From Terriglobia bacterium (lineage in GTDB: Bacteria; Acidobacteriota; Terriglobia; Bryobacterales; Bryobacteraceae), in assembly GCA_021324185.1 (NCBI GenBank), contig JAJPJN010000067.1, positions 1-47,488 of the forward strand: a stretch of 47,488 bases of DNA. Direction: 5' to 3'. Made by a program: the position numbers and the translations under genes. Below, piece after piece: positions 1 to 47,488 of this stretch. The notes under the pieces were generated by a model. That model was not told where the DNA came from. It was given only the letters and a program-made list of their open reading frames with translations, and made no database searches. Each line of letters begins with the position of its first letter. Position 1 is the stretch's first letter.

Positions 1-2
1 AA

Positions 3-128
3 CTCAAAAAACAGCTCCTCGAAATCCGTTTCGCCAAGGTCTCGGTAGCTCTATTGAGCAAAAACCACGCCCCTAAAGCCTCCGACCCCTGCGATTTTGA
101 AGTCACCCAGGCCGGTTCCTTAAGCTGA
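3..128 (+). CDS. C-terminal fragment of an unidentified protein (5' end outside window)
   Basis: An open frame enters from the left edge and ends at TGA 126-128, giving 41 residues. Codons are mostly G/C in the third position, as in the neighbouring genes, so it is probably the tail of a real gene. The segment reads like an alpha/beta fold end (EIRFAKVSVALLSK, then DFEVTQAGSLS). A weak resemblance to the C-terminus of dihydroneopterin aldolase (FolB) can be imagined but is not strong enough to name it. The stop lies inside the first copy of a 14-bp direct repeat. Confidence 0.4.
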   Translation, partial: LKKQLLEIRFAKVSVALLSKNHAPKASDPCDFEVTQAGSLS

Positions 129-150
129 CCGCTGAGAGCTGACCGCTGAT
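123..150. repeat. Two tandem copies of a 14-bp repeat
   Basis: Two adjacent 14-bp units, AGCTGACCGCTGAG (123-136) and AGCTGACCGCTGAT (137-150), differ only in the last base. They lie directly before a second tandem repeat and form part of a repeat-rich spacer upstream of the MFS gene. The first unit contains the stop codon of the upstream partial gene. Confidence 0.85.
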
Positions 151-162
151 CGCTTCCGTCTT

Positions 163-231
163 CTTGGCTTCTTTGCTTCCTTGGCTTCCTTGGCTTCTTT
201 GCTTCCTTGGCTTCCTTGGCTTCTTTGCTTC
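163..231. repeat. 26-bp tandem repeat, about 2.65 copies, built from CTTGGCTTC
   Basis: The unit is CTTGGCTTCTTTGCTTC followed by CTTGGCTTC. It occurs at 163-188 and 189-214 without mismatch, and a third copy stops after 17 bases at 231. The 17-mer GGCTTCCTTGGCTTCTT recurs near 46350, upstream of the tRNA gene. The repeat is open in one frame and can be read as an artificial extension of the MFS protein from TTG codons, but it is most likely non-coding. Confidence 0.85.
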
Positions 232-249
232 TTTACGCTTTCAGGCTGC

Positions 250-269
250 CGCCGGCTTTCCAGCCGGCG
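250..269. repeat. Hairpin element with TTTCCA loop, copy A
   Basis: GCCGGC (251-256), loop TTTCCA (257-262) and GCCGGC (263-268) form a perfect hairpin, and C250-G269 adds one pair. A second intergenic copy at 45675-45692 keeps the TTTCCA loop but has a different, still complementary stem (GCCGCC/GGCGGC). That suggests a dispersed, structure-conserved element. Confidence 0.55.
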
Positions 270-299
270 CTGCTTTCCCCGCATCTTACCCTGAGGAAA

Positions 300-1526
300 G
301 TGGAGCAGACGGCGCAGCCCGCTGCCGTGAAAATCCTGCGCCGCACGGCAGCATTTCGTCGCACGAACCTGGCGCTCTTTTCAGCCGGCTTCTCAACCTT
401 CGCCTTGATGTATTGTCTTCAGCCCCTCATGCCATTGTTTGCGCTCGAATTTCACGTCAGCGCTGCCCAGAGCAGCCTGGCCATCTCCCTGACCACCGGC
501 TGCCTGGCCGTATCCTTGCTCCTCGCGGGAGGATTATCGGAAGCCTGGGGACGAAAGCCCATCATGGTGCTCTCCTTGTTTTGTTCTGCTGCTCTGACGC
601 TGCTATCCGCATTCATCCCCACTTGGCCTATGTTTCTCGCTTGCCGCGCGCTCGAAGGAATCACATTCAGCGGATTGCCGTCCGTCGCCATGGCGTACCT
701 GAGCGAAGAGATGGATGCTGGCGCGGTAGGGCTCGCAATGGGTCTGTACATCGGCGGCAGCGCCATCGGCGGAATGTCCGGGCGCCTCATCGTCGGTGTC
801 CTCACCGATGCCGTCTCCTGGCGTTTCGCTGTGGCGGCCATCGGCGTTCTCGCATTGCTGTGCGCTGTCATCTTTTGGCGCAGCTTGCCGCCGTCCTTGC
901 ATTTCGAACGGCATGCCTGGGATGCTTCCAAACTGCTTCACCGCACGGCGCAGCATTTCGCCGATCCCGGTTTGCGCTGGCTCTACTTCGAAGGCTTCCT
1001 GCTCATGGGAACATTCGTCACGCTCTATAACTACATCGGCTTCCGCCTGGTCGCGCCGCCTTATCGCCTGAGCCAGGGCCAGATCGGCCTGATCTTCACC
1101 GTGTACCTGGTGGGCGCCGTCGGCTCAGCCTGGGTGGGCAATTTAGCGGGAAGGCTTGGCCGGCAAAGAGTGCTTTGGATCATCATCTGCATCATGCTTT
1201 CAGGATTGGCCATCACGCTCGCCGCGCCTCTTTTTGTCATCATTGCCGGAATCGCCGTTTTCACCTTCGGCTTCTTCGGCTCCCATTCCACCGTCAGCAG
1301 TTGGGTGGGACTACGCGCGCGTCATTCCAAAGCGCAGGCTTCTTCGCTCTATCTTTTTTTCTACTATCTCGGTTCCAGCATCATTGGTTCCACAGGAGGC
1401 CTGTTCTGGCACGGCCTTCACTGGATAGGTGTCGCCGCCTTTACAGGGGCGCTACTGATAGCTGCCGTGCTGATTTCGCTGCGGCTACAATTGCAACAAT
1501 GCTCCGACAAGTTACCCTTGCGCTGA
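300..1526 (+). CDS. MFS transporter (probable drug/metabolite exporter)
   Basis: A 408-residue integral membrane protein of the major facilitator superfamily with about 12 hydrophobic segments. After the second helix it has the MFS loop motif GGLSEAWGRKPIM (family pattern G-x-x-x-D-x-x-GR-x). A matching loop in the second half reads GNLAGRLGRQRVL. The layout resembles the YnfM/Bcr-type exporters; the substrate cannot be told from sequence. I chose GTG at 300 because GAGG lies just upstream (293-296, close spacing) and helix 1 begins about 25 residues later. The frame stays open further upstream only through the tandem repeats, which supply TTG codons. GTG 327 is an alternative. Its 3' end overlaps the S9 peptidase gene by 28 nt. 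Confidence 0.85.
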   Translation: MEQTAQPAAVKILRRTAAFRRTNLALFSAGFSTFALMYCLQPLMPLFALEFHVSAAQSSLAISLTTGCLAVSLLLAGGLSEAWGRKPIMVLSLFCSAALTLLSAFIPTWPMFLACRALEGITFSGLPSVAMAYLSEEMDAGAVGLAMGLYIGGSAIGGMSGRLIVGVLTDAVSWRFAVAAIGVLALLCAVIFWRSLPPSLHFERHAWDASKLLHRTAQHFADPGLRWLYFEGFLLMGTFVTLYNYIGFRLVAPPYRLSQGQIGLIFTVYLVGAVGSAWVGNLAGRLGRQRVLWIIICIMLSGLAITLAAPLFVIIAGIAVFTFGFFGSHSTVSSWVGLRARHSKAQASSLYLFFYYLGSSIIGSTGGLFWHGLHWIGVAAFTGALLIAAVLISLRLQLQQCSDKLPLR

Positions 1527-4369
1527 TCTGCGCCACCTCTCTTCTGGCCGCAACGAAACGGCCGCTGACTCACGCCGATTACGATGGCTGGCGTCATATC
1601 CAAAACCAGCAGATCTCGAACGACGGCCGCTTTCTGGCCTATGCGTTGTTTCCCGAAGTAGGCGATGGCGAGCTGATCGTCCGCAACTTGGCTGCCGGAA
1701 CAGAGATTCGCGAACCGGTCGGCGAGTTGCCGCCCCCGCCCCCGCCGAATTACTCCAATCCGCAAACAGAGGAAACGCCGCCTCCGCCGCCCGGCATTGC
1801 CGTGAAGTTCTCGCCCGATAGCAAGACGCTGGTGGTCTCTTCGTTTGCACCGCATGCCGAAGTCGAAAAGGCCAAGCGCGAAAAGCGCAAGCCGGAAGAT
1901 ACGCCGCGCGGTGATCTGATCGTTATCGATCTTGCCACCTCGAAGGTATTTCGCGCGCCCCGCATTCGCAATTTCCAGTTGCCTTCCAAGGGCGCCGGCT
2001 TTGTCGCCTACTGGCAAGCGCCGGAGAAAGCTGCTGCTGAGCCCGCCTCTACGCCAGCCAAAACAGCCGAGCCGTCCACGCCCGAATCCACTTCCCGAAC
2101 GCGACGCATCGAAACCGGAGATCTGGTGCTACGCAATTTGAACGACGGCACAGAGCGCCGGTTCAGCGACGTTAGCGAATACGCATTTACCAAGGACGCC
2201 AAAACACTCGTATACGCGGTCTATTCACCTAAGCGGGAAATGAACGGCGTCTACGTTGTAAGGGCCGGTGCCGCGGCGGACCCCCAGCCTCTGCTCACCG
2301 GCAAAGGCAAATACGAAAAACTGGCCTGGGATGAAGAGCAGACCCGGCTTGCCTTCGTCACCGATCGCGACGACGCCAATTCCCGCCAGCCTCGCTTCAG
2401 CTTGTATGACTGGGATGGAAAAGCGGCCGCCGCGCAGGAGCTTGTCCCCGCCGATGCACACGGCCTCCCGGCTGGCTGGACCATTTCCGACAAAGCAACC
2501 TTGACGTTTTCAAAAAACGGCGATCATCTCTTCTTCGGCGCCGCGCCCCGCCCGCCCGCCGAAAGGCCGCCCGACAATACGCCCGCCGATGAGCGCGTCT
2601 CGGTCGACTTATGGTCCTGGAAAGATGACTACATCCAGCCCATGCAAAAAGTGCGCGCCGCGACAGAACGCAATCGCTCCTATCGTGCTGTGTACAACTT
2701 CGACACCAAACAGTTCCTGCAGCTTGCTGATGCGAGCATGAACGAAATCGCGCCAGGCGACGACGGGCGCTATGCTCTCGGGGGCGACGATCGCCCGTAT
2801 CGCCGCATGCAGGAATATGACGAGCGCTACGAAGACGCCTACATCGTCGACACGGCAACGGGCAAGCGAACGCTCGCTATCAGGAAGCATCCAGGCCGGC
2901 TGTCGTGGTCGCCGGATTCCAAATACGCCATCTATTACGACGGCAAAGACTGGATCACCGTAGCCGTCCCGGATGGACGCCTGGTGAACCTCACCAAAGA
3001 CCTCAAAGTGTCATTTGGCCGCGAAGATTACGATTCGCCCAGCGCGCCGACCACCTACGGCATGGCCGGCTGGACCAAAGACGGCCGCTACGTCCTGCTC
3101 TATGACCGCTTCGATGTCTGGCGTTGCAAACCGGATGGCTCCGGCTGCAACAATCTCACGCAATCGGCCGGACGCAGCGGGCACATCTCGTTCCGCGTAG
3201 TACGCTACGAGCGCGACGATCCCTCCGAGCGCTGGATCGATCCGGCCAAGCCGCTGCTGCTGCGAGCCGAAAACGAGGATACCTATAGCAGCGGCTTCTA
3301 TCGCACGCGAATCGATGCCACCGCGCCTCCCACAGAACTCGTCATGGCAGACAAGAACTTCGCGCCGCCTATTAAAGCGCGCGATGCGGAAGTGTATGTC
3401 ACCGCCGCAGCCACGTTCAGCGACTATCCGGACCTGTTAGTCACAGACGGCACATTTAAAGAATTTCGCAAAGTCAGCAATGCGAACCCGCAGCAAGCCG
3501 GCATCCTGTGGGGCGCCGCCGAGCTGATTCATTTCACAAGTGCCGATGGCATCCCGTTGAAAGGCACGTTATACAAACCGGAAAATTTCGATCCCAATAA
3601 AAAATATCCATTGCTCGTCTACATCTATGAGCGGCTTTCGCAAGGCCTGCACAACTATGTGGAGCCGCGCCCCATGCACACCATCAACGTGAGTTACTAC
3701 GTGAGCAACGGCTATCTGGTGCTGGAGCCCGATATCGCCTACAAGATCGGGTACCCCGGCGAGAGCGCGCTGCATTGCGTGCTTCCCGCCATTCAGGAAG
3801 TCGTGGACCGTGGCTTCGTAAATGAAAAAGCAATCGGCATTCAGGGGCACAGTTGGGGCGGTTACCAGATCGCCTATATGGTCACGCGCACCAATCGATT
3901 TCGCGCCGCCGCGGCCGGCGCGCCGGTGGCCGACATGATTAGCGCCTACGACGGCATTCGCTGGGGCCCCGGCATTCCGCGTCAGTTCCAATACGAGCGC
4001 ACCCAGAGCCGCATCGGCGGCAGCATTTGGGAATACCCGCTGCGCTACATCGAAAACTCCCCCATCTTTGCAGCCGATCGCGTGAATACGCCGCTGTTGA
4101 TGATCCACAACGACGCCGATGACGCCGTGCCGTGGTATCAGGGCATCGAGTACTATCTCGCGCTCCGGCGCCTCGGCAAAGAGGTCTATATGTTCACCTA
4201 CAACGGTGAGCCCCACGGTTTGCGCCGCCGCGCCGATCAAAAGGACTACGCCATGCGCTTGCAGACATTTTTCGATTACTTCCTGAAAGGCGCTCCCAAA
4301 CCCGATTGGATGGAGCACGGCATCCCCTATCTCGAAAAGCAGGGCACGGTAGTTACCGATTCACAATAA
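1499..4369 (+). CDS. Secreted S9 family (prolyl oligopeptidase-type) serine peptidase
   Basis: A 956-residue protein beginning with a signal peptide (MLRQVTLALICATSLLAA), so probably periplasmic or exported. The N-terminal two thirds look like a WD/TolB-like beta-propeller (repeated FSPDSKTL, WSPDSKYAIYY). The C-terminal part is an alpha/beta-hydrolase domain with the S9 triad: Ser785 in GHSWGGY, Asp874 in IHNDADDAVP and His906 in GEPHGL. Proline-rich stretches interrupt the propeller around residues 78-100, and a Pro/Thr/Ser insert lies near residues 180-200. The start at ATG 1499 is fixed by the signal peptide; no Shine-Dalgarno is visible, and the 28-nt overlap with the MFS gene suggests translational coupling. 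Expected to cleave short peptides from outside the cytoplasm; the exact specificity is unknown. Confidence 0.9.
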   Translation: MLRQVTLALICATSLLAATKRPLTHADYDGWRHIQNQQISNDGRFLAYALFPEVGDGELIVRNLAAGTEIREPVGELPPPPPPNYSNPQTEETPPPPPGIAVKFSPDSKTLVVSSFAPHAEVEKAKREKRKPEDTPRGDLIVIDLATSKVFRAPRIRNFQLPSKGAGFVAYWQAPEKAAAEPASTPAKTAEPSTPESTSRTRRIETGDLVLRNLNDGTERRFSDVSEYAFTKDAKTLVYAVYSPKREMNGVYVVRAGAAADPQPLLTGKGKYEKLAWDEEQTRLAFVTDRDDANSRQPRFSLYDWDGKAAAAQELVPADAHGLPAGWTISDKATLTFSKNGDHLFFGAAPRPPAERPPDNTPADERVSVDLWSWKDDYIQPMQKVRAATERNRSYRAVYNFDTKQFLQLADASMNEIAPGDDGRYALGGDDRPYRRMQEYDERYEDAYIVDTATGKRTLAIRKHPGRLSWSPDSKYAIYYDGKDWITVAVPDGRLVNLTKDLKVSFGREDYDSPSAPTTYGMAGWTKDGRYVLLYDRFDVWRCKPDGSGCNNLTQSAGRSGHISFRVVRYERDDPSERWIDPAKPLLLRAENEDTYSSGFYRTRIDATAPPTELVMADKNFAPPIKARDAEVYVTAAATFSDYPDLLVTDGTFKEFRKVSNANPQQAGILWGAAELIHFTSADGIPLKGTLYKPENFDPNKKYPLLVYIYERLSQGLHNYVEPRPMHTINVSYYVSNGYLVLEPDIAYKIGYPGESALHCVLPAIQEVVDRGFVNEKAIGIQGHSWGGYQIAYMVTRTNRFRAAAAGAPVADMISAYDGIRWGPGIPRQFQYERTQSRIGGSIWEYPLRYIENSPIFAADRVNTPLLMIHNDADDAVPWYQGIEYYLALRRLGKEVYMFTYNGEPHGLRRRADQKDYAMRLQTFFDYFLKGAPKPDWMEHGIPYLEKQGTVVTDSQ

Positions 4370-4370
4370 T

Positions 4371-4391
4371 GCGGAGCGCCGGCCGCTGCGC
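4371..4391. terminator. GC-rich hairpin between convergent genes
   Basis: GCGGAGCG (4371-4378), loop CCGGC and CGCTGCGC (4384-4391) can pair with a single G-G mismatch. It fills the 24-bp gap between the convergent S9 peptidase and GH15 genes. No U-run follows on either strand, so its role as a bidirectional terminator is only a guess. Confidence 0.3.
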
Positions 4392-4393
4392 CC

Positions 4394-6817
4394 TCACCCC
4401 ACGATCACCACATGTTCTTCGTTTTTCTTCTTAGCTTGCTCGCGAAGGCGAAAGCGGATCTCCGCCCCGCTTTCCGCTTGCGCCACGTTCAGAAGCGCGT
4501 AGTGAATGCTCAGTCCGGAATCCTGAGTTTCCATCTGCTGCGCCGTTTTCCATGAATCGAGGCTCCACTCGATAATGTCCGGGGCCGGCAAATCGATGCG
4601 AAGATTCTTCCCGCGTTGCAAGCGGCCTCGCTGCTGCTCGGGTGTCCAGATTTGAAAAGTCGCTTTGGTTTGCGACTTCAGATAACGCTCAACCGTTTGC
4701 GGCGGCATACTCCAAACTGCGCCATCCCGCAACGAGCGCAATAGCTGTATGTACTCGGCATGTGCCCAGACCAAAGGCATGCCGGAACCCGTCGGCCGGC
4801 CGTTGAATAATTCGTGTTCCGGAATATCTTCGGCATCCCAGATCTGCTCCGGTATCATCCCGCACTCGCTCGTCTGCCGGCTCATGGCGCGGCGTAGTTC
4901 TTCTGCGGTGGCGCGCTGTCCTCTCGCAAGCTCGTAATGCGCGCGCTCGCCAACCAGCAGCGGCCAGCCTCGCCCGATTCCCGTTTTCTTAAACGGCTTT
5001 CCGTCTTCGTGCTCCCCGTAACCATCGTCGATATAACGGTGCCAGACCGGACCCGTCGCCGTTTCCGTCATCAACGTGGCATCGATCACCTTCACCGTAT
5101 CGAGTATGCGCGCATCGCTCGCATCCCGCAGGCCGAATCGCACCAGCGCCAGCGCATCGGGACTCACGATGTCCACCGCCCGCCGCTTCTCATCGCCCTT
5201 CGGATGGTTGCTGAGCTTAATGCTGAGTTCGTCGAGCGGCTTGCCTTGAATCGCCTCGGGCGGCGTGATTCGCACATAATAGCCCTCAACGCCGTACCGC
5301 TGCGCCAATTCCGTCCCTCGCGCATACGTCAACTCATCCACCGCCTCGTTCCACGCATCCGCTGTCTCGCGCAGAAACTGCTCTTCCTTACTCTCGCCAT
5401 TCAGGGCGGCAAAATCGGCCGCGGCAAGCAGCGCCGCAATTTCAACCGCCATCGTGAACGTTGCATATCCGGAAAGCTCTTCCCAGCGATCTTCCTCCGC
5501 GAGCGGCCCATGCCGGACTATATAGCTCGCGGTCTTTTTCAATTGCGGCCACGGATTGTGCCCTTTCAGCTCATCGGCGCGCCGCAATGCGTCCGCAAGA
5601 AGAATGGGAAACGCATTCTCATCCATCTGCTTGGACGTCCAATGTTTGCTGCCGTCCAGCCACATATTTTGCGGCCAGTGGCCGTCGGCATCCTGCGTGC
5701 ACTCCAGATAAAAAAGAGCCCGCCGCGCGCTATCGGAATCGCCGCAAGCCAGTAAACCGCGCGCCGTTTCGCACAAGTCTCGCGGCCAGATCACGTGATA
5801 TCCGCCGATGTCTTTGTCCCCGCGGTCGAAGCCCCACGGAATCGACAGGCTGGCTACGAACGCCCCGGGGAATCGCTTCGATTCGTGCACGCGCGCAACA
5901 GCCGCGCTAATCCGGAACAGGTCGCGATCGCCATCGCGGCGCAAATCCGTGATGCTGCCGTGAAATTCGTCCCAACCGGCAATGTACTGCTTGCGAATCT
6001 CTGCGAAGTCGCGCAGTAGCGACGCCCGCGCCTGCTGGCCGGCCTCCGCGGCAGTTCCTCCGAAAGCAAGCGCAACTGTGAAATTGCCGCCGCTCGACGC
6101 CCAATCCAACTCGGAAATCAACGCCACGTTGCCGTGCTCAGCCAGCGTATATGTCTTCGTAAGCTTCCCGTGCGAGCGAATGTCTTTATATCCGTCGCTC
6201 ACGCCCATGAACCCGCAGCTCATCGCCTGAAAACCTGCCTGCGAAGCAATCGCGAGCGCAAGTCCGGAGCGCTCTGCAAACAACATGCGGATGCCTTTGT
6301 ACTCACCCACCCAGGCGCAGTTATCTGCACCCTCATCGCCCATGTGCGGATTGCAAAAAATGTAGAGCCGCAGCGCTTTCGATTGCAACGGCCGGAACCG
6401 CACGTTCATCACCAGCGCATCCCGATCCGGATCTGTCAGAATCTCTTTTTCGAGCGAGTAGCGGCCTTGTTTGCACTCGCTCGAGATGCGATACGCCGGT
6501 ATTCCCGGACCCGCCGCCTCAATCGAGTATTCGGCGCCATCCGCCTCGTCTGAAAAAAAGCGATTATCGTCACTCACCAGAAACCGCACGCACCGCGTAT
6601 TCGCGCGATCCACGTCCGGAAAATAAATCTCGTTCAAATATCCATGAGAAATGGTGAACCAGATGCGGCTCTGCTGGTTAACGGAACTGCCGATGGCCGT
6701 CTTTGCGCCCGTTTCCCAATACGGCTTTACGCCGGGACGGCCCGGGGCAGGGGATTGGTGCTGTAACTTCGTGTCATCGTGCTTCTCAATATCCAAACCT
6801 GATGTGCGTTTGTACAT
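4394..6817 (-). CDS. GH15 family glucoamylase-like glycoside hydrolase
   Basis: An 807-residue protein without a signal peptide, so probably cytoplasmic. The N-terminal ~270 residues form the beta-sandwich typical of bacterial glucoamylases and glucodextranases (SRIWFTISHGYLNEIYFP). The C-terminal part is the (alpha/alpha)6 barrel. Visible motifs include YHVIWPRDL (Asp347) in the barrel and GMIPEQIWD with Glu657, where GH15 enzymes carry a catalytic glutamate. The expected reaction is release of glucose from the non-reducing ends of alpha-glucans or related oligosaccharides. It begins 21 nt downstream of the TolC-like gene on the same strand and is probably the last gene of the efflux operon, an unusual partnership. 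Confidence 0.9.
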   Translation of the reverse strand: MYKRTSGLDIEKHDDTKLQHQSPAPGRPGVKPYWETGAKTAIGSSVNQQSRIWFTISHGYLNEIYFPDVDRANTRCVRFLVSDDNRFFSDEADGAEYSIEAAGPGIPAYRISSECKQGRYSLEKEILTDPDRDALVMNVRFRPLQSKALRLYIFCNPHMGDEGADNCAWVGEYKGIRMLFAERSGLALAIASQAGFQAMSCGFMGVSDGYKDIRSHGKLTKTYTLAEHGNVALISELDWASSGGNFTVALAFGGTAAEAGQQARASLLRDFAEIRKQYIAGWDEFHGSITDLRRDGDRDLFRISAAVARVHESKRFPGAFVASLSIPWGFDRGDKDIGGYHVIWPRDLCETARGLLACGDSDSARRALFYLECTQDADGHWPQNMWLDGSKHWTSKQMDENAFPILLADALRRADELKGHNPWPQLKKTASYIVRHGPLAEEDRWEELSGYATFTMAVEIAALLAAADFAALNGESKEEQFLRETADAWNEAVDELTYARGTELAQRYGVEGYYVRITPPEAIQGKPLDELSIKLSNHPKGDEKRRAVDIVSPDALALVRFGLRDASDARILDTVKVIDATLMTETATGPVWHRYIDDGYGEHEDGKPFKKTGIGRGWPLLVGERAHYELARGQRATAEELRRAMSRQTSECGMIPEQIWDAEDIPEHELFNGRPTGSGMPLVWAHAEYIQLLRSLRDGAVWSMPPQTVERYLKSQTKATFQIWTPEQQRGRLQRGKNLRIDLPAPDIIEWSLDSWKTAQQMETQDSGLSIHYALLNVAQAESGAEIRFRLREQAKKKNEEHVVIVG

Positions 6818-6838
6818 GCCCCCGCTGTTGGACCAATC

Positions 6839-8158
6839 TTAGCGTAACAATCCCAGCGTGTATTGAAGCGCAGCATACGCCTCCTGGTAATCGTACTGGG
6901 CATTCAGATTTGCCACCTGCGCCTGTGTTTGCCCTAGCTGAGCCTGTGTCAATTCCACAATCGAAGCCAGCCCCAGATTGTACCGGCCCTGTGCCAAATC
7001 CAGCGCCATGTTTGCCTGTGTGAGCAGTTGTTGCGTGGGTGCTATCGCCTGATAGGCCGTTTGGGCATGCTCCCAAGCGGTCCGGACGTCGCGCGCAATC
7101 CGGTCTTGTAAGTCGCGCACGCGCTGATCGGAAGCTTGAAGCTCGTATTCTGCCGCACGCTCTCTCGCAGTAAACAGGTGCCCGTTAAAGATCGGGATCT
7201 GGACATTGATTGCCGCCGCCTCGTAACCTTTCCTGATATCGGGGTTTGCGTTCCCAGGCTCGATATACGGCAGCGCCCCGCCTACCGCGGTAAGGCTGAC
7301 GGTCGGGCGCTTGAGATCCCGTTCCGCATACACGAGTTTCTGCGCCGCTTCCCTTTGCAGACGCAGGCTCTCCAATTCAGGCCGGTTTTGATATGCCTCG
7401 GCAATTAGCGAATCGACATTGGCGGGCGGCGGCGGCGGCATGGGTTGCGGTCTGAGCTGGTACTCTGTCGCCTGATTTGTTCCGAGCGCCTGGCCCAGAT
7501 TCGCGTACGCTCCTGCAAGCCGGTCTCGCGCCCTTATCAGCATGAGTTGAGCTTCGGATAAGTTGACCTGGGCAAAGCTTAAATCCAACTGCGATTTAAG
7601 CTGATTTTTCGTCAGTTCGCTGACTTGATCGACAACCGTCTGCCGTGTGGCCACAGTCTGCTGGGCGACCGTCACTAGCTGCTGCGCTAACAGCACTTCA
7701 TAGTAGGCTTGGTCTACGCCAAGAACAATGTCGTACCGGGTCGCCTGATAATCCTTATCACTAGCCTGCGAACTCAGCCGTGCGTTAGCGACTAAGTTCG
7801 ACGTCCGCCCCGAGTCTGTAATAAGTTGAGACAGCGTCAGGCCAGATCCAAAATGGTTGAACAAACGCGGATCGTTGATAACTCCCGCCCCTAGCCGGGC
7901 GTTCACATCCGCCTGCGCTCCCGTCGCAACTCCGCTGATGGCCGGATAGTACGCCGATCGCGCCTCCACGACTAACTGGCCCGATCGCAAATAATTTGCT
8001 TGTGAGGCAAGCACCTGCGGATGGTTTTTAAGCGCCATCGCCTCGGCATCGGTCAGTGTAAGGGGAGGGCCGGACGCCTGAGCCATTAATTGAGATGCCA
8101 TCAGCACGAACAGCAATGCCGCAAGCAGAAGCGGCGCCTTGCTGCCGCGCTTACGCAT
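6839..8158 (-). CDS. TolC family outer membrane efflux protein
   Basis: A 439-residue outer-membrane channel protein of tripartite efflux systems. It starts at ATG 8158 (MRKRGSKAPLLLAALLF), giving a clean signal peptide ending near QLMAQA. The two repeated coiled-coil halves of the TolC family are recognisable: an Ala/Gln/Leu-rich helical repeat with LTLTDAEAMALKNHP near the start and a second AEAYQNRPELESL half later. Its first codons overlap the last codons of the RND pump gene by 8 nt (ATGCGTAA), which indicates coupled translation. The frame stays open 24 codons further upstream, but that would be inside the pump gene and lacks a signal peptide. Confidence 0.92.
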   Translation of the reverse strand: MRKRGSKAPLLLAALLFVLMASQLMAQASGPPLTLTDAEAMALKNHPQVLASQANYLRSGQLVVEARSAYYPAISGVATGAQADVNARLGAGVINDPRLFNHFGSGLTLSQLITDSGRTSNLVANARLSSQASDKDYQATRYDIVLGVDQAYYEVLLAQQLVTVAQQTVATRQTVVDQVSELTKNQLKSQLDLSFAQVNLSEAQLMLIRARDRLAGAYANLGQALGTNQATEYQLRPQPMPPPPPANVDSLIAEAYQNRPELESLRLQREAAQKLVYAERDLKRPTVSLTAVGGALPYIEPGNANPDIRKGYEAAAINVQIPIFNGHLFTARERAAEYELQASDQRVRDLQDRIARDVRTAWEHAQTAYQAIAPTQQLLTQANMALDLAQGRYNLGLASIVELTQAQLGQTQAQVANLNAQYDYQEAYAALQYTLGLLR

Positions 8159-11100
8159 GGGACATCCCGGGGTCTCGCAACCGCTGCCGCTCTTTTCTTC
8201 CGTAGACCAGCAGATAGGCTGCCGGCACAATAAACACAGTCAGAATGACCGACGAGCTTAAGCCGCCGATAATCGCGCGCGCCATAGGCGCATATTGCTC
8301 TGATCCGGTCCCCATCTTGAGCGCCATAGGCAGCATGCCGATAATCGTCGCCAGCGATGTCATCAATATGGGCCGCAAACGGACGCGGCATGCGGTAATA
8401 ACTGCATCTTTAACCGGCAGATTCTGTTCCCGCAGTTTGTGAGCAAAATCGACAATCAAAATACTGTTCGATCCCGCTACACCGATCAGCATCAGTACGC
8501 CCATCAGTGACATTACGTTCAAAGTGGTACCGGTCAGAAACAGAATGAGGAAGACGCCGACAAAACCCATTGGTATCGCCAGCATGATCAGAAGAGGATC
8601 AACAAACGACCGGAACTGCGCGATCAGAATGATATAGAGCAGCAGTGCCGCCAGGCCGAAGCCCTGGGCGAAGCTCTTAAAAGACTCATTCATTCCTAAC
8701 ACCATGCCGCGTAGCGTGACGCGTAAATTTCCGGGAACGTTCATTTCAGCAACAAGTTTGTTGATCGCACTCGTAACATGCCCCAGGTCTTCTCCTTTAG
8801 GCGTCACGTAGACATCCGCCGTCCGTTGAATCTGATAATGATCGATCTCGGTGGGCGTTTCGGTATGAGTTAGCTTTACGACCGTATCTAAAGTAGTCGG
8901 CTGCTTCAGCGCGGGAGCCTTCAGCGGTATGTTTGTCAGGTCCAGAAAGTTATGAATCGCCGGCGTGCCGTGCTCGTAATACTGCACCGTCAAAAAGTAG
9001 TCGTTCCCGGTTTTGTAATCCACCCAGTAATTCGGGGCGATCATAACGTTCGAATTGAGCGCTGTGATCACGTTATCAACAACATCTTTTTCTGTTAAAC
9101 CCAGTTCACCGGCGTGCACCCGGTCGATATCCATGCGCAGTGCGGGATAGTTGATGTCTTGCGGAATGTAAACCTGGCCGACGCCTGCGATGTTGCGAAT
9201 TCGTCTGCCTAACTCCTGGGCCATGTCGTAGTCTTGGCGGCTGTTCCGGCCGGTAACCTGCACATCGATAGGTGCGGGCATGCCAGCATTCAACGTCGCA
9301 TCCACCATAGATCCGGTTTGCACAAACGTCCGCACCTCCGGAATCTGCCGCGCGATGGCGTCCTCCACTTCATCCATGTAATGGAATGTGCTGGTTTTGT
9401 GATCGCCCACCAACTCAGCTTGCACTGTGGCCGTGTAAGGACCGGCATTGCTCGTGTACAGAGCCGAAAAGTCCGGCACCACGCCGATATTAGAAACCAC
9501 CATCTTCAGGTCGGACCCCAGCGTTTGGCGAATCAGGTTTTCGATTTTCGATACATAGGCCTGGGTCAACTCAATGCGCGAACCAGTAGGCGCTTTTACG
9601 TTGATCGTGAATTGACCCGCATCGGTTCTCGGGAAAAAAGCCACTCCGAGTAGGGGATAAAGCGCCAGGCTGATAATGAACACGCCGCTTAGCGCAATAA
9701 CGGTTAGGGCCGGGCGCGTGAGACAACGCCTGACGCCGGATTCATAGATATTCAACAACCGGTTAAACCCGGCATTAAAGCCGCTCGTGAATCTGCTCCA
9801 CAAGGATTGCTTCTGGCGCGTGCGATCTGCGTAGTCGCCTGAAATTTCGCCCTCCACACTTTCGCCGTGCGCAGGGTGAGGCGCGCTGGTCAAAAATCGG
9901 GAGCAGAAGAGGGGAATTACCGTCATCGCGACAGCAAACGAGATCAATAAGGAAAGGCAAAACGAGAGCGCCAGCGCCGAAAACAGAAATTTGCTTACGC
10001 CGTATAGGAAAACCACCGGAAAAAACGCCACCACACCCACGAGCGTCGCAGCGAGAACGGCCAAAGTCACTTCTGAACCTCCGGCCTCCGCAGCCATCAC
10101 CGGTGGCTCTCCCAGTTCGAGGTGGCGATAAATGTTTTCAAGCGAGATCACCGAATTATCGATAACTCGCGAAAATGCCAGCGCCATTCCACCCAGAATG
10201 AGTGTGTTTACCGTCGCCCCGAGCAGATACAAGACAATAAATGTGGCCAGCGCGGATAGCGGAATGGAAAGTAACACCGCCGAGGTCGCACGCGGGCTGC
10301 CCAAAAACAGCAGAATCATCAGGCTTGTCAGCGCAAGCCCGATAAGCCCCTCGTGAAGTACCGTATTAATTGCTTCTTTAACGAATACCGACTGATCGAA
10401 TACAACACTCGCAACAAGCTGCTTGGGAATATCAAGCAGCTTTGTCAATAACTGCCGAACGCCATTGACAACAGAGATCGTGTTGGTATCGCCACCCTGC
10501 TTCATGATGGGAATGTAAGTGGATTTCTGTCCATCGATCCGCACAATGTTGTATTGAATGGCGCTCGCGTCTTCTGCATTGCCGATGTCCTTCACCGAAA
10601 CCCACGAGTTGCCGACAGTCTTGATCGGCACATCGTTCAGCTCGCGCATGTTTTCGACCAAGCTGTTCGAATACACGTAGTAATCGAGCGGGCCAAGCTT
10701 CACATCGCCTGCCGGCAGAATCAAGTTCGATTGGTTCACCGCGCCGACGACGTCCATTGGGCTGAGTTGACGCGACATCAGCTTGTATGGGTCCACATAG
10801 ACCATTACTTGCCGGTACTTGCCTCCAAACGGCGGAGGAATGGTCGCTCCGGGAACTACTGCGATCTGGTTTCGGATCGTAAATTGCGCGAGGTCGTGAA
10901 GCTGCGTCTCGCTCAGCCCGGCGCCTTTTACCGTCACGAGGCATACTGGCTGGCTGGAAGCATCAAATTTTAAAACTACCGGCGGAAGCGTCCCCGGCGG
11001 CAAGCGCTTCAGGTCCGCCAGCGCTAAATTGGATAACTCCGTGACATCGGTATCGGCGTTGGTTCCCGGCTGGAAAAACACCTTAATCAAGCTGACGCCC

Positions 11101-11351
11101 AGCAGCGAGCGCGATTCCATATGATCGATGCCCGCAGCCATGGTGAAGAATCTTTCGAGCGGGTTCGTGATGTCGTCCTCTATATCGGCGGGCGGCATAC
11201 CCGAGTAAAACGTCGCCACGACGACCGTAGGAATGTTGATGGACGGAAATAAATCGACGGGCATCCGAACCAGGCAGGCCGCTCCGATAAGCGAAAGAGC
11301 AAGGCAGACGGCAACGATGAAATACGGATTGCGAATTGAAAAAACTGACAT
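8151..11351 (-). CDS. RND efflux transporter permease (AcrB-like inner membrane pump)
   Basis: A 1066-residue resistance-nodulation-division pump with 12 membrane helices and two large periplasmic loops. It uses the proton gradient to export hydrophobic compounds or drugs through the adaptor and TolC partners encoded beside it. The N-terminus (FSIRNPYFIVAVCLALSLIG) and helix-4 region are typical. The AcrB Asp407-Asp408 pair is here Asp398-Asn399 (RVIDNSVISLEN). At the AcrB Lys940 position there is Ser (GVAGSNSILIVDF). Such variants are known in RND subfamilies found outside Proteobacteria, so this need not mean loss of function, but the proton relay must differ from AcrB. The adaptor gene ends 21 nt upstream. 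Confidence 0.93.
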   Translation of the reverse strand: MSVFSIRNPYFIVAVCLALSLIGAACLVRMPVDLFPSINIPTVVVATFYSGMPPADIEDDITNPLERFFTMAAGIDHMESRSLLGVSLIKVFFQPGTNADTDVTELSNLALADLKRLPPGTLPPVVLKFDASSQPVCLVTVKGAGLSETQLHDLAQFTIRNQIAVVPGATIPPPFGGKYRQVMVYVDPYKLMSRQLSPMDVVGAVNQSNLILPAGDVKLGPLDYYVYSNSLVENMRELNDVPIKTVGNSWVSVKDIGNAEDASAIQYNIVRIDGQKSTYIPIMKQGGDTNTISVVNGVRQLLTKLLDIPKQLVASVVFDQSVFVKEAINTVLHEGLIGLALTSLMILLFLGSPRATSAVLLSIPLSALATFIVLYLLGATVNTLILGGMALAFSRVIDNSVISLENIYRHLELGEPPVMAAEAGGSEVTLAVLAATLVGVVAFFPVVFLYGVSKFLFSALALSFCLSLLISFAVAMTVIPLFCSRFLTSAPHPAHGESVEGEISGDYADRTRQKQSLWSRFTSGFNAGFNRLLNIYESGVRRCLTRPALTVIALSGVFIISLALYPLLGVAFFPRTDAGQFTINVKAPTGSRIELTQAYVSKIENLIRQTLGSDLKMVVSNIGVVPDFSALYTSNAGPYTATVQAELVGDHKTSTFHYMDEVEDAIARQIPEVRTFVQTGSMVDATLNAGMPAPIDVQVTGRNSRQDYDMAQELGRRIRNIAGVGQVYIPQDINYPALRMDIDRVHAGELGLTEKDVVDNVITALNSNVMIAPNYWVDYKTGNDYFLTVQYYEHGTPAIHNFLDLTNIPLKAPALKQPTTLDTVVKLTHTETPTEIDHYQIQRTADVYVTPKGEDLGHVTSAINKLVAEMNVPGNLRVTLRGMVLGMNESFKSFAQGFGLAALLLYIILIAQFRSFVDPLLIMLAIPMGFVGVFLILFLTGTTLNVMSLMGVLMLIGVAGSNSILIVDFAHKLREQNLPVKDAVITACRVRLRPILMTSLATIIGMLPMALKMGTGSEQYAPMARAIIGGLSSSVILTVFIVPAAYLLVYGRKERQRLRDPGMSHA

Positions 11352-11372
11352 AGCTACGTTGCGCTAAACTAC

Positions 11373-12635
11373 TTAGCTTTGATAACTGGCGGCTTCCGCT
11401 ACTTTGACGTGCACCGCTTCACCCGGCCGTAGCGAGCTTCTGTCGCTGATGACAACTTCTTCGCCCGCTTGTAAACCGGAAAGTATCTCTGCGTTGGTAT
11501 CGGTCTGCATGCCCAAGGCAACCTCGCGAGTTTGAATTCTGTTGTTCTGATCCACAACCAACACCGATGTGTGGTCGCCCTCCCGGTTAATCGCCTGCAC
11601 CGGAATCACCAGCGCGTCCGCTTTTCGATCCAGCGCCAGCGTGGCCTCCGCGTACATGCCCGGAATCAAAACGCCTTCGGGGTTCGGCACGTCCACCTCC
11701 GTGTGCATGGTGCGTGTTGCATCCGTAACATCGACGGAAAACCTCGTCACCTTGCCGGGAAAACTGCGATCCAAAGACGGCACGCGCACGTTCACCGGAT
11801 CGCCCGTCCTGATATATCTGACATACGATTCCGGTACCGGTATCACAAGCCGGAATAAGTCTTCCTGCGAAAGCTTCACTAACGGAAGAGCCTGGGTGGA
11901 GCTTGTCCCCGCCTGCATCAAAGTGCCCAGATTGGCATAGCGTTGCGTCACAACGCCGGCAAATGGCGCCGTGATCTTCGAATAATCGAAAAGCGCCTGA
12001 TCGTGCGCCAGTTTCGATTGCGCCATCGCCATCTGGCTTTGCGCCGCCTGCAAACTGGCCTTCGAGGCTTCTATTTGCGCTTCCGCTGCCAGATCTTTTC
12101 CCTGCGCCTCGTCTACTTCCTGCTGCGCCACCAAACCCGGCTTGCTTTTCGCTACATTATTCAAACGCTCGAATTGCAGATGCAGCACATTGTGCTGCGC
12201 CTCGATTCGCGCCAGTTGGTGTTCGGCATCGGTCACCTGATCCGCCGCGCTTTTGATCGCGGCCTCATCCTCCTGTAACTGTGCCTGTAACTCAGGAATT
12301 TCGAGAACGGCCATCAACTGGCCCTTTTTTACGTGCGTGCCGTAATCGACGTATAGCTTCGAAACGTACCCGGATTCTTTCGCATACACATCAATTTCCT
12401 GAAAAGGCACCAGCTCGGAGGAGATATTCAGATACCGTGCCATCGGCTGGCGGGTAACTCTGGCAACGGCCACGAGCGGGGTGGAATTAGCGCTCGCGTT
12501 CGAAGTCCCGGCCTTTGCAACATCGCTATTGCCGCAGGAACAGAGCATCGCTGCCGCCATCACCGCCATGGCTGCCGGAAGGCCAACCGCTGTTTTCGAA
12601 AACATACCGCCGTTGCGAATGTGCTGGCGAATCAT
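11373..12635 (-). CDS. RND efflux periplasmic adaptor (membrane fusion protein, HlyD/AcrA type)
   Basis: A 420-residue adaptor linking the RND pump to the outer-membrane channel. The N-terminus has a hydrophobic segment ending in LCSCGN, which looks like a lipobox with Cys as the lipidated residue, so it is probably anchored in the inner membrane. It then has the biotinyl-lipoyl half (YAKESGYVSKLYVDYGTHVKKG), an alpha-hairpin rich in Gln/Ala/Glu (residues ~115-200), the second lipoyl half (ITAPFAGVVTQRYANLG) and beta-barrel domains. ATG 12635 overlaps the stop of the RraA-like gene by 4 nt (ATGA). An internal Met at residue 11 is an alternative start. Confidence 0.92.
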   Translation of the reverse strand: MIRQHIRNGGMFSKTAVGLPAAMAVMAAAMLCSCGNSDVAKAGTSNASANSTPLVAVARVTRQPMARYLNISSELVPFQEIDVYAKESGYVSKLYVDYGTHVKKGQLMAVLEIPELQAQLQEDEAAIKSAADQVTDAEHQLARIEAQHNVLHLQFERLNNVAKSKPGLVAQQEVDEAQGKDLAAEAQIEASKASLQAAQSQMAMAQSKLAHDQALFDYSKITAPFAGVVTQRYANLGTLMQAGTSSTQALPLVKLSQEDLFRLVIPVPESYVRYIRTGDPVNVRVPSLDRSFPGKVTRFSVDVTDATRTMHTEVDVPNPEGVLIPGMYAEATLALDRKADALVIPVQAINREGDHTSVLVVDQNNRIQTREVALGMQTDTNAEILSGLQAGEEVVISDRSSLRPGEAVHVKVAEAASYQS

Positions 12636-13396
12636 TTCACGTTCTGATGATGTCCCAGCTTCCCTGACGCCTCGCCCAATTTCTGCGCCAGTTCTTCAAA
12701 AGAAAATTTTCCTGACCGGCAAAAATCGATCAGTTCCGACTCCTCATGCAACAGCGTCTTTGCAACCTCGGGAATCTCTCCCGCAATCTGTGCCGGAACA
12801 GAGACTACACCGTTCTGGTCGCAATGCAGCAAGTCGCCCGGCTCGATGCGTAAGCCGTCGATTTCAACCGTACCGCCAAAATCGATCACGTGCGCATAAG
12901 CGTGCGAAACCGTGATGTTGCCCGCAAATACCTGGAGCCCCGCATCCGCCAGTCCCTCCAGGTGACGCGCCGCGCCATTCGTGATGTACGCTGTGCAGCC
13001 CAGCGAACGCGCAATTTGCGCATGAACGCGTCCTACTAACGCGCCCACACCCGGCAGGGGATCCACATCCTGAGCCACGATAAATCGTGGCGCCGGAAGT
13101 GTCAGCACATACGACCACCAATCCGGCCGGTCGTAATAACAGCGTCCCGCAATCGGCGTCGCGGAAGTACGAATGCGGGCCGTAACCGCGAATCCCGCTT
13201 TTGGAGAAAGCTGCGGAAACATGCAGCGCACGGACCCGTGCATGAACCCTTCGTTCCTGGTACGGACGTTAAATTGTTCGATTGCGTTCGAAATTGTGCA
13301 GGAATCGAACTGCTCCAGATCCTGTAAAGTCTCGGCTCTTATTGATGTGTTGTGTGAATGCGTCAATGCGTCGGCTCGCAGGCTTTCACTCCCCAA
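12632..13396 (-). CDS. RraA / HMG-aldolase family protein (dimethylmenaquinone methyltransferase-like)
   Basis: A 254-residue member of the RraA-like fold. Family motifs are GALVGRVHAQIARSLGC, TNGAARHLEGL, SHAYAHVIDFG and EPGDLLHCDQNGVVSVP. Characterised relatives are class II 4-hydroxy-4-methyl-2-oxoglutarate aldolases and the RNase E inhibitor RraA. The family usually has Arg-Asp in the metal/substrate loop; here Arg144 is followed by His145, so aldolase activity is doubtful. The start is uncertain: TTG 13396 is used here, TTG 13366 is equally possible, and neither has a clear Shine-Dalgarno. It is the first gene of the minus-strand efflux operon and overlaps the adaptor gene by 4 nt. Confidence 0.8.
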   Translation of the reverse strand: MGSESLRADALTHSHNTSIRAETLQDLEQFDSCTISNAIEQFNVRTRNEGFMHGSVRCMFPQLSPKAGFAVTARIRTSATPIAGRCYYDRPDWWSYVLTLPAPRFIVAQDVDPLPGVGALVGRVHAQIARSLGCTAYITNGAARHLEGLADAGLQVFAGNITVSHAYAHVIDFGGTVEIDGLRIEPGDLLHCDQNGVVSVPAQIAGEIPEVAKTLLHEESELIDFCRSGKFSFEELAQKLGEASGKLGHHQNVK

Positions 13397-13648
13397 TCTA
13401 AAAGCTGGCCTTGGCAGACGCCATACCGTTGTCGCCTAATTTTTTCGCAGAAATGGCAGTAGACGCGGCGATAGGCCCAGACCCTCGCGTGCCCGCCTGG
13501 ATGCGGGAACCCGAATACCTTCACATGCCTGCGCAGCTACCGCTTAATTTCTCAAAAAAATACCGCAGCGACACAATATGCGCGCAGGCAAAACGCCGCT
13601 ACTATTCCTGTATTGCAGCCGGGCATCGCACGTACGCCTGGCGCTGTT

Positions 13649-14074
13649 ATGCCTCCGCTTCGAATCCTGATCTGCCATCGCCATCCCATCGTCCGAAGCG
13701 GTTTGCGCGTGTTACTTGAACCCGAGCCCGGCATCCGCATCGTCGCTGAAGCAGCCAACGGCGCCGAAGCCCTGGCATTGACGGATTACTGGCGCCCGGA
13801 TATCGTCATCCTCGATCTGAACCTCACCCAAATGACAGGGATCTCCGCCGCGCGCGAGATTATTCGCAAGGGGCACAAGGCCCGCATCGTCTTTGTAACC
13901 GGTTACTCGGATGAAGAATACATTGCGGAAGCTTTCAAAGCCGGTGCGCACGCTTTCGTGCTGGCTGCATCCGCGCAAACGGATCTGATTCACGCCGTGA
14001 GGGCTGTTGCGCAGGAGCGCCGTTTTCTCAGCCCCGGCCTTACGTCGAAACTTCAGGATGCAGAGTCCGCGTGA
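13649..14074 (+). CDS. Receiver-only response regulator with degenerate active site
   Basis: A 141-residue protein made only of a NarL-type receiver domain with no DNA-binding or enzymatic output. The phospho-acceptor Asp56 (IVILDLNL) and Thr84 (FVTGYS) are present. The acidic pair that normally binds Mg2+ (ADDHP in relatives) is replaced by His10-Arg11 (CHRHP), and the conserved Lys after strand 5 is Ala106 (GAHAFVLAAS). Conventional phosphorylation is therefore unlikely, and it may act as a constitutive or differently gated partner. ATG 13649 gives the standard receiver start (MPPLRILIC); an upstream in-frame TTG adds 12 residues. No histidine kinase gene is adjacent. Confidence 0.8.
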   Translation: MPPLRILICHRHPIVRSGLRVLLEPEPGIRIVAEAANGAEALALTDYWRPDIVILDLNLTQMTGISAAREIIRKGHKARIVFVTGYSDEEYIAEAFKAGAHAFVLAASAQTDLIHAVRAVAQERRFLSPGLTSKLQDAESA

Positions 14075-14244
14075 CCTAATCACACCGCACTAGCCGCGCG
14101 GCCGCATGCGGGAAATCTCACCTGGTAAATCCTGCCCGTCATTGGTACCAGAACTGATTCCCAATCGCCCGCAAAATCAACAGCTTTTGAACATTGAATC
14201 CATTTGGCGCGCTTGTTGCATAGAGTCGCTGCGGAGGAGTCGTA

Positions 14245-14553
14245 ATGAGAAACATGGTTTTGGCCGGGCTTCTGACAATGGCATCCTTTGCCACTGCGAT
14301 GCCCGCGCCACAGACTCAAACGTATTACCACCGCTCTCACTATTACGAACGAAAACAAACCAAGAAAAAAGCGGTTGAGCGAATCGGCGGCGGAGCAGCA
14401 GCAGGCGCCGTGGTTGGAGCCCTCGTCGGGCACGGCAAAGGCGCAGCCATAGGAGCGGGAGTTGGAGCGGGCGCCGGCGCCTTGTACAACCACCACAAGA
14501 AGGAAGAAGCCAAGAAAAAAGACGAACGGCTATCTTACCGCCGCAGTTATTAA
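14245..14553 (+). CDS. Small exported glycine-zipper protein
   Basis: A 102-residue protein with an N-terminal signal peptide (MRNMVLAGLLTMASFATA). A Tyr/His/Lys-rich segment follows, then a glycine-zipper stretch from about residue 48 to 80 (GGGAAAGAVVGALVG, AAIGAGVGAGAGALYN). The tail is very basic. Glycine zippers pack membrane helices and occur in outer-membrane and stress lipoproteins such as YMGG- and SlyB-like proteins; here no lipobox Cys is present. GGAGGAG lies 5-11 nt upstream of the ATG, a strong ribosome binding site. Its stop codon overlaps that of the convergent folK gene (14550-14553). The precise role is unknown. Confidence 0.85.
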   Translation: MRNMVLAGLLTMASFATAMPAPQTQTYYHRSHYYERKQTKKKAVERIGGGAAAGAVVGALVGHGKGAAIGAGVGAGAGALYNHHKKEEAKKKDERLSYRRSY

Positions 14554-15047
14554 CTCGACCGTTTGTGCAGCTTCTGTCCACTAGCTGCCGCCAAATAATT
14601 CCTGAGCGGCTTGTTTGTCAGCGGAAATTTCAGGTCCGGTGCAATCTCTAACAAAGGTTCCAGCACAAACCGCCGTTCCAGCATGCGGGGGTGCGGAATG
14701 GTGAGTTGCGCCATCTCCAAAATCGCATTGCCGAATAGGAGAATATCCAGATCAATCGAACGCGGCCCTCGCCGCACTGCGCTCCCGCCCCGCACGCGTC
14801 CCAGATCCCGTTCGATGCGCTGCAACACCGTCAAAAGTTGCAGCGGGAAATAGCGTGTCTCGCAAGCCACCACCATGTTCAAAAACCAGGGCTGATTGGC
14901 CACGTCCTGCGGCTCCGTCTCATACACCGACGAGCGCGCAATCACCTGGATCTGATGTTGCGCCAGCAACTCCAGCGCATCGTTCAGGAATTTTTCCCGA
15001 TCGCCCAGATTCGAGCCCAACGATAAATAGACAACTTTGGCCGGCAA
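14550..15047 (-). CDS. folK: 2-amino-4-hydroxy-6-hydroxymethyldihydropteridine diphosphokinase
   Basis: A 165-residue HPPK that transfers pyrophosphate from ATP to 6-hydroxymethyl-7,8-dihydropterin in folate synthesis. Visible family features are the start VVYLSLGSNLGDRE, SSVYETEP, QPWFLNMV and the nucleotide/metal motif RRGPRSIDLDILLFG, then IPHPRMLERRFVLEPL. Length is normal for the family. It follows ruvB closely on the minus strand (12-nt gap), so ruvA-ruvB-folK may be one transcript. No folP or folB is adjacent. Confidence 0.95.
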   Translation of the reverse strand: MPAKVVYLSLGSNLGDREKFLNDALELLAQHQIQVIARSSVYETEPQDVANQPWFLNMVVACETRYFPLQLLTVLQRIERDLGRVRGGSAVRRGPRSIDLDILLFGNAILEMAQLTIPHPRMLERRFVLEPLLEIAPDLKFPLTNKPLRNYLAAASGQKLHKRSS

Positions 15048-15059
15048 GGAGTCTTTACG

Positions 15060-16091
15060 TTAAAACAGCGGGTCCTGCATCCCCGCGAAGCGATGCTTCC
15101 GGGGGACCTTGAAATACTCGAAAGCTCGCTCGGTCGCTACGCGGCCGCGAGGGGTGCGATCCAAAAATCCCAGTTGCATCAGATACGGCTCGTACACTTC
15201 TTCGATCGTGTCCGCCTGTTCATCAATCGATGCAGCGATCGTACTGAGGCCCACTGGACCGCCTCCGTACTTTTCAGCCACCGTCAGCATAATCTTCTGA
15301 TCGATTTCGTCGAGCCCGTATTGATCCACCTTCAACAAATCCAGCGCAGCGCGCGCCACTGCGAAATCCACGTGCCCGTTCGCCCGCACCTGCGCATAGT
15401 CGCGCACGCGCCGCAGCAGCCGGTTCGCAATACGCGGCGTGCCCCGCCCACGCCGTGCGATCTCGTGTGCGGCATCGCCGGTAATCTCGACGCCCAACAA
15501 GCGTGCCGAGCGCTCGACGATCTTCGCCAGCGTCTCTTCGTCGTATGGATCGAGTCGAAGAACAATGCCGAAGCGCCCGCGCAACGGTGCGCTCAGCAGT
15601 CCTTGCCGCGTTGTCGCGCCCACTGCGGTAAATCGCGGCAGTGAAATGGAGTGCGTGCGCGCGCCCGGCCCGGTCCCGATCAAAATGTCCAGCCGGAAGT
15701 CCTCGAGCGCTGCATAAAGAATCTCTTCGATATCCGGCAGCAGCCGGTGAATTTCATCGATAAAGAAAACCTGCCGCGCGCGTACATTGCTTAGAATGCC
15801 CGTCAAATCGAGCTTTTTCTGCAATACCGGCCCGGCCGTCTGGTCCATCGCTACACCCAGTTCGTGAGCGATAATGCCTGCCAGCGTCGTTTTGCCAAGG
15901 CCCGGCGGCCCGCAGAGCAGAACATGATCCATCGCCTCGCCTCGCCGCTTGGCCGCTTCAATAGCGATCGATAACTGTTCCACAACGTGCGGCTGTCCCG
16001 CGAAATCCGCAAGCGTCAGCGGGCGCAGCGCCGCTTCAAACTGGCGCTCGTCTTCTTGCGGAGCGGGAGAAACCATGCCCGGTGGGCGCAT
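15060..16091 (-). CDS. ruvB: Holliday junction branch migration helicase subunit RuvB
   Basis: A 343-residue AAA+ motor that, with RuvA, drives branch migration of Holliday junctions. It has Walker [10 protein letters not shown], Walker [10 protein letters not shown], the sensor region [19 protein letters not shown], an arginine-finger region [14 protein letters not shown] and a C-terminal winged-helix domain ([23 protein letters not shown]). I chose ATG 16091 ([11 protein letters not shown]), which gives the usual RuvB length. The frame is open 19 codons further upstream, but that would run into ruvA. The ruvA stop is 10 nt upstream. Confidence 0.96.
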
Positions 16092-16101
16092 CAGATTCAA
16101 C

Positions 16102-16701
16102 TTAACGCACAAGCGCCAGGGCAGCGCGGAAGAACGGCTCAAATTCATCCGGCGCGCCGCGTTCTTTCACTTTTCGAACTGCCTCTTCCGCCGCCCCGCG
16201 CGAACATCCCAGATTCTGTAAAGCCGAAAGTACGTCGCGCTCGAGAGCCGTCCAGGCAGGGCCAGGTTCCGCGGCCGCCTGCACTGCTCCCGCTTCCACC
16301 CCCACCAACTTATCTTTCAGCTCCAGCACGATGCGCTCGGCCGTCTTCTTCCCAACCCCGGGAATGCGCACTAGCCGCTGCACGTCGCCCCCGCGAATTG
16401 CCGCTACCAGTTCAGGAGTCGGCAGGCCCGAAAGAACCGTCACCGCAAGCTTAGGCCCGATCCCGCTCACCGCGATCAGCCGCTCGAAAACAAGCTTTTC
16501 TTCCACCGTCGCAAAGCCAAACAGCAGCAGCGCATCCTCCCGCACATGGGTATAAATACGCAGCGCCACCGCGCTGCCTTCTCTGGGAATGGACGTGTAA
16601 GTCGAAATCGGAATTTGCACGTCGTAGCCGACGCCGCCCGCTTCTACAATCACCTGATTAGGATGCTTTTCGAGAACAATACCGCGAAGGTGCGCAATCA
16701 T
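16102..16701 (-). CDS. ruvA: Holliday junction branch migration complex subunit RuvA
   Basis: A 199-residue RuvA, the DNA-junction-binding partner of RuvB. The N-terminal OB-fold ([29 protein letters not shown]) is followed by two helix-hairpin-helix motifs ([18 protein letters not shown] and [20 protein letters not shown]). A C-terminal three-helix domain binds RuvB ([20 protein letters not shown]). Length and domain order are standard. No ruvC is in the window. Confidence 0.96.
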
Positions 16702-16743
16702 GAGCCAGGATCAACCATTATCCGCAATAAGCTCTGAAATGCG

Positions 16744-16774
16744 TTACCATCCCTGATTTTTCCGTATCTAATCT
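16744..16774 (+). promoter_or_regulatory. Possible promoter abutting the PaoA-like start codon
   Basis: TTACCA (16744-16749) and TATCTAATCT (16765-16774) resemble -35 and -10 elements, though the spacer (about 19 nt to TAATCT) is long. The -10-like box ends only 4 nt before ATG 16779, and no Shine-Dalgarno is present. Transcription starting at or next to the ATG would give a leaderless mRNA. Confidence 0.25.
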
Positions 16775-16778
16775 TCAA

Positions 16779-17420
16779 ATGAATACAAGCAATGACGCCC
16801 GCGGTTTTCGCCCTAACCGGCGCGAATTTGTGGAGACGGCTGTTGCGGGCGCCGTTGCGGGCGCGCTTCCCTCCGATGCGCAATCACCCGCTGCGCCGGC
16901 CAGCACCGAATGCACCTTACGCGTCAACGGCGAAACGCACCGCCTGGACCTGGACCCTCGCGTTTCCCTCCTCGACCTTCTGCGCGAGCACTTGCAACTC
17001 ACCGGTACCAAAAAGGGCTGCGATCACGGCCAGTGCGGCGCCTGCACCGTGCTGGTAAATGGCCGCCGCATCAATTCCTGCCTCACCTTCGCCGTGATGC
17101 ATGATGGCGACGAAATCACCACAATTGAAGGCCTGGCGCGCGGCGCCGAATTGCATCCCTTGCAGGCAGCTTTCATTGAGCACGACGGCCTGCAATGCGG
17201 CTATTGCACGCCCGGCCAGATCTGCTCCGCCGTGGCGCTTTTGAGCGAGCTGAAAGCAGGCGCTCCGAGCTTCGTCACACCGAATATCGCGGACCTAAAA
17301 CCGCTAGAGCTTACCGAGGACGAAATCCGCGAGCGCATGAGCGGCAATATCTGCCGTTGCGGCGCATACGTGGGGATCGTGGCCGCTATACGGTCCGTTG
17401 CGGAGGGTCAAAAAGCATGA
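16779..17420 (+). CDS. Tat-exported [2Fe-2S] subunit of a molybdenum hydroxylase (PaoA/YagT-like)
   Basis: A 213-residue small subunit of the xanthine oxidase family. An N-terminal twin-arginine signal ([18 protein letters not shown], Arg14-Arg15) predicts export of the folded complex, as for E. coli PaoA. A plant-type [2Fe-2S] ferredoxin domain follows ([15 protein letters not shown] and a later Cys). The C-terminal [2Fe-2S] domain has [10 protein letters not shown] and NICRCGAY. It passes electrons from the molybdenum site to FAD. The stop overlaps the start of the FAD subunit (ATGA). No ribosome binding site is visible. Confidence 0.92.
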
Positions 17421-18400
17421 CGCCTTTCACCTATTCCTGCCCGAAAACCATTGAAGAAGCAATCGTAGCGGCCGAATCCGGCCCGGATGTGCGATTCATC
17501 GGCGGCGGCACCAATCTGATCGATCTGATGAAAATGGGCGTCGAGCACCCGCGCCGAATCATCGATCTCAATAAGCTGCCGCTCAAAATGATTGAGGAGC
17601 ATAACGGCGGCCTGCGCATCGGAGCGCTGGTTTCAAACACCGATGCAGCCAATCATCCGTTGGTCCGTTCCCGCTACCCGGTCCTGAGTCAAGCCATATT
17701 GGCCGGCGCCACGCAGCAGTTACGAAACAAGGCCACCATGGGCGGCAATCTGCTCCAGCGCACGCGCTGCTATTACTTCTACGACCCGAGTTTCGAAGAA
17801 TGCAATAAGCGCCGGCCCGGCAGCGGCTGCGCGGCCATCAAAGGCTACAACCGTATTCACGCCATCCTGGGCGCAAGCGATCAATGCATCGCCGTCCAGC
17901 CCAGCGATATGTGCGTTGCCCTCCTGGCGCTCGATGCGGTCGTGCAGGTTGACGGTCCTCCGCGCTCCATCCCCATGCGCGATTTTCACCGCCTGCCCGG
18001 TAGCACTCCTCAAATCGATACCAATCTGCAGCCCGGCCAACTGATCACCGCAATCGATCTGCCGCCCATTCCGTACGGGCGGCGGTCGGTTTACATCAAA
18101 GTGCGGGATCGCAATTCTTTCGCATTCGCCCTCGTCTCGGTTGCCACTGTGTTGGATACGCGTCCCGATGGCGTCATCCGCAAAGCGCATATCGCCTTGG
18201 GCGGCGTCGCCATGAAGCCCTGGCGCGCCACCAAAGCCGAGCAGCTATTGGCCGGCAAAAAGCCGGATGAAAACACGCTGCGTGCTGCGGCCGGAGCAGA
18301 ATTGCAGCCGGCCAAAGGCTATCGTGACAATGCATTCAAAATCGAGCTGGCCAAGCGCTGCATTATACGCAGCGTGCAATCTGCACTGCGCGCCGGTTAA
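17417..18400 (+). CDS. FAD-binding subunit of a molybdenum hydroxylase (PaoB/YagS-like)
   Basis: A 327-residue medium subunit with the FAD-binding fold (FIGGGTNLIDLMKMG, ATMGGNLLQRTRC). The segment with Cys residues in LQRTRCYYFYDPSFEECN, RRPGSGCAA and ASDQCIAV matches the additional [4Fe-4S]-binding insertion of E. coli PaoB and 4-hydroxybenzoyl-CoA reductase. ATG 17417 is preceded by GGAGGG (17402-17407) and overlaps the stop of the small subunit by 4 nt. The next gene starts 17 nt downstream, so the three subunits form an operon. Confidence 0.92.
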   Translation: MTPFTYSCPKTIEEAIVAAESGPDVRFIGGGTNLIDLMKMGVEHPRRIIDLNKLPLKMIEEHNGGLRIGALVSNTDAANHPLVRSRYPVLSQAILAGATQQLRNKATMGGNLLQRTRCYYFYDPSFEECNKRRPGSGCAAIKGYNRIHAILGASDQCIAVQPSDMCVALLALDAVVQVDGPPRSIPMRDFHRLPGSTPQIDTNLQPGQLITAIDLPPIPYGRRSVYIKVRDRNSFAFALVSVATVLDTRPDGVIRKAHIALGGVAMKPWRATKAEQLLAGKKPDENTLRAAAGAELQPAKGYRDNAFKIELAKRCIIRSVQSALRAG

Positions 18401-18417
18401 GCACAAGGAGTCTGAGC

Positions 18418-20648
18418 ATGGAAAACATAATTGGCGAACCGCTGGATCGCATCGATGGACGGCTCAAGGTGACTGGCCGCGCGGTCTATGCCTATGAACA
18501 CAAAATTCCGAATGCTGCAACCGCCGTGCTGGTGACCAGCACCATCGCCAAAGGGCGTATCGCCTCGATTGACAGTAAAGCCGCCGGACGCGTGCCGGGC
18601 GTCTTGCTTGTCCTCACCTGGGAAAACGCGATCAAACTCAATAACCCTCTGAACACCGCCGCCCCCGGTCACGAGCGTTCACCCGCCCGCGCCATTACCG
18701 CTCTGCAGGACAACCTGGTGCGCTACGCCAATGAACCTATCGTCGTAGTCGTCGCAGAATCTTTTGAAAGCGCCGAACAGGCTGCATCGCTCGTCGAAGT
18801 GCGCTACACGCCTGAGCCGCACCACGTCAATTTGGAAAGCAGATTATCCGAGGCCTACACGCCGAAGAAAGCCGGTGGCGGCGGAGATCCCGCGGTCAGT
18901 AAGCGCGGCGATATGAACGCCGGAATGAGCCAGGCCGATCTGCGTCTCGAGCAGACCTATTCGACGCCGTTTGAAGTCCACAATCCGATGGAACCGCATG
19001 CCACCATCGCTGTGTGGGATGCGCCCGATCGACTGACCCTTTACGATGCCACCCAGGGAATTTTCTCCGATCGCGGCCGGGTCGCCTCGCTCTTCGGCCT
19101 CAAGCCGGAAAACGTCCGCGTCATCTCGCCCTACCTGGGCGGAGGTTTCGGAAGTAAAGGGCCGGTGTGGTCTCATGTGGCGCTGGCCGCCATGGCTGCC
19201 AAAAAACTGAACCGGCCGGTCAAACTGGCCGTCAAGCGCCCGCAAATGTTCGGCATGCTCGGGCTGCGCTCCCAGACCAGGCAGACGCTGCGTATCGCAG
19301 CCAGGCGCGACGGCACCATAACAGCGCTCGGCAACGATACCTGGTCCCACACCTCCAGCTTTGATGAATTCGTCGAAGCTTCGAGTCTTTGCGCGCGTAT
19401 GCTCTACCAATCGCCGAACAACAGCACCGCGCAGAGGCTTGTCGTCTCCGATATTGGCACGCCTTCTTATATGCGCGCGCCGGGAGAAGCCCCGGGCACT
19501 TATGCACTCGAAGCCGCAATGGATGAGATGGCGTATGCGCTAAAAATGGATCCGCTCGAGTTCCGGCTGAAAAATTATGCCGAAACCGATCCGGAAGAGA
19601 ACAAGCCGTGGTCCAGCAAATCCCTGAGTGACTGCTACCGCATGGGCGCCGAACGTTTCGGCTGGCGCCGGCGGCCGTTGGAGCCGCGTTCCATGCGCGA
19701 CGGCAACACTTTAATCGGCTGGGGCATGGCGACATCGGTATATCCCACGCGCAGAAGCGTCTCGAACGCCAGCGCGCGTCTCAATGCCGATGGAACCTTT
19801 TCTGTAGATGCCGGTACGCAAGACCTGGGAACCGGCACCTACACAATCATGACGCAGGTTGCCGCCCAGAGCTTCGGAGTTGAGCCCCAACAGGTAAAGT
19901 TTCGCCTCGGCGATACGGAGTTTCCGCAAACACCCGTCTCCGGCGGATCGCAGACTGCTGCCAGCACCGGCTCCGCTGTCCATCTGGCCGCCCAGGCGCT
20001 GCGCGAGAAATTGATTCAAATGGCGGTGAGCGATCCGGCCTCGCCGCTTTCCGGAGTCAGTGCGCAGGATGTCGTGCTCGAAGCCGGCCGCCTTTATGCC
20101 AGAGGCAATCCGTCCAAAAGCGAAACGTTCCAGCAACTGCTGGCACGGCAGCGGCTGCCATACCTCGAGGCCAAAGCCGATGCCAGGCCCGGCGAAGAAA
20201 AGAACCAATACTCCATGTATGCCTTCGGCGCTCAATTCGCTGAGGTGCGCGTGGATGCAGATTTCGGGCAGATCAGAGTCTCGCGCATGACCGGCTGCTT
20301 CGGCGCAGGAAAGATTCTGAACGCGAAAACAGCCCGCAGCCAGTTCATGGGCGGGATGATCTGGGGTATCGGCATGGCCCTTTATGAACATGCCGCCATG
20401 GATGCACGGCTCGGGCGCTTCGTGAACAATAATCTGGCGGAATATCAGTCCCGGCAAATCTCGACATCGGGCACATCGAAGCAATCTGGGTGGATGAAAA
20501 AGATGACCACGTCAACCCGATCGGCGCCAAGGGCATCGGCGAAATTGGTATCACCGGTGCAGCCGCAGCCGTCGCGAACGCCGTCTTTCACGCCACCGGC
20601 AAACGCGTCCGCGACCTTCCCATTACTCTCGACAAGCTGCTTGCATAA
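18418..20648 (+). pseudogene. Molybdopterin-binding catalytic subunit (PaoC/YagR-like) with one-base deletion near the 3' end
   Basis: The large subunit of an aldehyde/xanthine-type hydroxylase. The continuous frame matches the family up to NNNLAEY (ending at 20445) and then degenerates into Ser/Thr/Pro-rich residues, running on to 20826. Shifting frame after CA 20446-20447 restores a perfect family C-terminus: VPANLDIGHIEAIWVDEKDD, then VNPIGAKGIGEIGITG, ending LDKLLA at TAA 20646-20648. So one base is missing from an expected His codon. The restored protein would be 743 residues, close to E. coli PaoC (732). The lost part includes the GIGEIG motif with the catalytic Glu, so if the deletion is real the enzyme is inactive. 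A sequencing or assembly error is the other explanation. A good hairpin terminator follows position 20648. Confidence 0.85.
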
Positions 20649-20652
20649 GGTC

Positions 20653-20691
20653 CCGGAACCCGGCATCCTGCTTCCGGCTCCCCGCCTTTTT
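20653..20691 (+). terminator. Rho-independent-like terminator of the hydroxylase operon
   Basis: CCGGAA (20653-20658) and TTCCGG (20672-20677) form a 6-bp perfect stem around a 13-nt loop that can pair further (CCCGGC). A T5 run follows at 20687-20691. It begins 4 nt after the stop codon of the frame-restored catalytic subunit. That supports 20648 as the original gene end. Confidence 0.5.
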
Positions 20692-20711
20692 GCGCTATCA
20701 TCAGCAACTGA

Positions 20712-21545
20712 ATGGCTCAAGTTGACCTTCGCCCGCTATCCCTCGGCGAGATTCTCGACCGCACGTTTACGCTCTTCCGCCGCTACTTCGTGCTTTGGAT
20801 CGGAATCACGGCCATTCCGCAGTTGATTGCACTCGCGTTTCAGCTTTCGCGCACTTTTGTAATTGGTTCAGCCGGTTGGGCCGGAACCAGCATCCAGATC
20901 ATATTGCTGTCCATCGTCGCAATTCTGATTGCTTACATCGCCTCGCTGTTTGCCCAAGCCGCCACCTTCCTGGCCGTCACAGACCTGTACCTCAGCCGTC
21001 CGGCATCCGTAGCCAACTGCCTTCGGCGCGCTCTGAGCGAAATCGGCACGGTCTTCGGTGTCGGCTTTCTCACCGGTCTCGCGATTTTAGCAGGCCTGAT
21101 TGCCCTCATCGTTCCAGGTATCTACATCGGGTGCCGCCTCATCGTCGGCGTTCCCGCGGCCATTGTCGAACAGCGCAGTCCTTCCGATGCTGTGGGCAGA
21201 AGCTGGCGCCTCACCAGCGGCAATGCCGGCCGCGCCTTCGTTATGGTTCTGCTTTATTTGGTCCTGGCAGTCGCCGCCACCACCATCGTGCAGGCGCCGT
21301 TCCTTATCGCTGTCGCTTTCTATCGAAATAACTACTCGATGCTCCAGGTCTGGACCGCCTGCATGCAGGTGGCTAGCACCCTGGTAAATATTGTGGTGAG
21401 TCCCATCATCCTCATCGCCACGTCCATCTTCTACTTCGATCTGCGCGTCCGCAAGGAAGCCTTCGATCTCCAGTTCATGATGGATCCGGCAAGCGAGCGC
21501 ATAACGCCCCCGAGTGCAGGCACGGTGCCCTCGATCTTATCCTAG
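20712..21545 (+). CDS. Integral membrane protein (GDPD membrane-domain / YciC-like)
   Basis: A 277-residue protein with about six hydrophobic helices. The N-terminal signature MAQVDLRPLSLGEILDRTF is typical of proteins with a glycerophosphoryl-diester-phosphodiesterase-like membrane domain or DUF975/YciC-like folds. The helix-rich core (residues ~25-245) includes the motif GLIALIVPGIYIGCRLIVG and a following VPAAIVEQRSPSDAVGRSW, both characteristic of this fold. No catalytic domain is attached and its function is unknown. It is the first gene of a cassette with DUF4129, DUF4350, MoxR and DUF58. A TATCAT box lies 10 nt upstream of the ATG. The frameshifted read-through of the upstream gene overlaps it. 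Confidence 0.8.
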   Translation: MAQVDLRPLSLGEILDRTFTLFRRYFVLWIGITAIPQLIALAFQLSRTFVIGSAGWAGTSIQIILLSIVAILIAYIASLFAQAATFLAVTDLYLSRPASVANCLRRALSEIGTVFGVGFLTGLAILAGLIALIVPGIYIGCRLIVGVPAAIVEQRSPSDAVGRSWRLTSGNAGRAFVMVLLYLVLAVAATTIVQAPFLIAVAFYRNNYSMLQVWTACMQVASTLVNIVVSPIILIATSIFYFDLRVRKEAFDLQFMMDPASERITPPSAGTVPSILS

Positions 21546-21556
21546 GCTGCACTCGC

Positions 21557-22273
21557 TTGAAAGCAATCTGTTGCTTTCTCCTGCTCCTCTGCTTTATCTC
21601 CGGCGCGCTCGCTGCACCGGACAGAACTGCCTCGCTCGCCCAGGAAATCGCCGCGCCCAAGCCTCTCGGTGTTTCCATGCAGGCAGTCCGTGCTGATCTG
21701 AAACAGATCCTTTCTGCTCCCGAGTTCTCTGAGACCGTTCATGGCCCCACCCCATGGGAGCGCTGGAGGCGGCAATTCATCGAGTGGCTGGCCAGGCGTC
21801 TCGAAGGGCTGTTCAAAGCCATCGCGCAGCACCCCGGCACGGTCCAGATTGTCTTCTGGCTGGCGGCCGTTGCTGCGCTCGGGCTCACCGGGTTTCTCAT
21901 CTTTCAACTGTTTCGGCGAGAAGAACGAATTCTCTGGAATACTGCCGCTGCTGTGCCGCTTCCAAGTGGCGGTGCGCGCGAATGGATTCGCGCTGCGCAA
22001 TCGGCGCAGGCGAAAGGTGATCTGAATCAGGCGATTCAGTGCCTCTATTGGGCTTCAGTCGCGCAGTTGCAGGAATCTGGCGCGCTGCCCAAAACTCCCG
22101 CACACACGCCGCGTGAACTGCTGCGGGCCGCTCGCGCTGGCTCGCTAGCTTCGCCTCTTCAGCGCCTCACTGCCGCCTTGGAACGATTCTGGTATGCCCG
22201 CATCACAGCCGCGCCGGAAGACTTCGCCCGCTGCTTGGAAGATGCCGCTGCGCTGGGGTGCAAGCTGGCATGA
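21557..22273 (+). CDS. DUF4129 domain membrane protein
   Basis: A 238-residue protein starting at TTG 21557. It has a signal peptide (ending near GALAA, residue 20), an exported segment, one membrane helix (about residues 97-119) and a C-terminal DUF4129-type helical domain. The domain is visible in the run RAAQSAQAKGDLNQAIQCLY and in TPRELLRAARAG, with aromatic ERFWYAR near the end. DUF4129 proteins are found next to MoxR/DUF58 genes and are thought to help assemble envelope-associated complexes, but the biochemical role is unknown. The stop overlaps the next start by 4 nt (ATGA). Confidence 0.8.
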   Translation: MKAICCFLLLLCFISGALAAPDRTASLAQEIAAPKPLGVSMQAVRADLKQILSAPEFSETVHGPTPWERWRRQFIEWLARRLEGLFKAIAQHPGTVQIVFWLAAVAALGLTGFLIFQLFRREERILWNTAAAVPLPSGGAREWIRAAQSAQAKGDLNQAIQCLYWASVAQLQESGALPKTPAHTPRELLRAARAGSLASPLQRLTAALERFWYARITAAPEDFARCLEDAAALGCKLA

Positions 22274-23292
22274 GCAGGGCCGACCGGATCGTCCTATCTG
22301 CGGCCGCCGGCCTTTTCCTTGTGCTCGCGGTCGCTGTATTCTTAACCTCGTCTGTATCGGAAGAGCAAACCTCGCCCATCCCGTCGAGCTATGCCGGCAA
22401 TCCAGGCGGTGCGCGCGCCGCCTATCTGCTACTCCAACGTTTAGGAGTGCGCATTGAGCGTCTGGAAGAACCGCCGCTGCGTCTCGACGGCCAGAACGCC
22501 ACACTCATCCTCGCCGAGCCGCTACTTGCGCCTTCTCACCTCGAGCGTGCAGGCTTGCGCCGCTTCGTCGAAAACGGCGGGCGCGTGCTGTTTTGCGGAT
22601 CCAACAGGCGCGCCTTCTTCCCCTGGGTCAAGCTCGACAAATTGCCGTCGCAATCCGCCGACATCGCCGTCATCGGCCGTGGCGAGCTGGTCTGGTGGCC
22701 TGACGCCAAGCCGCTCACCAATGCGGCGCTGCAGCAGGATCGAAACCTCGCCTTGTTTCTGAATAGCGCCGGTTTTGAAAGCCGCAAAACCGTTTACTGG
22801 GACGAATATTTTCACGGTGAGCGCAGATCGCTCTGGGACTACGTCGGCCGCGTAGCTGCGGTGCGCTGGGCCTTGCTGCCCCTGTGCGTCCTGTTGATCG
22901 CTGCCTTGCTCACCTTCAGCCGCAGATCGGGTCCGTTGGTTGTGCCCGCCCGCGTCTCGCGATTATCCCCGCTCGAGTTCGTCGACAGTTTGGGCGCCCT
23001 CTATCGAAAAGCAAAAGCCTCATCGCTTGCTGTAGAAGTAACCGCGCACGAGTTGCGGCTGCAACTCTTGAGGCGCCTCGCCCTGCCATCGAAGACGCCG
23101 GATCCGGATCTTGCGCGCGCCGCCGCCACACGCCTGCGATTAGATGAGCGAGAATTGCTAAAAACTCTGGAGCAGGCGCGAGCGGCCGCGCAAACCCGGT
23201 CTCTATCGCCCTCCCAAGCTGTCGCTATTGTGCAAAGCTCCCAGCGCTTTACCGCCTTGCTCGCTCGAGCGGCTTCAGAACGAAACGATTGA
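22270..23292 (+). CDS. DUF4350 domain membrane protein
   Basis: A 340-residue protein anchored by an N-terminal helix (residues ~5-25) and a second helix near residues 195-215 (WALLPLCVLLIAALLTFSRRSGP). The part in between is the DUF4350 domain (GARAAYLLLQRLGVRIERLEEPP, LRRFVENGGRVLFCG), which resembles a ThuA/GATase-like fold used as a ligand-binding module. The C-terminal ~100 residues are cytoplasmic and helical. ATG 22270 overlaps the DUF4129 stop, and the MoxR gene starts at the next base after this stop (23293). Function is inferred only from the cassette. Confidence 0.82.
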   Translation: MSRADRIVLSAAAGLFLVLAVAVFLTSSVSEEQTSPIPSSYAGNPGGARAAYLLLQRLGVRIERLEEPPLRLDGQNATLILAEPLLAPSHLERAGLRRFVENGGRVLFCGSNRRAFFPWVKLDKLPSQSADIAVIGRGELVWWPDAKPLTNAALQQDRNLALFLNSAGFESRKTVYWDEYFHGERRSLWDYVGRVAAVRWALLPLCVLLIAALLTFSRRSGPLVVPARVSRLSPLEFVDSLGALYRKAKASSLAVEVTAHELRLQLLRRLALPSKTPDPDLARAAATRLRLDERELLKTLEQARAAAQTRSLSPSQAVAIVQSSQRFTALLARAASERND

Positions 23293-24249
23293 ATGGAACA
23301 TCTCACCACCCTCGCCGCGCACGTCCGGCGCGAACTCTCAAAAATCATCGTCGGCCAGACCGAAGCCGTCGATCAATTGCTGCTGGTGCTCGCCTGCGGC
23401 GGCCATGCGCTCATCGAAGGCGTGCCCGGCGTCGGTAAGACGCTCGCCGCCAAATCACTCGCGCGCGTTTGCGGGCTCGATTTTCATCGCGTCCAATGTA
23501 CCCCTGACCTCATGCCCGCCGACGTGACCGGCACCAATGTCTTTCGCATCGCCGACAGTACGTTTCAACTCCATCGCGGCCCGGTCTTCACTGATCTTCT
23601 TCTCGTCGACGAGATCAATCGCACGCCGCCGCGCACCCAGTCTGCCTTGCTCGAAGCAATGGAAGAGCGCCAGGTCACCATCGATGGCGTTCGTTATCCG
23701 CTTTCTGCCAACTTCACCGTGCTCGCCACTCAAAACCCCATCGAATTCGAAGGCACCTATCCGCTGCCCGAAGCACAGCTCGATCGATTTCTCTTCAAAA
23801 TCCGCATGGATTACCCGGCCCTTGAAGAAGAAGCAACCATTCTGGCCCGCTACGAAACCGGTTTCGATGCGCGCCGCTGGCTGGATGTGCCCCTTGATCC
23901 CATCGATGGCGGTGTCCTTGCCGCCGCCCGCGCTGAGATCGAACAGGTGCGTATTGAGCCCGGCCTGTTCCCCTACATCGTCGCCATTGTTCGCCGCACG
24001 CGGGACTGGCCGGCCGTCGCCCTGGGAGCAAGCCCGCGTGCCGCTGTCGGCCTGTTGTACGTCGCCCGCGCGCTGGCCGCCATGGATGCCCGCGATTATC
24101 TTTTGCCCGATGACGTCAAGTCCGCCGCGCTTCCCGTTCTCCGTCACCGCCTCGTGCTGAAGCCGGAAGCAGAAATGGAAGGCCTGCAGCCCGATCACGT
24201 CATCTCGCAAATTGTCAACAGCGTCGATATCCCCAAGCGCACGGCATGA
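23293..24249 (+). CDS. MoxR family AAA+ ATPase
   Basis: A 318-residue AAA+ ATPase of the MoxR family, believed to act as a chaperone that matures or activates partner proteins, often with von Willebrand A-like domains. It has Walker A GVPGVGKT (residues 43-50), Walker B LLVDEINR (103-110) followed by TPPRTQSALLEAMEERQVT, sensor 1 in FTVLATQNPIEFEGTYPLPEAQLDRF and the C-terminal lid. Its stop overlaps the DUF58 start by 4 nt (ATGA). MoxR-DUF58 pairs are a conserved unit. Confidence 0.95.
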   Translation: MEHLTTLAAHVRRELSKIIVGQTEAVDQLLLVLACGGHALIEGVPGVGKTLAAKSLARVCGLDFHRVQCTPDLMPADVTGTNVFRIADSTFQLHRGPVFTDLLLVDEINRTPPRTQSALLEAMEERQVTIDGVRYPLSANFTVLATQNPIEFEGTYPLPEAQLDRFLFKIRMDYPALEEEATILARYETGFDARRWLDVPLDPIDGGVLAAARAEIEQVRIEPGLFPYIVAIVRRTRDWPAVALGASPRAAVGLLYVARALAAMDARDYLLPDDVKSAALPVLRHRLVLKPEAEMEGLQPDHVISQIVNSVDIPKRTA

Positions 24250-25637
24250 CTGCGGGACTTACTCCGGAGCGTGTCGACGTCGCCTCCGCGCCTAACGGCC
24301 GCTTCGCCTACGCCTTCGCTCCACGGTTCTTTCTGGCCGCCGCGCTGGCATTCGTCTGGATTGTCCCGCTCTTCTGGTCCGTCCGCTGGGCGGCTGTGTT
24401 GATCGGCTGGATCATCCTGGTATTCGCCGCGTGGCTCTGGGACGCGCGCCGCCTGCCTGCGCCAAATCGCCTCACCATTTCGCGCGCCTTCAGCGGCCCG
24501 CTCCTGCTGGCGGAAAGCTGCCAGGTCACGATTGAGGTCGTCTCTCCTTCACGGCTTCCCCTGCGCCTGTTTATCGTGGATGAGCTCGCTCCGCAGCTCT
24601 GCGCGGAAGTTCCGCAATTCGAACTGATTCTCCCGCCGCAGAGCACAGTGCGGCATAGCTTCACAATTCTTCCCCGCAAGCGCGGTGACGCCCATCTCGG
24701 CTCCATTTTCTTCCGCTACCGAAGCGGCTTTGGATTTGCCGAGCGCTGGGCCGTGGCCCGCCTTCGCCAGAAAATCTGTGTTCTTCCCGATATCGCCGAA
24801 GCCAACCGCCAGGCGCTGTTTCTCATTCGCAATCGCAAGGCGGATGTTGCCCAGCGGCGCCATCGTGATCCCGGCCTGGGCCGGGAGTTCGAATCGCTGC
24901 GCGAATATCGCGAAGGCGACGAACTGCGCGAGATCTGCTGGACCGCCACCGCGCGCCGCCATCATCCGGTCACGCGCACCTTTCAATCGGAACGTACGCA
25001 AACCGTTTGGGCAGTTCTCGATTGCGGCCGCCTCATGCGCGCGGAAATCGCGCACGCCGGAGGCGATCTGCGGCTAACCAAGCTCGATTATGCCGTGAAC
25101 GCGGCACTATCGATTGCGCGCATCTCCACCCAGCACGGGGATCGCTTCGCAGCGCTTGCCTACGGCCGCAGCATCCAGCAGGCGCTCGCCGCGGGCGCCG
25201 GTCCTCTCCATATGCGGCGCTGTGTCGACGCCCTCGCTCATGTCTCGGCCGAGCCCGCGGAAGGAAATCACACCTTGGCTGCCCGCGTGCTCCTGCAGAA
25301 GCAAACCCGCCGCGCGCTGGTCCTCTGGATCACCGATTTTGCCGAATCGCCCGCCACGCCCGACGTCGTCGAGTACGCCATCCAACTCGCGCGCCGCCAT
25401 CTCGTGCTCTTCGTAGCCATCAATCAACCGGATTTAGCTCGCGCCGCACATCACGTCCCCGAAGATGAGCAGCAGATGTATCGGGCGGCAGCCGCTCTCG
25501 GTCTCTTGCAGCGCCGCGAGGTCTTATTACGAACGTTGCGGCAATCGGGAGTGCTGGCGCTCGAAATGCCCGCCGCAAAACTCGCCACCAGTGTTGTCAA
25601 TGAGTACCTGTCGATTAAAGATCGCAACCTGCTTTAG
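24246..25637 (+). CDS. DUF58 domain protein (MoxR partner)
   Basis: A 463-residue protein with two N-terminal membrane helices (residues ~33-70) and the DUF58 domain centred on GREFESLREYREGDELREI, then ICWTATARRHHPVTRTFQSE. The following region VWAVLDCGRLM resembles the strand with a degenerate metal-binding motif of a von Willebrand A-like fold. It is the probable substrate or partner of the MoxR ATPase encoded just upstream with a 4-nt overlap. Its stop overlaps the stop of the convergent SpoIIM-like gene (25634-25637). Confidence 0.92.
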   Translation: MTAGLTPERVDVASAPNGRFAYAFAPRFFLAAALAFVWIVPLFWSVRWAAVLIGWIILVFAAWLWDARRLPAPNRLTISRAFSGPLLLAESCQVTIEVVSPSRLPLRLFIVDELAPQLCAEVPQFELILPPQSTVRHSFTILPRKRGDAHLGSIFFRYRSGFGFAERWAVARLRQKICVLPDIAEANRQALFLIRNRKADVAQRRHRDPGLGREFESLREYREGDELREICWTATARRHHPVTRTFQSERTQTVWAVLDCGRLMRAEIAHAGGDLRLTKLDYAVNAALSIARISTQHGDRFAALAYGRSIQQALAAGAGPLHMRRCVDALAHVSAEPAEGNHTLAARVLLQKQTRRALVLWITDFAESPATPDVVEYAIQLARRHLVLFVAINQPDLARAAHHVPEDEQQMYRAAAALGLLQRREVLLRTLRQSGVLALEMPAAKLATSVVNEYLSIKDRNLL

Positions 25638-26593
25638 CTGTCCTTCGTTGTCGCGATCGTCACGCGCGACGTGAGATACAAAATCAGCGCGGTAAGCAGC
25701 ACAGCGGCCAAAGCGAACTTCAGGCCCGGCGCCGCATGCGTTGGTGAAAAAAAACCTTCAATCGTGCCCGCAGCCAGCAGTATCGGAATCGTGCCCACAA
25801 GCAAGCGCACCGCGCGGCTGCCCGCCGCAACCAGCGCTTCACGCCTCGGTAGCAGGCCGGGAAACAGCAGCCCGCGCGCGAGTTCCAACCCCGCCGCGCC
25901 CGCAATCAGAATTGCCGGTATCTCCAGCACCCCGTGCGGCGCCACAAAACTCCACAGCGACAGCGCCATCCCTGCTTTCGCCGTCGCTGCCCCGATCACG
26001 CCCACCATCATGCCGTTGAATACCATCAGCCAGATCGTCCCAATCCCCGTTACGCCCAGCGCGAATGCCGAAAACGCCACGCTGATATTGTTCGTTGTGA
26101 TGAAGGAAGACGCCAGCGGCTTCACTGCAATCACGGGCTCGGTCCACATCTTCCGCTGGTCGATAATATCCATCATTTGCGGGCCCAGAAAGCGGTGAGC
26201 AAACGATGGGTCATGCGCCGCCGTCGCCCAGCCCGCCAGCGCGCCCGCGGCGAATAGGCCGGCCGTTAACAGGAACATTGGCAGGCACTCGCGAAACAGC
26301 CGCGGGTACTCGGTCACGAAAAATCGCAGGATGCGTTTGCCTTCCGCCTGCTGTGCGGCATATAAAAAGTTATGGCAGCGCCCCAGCAGATGATTCAGGT
26401 AAGCGGCCGTAGCTGCGCTTGTCCGGTCTTCATTTACGGTCGCCAGATCGGACGCCGTCTGCCGGTACAAAAACGCGAGTTCCTGAAGTTCCTGTCCCGA
26501 AAGCGTTCGCAACCGGCGCTCGGCCGCATCCAACAATTGCTCCAGCCGCTGCCAGTGTGCAGTACGTTTCGAGAGCCAGCGCCTTGAAATCAT
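25634..26593 (-). CDS. Stage II sporulation protein M-like membrane protein
   Basis: A 319-residue integral membrane protein of the SpoIIM family with about five or six C-terminal helices. The family signature FITTNNISVAFSAFALGVTG is followed by GTIWLMVFNGMMVGVIGA and a polar N-terminal helical part (residues 1-100). In Bacillus SpoIIM belongs to the septal peptidoglycan-degrading DMP complex, but in non-sporulating bacteria the family sits, as here, beside MoxR/DUF58/RDD genes with unknown envelope function. Its start codon overlaps that of the divergent RDD gene: CATG at 26591-26594 serves both. Confidence 0.88.
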   Translation of the reverse strand: MISRRWLSKRTAHWQRLEQLLDAAERRLRTLSGQELQELAFLYRQTASDLATVNEDRTSAATAAYLNHLLGRCHNFLYAAQQAEGKRILRFFVTEYPRLFRECLPMFLLTAGLFAAGALAGWATAAHDPSFAHRFLGPQMMDIIDQRKMWTEPVIAVKPLASSFITTNNISVAFSAFALGVTGIGTIWLMVFNGMMVGVIGAATAKAGMALSLWSFVAPHGVLEIPAILIAGAAGLELARGLLFPGLLPRREALVAAGSRAVRLLVGTIPILLAAGTIEGFFSPTHAAPGLKFALAAVLLTALILYLTSRVTIATTKDS

Positions 26594-27383
26594 GATGCCC
26601 GATCCAACCCGTTCCGCTGTTCCAGAAGGCTTTCATGAAACCCACACGGTGGAAACACCGGAGCAGACAAATATAGAGTTTACTGTGGCGGGCGTGGGCA
26701 GCCGCGCGCTCGCGTTTCTGCTGGATAGCTTAATCGAAGGCGCAGTTGTACTCATCGTCCTCATCGTGCTTGCGCTATTTAGCTCGCTGTCTGGCGCTGC
26801 CCTGCGCGCTGCCGGAGCCTGGGTTCTGGCCGCCGTAATCATCCTCGCCTTCCTGCTGTACTACGGCTATTTCGCAATCTTTGAATACCTCTGGAACGGC
26901 CAGACACCGGGCAAGCGCGTCATAGGCATTCGCGTCATCAAAGATTCAGGACGCCGCCTCACCGCCTTTGAGACCATCAGCCGCAACCTGCTCCGCATCG
27001 TCGATCAGCTTCCAGCCTTCTATGCCGCCGGCATCATCACCGCCTTGCTCAACCGCCAGAACAAACGCATTGGCGATCTCGTTACCGGCGCCATTGTTGT
27101 TCGCGAGCGCAAGCCGGCAGAGTTGCGGCCCGGCTGGCCATCCGATCTGAATGCTGCGCCTCCGCGCGCTCCGCTCGGAGCAGAACGCCTCAGCGAAGAT
27201 GATCTGATCCTGATTGAATCTTTCCTCGCGCGGCGCTCGCAGCTCGCTCCCGATATCCGCTGGCGCATGGCGAATGAAGTCTTGCGCCGCGTTGAGTCAA
27301 AATTGAACTTCCGTCCCGAAGAGCGCGCCGGCATCGAGCATCTCTTAGAAGCCGCCGTTGCGGAGCGCAGAGGCGGAATGTAG
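26592..27383 (+). CDS. RDD family membrane protein
   Basis: A 263-residue protein. The RDD domain with conserved Arg/Asp residues is seen as TVAGVGSRALAFLLDSLIEG and, after two further helices, NGQTPGKRVIGIRVIKDSG. A third helix and the closing GDLVTGAIVV follow. The C-terminal ~80 residues are soluble and charged, probably cytoplasmic. Two ATG codons are adjacent (26592 and 26595); either could be used, and no Shine-Dalgarno is visible. It is divergent from, and start-overlapping with, the SpoIIM-like gene. Confidence 0.9.
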   Translation: MMPDPTRSAVPEGFHETHTVETPEQTNIEFTVAGVGSRALAFLLDSLIEGAVVLIVLIVLALFSSLSGAALRAAGAWVLAAVIILAFLLYYGYFAIFEYLWNGQTPGKRVIGIRVIKDSGRRLTAFETISRNLLRIVDQLPAFYAAGIITALLNRQNKRIGDLVTGAIVVRERKPAELRPGWPSDLNAAPPRAPLGAERLSEDDLILIESFLARRSQLAPDIRWRMANEVLRRVESKLNFRPEERAGIEHLLEAAVAERRGGM

Positions 27384-27386
27384 ACT

Positions 27387-27953
27387 TCACTGAGCGGAAC
27401 GGCTGCGCCGGATCGTCTGCACAACTAACGACCCCAACGCCGAGTACGCATCCAGATCCGAAACTTTTTCGAAGTACTCCGTCGCCCCCAACTCTTTCGC
27501 GCGTTTCATATCGCTCGGCGAGCGCGACGACGTCACAATAATCACCGGCATATGCCGAGAACGGTGCGACTTTCGAAGCTCCGCCAGCACTTCGTGCCCG
27601 GTGTGCTTGGGAAGGTTCAGATCAAGCAGCGTGATATCGAATCCAGGCAAGCTCGCATCGCCATCCAGCGCTTCCAGAATGCGAATCGCCTCCTGCCCGT
27701 CAATCGCCAGCACGATTTCGAACTGCACCGGCTGTGCCGCAAGAATTTCTTCTACGATCATCACGTCCGCTGCGTTGTCCTCCACCAGCAGCACGCGATA
27801 AGGACGCGTGGGTATGTCGGTTATTTCGCTTGGTTGTTCCTCAAACGCGGCCCGCGGCGCAATCGGCGGGGCAGTGGCCGGCGTGAATTCAGTAACACTC
27901 AGAATGCATACCACTTCATGCGCAGAACGCGCACACGGCTCAAGTTTCCACAT
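27387..27953 (-). CDS. CheY/Rcp-like single-domain response regulator
   Basis: A 188-residue protein with an unstructured Pro/Ala-rich N-terminal extension (~50 residues) and one receiver domain. The receiver is intact: acidic pair in LLVEDNAADV, phospho-acceptor Asp in ITLLDLNLPKHTGHEVL, Thr in VIIVTSSRS and Lys in EYFEKVSDLD. The long loop between strands 2 and 3 and the DNAADV motif place it with Rcp1-type regulators that partner phytochrome-like or other hybrid kinases. There is no output domain. ATG 27953 is used here; an upstream TTG at 27977 adds 8 residues, and neither has a ribosome binding site. It is convergent with the RDD gene with a 3-nt gap. Confidence 0.85.
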   Translation of the reverse strand: MWKLEPCARSAHEVVCILSVTEFTPATAPPIAPRAAFEEQPSEITDIPTRPYRVLLVEDNAADVMIVEEILAAQPVQFEIVLAIDGQEAIRILEALDGDASLPGFDITLLDLNLPKHTGHEVLAELRKSHRSRHMPVIIVTSSRSPSDMKRAKELGATEYFEKVSDLDAYSALGSLVVQTIRRSRSAQ

Positions 27954-28070
27954 TTTGGTTGGAGACTCAAACCCCAATGGTAGTACGTCTTATGGCGGTG
28001 AACAAAAGGTTTTAATAATGAAATGCGAGCATCGTAAACGAGCTCACATTCAATATGTGGTGGTCGCCTT

Positions 28071-29198
28071 CTATTTCGGATTGGCCGGTATCGACTCGAT
28101 CAGTTGCTTTGCAGTTTTCCCTCGCGGGCTATTCTGCCAGTTGTCCAGTTGATTATCGCTGGAGAGCCAATTCGGCAGAGATAAAACCAGGTAGTGGGCC
28201 AGGCCGCTGAGGAATGGCTCATACGTGTTCCGGAAAGCAGCTAACGTCTGCTCTGCTTCACTTTCGTCAACAAAGAGCAATCCCGCTTCAGTAAGGCTAG
28301 TGCTCAATCGGCGGAAGTCCTGGGAAGAGAGCCGGTCGCCGCTCGGAGGTCGGGCCCCCACTTGGAACACTCTGCCCATTTCTATCACGGCTTGCCGCGC
28401 AGTCGAAAACGTCAGGCGCCCTTGGAAAGTACGTACTCCTTTGAAGCCTACCATTAGGAGCGCACAGGTATCCATGATCGCGGTTAGCGCAGCTAACCAC
28501 GACTGGTTGTCGTGCTGCGATCGATAATAGGCCAACATCGGATAGGAAAGTTGACTCTCGAGAAGTTCGGCCGACCACTGCTGCCACTCCCGGAGTAAGT
28601 CTTCCAAACTATCCATACTGTGCGCTTCTGCATGGCGGCTCAACAGGGTCGTAGCGCAAGGTGGAGATCCGGCCGCAGCGTCGAGCAATATGACCTGAGC
28701 TTCGCGTCGCGAAAACAACTGATAAAGGACAGGTAAGTAGCCGATAACGGTGGCGATGAACCCGAGTCCGATTCCTGCCTGAGCGGCGGCCAACAATTTC
28801 GTGAAAGCTGTGTGCGGCACGATGTCGCCATAGCCCAAGGTAAAGAACGTAACGCCGCTGAAATAGAGTTGATCGAACCAGGAAAGGTGGTGCTCTGATT
28901 GAGTGAGGCCGAGTGACCAAAACAGCGTGCCGAAGCTGAGGATTAAGCCAGCAGCCCAGATCACGAGAAGTCCCACCAGCGAAAGCGGTCCATAAAGACT
29001 CAGAAAGTTGTGGCGCCTGTCTCGCGATTGAATGCGGCGCGCGATTGCCGACCAGAACAACCAGGTGAAGCGAAAAAAGAATCTGACAAGACGCCGGCGG
29101 CTCTTGATTCGCCTGGGAAGCAGCATCACCTCAAATGCATCATGCAGAATGAGCAAAAGCACAGCGATGCTGATGATCGCCAGGATCGTTGTTGTCAC
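28071..29198 (-). CDS. Two-pore-segment potassium channel-like protein with soluble C-terminal domain
   Basis: A 375-residue protein starting at GTG 29198, preceded by an excellent AGGAGG ribosome site with 7-nt spacing. N-terminal helices lie at residues ~2-20 and ~68-95. The pore loop has the K+ selectivity filter TLGYGD (120-125) and is followed by another helix (~137-160). The remaining ~210 residues are soluble and alpha-helical (LEDLLREWQQWSAELLESQL), with no recognisable RCK/TrkA-N nucleotide-binding motif. Probably a K+-selective or related cation channel gated by an unknown signal. The fused trehalose enzyme gene lies just upstream on the same strand. Confidence 0.88.
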   Translation of the reverse strand: MTTTILAIISIAVLLLILHDAFEVMLLPRRIKSRRRLVRFFFRFTWLFWSAIARRIQSRDRRHNFLSLYGPLSLVGLLVIWAAGLILSFGTLFWSLGLTQSEHHLSWFDQLYFSGVTFFTLGYGDIVPHTAFTKLLAAAQAGIGLGFIATVIGYLPVLYQLFSRREAQVILLDAAAGSPPCATTLLSRHAEAHSMDSLEDLLREWQQWSAELLESQLSYPMLAYYRSQHDNQSWLAALTAIMDTCALLMVGFKGVRTFQGRLTFSTARQAVIEMGRVFQVGARPPSGDRLSSQDFRRLSTSLTEAGLLFVDESEAEQTLAAFRNTYEPFLSGLAHYLVLSLPNWLSSDNQLDNWQNSPRGKTAKQLIESIPANPK

Positions 29199-29287
29199 GC
29201 GTCACCCTCCTTCGGGTTTGGATGCATATCATTGACTGAAAGCTCGACAGCTCTTTGTGCTCGATTTCGTACCGGGCCGGCGGGTGC

Positions 29288-31492
29288 TCAGATCGCGGTC
29301 TTGCGATCCTGTCTTGTGAGCCGGTAGAGGAACTCGCGGACACGGACCGTGTCAGTTACGTTGTAGCGGGCTTTACTCGGTCCGCCCCCCACGTGAACAC
29401 TCCAGGCGTCTTCAGGAAGGCGCGCGAACAGGTCTTCGTCGGTTCGATCATCACCAATAGCGAGAATAAATCCGGCGCCGGCGTATTCGGGCGCCAACTC
29501 GCTTGCGAGGGCGCCCTTGTTGGCCCACATTGGTTTAACCTCAACAACCTTGTTTCCGCGGTAGGGACGCAATTCAGTTTCGGCCAGCATGCCTTCGAGC
29601 ATGGCGACCAGTTCTGTCGCGAGCCAATCGCCGAATTCCGCTTCAATCGTGCGGTAATGCCACACCAGTGCGAATTCCTTTTCCTCGATGAAACTGCCGG
29701 GCGTTCTATCCACAAAATGTTCGAGGATGGGCCGGACGGAATCCTTCCATTGCGTTTCCGCGGAGCGGCCCTGCCAGGCGGTGCTGCCCGGCAAACGCCA
29801 GCGGGCGCCATGTTCGGCTGCGAGCCCGAGGTGCGGCACTTGACCGAGCCAGCGCTCCAGGTCGGCGGCGCGCCGGCCCGAGACGACCATGACGCAATTC
29901 GCCGGGTCACTCGTGAGCTGTGCGAGCAAATTCCGGAGATTGTCATCAGGAGTCGCTTCATTCGGCCGGGCAGCAAGCCGCACGAGCGTACCATCGTAAT
30001 CGAGCAGCAACAGACGCCTGGCAGCTTTTCGATACGCATCCTCCAACTCGTCGACGGGCAACAACGGCGGCCTCTCGGGGGCGTGCTCGCGGCGTATTTT
30101 CACGGTTTCGTCCAGCAGCATAAGAAAGCGATCACCCCAGGCGAACACGTTATTGCGAATCACGCGCTCATGCAGCGCGAGCATGCGGTCCCGTTTCTCG
30201 TCCTCACTCAGGTCGAGTGCGCGCGCCACAGTGAACGCGGTTCGCTCCTGGTCGAAGGGATTGATCAGCAGCGCCTCACCCATCTCGGCCGCAGCACCCG
30301 CGAACGCGCTTAACACCAGCACGCCGTTACCATCCGGTTGGCATGCAACATATTCCTTTGCGACCAGATTCATCCCGTCCCGCAGCGGAGACACCCAGGC
30401 GATATCGGCGAACTGATAAACGGCGACCAGCTCCGGTCGAGAGATGCCGCGGTGGATATAGACAATCGGCACCCAATCCGGCGTGCCGAACTCACCATTG
30501 ATTTCCGAGATCAGCTCATGCACTTCGCTGCGCAGTTCCTGGTAGCTTCCGATGTTCTCGCGGGAAGGCACAGCGATCTGCAGCAGCACGACTTTTCCGA
30601 TAAATTCCGGGTGGCTGCTCAAAAGGCGGCGGAACGTTCGCAGACGATCCGGAAGCCCTTTCGTGTAATCGAGCCGGTCAACCGCTACGATTACCTTCCG
30701 TCCACTGTATTGCGCGCGTAATTTCTCAAGCTCCGCCTGCGTCTCGGGCTTATCCTGGTACCCAAGAAACTCATCAGGGGCGATTCCGATGGGCAGTGCT
30801 TGCAAGCGTACTTCGCGCCCCGGCGCTTCCACGCGGTCGACCGTGCTCTCAATACCTAGCAGACGCCGCAAAGACATCCGGAAATGCTGAAGGTGCAAGT
30901 GCGTGTGAAATGCGATGAGGTCCGCGCCCAGCACCCCGGCAAGCAATTCCTCCCCGCGGGGCAGAATCGAAAAAATGTCAGAGCCGGGAAAGGGTATGTG
31001 AAGAAAGAATCCAATGGCGGCGTCCGGGATCCTCTCGCGGAGCATGCCGGGCAGCAGCATGAGATGGTAATCATGAACCCAGATCCGATCACCCGGCCGG
31101 AACTCATCGGCAACCGCAGAGCAGAACCTGCGATTCGCTTCGATATACGCCTCCCAGTTCTCCGAGGCGAAGTGCAGACGCGAGGGAAAACTGTGAAACA
31201 AAGGCCAGAGCGCCTGATTCGCATAGCCCTCATAGAACTTCTCCAGCAGCTCTGCCGGTAAATCGACTGCTATGCACGATTGCTCTTGACGGAGGAGTTC
31301 AATTGCTTCCTGGGGCTCTTCCTCCTGCGCGCCGGACCAGCCAATCCAAACGCCCCCCGCTCGCTTCAGAATGGGGTCCATGGCGGTCGCAAGGCCACCG
31401 GCACTCCGCTTCGTTGTCCACTCCCCGCCTTCGCGCACGAGCGCCACGGGAAGACGATTGGAAACCACTATCAAACGCGAGCTATCCGCCAT
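29288..31492 (-). CDS. Bifunctional trehalose-6-phosphate synthase / trehalose-phosphatase
   Basis: A 734-residue fusion. Residues ~1-470 are a GT20 trehalose-6-phosphate synthase (OtsA): VSNRLPVALVREGGEW, AGGLATAMDP, WVHDYHLMLLP, HIPFPGSDIF, VDRLDYTKGLPDRL and DGMNLVAKEYVA. Residues ~490-734 are a HAD-type trehalose-phosphatase (OtsB): LLLLDYDGTL with Asp498 and Asp500, VVSGRRAADLERWL, VVEVKPMWANKG and GDDRTDEDLF. It makes trehalose from UDP-glucose and glucose-6-phosphate via trehalose-6-phosphate in one polypeptide. All key motifs of both halves look intact. Trehalose is a compatible solute, which fits the neighbouring cation channel gene. Confidence 0.95.
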   Translation of the reverse strand: MADSSRLIVVSNRLPVALVREGGEWTTKRSAGGLATAMDPILKRAGGVWIGWSGAQEEEPQEAIELLRQEQSCIAVDLPAELLEKFYEGYANQALWPLFHSFPSRLHFASENWEAYIEANRRFCSAVADEFRPGDRIWVHDYHLMLLPGMLRERIPDAAIGFFLHIPFPGSDIFSILPRGEELLAGVLGADLIAFHTHLHLQHFRMSLRRLLGIESTVDRVEAPGREVRLQALPIGIAPDEFLGYQDKPETQAELEKLRAQYSGRKVIVAVDRLDYTKGLPDRLRTFRRLLSSHPEFIGKVVLLQIAVPSRENIGSYQELRSEVHELISEINGEFGTPDWVPIVYIHRGISRPELVAVYQFADIAWVSPLRDGMNLVAKEYVACQPDGNGVLVLSAFAGAAAEMGEALLINPFDQERTAFTVARALDLSEDEKRDRMLALHERVIRNNVFAWGDRFLMLLDETVKIRREHAPERPPLLPVDELEDAYRKAARRLLLLDYDGTLVRLAARPNEATPDDNLRNLLAQLTSDPANCVMVVSGRRAADLERWLGQVPHLGLAAEHGARWRLPGSTAWQGRSAETQWKDSVRPILEHFVDRTPGSFIEEKEFALVWHYRTIEAEFGDWLATELVAMLEGMLAETELRPYRGNKVVEVKPMWANKGALASELAPEYAGAGFILAIGDDRTDEDLFARLPEDAWSVHVGGGPSKARYNVTDTVRVREFLYRLTRQDRKTAI

Positions 31493-31557
31493 CTCATTGG
31501 ATAGACGCGCAGGGGCGTTTAGACTGTACCGGATTCCGCCCAGCTCACACAGCCGCT

Positions 31558-34500
31558 TTAAGCAATCGCCGCTTCTAATTCCGCAACGTGCCGCCGGCGC
31601 TCGCTATTTTTGGCCTGCGTGTTCTCCGCGCCTTCAAATTTCACCGAGACCAGCTTCGAAACGCCGGGCTCCTGCATGGTGACCCCGTACAGCGCTTGTG
31701 CCGCTTCCATCGTTCGCTTGGCGTGTGTGATGACGATGAACTGCGTCTGATCGGACAGCTCGCGCAGCAGCCTGGTAAGCCGTTCGATATTCGGTTCATC
31801 GAGCGGTGCGTCTACTTCGTCCAAAATGCAGAACGGGCTCGGCGTGTATTGGAAAATCGCCATCAGCAGCGCCATCGCCGTCAGCGATTTCTCTCCGCCC
31901 GAAAGCAGCAGCACGCTTTGCAGCTTCTTTCCCGGAGGCGAAGCCACAATATCGATGCCCGATTCCGCCGCATTCTCTTCATCGGTCAATCTCATTTCGC
32001 CGGTGCCGCCGCCGAATAACGTCGTGAACATCACCCGGAAGTTTTCGTTGATCGCCTGAAACGCTTCCGCGAACCGTTTGCGCGATTCGGTATCGATCTC
32101 CTGAATCGCCTTCTCGGTATCGCGTATCGAATCAAGCAGATCCTGCCGCTGCGCGCTCAGGAAGTCCTGCCGGTTCTGCGCTTCTTCGAACTCCTCCAGC
32201 GCTTGCGGATTCACCGGCCCCAGCGCCTCAATCTTGCGCCGCACCTCGGCATACCTGCCGTCCAGTTCCGCCACGGTCGCTTCATCGGCAACCGTCTCGA
32301 CCCCCTCCGCCAGTTCCGGCAGGTTGGTCTCCAGTTCCTTCTCGCAGGTCTCGTTCAGGTGCTTCATGTCGGATTCCGACCGCGCCAGCACCACCTGCAA
32401 TTCCGACCGCTTCTCCTGCATCGTCTGCGCTTCACTGCGCAGCCGCTTCAGCTCTTCTTCCGCATTCGCGAGCGCACTGCGAAGTTCGCTCTCGCGCGCT
32501 TCGAGCGCCGCCGTCTGCGATTCCGTACTGGCAATCGCATCCCGCAGTTCCGCCGCTCTTGCGTCGAGTTCCGCGTTGCTTCTCTCTAGCTGCGCTTTCC
32601 CGGCGATCAGCCGCTGCCGCTCTTGCTCCAGATGATCGCGCCGGTTCACCAGATCCCGCACCTGTGCTTCGAGCCTTGCTCGCTGCGCCGCCGCCGCTTT
32701 GCGCCGCTCATCCAGACTCGCCGCTTGCGCCCGTAACGCCGCATGCTCTTCCGCCGCATGCGCCAGTTCGGCCCGGATTCCACTCAGTTCTTCGCGCGCC
32801 GATTCCAGCGCCTGTTCCTGTTCGGCCCGCTGCGCCTCGGCAATCTTCAGCGCTTCCTGATCGCGCCCCAGATTTTCTTCCGCCTGCCGCCGTTCCTGGG
32901 AAAGCCGTTCCAGTTCCAGCCGCGCCCGCGACAGCCGCCCTTGCACCCGCTGCAATTCCTCCGCGAGCTTGCGGCTCTCATGATCCAGCGCCAGCACATC
33001 TTTTTCTTGCCCCTGTTGCTTTGCCCGCAACTGCTCCACGTCTTCGCCGAGCTTCTGGATATCGCGTTCCAGCCCGCTAACCACTTCCTGCGCCGCCTCG
33101 AGTTCCCGCTTCTTCTGCTCGTGAATCCCGCCCAGTTCCCGCAGCTCGCGCTTCAATGCCAGCGGCCCCGCGCCGGTTTTTTTCCCGCCGCTGATCGCGC
33201 GCCCGTGATAGTTAACCCCATCCGCCGTCAAAAACCAGCAATCGGAAAAACGTTCCGCCAGCTCGCGCGCCAGCTCGCGATTCTCCACCACGTAGCAGTT
33301 CGCAATCCGCGGCACCGTGCGCAGCGGCATGTTGGAAAGCCCGTTCGTCAGCCGCAGCGCATCGCTCAGCTTCGTGATGACGCCCGCCTCGGCTGCCAGC
33401 TCCGGAAGTTCCGGCCCCGGTTCGCCCGCGCCGCTGCCTTCCTCCACCAAAAAAGTCGCGCGCCCGTTCAACTCCGTGCGCATCAACTCGATCCCGCGCT
33501 CGCCATCGCTCCAGTTCCGCACTACGACATATTCCAACTCGTCATGCAGAAACTCTTCTGCGGCCTTTTCTACCTGCGGGTCGACTTCCAGAAAATCCGC
33601 CAGCACCCCGATCGGCTGCAAGTCGCGCACCTTCCCGCTCTCCACCGCCGTAAACAATCGCTTCACTGTTTCGGTCGTGTAACTGCGATGCTGCAACACT
33701 TCTTCAAGCGAATCGCGCCGCGCCTTCACACGCGAAAACTCGCTCCGCAACTGGTCCAGCTTTTGCCGCTGCTCGTTCAGCGCCGTTCGCTTCTGCTGCA
33801 GCTCCTGCTCTACGATTCTGCGCTGGTCCGTTACCGAAAGCAGTTCCGTTTGCCGCGCCGATAGCCGCGCCGAAATCTCTTTCCGGGCGCCCTCCACCCG
33901 CGTCAGATCCGCCTGCGATTGCTGCTCCTCCGCCTTGGCCCGCGCCGCATCGCGTTCCGTCGCGCTCAACTGCGCTTCCATCTGCGTGATCCGGTTCTTT
34001 AAGCCCGATGATTCGCTCAACAGCCGCAGCACCGTTTGCCGCACCGCTTCCAGCGCCTGTTCCCGCTGCGCCAGCCGCTGCTGCACCTGCTCGCGTTCCA
34101 GGAGCTGCGCATCCAGTCTCGCCTTCGCCGCCCCAAACTCTGCGTCAATGCTCTCGCATTCCGCCGAGCATTGCTCCAGTTCCGCCGCGCGCTCCCGCTC
34201 CTGCTCCCGCAAAACCTGCGCGTCCCGCTCGCCCGTGCTCAGGCGTTGATCCGTCTGCTCAATCTGCTTGAGCTGATACTCCAGTTGCCCGCGCGTGCGC
34301 TCCGCCTCGAGCTGCAAATCAGCCAGTGTCTTCCGCGCCGCCGTCAACTCCTGCTCGGTCGCGTACGATTGCCCGATGATCTTCGTTTGCTCCGCTTCGC
34401 GCTCTTCAATCCTTGCTTGCGCGCCCTGCAACTCGGCGGACGCCATGTTCAGCTCAATCGCCACCTTGGCCATCTCGCGTTCGAGCAGGCGATACCGCGC

Positions 34501-35235
34501 CGCCAGCACCTGCCGCAAATAGCCCGTCGCTTCAGCCTTCAGCTCTCCATACCTCCGCGTCTTCGCAGCCTGCCGCTTCAGCGAGTTCACCTGCCGCGTG
34601 ACTTCTTCCAAAATGTCGAATACGCGCGCCAGGTTCTGTTTTGCGCTCTCGAGTTTGGCCTCCGCCAGACGTTTGCGCGTCTTGAACTTCGTGATCCCCG
34701 CCGCCTCTTCAATCACCGCCCGCCGGTCTTGCGGCTTGTTGCTCAGGATCTGCCCGATGCGCCCCTGCTCGATAATTGCGTAGCTCTCCGGTCCCAAGCC
34801 GGTCCCAAGAAAGAGGTCCTGAATATCCCGCAGCCGCGCCTGTTTCCCGTTGATCAGGTATTCGCTCTCGCCCGATCGAAACAGCCGCCGCGTGATGGTA
34901 ATTTCGTCAGTAGAGCAGCCCGGCCCCGTTTCCGGCCTGCCATCCCCTTGTTTTCCAGCCGACTCCGCTCCCGGCAGCAGCGTCATCGTCACCGACGCCA
35001 TCCCCAGCGGCTTCCGCTCCCGCGTCCCCGCAAAGATGACGTCTTCCATCCGCGCGCCTCGCAGCGACTTCGCGGATTGTTCCCCCAGCACCCAACTGAT
35101 GGCGTCGCTCAAATTCGACTTGCCGCATCCGTTCGGCCCCACCACGGCAGCGATCCCCGTGCCGTTGAACTTCATCTCCGTCCGGTCGTAAAACGACTTA
35201 AAACCGTGAATCTCGACTCGCTTCAGTTTCAGCAA
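31558..35235 (-). CDS. smc: Chromosome segregation ATPase SMC
   Basis: A 1225-residue structural-maintenance-of-chromosomes protein. The N-terminal ATPase half has Walker A VVGPNGCGKSN (residues 31-41) and the Q-loop region WVLGEQSAKSLRG. A long coiled coil rich in Glu/Gln/Arg follows, then a hinge domain around residues 500-660 (QPIGVLADFLEVDPQVEKA, FLVEEGSGAGEPGPELP) and the return coiled coil. The C-terminal half has the ABC signature LLLSGGEKSLTAMALL and Walker B CILDEVDAPLDEPN. It organises and separates chromosomes as a dimer. Start: TTG 35235 (MLKLKRVEIHGFKSF), with AAGGA 9 nt upstream; an earlier in-frame TTG at 35259 would add 8 residues without a ribosome site. Confidence 0.96.
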   Translation of the reverse strand: MLKLKRVEIHGFKSFYDRTEMKFNGTGIAAVVGPNGCGKSNLSDAISWVLGEQSAKSLRGARMEDVIFAGTRERKPLGMASVTMTLLPGAESAGKQGDGRPETGPGCSTDEITITRRLFRSGESEYLINGKQARLRDIQDLFLGTGLGPESYAIIEQGRIGQILSNKPQDRRAVIEEAAGITKFKTRKRLAEAKLESAKQNLARVFDILEEVTRQVNSLKRQAAKTRRYGELKAEATGYLRQVLAARYRLLEREMAKVAIELNMASAELQGAQARIEEREAEQTKIIGQSYATEQELTAARKTLADLQLEAERTRGQLEYQLKQIEQTDQRLSTGERDAQVLREQERERAAELEQCSAECESIDAEFGAAKARLDAQLLEREQVQQRLAQREQALEAVRQTVLRLLSESSGLKNRITQMEAQLSATERDAARAKAEEQQSQADLTRVEGARKEISARLSARQTELLSVTDQRRIVEQELQQKRTALNEQRQKLDQLRSEFSRVKARRDSLEEVLQHRSYTTETVKRLFTAVESGKVRDLQPIGVLADFLEVDPQVEKAAEEFLHDELEYVVVRNWSDGERGIELMRTELNGRATFLVEEGSGAGEPGPELPELAAEAGVITKLSDALRLTNGLSNMPLRTVPRIANCYVVENRELARELAERFSDCWFLTADGVNYHGRAISGGKKTGAGPLALKRELRELGGIHEQKKRELEAAQEVVSGLERDIQKLGEDVEQLRAKQQGQEKDVLALDHESRKLAEELQRVQGRLSRARLELERLSQERRQAEENLGRDQEALKIAEAQRAEQEQALESAREELSGIRAELAHAAEEHAALRAQAASLDERRKAAAAQRARLEAQVRDLVNRRDHLEQERQRLIAGKAQLERSNAELDARAAELRDAIASTESQTAALEARESELRSALANAEEELKRLRSEAQTMQEKRSELQVVLARSESDMKHLNETCEKELETNLPELAEGVETVADEATVAELDGRYAEVRRKIEALGPVNPQALEEFEEAQNRQDFLSAQRQDLLDSIRDTEKAIQEIDTESRKRFAEAFQAINENFRVMFTTLFGGGTGEMRLTDEENAAESGIDIVASPPGKKLQSVLLLSGGEKSLTAMALLMAIFQYTPSPFCILDEVDAPLDEPNIERLTRLLRELSDQTQFIVITHAKRTMEAAQALYGVTMQEPGVSKLVSVKFEGAENTQAKNSERRRHVAELEAAIA

Positions 35236-35249
35236 CGCGCCCGATCCTT
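35235..35249 (-). promoter_or_regulatory. Ribosome binding site deciding the SMC start
   Basis: On the minus strand AAGGA (35249-35245) is followed by 9 nt and then TTG (35235-35233). This favours the internal TTG over the upstream TTG at 35259 and places the conserved LKRVEIHGFKSF at the very N-terminus, as in other SMC proteins. Confidence 0.6.
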
Positions 35250-35374
35250 CTTTACGCAATTTCTCGGGGGTGTCTCTATGGTAACTGGTGTTTTTAGCGC
35301 TGTAAAGATCTCAGCCCCCAGCAAATTGAGCGATCCACCAGCAGGACCACAATATATAGGGGTGTATTGCCGAA

Positions 35375-36163
35375 ATGCCATATGTTGACAACGAAGGTGC
35401 CCGCCTGTATTGGACAGAAACCGGCTCCGGACCACCCATCCTCCTCATTATGGGCCTTAGCTTCACCCATGAGATGTGGTACCGGACGCTCCCCGGCCTT
35501 TCGGGTTACCGCGCGATTCTGTTCGATAACCGCGGCATGGGCCGCAGCAGCGCGCCGCGCGGCCCCTATTCGATGCGTCAGATGGCCCGCGATGCGCGCG
35601 CCGTTCTGCAGGCCGCCGGCGCCGGCCCGGCGCACGTCATCGGAGCCTCTATGGGCGGAATGATCGCGCAGGAACTGGCCCTTCTTAACCCCGAGTGCGT
35701 ACGCAGCCTCGTGCTCGCCTGCACCAGCTACAGCGGGCTATTTTCCCGCTGGCCCGATATGCGCTTTGCCGGCTGGCTTTTGGGTTCGCGTACCGCCCGC
35801 GACAACCGCCGCCGCTCGCTGACCGATCTGCTCTACGCCCCCACCACCCCACTCGAGCGTATTGAAGAGGATATCCGGATTCGCAGCCAGTGCACCTGGA
35901 CAGCGGTGGGTTTCTACAGCCAGTTCGCCGCCATCCTGACCTGGAACGCCTACTACCGGCTCCCCCGAATCACCGCCCCGGCGCTGGTTTTGCATGGCGA
36001 TCAGGACCGCCTCGTCCCCATCCACAACGGCCGCACCCTCGCCCGCCGCATCCGCAACGCCCGCTTTGAGCTAATCAAAGACGCCGGCCATATCTTAACG
36101 ACAGATCAACCGGAAGCCTGCCGTGAGGCGCTGGTGGGGTTTTTAGAGGAACAGCAAGATTAA
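35375..36163 (+). CDS. Alpha/beta hydrolase
   Basis: A 262-residue alpha/beta-hydrolase fold enzyme without a signal peptide. The oxyanion region LLIMGLSFTHEMWY, the nucleophile elbow GASMGG (Ser92), the acid in HGDQDRLVP (Asp211) and His239 in AGHILTTDQP give a complete catalytic triad. A cap of about 60 residues lies between strands 6 and 7. Relatives include 3-oxoadipate enol-lactonase-like and other esterase-like proteins; the substrate cannot be assigned. It is divergent from smc across a 139-bp spacer. Confidence 0.9.
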   Translation: MPYVDNEGARLYWTETGSGPPILLIMGLSFTHEMWYRTLPGLSGYRAILFDNRGMGRSSAPRGPYSMRQMARDARAVLQAAGAGPAHVIGASMGGMIAQELALLNPECVRSLVLACTSYSGLFSRWPDMRFAGWLLGSRTARDNRRRSLTDLLYAPTTPLERIEEDIRIRSQCTWTAVGFYSQFAAILTWNAYYRLPRITAPALVLHGDQDRLVPIHNGRTLARRIRNARFELIKDAGHILTTDQPEACREALVGFLEEQQD

Positions 36164-36193
36164 GCCGAAGAGCGCGAAAAATAATCTGCCGAA

Positions 36194-36237
36194 CCACATT
36201 GGCATGTGTGCACAAGGCCAAGTCACATGGCCAATGG
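36194..36237. terminator. Imperfect inverted repeat between convergent genes
   Basis: TTGGCATGTG (36199-36208) pairs with CACATGGCCAA (36224-36234) with one bulged G. The outer CCA (36194-36196) and TGG (36235-36237) extend the stem past a small bulge, and the loop is 15 nt. It sits between the convergent alpha/beta hydrolase and Uma2 genes, where a bidirectional terminator would be expected. No U-run is visible. Confidence 0.4.
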
Positions 36238-36250
36238 CGGAACAGCCCGC

Positions 36251-36781
36251 CTACTCCAGCTCCATCGCGCCATCCACTTCTTCAAATACCGCTGCCAGTG
36301 GAATCGCCGTGTCCCCGATCTTCAACGCTCTTCCCGGCGCCACCCAAACCGGCTCGTCCGCCTCGCGCGAGCACATCCATGCCGTTCGCCTCTCCGGATC
36401 GATGATCCAAACCGCCTCGCTGCCCCAGCCGATGTAGTGTTTGGCTTTCTCCAGCGCCCGCCGCAGCGTGTCCCCCGGCGAAAGAATTTCTACGCATAGT
36501 TCCGGAGCTTGCTTCGGATACAGGCCCCGGTACTTCCCACGCACCGCGATCAGGTCCGGCACCGGCTCCGCCTCCCGGATGACCTTCAGCCGAACCTCGA
36601 TGTTCGGATTCCATCCGGCCTTCTCCAGCAGCTTCGCAAGAATGAACTGAATCAGGCCATGCAAATTGTTGGCCGGCGGTTTCTGAATGGCTTGGCCGAA
36701 CCAATATTCATACGCCGGCTTGGCGCCATCATAAAGCCGGTGAAACTCCTCCACGCTGAGCGGCACAGGTTGCGCAGCCAT
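36251..36781 (-). CDS. Uma2 family protein (PD-(D/E)XK nuclease-like, DUF820)
   Basis: A 176-residue member of the Uma2/DUF820 family, which has a restriction-endonuclease-like fold. Family features are LSVEEFHRLYDGAKPAYEYW at the N-terminus, VPDLIAVRGKY, then APELCVEILSPGDTLRRALE and KAKHYIGWGSEAVWIIDPE, with the acidic residues of PD and the Glu of CVEILS as likely metal ligands. These proteins are abundant in cyanobacteria and acidobacteria; activity is rarely tested. It lies between convergent genes with its own start 32 nt downstream of the pgk stop. Confidence 0.9.
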   Translation of the reverse strand: MAAQPVPLSVEEFHRLYDGAKPAYEYWFGQAIQKPPANNLHGLIQFILAKLLEKAGWNPNIEVRLKVIREAEPVPDLIAVRGKYRGLYPKQAPELCVEILSPGDTLRRALEKAKHYIGWGSEAVWIIDPERRTAWMCSREADEPVWVAPGRALKIGDTAIPLAAVFEEVDGAMELE

Positions 36782-36813
36782 GCTTTTATTGTGTTGGCTT
36801 TCAGCCGGAACCG

Positions 36814-37989
36814 CTATGCCGCCCGGTCGTGCAAGGCAGCCACGCCCGGCAGTTCCAGCCCCGCCAGGAATTCCAGCGACGCGCCCCCGCCCGTAGATAC
36901 ATGCGTGATCTTGTCCGCTACCCCGGCGCTCTGGATCGCCTTTTCCGAATCGCCCCCGCCCACCACCGAAATCGCACCTGAGTCAGCCACCGCCTTCGCC
37001 AGCTCCACCGTGCCTTTCTCAAATGGCGGCATCTCGAAGATCCCCATCGGACCATTCCAGATAATCGTCTTAGCCTGTCGGATAATTTCGGCGTAGCGCT
37101 CAATCGTTTTCGGCCCGATATCGACGGCAATCTGGTCCGGTGCGATCTCACTCACCGCCTCATGCGCCGCGCCGGGCTTCACTTCCCGTACCACCACGTG
37201 ATCCACCGGCAGTACTATCTTTCCTCCCGCCGCTTCCAGCAGTTGCCGCGCCAGCCCGATCTTATCTTCCTCCACCAGCGATTTGCCCGTGCTTTCATTC
37301 CTCGCCCGCAGGAATGTGTACGCCATCGCACCCCCGATCAGCAGTTGATCCACAACCTTGATCAGATTTTGAATCACCTCAATCTTATCCGACACCTTCG
37401 CTCCCCCGAGCAGCGCCACGCACGGCCTCTCCGGATTTTGCGTCACCCGGCTCAGCCATTCCAGCTCGCGATCCATCAGCAGCCCCGCCGCCGCCTGCGG
37501 CAGATGCGATACGATCCCCACCGTCGAAGCATGCGCCCGGTGCGCCGCCCCAAACGCATCGTTGACATAAACATCAGCCAGCCCCGCTAATTGGCGCGAA
37601 AATTCGGCATCGTTCGCCTCCTCTTGCGGATGGAACCGGAGATTTTCAAGCAGCACAACCTCGCCCGGCTTCGGCCGGATCGCCTGGCACTCCGCGCCCA
37701 CGCAGTCCCCCGCCATCTTCACCGGCCGGCCCAACAATTCGCTCAATCGCGCTGCCACCGGCGCCAGGCTCATCTCCGAATTGCGCTTCCCCTTAGGCCG
37801 CCCCAGATGACTGGCCAGAATCACCCCGGCCCCCTGCTCCAACGCATATTGAATCGTCGGCAACGAGGCCCGTATCCGCTGGTCGCTTCGAATCTCCTTG
37901 CCGCCCTGGCCCAGCGGCACATTGAAATCCACACGAATGAATACCGTCTTGCCCTTCAAGTCCAGATCCCTGATCGATAACTTCTGCAC
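36814..37989 (-). CDS. pgk: Phosphoglycerate kinase
   Basis: A 391-residue glycolytic enzyme converting 1,3-bisphosphoglycerate and ADP to 3-phosphoglycerate and ATP. Diagnostic segments are KTVFIRVDFNVPLGQGGKEI, ASHLGRPKGKRN, VLLENLRFHPQEEAND, YVNDAFGAAHRAHAS, ALLGGAKVSDKIEV, WNGPMGIFE and the ATP-site motif VVGGGDSEKAI. Length is standard. The usual neighbours gap and tpiA are not in the window. Confidence 0.97.
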   Translation of the reverse strand: MQKLSIRDLDLKGKTVFIRVDFNVPLGQGGKEIRSDQRIRASLPTIQYALEQGAGVILASHLGRPKGKRNSEMSLAPVAARLSELLGRPVKMAGDCVGAECQAIRPKPGEVVLLENLRFHPQEEANDAEFSRQLAGLADVYVNDAFGAAHRAHASTVGIVSHLPQAAAGLLMDRELEWLSRVTQNPERPCVALLGGAKVSDKIEVIQNLIKVVDQLLIGGAMAYTFLRARNESTGKSLVEEDKIGLARQLLEAAGGKIVLPVDHVVVREVKPGAAHEAVSEIAPDQIAVDIGPKTIERYAEIIRQAKTIIWNGPMGIFEMPPFEKGTVELAKAVADSGAISVVGGGDSEKAIQSAGVADKITHVSTGGGASLEFLAGLELPGVAALHDRAA

Positions 37990-38103
37990 GAAGCCATTTT
38001 AGGAGACGCCTCCTCGGTCCCGCCGCACCGCCCTCCGCCCTTTCAGGACAATTGCGGGCTACACCGAAGGCTTAATTACTGCTAAGCTTAGAAAAATTCA
38101 TAA

Positions 38104-38196
38104 ACTTTAGTTGGGAGGCCGAATAGTACTTTAGGCGGGCCAATGCCGGCTAAGCGGTCCTAAAGTTGCTACACGATGCTTGGTTTCGCACTTTAA
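38104..38196. promoter_or_regulatory. Cluster of four ACTTTA motifs, candidate operator
   Basis: ACTTTAG occurs at 38104-38110 and 38128-38135 (ACTTTAGG), then inverted as CCTAAAGT at 38159-38166, and again as ACTTTAA at 38190-38196. The second and third copies form a perfect 8-bp inverted repeat. The cluster lies in the 284-bp gene-free stretch between pgk and the NarL-type regulator. LuxR/NarL-type proteins often bind arrays of heptamers in both orientations (the E. coli NarL heptamer is TACYYMT), so autoregulation by the downstream gene is plausible. The rest of the stretch shows only a TAAGCTTA palindrome (38083-38090). Confidence 0.45.
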
Positions 38197-38273
38197 TCCG
38201 GAAACGGTGGTAACGGGGTCAGGAAACTTTCGATCCAGCAGTCACAGAAACCCCGCTACTTTGGAAAGTATGG

Positions 38274-38954
38274 ATGTCCACACCATCAATACGAGTTTTC
38301 ATAGCTGACGCGCATCCCATTGTCATCGAGGGCTTGAAAGGAGTTCTGAACCAGCAGCCTGGCATTGAAGTCGTTGGAGAGTCTTCAGACGGCATGGATG
38401 CCATCGAAAAAATCGTCCAAATCTCACCCGACGTCGTTTTGCTCGATCCCAAAATGCCCCGCGTCGACGGCCTCACCGTCTTGCGCAGCATCCAGACACG
38501 CGCGCCGCAATCGAAGGTGATCCTGTTCACCTCCACCGATAATAAGGAAGATTCCATCGAGGCCATGAAGCTCGGCTGCTCCGGCATCCTCCAGAAGGAT
38601 GCCTCTGTCAGCATGATTGAAAAGAGCATTCATAAGGTCCATCAGGGCGAGATCTGGCTCGACTCGAATACCACCGCAGCCGTCTTCCGGTCCTTTGCCG
38701 CACCTTCCGAATACCCCAACAACCAGCTCAACGGCAAGCTGAGCCGTGAACGAGCTCAGTTAAGCCAGCGTGAGCGTGAAATCATTATCCTGATCGCCCA
38801 AGGCTACAAGAACAAAGAGATAGCCGAGAAGATGTTCATCACCGAGCAGACCGTCAAAAATCACCTGCATAATGTGTTCGACAAGCTCGGCGTCTCCGAT
38901 CGTCTCGAACTCGCCCTCTACGCCATCCACAACAGCCTGCACGTCAAAGTCTGA
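38274..38954 (+). CDS. NarL/FixJ-type response regulator
   Basis: A 226-residue two-component regulator with an N-terminal receiver (IRVFIADAHPIVIEGLKGVL, phospho-acceptor in VVLLDPKMPRVDGL, Thr/Ser in VILFTSTDN, Lys in GILQKDAS) and a C-terminal LuxR-type helix-turn-helix (about residues 160-215; LSQREREIIILIAQGYKNKE, TVKNHLHNVFDKLGV). Only one of the two usual acidic residues is present at the receiver N-terminus (ADAHP). ATG 38274 has GGAAAG about 6 nt upstream. No sensor kinase is adjacent. The upstream spacer carries four ACTTTA motifs. Confidence 0.93.
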   Translation: MSTPSIRVFIADAHPIVIEGLKGVLNQQPGIEVVGESSDGMDAIEKIVQISPDVVLLDPKMPRVDGLTVLRSIQTRAPQSKVILFTSTDNKEDSIEAMKLGCSGILQKDASVSMIEKSIHKVHQGEIWLDSNTTAAVFRSFAAPSEYPNNQLNGKLSRERAQLSQREREIIILIAQGYKNKEIAEKMFITEQTVKNHLHNVFDKLGVSDRLELALYAIHNSLHVKV

Positions 38955-39023
38955 GTTCCTGGGGCAACAGTTTGGCAGGGCGCCGCAGGGCGCACTTCCC
39001 CGCCATAGCTTTCAACCTCCTGC

Positions 39024-40541
39024 GTGACATCATCAATACGGGATCATAGAGAGTTGCCCTTTCAGCACCTTGATCAGGTCGATGCTTTACGCCGGGAAGT
39101 CGCGCCCCGTCTTGCCCTAAGGCGCAAGTCCGCGCTCGGGCAGTTCATGACCCCTTCGCCCGTGGCGCGTTTCATGGCCGCCATGTTTCCGGCGTCGACC
39201 CTGCACACCTGCCGGCTGCTTGACGCCGGAGCCGGTATTGGCGCACTTTCATGTGCCTTTCTTGATCGTTGGTGCTCCGGCGACAGACTGCAATTCAAGG
39301 CCGTCGAAGTGGAGGCGTTCGAGATCGATAGCGCGCTGCGCGCTCATCTCGAAAACACGCTGGCGAAGTACGCCACGCGGCTACCAGTCACCTTGAAAAT
39401 TTCATCGGGCGATTTTATCTGGCAAGCGGCTTGTAGACATCTGCAGGGCTCGAACCGCTTTTCGCACGCAATCCTGAACCCGCCATACAAGAAGATCAAC
39501 AGTGCATCGGAACATCGCCTTATACTCCGGCGCGTCGGTATCGAGACGGTAAATCTCTATTCGGCATTTGTCGGGCTCGCGCTGCTGCTAATGGCGCCGG
39601 GCGGGCAGCTTGTTGCTATCATTCCGCGCAGCTTTTGCAACGGTCCTTATTATCGGCCCTTCCGCGAATTTCTGCTACAGCATGCCGCCTTGCGCCACAT
39701 GCACCTTTTCGCATCCCGAAATCAAGCATTCAGGGATGATGACGTGTTGCAGGAAAACATCATCATTCGGCTTGAGCGGGGCGGACAGCAAGGCAACGTA
39801 ATCATTTCGACCTCGACCGGCGATAGCTTTGACGATCTCCGCACGTTTGAACACCCCTTCGACCGCATCGTCTCTCGAGACGACCTCGAGCGGTTTATTC
39901 ATGTGCCGATATCCCCAGAGCGCAACGCTATCGAGCTATCAAGCGAGATCCGGTATTCGCTTGCAGACCTCCGAATCGGTGTATCAACTGGCCCGGTTGT
40001 GGACTTCCGATTACTTGATCACATCCAGCAGGAACCGGAAGAGGGAACAGTACCGCTCCTTTACCCCGGTCATTTTGTTGGACGCGCAACGCAGTGGCCT
40101 AAGCAGGGCATGAAACGCGGCAACGCCATCCGACTGAATGACGACACGAAAAAATGGCTCTTTCCGAACGGTTTCTATACCGTGGCCCGGCGTTTCACCG
40201 CGAAAGAAGAACGTCGGCGAATTGTTGCGAGTGTCGTTGACCCCGCCAGCTTCCCAGACGCACCGATGCTCGGCTTTGAAAATCACCTCAATATTTTCCA
40301 TGAAGACAAGCGCGGCTTGCCGGAAATACTCGCGCACGGACTGTCCGCGTTCCTCAACACCACGGCAGTTGACGAGCATTTTCGCCGCTTTAATGGGCAC
40401 ACGCAGGTTAACGCCACGGATTTGCGCCTGATGAAGTATCCATCCCGCGCCGCGCTCATGGCCCTAGGAAAATGGGCAAGGGCGCGAGAGAAGCTTACAC
40501 AGGATATGCTTGATGATCAACTAAAACAGCTCATTAAATGA
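39024..40541 (+). CDS. N6-adenine DNA methyltransferase of a BsuBI/PstI-type restriction system
   Basis: A 505-residue gamma-type adenine methyltransferase (Eco57I-like class). The SAM-binding motif I is LLDAGAGIGALS (residues 65-76) and the catalytic motif IV is ILNPPYKK (NPPY 152-155). LGQFMTPSPVARFMA precedes motif I, as in this class. The C-terminal half should hold the target-recognition region. The start is uncertain: GTG 39024 has no ribosome site, and TTG 39051 is another option. It overlaps the endonuclease gene by 4 nt (ATGA). It should protect the host from the neighbouring endonuclease; by family the target is expected to be CTGCAG. Confidence 0.92.
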   Translation: MTSSIRDHRELPFQHLDQVDALRREVAPRLALRRKSALGQFMTPSPVARFMAAMFPASTLHTCRLLDAGAGIGALSCAFLDRWCSGDRLQFKAVEVEAFEIDSALRAHLENTLAKYATRLPVTLKISSGDFIWQAACRHLQGSNRFSHAILNPPYKKINSASEHRLILRRVGIETVNLYSAFVGLALLLMAPGGQLVAIIPRSFCNGPYYRPFREFLLQHAALRHMHLFASRNQAFRDDDVLQENIIIRLERGGQQGNVIISTSTGDSFDDLRTFEHPFDRIVSRDDLERFIHVPISPERNAIELSSEIRYSLADLRIGVSTGPVVDFRLLDHIQQEPEEGTVPLLYPGHFVGRATQWPKQGMKRGNAIRLNDDTKKWLFPNGFYTVARRFTAKEERRRIVASVVDPASFPDAPMLGFENHLNIFHEDKRGLPEILAHGLSAFLNTTAVDEHFRRFNGHTQVNATDLRLMKYPSRAALMALGKWARAREKLTQDMLDDQLKQLIK

Positions 40542-41497
40542 GCCATCGTCACATCGGGAACGCGAAGAAAATTCTGATTTCTCTCGGCTTACCACGAGCG
40601 CAGCAGAACGAACGTTCGGCCCTTTGCCTTCTTGCGCTGCTCGACCTCAAGCCCAGGCGCAAATGGGCTCAGATCGAAAATCCGCTCATGGGCATCACAC
40701 CAATTTTGGATTGGATACGGGACAACTACAAGAAAAGCTATGCCCCCAACACACGCGAGACTGTGCGCCGCCAGACCATGCACCAATTCGTGGAGGCGGG
40801 CATTGTGCTATACAATCCCGACAAGCCCGATCGGCCCGTGAACAGTCCCTCTGCCGTCTACCAGATCGAACCCGTCACCTTGGCTCTGCTCCGCAGCTTC
40901 GATACTCCGCAATGGCACGACAACTTGACCGCCTATCTTGCCGAACGCCAGACACTCGCGGCCCGCTATGCCCAAGAAAGGAAGCAAAACCGAGTTCCCG
41001 TGCAAATTGCTCCCGGCAGAGAAATCACTCTCAGCCCCGGCCAGCATAGCGAACTGATAAGGGCCATCATCCAGGATTTTGGAGCGCGCTTCGTCCCCGG
41101 AGGCGTCCTGATCTATGCGGGAGATACGGGCGAGAAATGGGGCTACTTCGATGCCGTGGAGCTTTCGAAACTCGGCGTCGACGTCGATGCTCACGGCAAA
41201 ATGCCCGATGTGGTGTTGTACTATCCCGAGCGCAACTGGCTTTTGCTCATCGAGTCCGTGACCAGCCACGGACCCGTTGACGGAAAGCGCCACGCGGAAT
41301 TATCACGGCTGTTTGCCGGCTCGAGGGCCGCCCTTGTTTATGTGACTGCATTCCCGAACCGCGCCACCATGAGCCGTTACCTTGGCGAGATTGCTTGGGA
41401 AACTGAAGTGTGGGTGGCGGATGCACCTTCGCACCTCATCCACTTTAATGGCGTGCGATTTCTGGGGCCTTACGCCCCAACGCTCAGCTACGGCTGA
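40538..41497 (+). CDS. BsuBI/PstI family type II restriction endonuclease
   Basis: A 319-residue endonuclease. The C-terminal catalytic half carries GDTGEKWGYFDAVELSKLGV, Asp224 in KMPDVVLYYPERNWLLLIES, Glu239 in LLIESV and Lys250 in SHGPVDGKRHAEL, the conserved block of the BsuBI/PstI family. The N-terminal ~150 residues are helical (AKKILISLGLPRAQQNERS) and match the family's helical domain. Members cut CTGCAG; that specificity here is inferred from the family. ATG 40538 overlaps the methyltransferase stop, so the two are co-translated. The pair sits between unrelated genes and is probably a horizontally acquired unit, though no mobility gene or repeat flanks it. Confidence 0.92.
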   Translation: MSHRHIGNAKKILISLGLPRAQQNERSALCLLALLDLKPRRKWAQIENPLMGITPILDWIRDNYKKSYAPNTRETVRRQTMHQFVEAGIVLYNPDKPDRPVNSPSAVYQIEPVTLALLRSFDTPQWHDNLTAYLAERQTLAARYAQERKQNRVPVQIAPGREITLSPGQHSELIRAIIQDFGARFVPGGVLIYAGDTGEKWGYFDAVELSKLGVDVDAHGKMPDVVLYYPERNWLLLIESVTSHGPVDGKRHAELSRLFAGSRAALVYVTAFPNRATMSRYLGEIAWETEVWVADAPSHLIHFNGVRFLGPYAPTLSYG

Positions 41498-41592
41498 GCT
41501 TTCATTCTCGCCAGCCCGCGCTTCCTTCCCTTGGCTTCCCCCGCAACGCTTTCACTCGCTGCCCCGTACCATAGAAGAAACCCCTCTCGACC

Positions 41593-43404
41593 ATGTCTCG
41601 CTTTCAGCAGCTCCTCAGCGCCGCTCTCCTGCTCCTTCTGCTGGCAGGCGCTCCCGCCTTCTCACAGAGCTTCTTCCGGCTCCAGGACGTCAGGCCGGGA
41701 ATGCGCGGCGTGGGCCGCACTGTCTTCCATGACAATCGCATCGAAGAGTTTCAGGTCGAGATCCTCGGAGTGCTCGAAAATGCCAGCCCAAAGCAAAGCA
41801 TCATATTGGCTCGCCTGAGCGGCGGCCCGCTCGAGCAGACCGGCGTTCTGCAAGGGATGAGTGGTAGTCCCGTCTATATCGACGGCAAGTTGCTCGGCGC
41901 CGTGGCGCTCGGTTTCCCGTTTTCGAAAGAGCCGATCGCGGGAATTCAGCCCATTGAACAGATGATTGCCGGCGCCACGTTTACCCCTCCCGCCGCAGGC
42001 CGTCCTGTAGTAGCAATCGCGGATGCTCATCGCAAATTCCCCGAAGCCCTTACTGCTCTCAGTAAGGACCCCTCGCAAGCTCCTGTATCAAGGTTTGGCA
42101 ATCTGACGGAAATCTCCACTCCACTTGCTCTATCGGGCTTTACCAGCCGCACACTTGATACCTTTGCTGCAGAATTTAGAAAACTTGGCTTCGAGCCTCA
42201 ACAGGGAGTGTCCGCCGGCAGCGCAACATCTCAGCAGTACACGGGCAGGATTGAACCGGGGTCTATGATCAGCGTCCAGCTCCTCAGCGGTGACTGGGGA
42301 ATCAGCGCCGACGGCACTGTCACCTATGTCGATGGGCAAAAGGTCTACGCCTTCGGCCACCGTTTTCTCGATGGCGGCCCAATCGAATATCCCTTCGCAA
42401 GATCTGAGGTGGTGGCCTTATTACCCATGCTCAATACCTCCTTCAAGCTATGCGTCCCGCGCGAATGGATCGGCGCCATCCTGAGCGATCGCGCCACCGC
42501 CGTCGCCGGCATCGCCGGGCGCAAAGCCGCCACCATCCCTCTCGCAATTTCCGTGCACGGCCAAAACACCGGAGACCACGACTACCACATGCAGGTTGTG
42601 AACGACCGTCTTCTCACGCCGTTCATTACTCAAACCGCCATCTTCTCCGCCATCGACGCCACCCAGCGCACCCTCGGCGCCGGCACCCTTCGCTTGCGCG
42701 GGCGCGTCGAATTTGACAACAACCTTCCGCCTCTCATCGTGCAGGATATTTTCGTCAGCGATAGCGGTCTCGCCCAGCAGGTTTCAACCGACGCCGTCGT
42801 CACCCTCGGCTTTGTGCTTGGCGCCGGATTCACTGATCTGCACATCCGGCAAATGAGCTACGATCTCGCGCCCACCGATGTCAAACGCCAGATGCGCATC
42901 GCGCAGGTCTGGGCTTCCCGCCACGACGTGCGCCCCGGAGACACCCTCCAGATCACCGCTCTGCTCGAAGGCGAAAATGGTATCGAATTGACACGCACCG
43001 CGACCTATCAGGTCCCCGTGGGAGCGCCGCTCGGCCCGCTGAATCTCACCGTCAGCGATGCCAATGGTCTCAACACCCCGGACTTCGCCGGCCTGTCGCA
43101 AACCGCCCTGCACTCGCCCGCCGAGCTCATCCGTGTCATCAACGATTTCCGCGGCAGCGAAGCCGCCTATGTCCGCATCTGGCGCCAGCAGCCGTCTTTC
43201 ACCATCTCCGGTCCCATGCCCGGCGGCGATATCTCCGATCCGCCTCCCTCCGTGATGCTCGTGCTGGCCGACCCCTCCAACTCCGCCACCACCAGCCAGG
43301 CCCAAACGCTGACTCGCGGTTCTCAAGTGGCCGAAATCAAATTGCCCGTCGACGGCTTCGTCGTGAGCGGCTCGCGCACCATACAGGTGGAAGTGAAGGA
43401 GTAA
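41593..43404 (+). CDS. Secreted SpoIVB-like (S55 family) protein with permuted motif order
   Basis: A 603-residue protein with a signal peptide (LLSAALLLLLLAGAPAFS). Residues ~30-125 contain VGRTVFHDNRIEEFQVEILG, then ARLSGGPLEQTGVLQ and GMSGSPVYIDGKLLGAV (residues 88-104; likely nucleophile Ser90), closely matching the end of the SpoIVB peptidase domain. Residues ~245-310 contain GTVTYVDGQKVYAFGHRF (His256) and PFARSEVVALLPM, matching the beginning of that domain (the ALGHGI region). The order is thus opposite to Bacillus SpoIVB, where His precedes Ser. The C-terminal ~250 residues look like beta-sandwich domains. Activity is plausible but unproven. The next gene follows after 5 nt. Confidence 0.82.
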   Translation: MSRFQQLLSAALLLLLLAGAPAFSQSFFRLQDVRPGMRGVGRTVFHDNRIEEFQVEILGVLENASPKQSIILARLSGGPLEQTGVLQGMSGSPVYIDGKLLGAVALGFPFSKEPIAGIQPIEQMIAGATFTPPAAGRPVVAIADAHRKFPEALTALSKDPSQAPVSRFGNLTEISTPLALSGFTSRTLDTFAAEFRKLGFEPQQGVSAGSATSQQYTGRIEPGSMISVQLLSGDWGISADGTVTYVDGQKVYAFGHRFLDGGPIEYPFARSEVVALLPMLNTSFKLCVPREWIGAILSDRATAVAGIAGRKAATIPLAISVHGQNTGDHDYHMQVVNDRLLTPFITQTAIFSAIDATQRTLGAGTLRLRGRVEFDNNLPPLIVQDIFVSDSGLAQQVSTDAVVTLGFVLGAGFTDLHIRQMSYDLAPTDVKRQMRIAQVWASRHDVRPGDTLQITALLEGENGIELTRTATYQVPVGAPLGPLNLTVSDANGLNTPDFAGLSQTALHSPAELIRVINDFRGSEAAYVRIWRQQPSFTISGPMPGGDISDPPPSVMLVLADPSNSATTSQAQTLTRGSQVAEIKLPVDGFVVSGSRTIQVEVKE

Positions 43405-43412
43405 CCGGATTG
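43396..43412 (+). promoter_or_regulatory. Ribosome binding site for a TTG start
   Basis: AAGGAG (43397-43402) overlaps the end of the S55 gene and lies 7 nt before TTG 43410. It identifies TTG as the true start of the propeller gene and shows that the two genes are translationally linked. Confidence 0.65.
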
Positions 43413-45638
43413 CGAATCCTTCTTCGCATCGCGCTCGCAATCTGTACTCTGGTGCAGCTTTCCGCAGCCGCCACCAGCACCGCCTGGGAAGTCACCGGCT
43501 TCGCCGATTTTCTCAAAGGCCGTTTCAAAGGTCTCTCGCTCACCGCCGATGGCATCCTGCGCCCCGGCCCCGCGCTGAAGTGGAACGCATCGCTCGATCA
43601 ACCCGCCGTCTGGAGCCTCGTCGCCGCGCCCGGCGGCAATGTCTTCGCCGCCACCGGCAATCAGGGCAAGGTCTTCCGCATCGCGCCCGACGGCAGCGTC
43701 AGCCCCATCTGGTCCGCCGAGCAGAGCCAGGTGTTCGCCTTGTGCATCACCGGGCAGGGAACACTCTATGCCGGCAGCTCGCCCAATGGCGGCCTCTATC
43801 GTGTCGCCAACAATAAAGCCGAACTCGTCTGGAAATCGCCTGCCAAATACATCTGGGCCATCCGGGAGGCGCCCGATGGCGCGCTCTATGTTGCCACTGG
43901 CGAACAGGGCCGCATCTACCGCATCGCTCCCAACGGCAAGGCGGACGTCTATTACGAAACCGGCCAGTCGAACGTCATGGCTCTCGCGGCCGGCCCCAAT
44001 GGTCATCTGTATGCCGGAACCGATCCGAACGGCATCATCTACGACATCACCGCTCCCAACACCGCCACCGTCCTCTACGATTCCACGCTGCCTGAAATTC
44101 GCGCCATCGCGGTCGATTCAATCGGCACCGTCTACGCGGCCGCCATGGGCGGCGCTGTCGCTACCCGCACCACCACCGGAACCACTCCCGCCGGCGCCAA
44201 CCCCACTCCCGTCGTGTCTTCCACCCCTACCGTCATCACCGTCACCGAGCAGGGCGGGACCAAAGTAACCCCGCCCGATACCGGCAAAACCGGCACATCT
44301 ACTTCATCGAGCGCTGCCACATCAAATACCGCTGTCGTCGAGGTAAGCGGCGTCGAAAAATCGGCCATCTATCGCATCGCTCCCAACCATGCCGTCGAAA
44401 CGCTGCGCAGTTCCAAGACCGACAACGTCTATGATCTGATCGTTGACAACGGCGCGGTATTTTTTTCGACCGATGATCATGGCCGCATCTATCGCCTCAC
44501 CGGAGTCGGGCTGCACCAGACCACCCTCATCGCCGAGCCCGGCGATGGCGAAACCACGCGCCTGATAAAAACCAGTGCAGGCCTCTTCGGCGCCTTGAGC
44601 AATCCCGCGCGCGTGGTGGCATTCGGCCCTGCAGCAAGCGCCCCCGCTTCCTATGAATCGCAGGTGCACGATTCTGTTTCCGTCGCGCGCTGGGGACATC
44701 TCCAATGGCACGGAAGCGGCTCCGGCCTCCTCTTCCGCACGCGCACCGGCAACACCGCCCGGCCGGATTCCACCTGGAGCGCCTGGTCCGCGCCTATTTC
44801 AGATCCCGATCAGGCGCTCATCCAAAGCCCGCCCGCGCGCTTTATCCAATGGCGCGCCGAGTGGCCGGCGGGCAACCAGGCCGAGATCAACACCGTCTCG
44901 GTGCCCTATCTCTCGCAGAATTCCCCGCCTGCCATTCACAGCATCACCGTCAGTTCCGTAACCGGAACAAACGCCGCCAAAGCCGCTGCCAATACGGCCA
45001 CCTCCACCGCTGCTTACTCGGTAACCGTCACCGATACCGGTGAGCCGCCCTCCACCAGCAGTTCCACCACCGCCACGCAAACCGTTTCGCGCCTGCAGAC
45101 AACCCAGACCCAGATCTCCTGGCAGGCCGACGATCCCGACAACGACAAACTGGTCTACACCGTCTACTTCCGCGCCGAAGACGAGCAGGACTGGCAACTG
45201 ATTCGCAGCCGCATGTTTGAAAACACGCTATTACTCGATCCCGACGTCTTTGCAGACGGCCGTTATTTCTTTAAGGTGGTGGCTTCCGATGCGCCCTCGA
45301 ACGCCTCCGAATTTGCCCTTGAAACCGAAATGGTGAGCACGCCCGTCTTGATCGACAACACTCCGCCGCTGGTGAACCTGAGCGCGCCGGTACGCAACGG
45401 CATGGTGGTCGAGATGGATGTCGATGCAGTTGATAAAACCAGCCCGCTGCGCCTGTGCGAATATTCGCTCGATGCCGGCTTATGGCAGCCGGTGGAATCG
45501 GTTGACGGCGTGACGGATTCGCCGCATGAACGCTTCCACATCAAGCTCGACAACGTCCGTCCCGGCGAGCACCTGCTCGTCGTCCGCGTCTACGATTCAG
45601 CCAACAACGCCGGCCTCGCCCGCGTCGTCCTCCGCTAA
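43410..45638 (+). CDS. Secreted beta-propeller protein with C-terminal sandwich domains
   Basis: A 742-residue protein starting at TTG 43410 with AAGGAG 7 nt upstream. It begins with a signal peptide (LRIALAICTLVQLSAAA after the first residues). Residues ~60-250 and ~310-400 hold repeated propeller blades of the form VFAATGNQGKVFRIAPDG, LYAGSSPNGGLYRV, LYVATGEQGRIYRIAPNG and LYAGTDPNGIIYDI. The middle insert (~250-310) is very rich in Thr/Ser/Pro and repeats TTTGTTPAG-like text, a likely flexible linker. The C-terminal part contains fibronectin-like segments (DPDNDKLVYTVYFRAEDEQD, GRYFFKVVASDAPSN). Probably extracytoplasmic; it may bind a ligand or partner for the upstream S55-type protein. 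No enzymatic motif is seen. Confidence 0.8.
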   Translation: MRILLRIALAICTLVQLSAAATSTAWEVTGFADFLKGRFKGLSLTADGILRPGPALKWNASLDQPAVWSLVAAPGGNVFAATGNQGKVFRIAPDGSVSPIWSAEQSQVFALCITGQGTLYAGSSPNGGLYRVANNKAELVWKSPAKYIWAIREAPDGALYVATGEQGRIYRIAPNGKADVYYETGQSNVMALAAGPNGHLYAGTDPNGIIYDITAPNTATVLYDSTLPEIRAIAVDSIGTVYAAAMGGAVATRTTTGTTPAGANPTPVVSSTPTVITVTEQGGTKVTPPDTGKTGTSTSSSAATSNTAVVEVSGVEKSAIYRIAPNHAVETLRSSKTDNVYDLIVDNGAVFFSTDDHGRIYRLTGVGLHQTTLIAEPGDGETTRLIKTSAGLFGALSNPARVVAFGPAASAPASYESQVHDSVSVARWGHLQWHGSGSGLLFRTRTGNTARPDSTWSAWSAPISDPDQALIQSPPARFIQWRAEWPAGNQAEINTVSVPYLSQNSPPAIHSITVSSVTGTNAAKAAANTATSTAAYSVTVTDTGEPPSTSSSTTATQTVSRLQTTQTQISWQADDPDNDKLVYTVYFRAEDEQDWQLIRSRMFENTLLLDPDVFADGRYFFKVVASDAPSNASEFALETEMVSTPVLIDNTPPLVNLSAPVRNGMVVEMDVDAVDKTSPLRLCEYSLDAGLWQPVESVDGVTDSPHERFHIKLDNVRPGEHLLVVRVYDSANNAGLARVVLR

Positions 45639-45656
45639 ACTTCCGCCATTGTGGGG

Positions 45657-45692
45657 CAGGCTCTCTAGCCTGCAGCCGCCTTTCCAGGCGGC
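45657..45692. repeat. Double hairpin element with TTTCCA loop, copy B
   Basis: CAGGCT/AGCCTG (45657-45662 and 45667-45672, loop CTCT) is followed by GCCGCC-TTTCCA-GGCGGC (45675-45692). The second hairpin shares its loop with the copy at 251-268, but with a compensated stem. It lies between the convergent propeller gene and the small secreted protein gene, where it could also act as a terminator. The remaining ~85 bp of the spacer show nothing clear. Confidence 0.55.
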
Positions 45693-45777
45693 CTCTCCGG
45701 CGCTCTCGCTACAAATCCCGAAAATGCTCGAGACTACGCGCGCAGAGTGGTCTCGGATTTCCAGCGGAGCCTCCCAC

Positions 45778-46269
45778 CTACTTCCCCGGCCCAACCGTCA
45801 TCGCCACTTTCTTCGCAATGTCATCCATCTTCGGATCTTCAATAATGAAATGACCCTCGCAAACCGGGTTGCCTTCAACCAGCACCGTCCAGGTCGTCCC
45901 CAGCACATAGGGAGAACTCAGCCAGACACGATTCGGGGACTCCTCTAACACCTTGGCCCGCTTGTTAAACTCAAGCGCTACACTCTTCGCGCGCGCCAGC
46001 GTTTGCCCCGGCGAATGTTCCTGGATACTCACCGATACCTTGCCGTTCGGCGACTTCATATGGCCCGTCTGGCCCACCGTCTTGTCCGCGTCCGTATCCA
46101 CCACCCAGTCGCCCGGAACCGCAAGCTGGCACGAGCCGCCACCTCCACGGTCCGTCGGAGATGCCGTCCGCGTGAGTCTCCGTGGCGATTTCACCACCTT
46201 CCATCCAGGCGGAACTTCGGCCGCAAACAATGCGCAACAACAAAGGAGAACCCAGAGAATTTTCCTCAT
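45778..46269 (-). CDS. Small secreted protein of unknown function
   Basis: A 163-residue protein starting at ATG 46269 with a short signal peptide (MRKILWVLLCCCALFAAEV). The mature part is mixed alpha/beta (WKVVKSPRRLTRTASPTDRG, GGSCQLAVPGDWVVDTDADK, VSIQEHSPGQTLARAKSVAL, WTVLVEGNPVCEGHFIIED). I do not recognise the family. The frame remains open for 49 codons upstream only because the repeat-rich spacer happens to lack stops there; that part is a Lys/Pro/Arg repeat and is not coding. Convergent with the propeller gene. Confidence 0.7.
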   Translation of the reverse strand: MRKILWVLLCCCALFAAEVPPGWKVVKSPRRLTRTASPTDRGGGGSCQLAVPGDWVVDTDADKTVGQTGHMKSPNGKVSVSIQEHSPGQTLARAKSVALEFNKRAKVLEESPNRVWLSSPYVLGTTWTVLVEGNPVCEGHFIIEDPKMDDIAKKVAMTVGPGK

Positions 46270-46289
46270 GCGATCAGCATATCCGAACG

Positions 46290-46380
46290 CCGCTTCCGGC
46301 TTCCTTGGCCTCCTGCCTTGTGGGGCCGGGCTTCCGTCTTCTGCTGGCTTCCTTGGCTTCTTGGCTTCTTGCTTCCCGCT
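46290..46380. repeat. Repeat-rich spacer with CTTGGCTTC units
   Basis: The spacer between the small secreted protein gene and the tRNA contains several CTTCCTTGG / CTTGGCTTC-type units, including GGCTTCCTTGGCTTCTT, identical to the repeat at 163-231. It also has GCTTCCGTCTTC, as at 152-163. The unit order differs from that of the left copy. Confidence 0.7.
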
Positions 46381-46420
46381 TCCGCCCGTTCGCCCACCCT
46401 GCGCTAAAATTGCCATTGTT

Positions 46421-46497
46421 GCCGGTGTAGCTCAGGTGGTTAGAGCGACGGTCTCATAATCCGTAGGTCGCAGGTTCAACTCCTGCCGCCGGCACCA
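46421..46497 (+). tRNA. tRNA-Met (CAT), elongator type
   Basis: A 77-nt cloverleaf including encoded CCA. The acceptor stem GCCGGTG pairs with CGCCGGC (with one T-G). The D arm is GCTC/GAGC, and the anticodon CAT is at 46455-46457 (CTCATAA loop). The T arm has GTTCAAC. The 1-72 pair is G-C, so it is not an initiator tRNA. The body fits elongator Met better than the lysidine-modified Ile2 tRNA, but the latter cannot be excluded. A TAAAAT box lies 11-16 nt upstream (46405-46410). Confidence 0.95.
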
Positions 46498-46537
46498 GCT
46501 TGAAATTCCACCGGCGCGCATCGTATCATCGCGCCGA

Positions 46538-47488
46538 GTGGATTTTTCCCAAGTAGCCATCCCCCAGCCTGTCTCCGACCAAGCCCCCGATCTCCCTTCC
46601 CGCCACACCCGGCTCTGGGCCTACGGAACCGTCGCCGTGCTCGCCGCCGCCTTAATGGCCTATGCCTTGACCATGGCATTCGTCTGGGACGAAGGCTTTC
46701 ACGTCGTGGCCGCCCAGCTCATCCTGCGCGGCAAAACTCCCTATCTCGATTTCTGTTTCCCGCAAACGCCGCTGAATGCCTATTGGAACGCCGCTTGGAT
46801 GCGCGCCTTCGGCGAAAACTGGCGCGTCCTGCACATCCCGCCCGTGCTCGAAATCGCCGGCGCCATGTTCCTCGCCGTCCAATTTCTCCTGCAGCGCTTT
46901 CCCGTGCCCCGCTGGCGCGCTCCCGCCGCAATCGTGGCCGCTTGCTTTATCGGCTTGCATAGCGAAGTCGTCCAGTTCGGGCCCATCGCGCAGGCTTATG
47001 CCGGCGGCATGTTACTTGTCACTGCCGCCTTCCGCGTCGCCGTCGCCTGGCCCGCCCGCCCCCGTTCCTCTCTCCTGGCGTTTGCTTCCGGCCTGCTAGC
47101 CGGCGCCGCTGCCGGATGCACCCTCTTGACCGCCCCGGCATCCCTCGTGCTGCTGGCCTACTTCTGGTATCGCGCTTCCGGTCTCGCTCGTTGGAAAAAT
47201 GCTTTCGCGCTCATCGCTGGAGTGCTCGTCCCATTCATTCCCGTCTTCTACTTTTTCGCCAAGTCGCCGCGAGTCGTCTTCTTCAACATCGTCCAATACC
47301 AGGCCATCTTCCGCCGCGTCAATTGGCCCGGCGCCACCCCGCACGACGTCGATGTCCTCAGCGCCTGGCTAGCCGACGGCCAAACGCTCTTCCTTGGCCT
47401 CCTCGCTCTATTCGGTGTGTATTTCCTGATAAAACGAAGCAACTGGCCTTCGCTCACGCGCGCTCAATTCTATTTAGCCGCCTGGATT
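46538..47488 (+). CDS. GT-C type membrane glycosyltransferase, N-terminal part (runs off window)
   Basis: 317 codons are open from GTG 46538 to the right edge without a stop. A first helix lies at residues ~27-47, followed by the motif WDEGFHVVAAQLILRGKTPY with DE at the membrane face, and then FCFPQTPLNAYW. This is typical of GT39/GT83-like dolichyl- or polyprenyl-phosphate-sugar-dependent glycosyltransferases. At least five further hydrophobic helices follow (VAAAFRVAVAW, LLAGAAAGCTLL and others). It would transfer sugar outside the membrane; the acceptor is unknown. A TATCAT box ends 8 nt before the GTG and there is no Shine-Dalgarno, suggesting a leaderless mRNA. Confidence 0.8.
   Translation, partial: MDFSQVAIPQPVSDQAPDLPSRHTRLWAYGTVAVLAAALMAYALTMAFVWDEGFHVVAAQLILRGKTPYLDFCFPQTPLNAYWNAAWMRAFGENWRVLHIPPVLEIAGAMFLAVQFLLQRFPVPRWRAPAAIVAACFIGLHSEVVQFGPIAQAYAGGMLLVTAAFRVAVAWPARPRSSLLAFASGLLAGAAAGCTLLTAPASLVLLAYFWYRASGLARWKNAFALIAGVLVPFIPVFYFFAKSPRVVFFNIVQYQAIFRRVNWPGATPHDVDVLSAWLADGQTLFLGLLALFGVYFLIKRSNWPSLTRAQFYLAAWI

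Follow-up and report, generated by a model that had tools for sequence, protein, structure and literature searches.

The closest described relative of the protease treated here is SpoIVB of Bacillus subtilis (MEROPS S55, PF05580, PDB 9LNF), an extracytoplasmic serine protease in which the barrel with the catalytic His, its third strand ending in a GH motif, precedes the barrel with the GMSGSP motif. The third catalytic residue is left open in the 9LNF report, which puts Asp363 about 24 A from His236 and proposes Thr393 for the role (PMC12502668). The HtrA/DegP proteases (S1C) also act outside the cytoplasm and combine a Ser barrel with a Ser-His-Asp triad, and propeller repeats are known from proteins of the Vgb-lyase, SMP-30 and Reg_prop types. 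By title and abstract start, searches of the open PubMed Central literature yielded nothing on a permuted S55 protease or on a naturally permuted chymotrypsin-fold protease.

The window, a stretch of 47,488 nucleotides from an acidobacterial (Terriglobia) genome, carries two adjacent genes whose products resemble these families in part (Table 1). The protease shares with SpoIVB the Ser barrel with GMSGSP, the His barrel with its GH-ending third strand and a predicted extracytoplasmic location, and with HtrA/DegP the Ser barrel, that predicted location and a candidate Ser-His-Asp triad. It differs from both in the reversed order of the halves and in that a PDZ domain was not detected where it was sought (see below), from SpoIVB also in an extra C-terminal region, and from HtrA/DegP in having a separate propeller partner. 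The propeller protein, unlike the Vgb-lyase, SMP-30 and Reg_prop types, has an Fn3/Ig-like C-terminal part and is steadily associated with the permuted protease. The neighborhoods also differ: a propeller gene lies beside the permuted protease gene, whereas spo0A follows spoIVB in two annotated records.

We put at about 70% the probability that the locus encodes an exported, circularly permuted PA-clan (chymotrypsin double-barrel) serine protease related to SpoIVB, with a dedicated propeller partner. In the chain, the Ser90 barrel would precede the one that carries His256 and Asp299, and the two would pack as in trypsin to form a Ser-His-Asp triad, presumably as a single active site. Outside the cytoplasm, the protease would work together with the propeller/Fn3 protein that the coupled downstream gene encodes; this protein is most likely a dedicated partner in substrate recognition or in control of the protease. 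We infer proteolysis, a physical protease-propeller interaction, and a role in envelope quality control or signalling; the pair points to a cell-envelope system of two proteins as yet unstudied. If true, the proposal means that the two barrels of an enzyme fold among the most familiar have been exchanged in nature, and this in almost every sampled member of the Acidobacteriota, a phylum abundant in soil; the near-universal pair would be a ready target for genetics there.

The protease and propeller genes

The protease gene ends in a TAA stop codon at 43402-43404 and the propeller gene starts with TTG at 43410, leaving a gap of 5 nt. A sequence-only reading had described this spacing, the TTG start and a ribosome site within the protease gene, and the coordinates agree. 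It had also placed GMSGSP at residues 88-93 and ended the matching His segment at His256; both are borne out by codon count, with GTVTYVDGQKVYAFGH occupying residues 241-256 and ending in AFGH. A hydrophobic stretch N-terminal of the Ser barrel is present in 121 of the 122 relatives tested. For protease residues 346-603, no Pfam family scored above cut-off. In the propeller protein, the match to Vgb_lyase lies below the curated Pfam cut-off, and its Fn3/Ig-like C-terminal part gives weak fn3 and Big_13 matches, each in two of six members.

Table 1. Features of the protease-propeller locus (window coordinates)
Feature	Position	Strand	Detail	Basis
Putative circularly permuted S55-like protease gene	41593..43404	+	ATG start, 603 aa	ORF, PF05580, permutation test
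Hydrophobic N-terminal export signal, residues about 1-25	41593..41667	+		predicted from sequence
Ser barrel, residues 25-131	41665..41985	+	homologous to SpoIVB C-terminal barrel	model match to DegP, profile P 6.5e-16
GMSGSP motif, residues 88-93	41854..41871	+	nucleophile Ser90 = 41860-41862	Ser in 124/126
Linker, residues 132-211	41986..42225	+	joins Ser barrel to His barrel	
His barrel, residues 212-345	42226..42627	+	homologous to barrel before SpoIVB Ser barrel	profile P 7.9e-7, nulls, strand order
His256, predicted catalytic base	42358..42360	+	directly after His barrel strand three	His in 125/126; strand positions
Asp299, predicted third triad residue	42487..42489	+	between His barrel strands five and six	Asp in 123/126; strand positions
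Protease C-terminal region, residues 346-603	42628..43401	+	beta-rich with helices in model	
AAGGAG, likely ribosome-binding site of propeller gene	43396..43401	+	inside protease gene; 8 nt before TTG	sequence
Secreted beta-propeller protein gene	43410..45638	+	TTG start, 742 aa	ORF, propeller families

Order of the halves and relation to SpoIVB

Of the 126 members of the permuted family, 100 matched the regular expressions for both motifs, and in every one of these the Ser motif is N-terminal of the His motif; the motif residues hardly vary across the family. The order is therefore a family trait and no accident of one sequence. In SpoIVB, His comes before Ser in all 13 sequences in which both motifs were found (14 examined).

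PF05580 matches only residues 42-106 of the protease, at profile positions 126-192 of 210 (E 1.9e-9), and the score of 38.3 bits against a cut-off of 25 places the Ser segment in the SpoIVB peptidase family. The SpoIVB equivalog model TIGR02860 scores 34.8 bits, below its curated cut-off of 305.25 bits. Against 9lnf, the protein gives E 3.5e-7 and the family profile E 4.6e-10. By profile comparison (hhalign), the Ser half aligns to SpoIVB 247-315 (P 6.5e-16) and the His half to SpoIVB 133-264 (P 7.9e-7, score 48.1). Swapping the halves yields a single collinear alignment over SpoIVB 133-315 with a score of 133.8, against 106.0 in native order and at most 114.6 when the swap was made 40 times with the His half block-shuffled. 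The null scores for the His half itself are 17.9 when reversed, at most 22.3 in 60 column shuffles and 33.5 in 60 block shuffles, and at most 16.4 with 26 other windows in its place. The significant His-half result was obtained with profiles of 126 permuted and 14 canonical sequences; with shallow profiles (37 permuted, 4 canonical) the probability was only 6-13%, which is not significant. At the profile level, these comparisons support a circular permutation, each half being homologous to SpoIVB but the two standing in exchanged order. The permutation had been proposed in the sequence-only reading, and it is upheld at this level by the opposite-order alignments and by the swap that restores one collinear alignment.

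The canonical SpoIVB set was drawn from Bacillota plasmid records, one contig from a viral collection, and human-gut records that lack annotation and are filed under phage. In our judgement the viral-collection and human-gut records are misfiled bacterial DNA. The viral-collection contig also has a Spo0A-like ORF, recognized by eye.

Alternatively, only the Ser barrel may be S55-like, the GTVT...AFGH segment being an independent domain whose resemblance to SpoIVB is due to chance. Pfam and phmmer recognize the Ser half alone as S55, the His half is not found by Pfam, and the best phmmer match of the His segment alone in the PDB is not SpoIVB but a stretch of 31 residues from a glycoside hydrolase (6t2s, E 0.0026), an entry that is not among the best 60 of the 64 family-profile matches at E <= 1. 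Such a coincidence is nevertheless highly improbable in view of the P value of the His half, its far lower nulls, the single alignment in swapped order, and the modelling of both halves as trypsin-type barrels.

If SpoIVB had been permuted strictly, its PDZ domain would lie at residues 126-232, so it was looked for there: the comparison with a PDZ profile scored 15.1, above the best of 60 block shuffles (14.4), but with an hhalign probability of 1.6% and only 27 columns aligned, and we do not assign a PDZ domain to this stretch. Across 119 genomes of the phylum, no match to PF05580 at E <= 0.001 extends over its first 93 profile positions. Elsewhere in the genome of the window, contig C133 has a weak PF05580 match, below cut-off, to profile positions 3-96 (14.2 bits, E 0.1); the reading frame there is short and contains a stop.

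Structure models

The models are of medium confidence (mean pLDDT 61 and 65, built from 8 sequences), one of them with low-confidence stretches around His256. Residues 25-131 superpose on DegP 150-255 (Z 10.8, rmsd 3.6, 98 aligned) and resemble the Ser barrel of HtrA, 3C and trypsin-like proteases, with Z up to 10.8. When the His half is folded alone, 48 of the best 50 matches listed are PA-clan-type proteases or relatives by title (best match Z 7.5, rmsd 3.4, 81 aligned), the two other rows being a toxin particle and poxin. Where the aligned range is unbroken, the lone His half falls, with Z below 8, on barrel two of trypsin-like proteases; the model therefore shows a trypsin-type barrel, not barrel one in particular. 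Foldseek gave no match below E 0.001 for either model, and 9LNF is not among the best 50 listed in either structural alignment, an absence of little weight because only the best 1000 chains from Foldseek were compared.

Catalytic residues

In the strand order of the His barrel model, His256 and Asp299 (Table 1) hold the same places as His57 and Asp102 of chymotrypsin. Asp299 is thus predicted to occupy the place of Asp102 and is a candidate for the third triad residue. On the preferred alignment it pairs with Asn in SpoIVB, but from one hhalign run to another the pairing moves by about ten residues. Of the 126 permuted members, only 7 have Asp at the position aligned to SpoIVB Asp363; opposite Thr393, 123 have Ala or Ser and none has Thr. 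The permuted family, with these two positions not kept and Asp299 at the predicted place of Asp102, thus bears on the question of the third residue of SpoIVB. Asp234 is nearly as conserved as the triad candidates (121/126).

Proteolytic activity might have been lost and the protein now serve as a scaffold or receptor. Inactive members of the family probably exist, since in at least one tandem spirochaetal copy (L173) all three residues are replaced, by Asn, Ile and Arg. For the protein of the window the idea is improbable, Ser, His and Asp occurring together in 122 of 126 relatives, the window's protein among them.

We lean towards a natural permuted chymotrypsin-type family that keeps a Ser-His-Asp triad, the third residue seemingly having changed in SpoIVB, and that forms with its dedicated propeller an envelope pair near-universal in Acidobacteriota and common to many Spirochaetota.

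Distribution and pairing with the propeller

Relatives of the permuted protease were found in 286 of 297 genomes of Acidobacteriota, the phylum of the window, in 59 of 198 of Spirochaetota and in 22 of 296 of Actinobacteriota; viral contigs and phage and plasmid records contained none at the thresholds used. A propeller gene lies downstream on the same strand at 51 of 53 acidobacterial, 12 of 20 spirochaetal and none of 8 actinobacterial loci, as counted by the start of the profile match and with inclusion of L132, L136, L142, L145 and L150, whose ORF starts are over-long. The next commonest neighbor cluster is present at 12 of 85 loci. The idea of a conserved pair, raised from the sequence, thus stands for Acidobacteriota but fails at all eight actinobacterial loci and at 8 of the 20 spirochaetal ones, where, as at the remaining two acidobacterial loci, no propeller adjoins the protease.

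The two proteins also co-occur. Among the 297 acidobacterial genomes, 278 have both, 8 the protease only, none the propeller only and 11 neither, so that every genome without the protease (11/11) also lacks the propeller (Fisher P 2.3e-15, a statistic that ignores shared ancestry). Protease and propeller distances are correlated over 63 pairs (r 0.92, which likewise ignores shared ancestry). Synteny, co-occurrence and parallel divergence thus support the pairing, in which the sequence-only reading had suspected an extracytoplasmic protease with a substrate or targeting module; the propeller may be either of these, or a regulator.

The same data could be read differently, the propeller being mainly a substrate of the protease, or an effector activated by its cleavage, and not a recognition partner: one dedicated substrate fits the co-occurrence and the coupling as well as a complex does. 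Nothing speaks directly against this reading, which we consider fairly unlikely; the parallel divergence suits a lasting interface, but it also suits shared ancestry. The genome of the window has a second protease-propeller pair, on contig C11, and its three nearest loci are the same by either protein.

Organization of the gene pair

The ORF listing of the window shows the S55 (SpoIVB-like) protease gene followed head to tail by the propeller gene, both on the plus strand (see the table). The 5-nt spacer, the TTG start of the propeller gene and the ribosome site within the S55 gene agree with what the sequence-only reading had reported. Both proteins begin with a hydrophobic stretch, as in exported proteins (judged by eye). 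Pfam matches Peptidase_S55 (PF05580) to residues 42-106 only of the protease (profile positions 126-192 of 210, E 1.9e-9), and finds Reg_prop and SGL propeller repeats in its partner; weak fn3 and weak Big_13 matches are each seen in two of six aligned propeller members. The closest named relatives are from Acidobacteriota MAGs and one isolate (loci L004-L008), and the window's phylum is accordingly taken to be Acidobacteriota; the names used for the other two phyla follow records L009 (Spirochaetota) and L010 (Solirubrobacterales).

Features in and around the protease-propeller pair
Feature	Coordinates	Strand	Remarks
Eco57I-type methylase gene	39024-40541		just upstream of protease gene
BsuBI/PstI-type restriction endonuclease gene	40538-41497		overlaps methylase gene; just upstream of protease gene
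Permuted protease ORF	41593-43404	+	603 aa
AAGGAG	43396-43401	+	within protease gene; TTG of propeller 8 nt further on
Propeller ORF	43410-45638	+	742 aa, TTG start
ORF	45778-46416	-	212 aa from first start codon; between propeller gene and tRNA; no Pfam match at E <= 0.01
tRNA-Met (CAT)	46421-46497		downstream of the pair

Proposed permutation of the Ser and His halves

The reversed motif order noticed in the window's protein is shared by its family. Both motifs were found in 100 of the 126 members, and the Ser motif comes first in all 100, whereas in canonical SpoIVB (both motifs detected in 13 of 14 sequences) the His motif comes first in 13 of 13. A profile of the 126 relatives (74 from Acidobacteriota, 33 from Spirochaetota and 19 from Actinobacteriota, some closely related to one another) was aligned with a profile of the 14 SpoIVB sequences. 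The Ser half aligns with SpoIVB 247-315 (P 6.5e-16) and the His half (residues 212-345) with SpoIVB 133-264 (P 7.9e-7, score 48.1), the two GH motifs being paired. With the halves in native order, the best alignment covers the Ser half only (score 106.0), but when their columns are swapped, a single alignment runs across both (SpoIVB 133-315, score 133.8). The circular permutation suggested earlier is thus supported at the profile level. Among the controls, reversal of the His half gave a score of 17.9, and the maxima were 22.3 for 60 column shuffles of that half, 33.5 for 60 shuffles in 8-column blocks and 16.4 for 26 other windows; when the His half was block-shuffled before the swap, the best of 40 profiles scored 114.6, against 133.8. 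Shallower profiles (37 and 4 sequences) gave no significance for the His half against SpoIVB, and in a single-sequence search the best PDB match of the His segment was not SpoIVB but a 31-residue glycoside hydrolase piece (E 0.0026).

A PF05580 search of 119 genomes of the phylum gave matches at E <= 0.001 in 111, of which 103 were over the cut-off. Every such match falls within profile positions 94-202, the Ser half, so that Pfam recognises only half of the permuted protease, and no canonical S55 was seen in these 119 genomes at that threshold. At a laxer threshold, the window's own genome yields one weak match to the first half of PF05580 (positions 3-96; 14.2 bits, under the cut-off), from a short reading frame that contains a stop (L003, G000:C133:16019-16297).

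Predicted triad and fold

The predicted triad is well kept: Ser90 is Ser in 124, His256 is His in 125 and Asp299 is Asp in 123 of the 126 relatives, and 122 have all three. In canonical SpoIVB, counting five residues on from the Gly that pairs with Gly294 leads to Asn in 13/14 and Ser in 1/14, a pairing that depends on an ungapped reading of that strand and that another hhalign alignment moves by about ten residues. In the crystal structure of SpoIVB (PMC12502668), Asp363 lies about 24 Å from His236, and Thr393 is put forward in its place. Neither residue is kept in the permuted family, where the position of Asp363 is Asp in only 7 of 126 members and that of Thr393 is occupied by Ala in 98 members, by Ser in 25 and by Thr in none. 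The permuted and canonical branches therefore seem, judging from sequence, to use different third residues. Asp234 (121/126) is a weaker alternative for the third residue. Two genomes carry three tandem copies each of the permuted protease (L173 and L072, Spirochaetota, G424:C38; L073, G459:C8); one of the L173 copies is probably inactive, since Asn, Ile and Arg stand in place of its Ser, His and Asp.

The AlphaFold2 model of the whole protease is of medium quality (pLDDT 61, 8 sequences). Within it, residues 25-131 correspond to the barrel that carries the Ser, the second one, in HtrA, 3C and trypsin-like proteases, best DegP 150-255 (Z 10.8, rmsd 3.6, 98 aligned). The His half, modelled alone (pLDDT 65), has eight strands, with His256 after the third and Asp299 between the fifth and sixth, as in the first barrel of chymotrypsin. 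By VIA-align, 48 of the 50 rows listed for this half are, by title, PA-clan-type proteases or relatives, the best being V8 protease (Z 7.5, rmsd 3.4, 81 aligned); all Z values are below 8, and the unbroken ranges fall on the second barrel of the matched proteases. The model supports a barrel of the PA-clan protease type, which may be the first or the second. Foldseek alone gave no match below E 0.001 for the whole-protein or the His-half model.

The probable propeller partner

Conservation of the pair varies with the phylum. Of 53 acidobacterial loci (the window and 52 others, mostly one per family, from 50 families, taken from the higher-scoring matches listed), 51 have a propeller downstream in the same orientation; the match begins less than 600 nt away in 48 of them and at a distance of 1.7-2.1 kb in the other three. 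L120 and L123, the two loci that lack an adjoining propeller, belong to genomes G082 and G049, each of which has a propeller match at another place. A downstream propeller is present at 12 of the 20 spirochaetal loci examined (59 positive genomes) and at none of the 8 actinobacterial loci examined (22 positive genomes). The proposed pairing thus stands for Acidobacteriota and part of Spirochaetota, but not for the other 8 spirochaetal or the actinobacterial loci. Where the propeller is missing in spirochaetes, the next gene is PgsA-like in L057, L059 and L074 and MlaE-type permease-like in L055 (by eye). Among neighbour clusters, the propeller occurs at 62 of 85 loci and the next commonest at 12.

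At genome level, with thresholds of E 1e-5 and 1e-25, 278 of 297 genomes of the phylum have both proteins, 8 the protease only, none the propeller only and 11 neither (Fisher P 2.3e-15, uncorrected for ancestry). The figure of 8 is an upper bound, because one of these genomes, G092, carries a divergent adjoining propeller (L154). A further pair lies on contig C11 of the window's genome; the three closest loci are identical for its protease and its propeller protein. In 63 pairs compared (46 acidobacterial ones plus 4 more from that phylum, 12 spirochaetal ones and this C11 pair), the genes overlap by exactly 4 nt in 11. Protease distances and propeller distances between these pairs show a correlation of 0.92, likewise uncorrected for ancestry.

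Possible function

The exported, swapped-barrel protease would probably cut substrates outside the cytoplasm, and the propeller/Fn3 protein from the same message would probably bind the protease or its substrates, translational coupling holding their amounts in step. The near-universal presence of the pair in the phylum points to a housekeeping envelope role, which may be quality control or signalling. SpoIVB works in signalling through proteolysis. S55 peptidases in Acidobacteriota have been counted via MEROPS (PMC8841776); the open-access (PubMed Central) literature searched yielded nothing on the permutation or the protease-propeller pair. The window's protease is closest to a new permuted S55 variant with its own partner.

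Neighbouring genes and viral spoIVB matches

In the five nearest named relatives (L004-L008), an exosortase-like gene divergent from the protease gene takes the upstream place of the window's methylase and endonuclease, and four of the five have a DUF3485-like ORF (by eye). Pfam confirmed one exosortase (L004 5066-5941) and one DUF3485 ORF (L007 4292-4951); the linkage is absent from the 28 commonest neighbour clusters listed in the wider survey. Several viral contigs (L042 and L189, which are one contig, L043, L187, L188 and L190) match only late canonical spoIVB, beginning about the GMSGSP codons or slightly earlier. In L042 and L043 the late spoIVB stretch adjoins recombinase-like ORFs (by eye), as though phages integrate in spoIVB.
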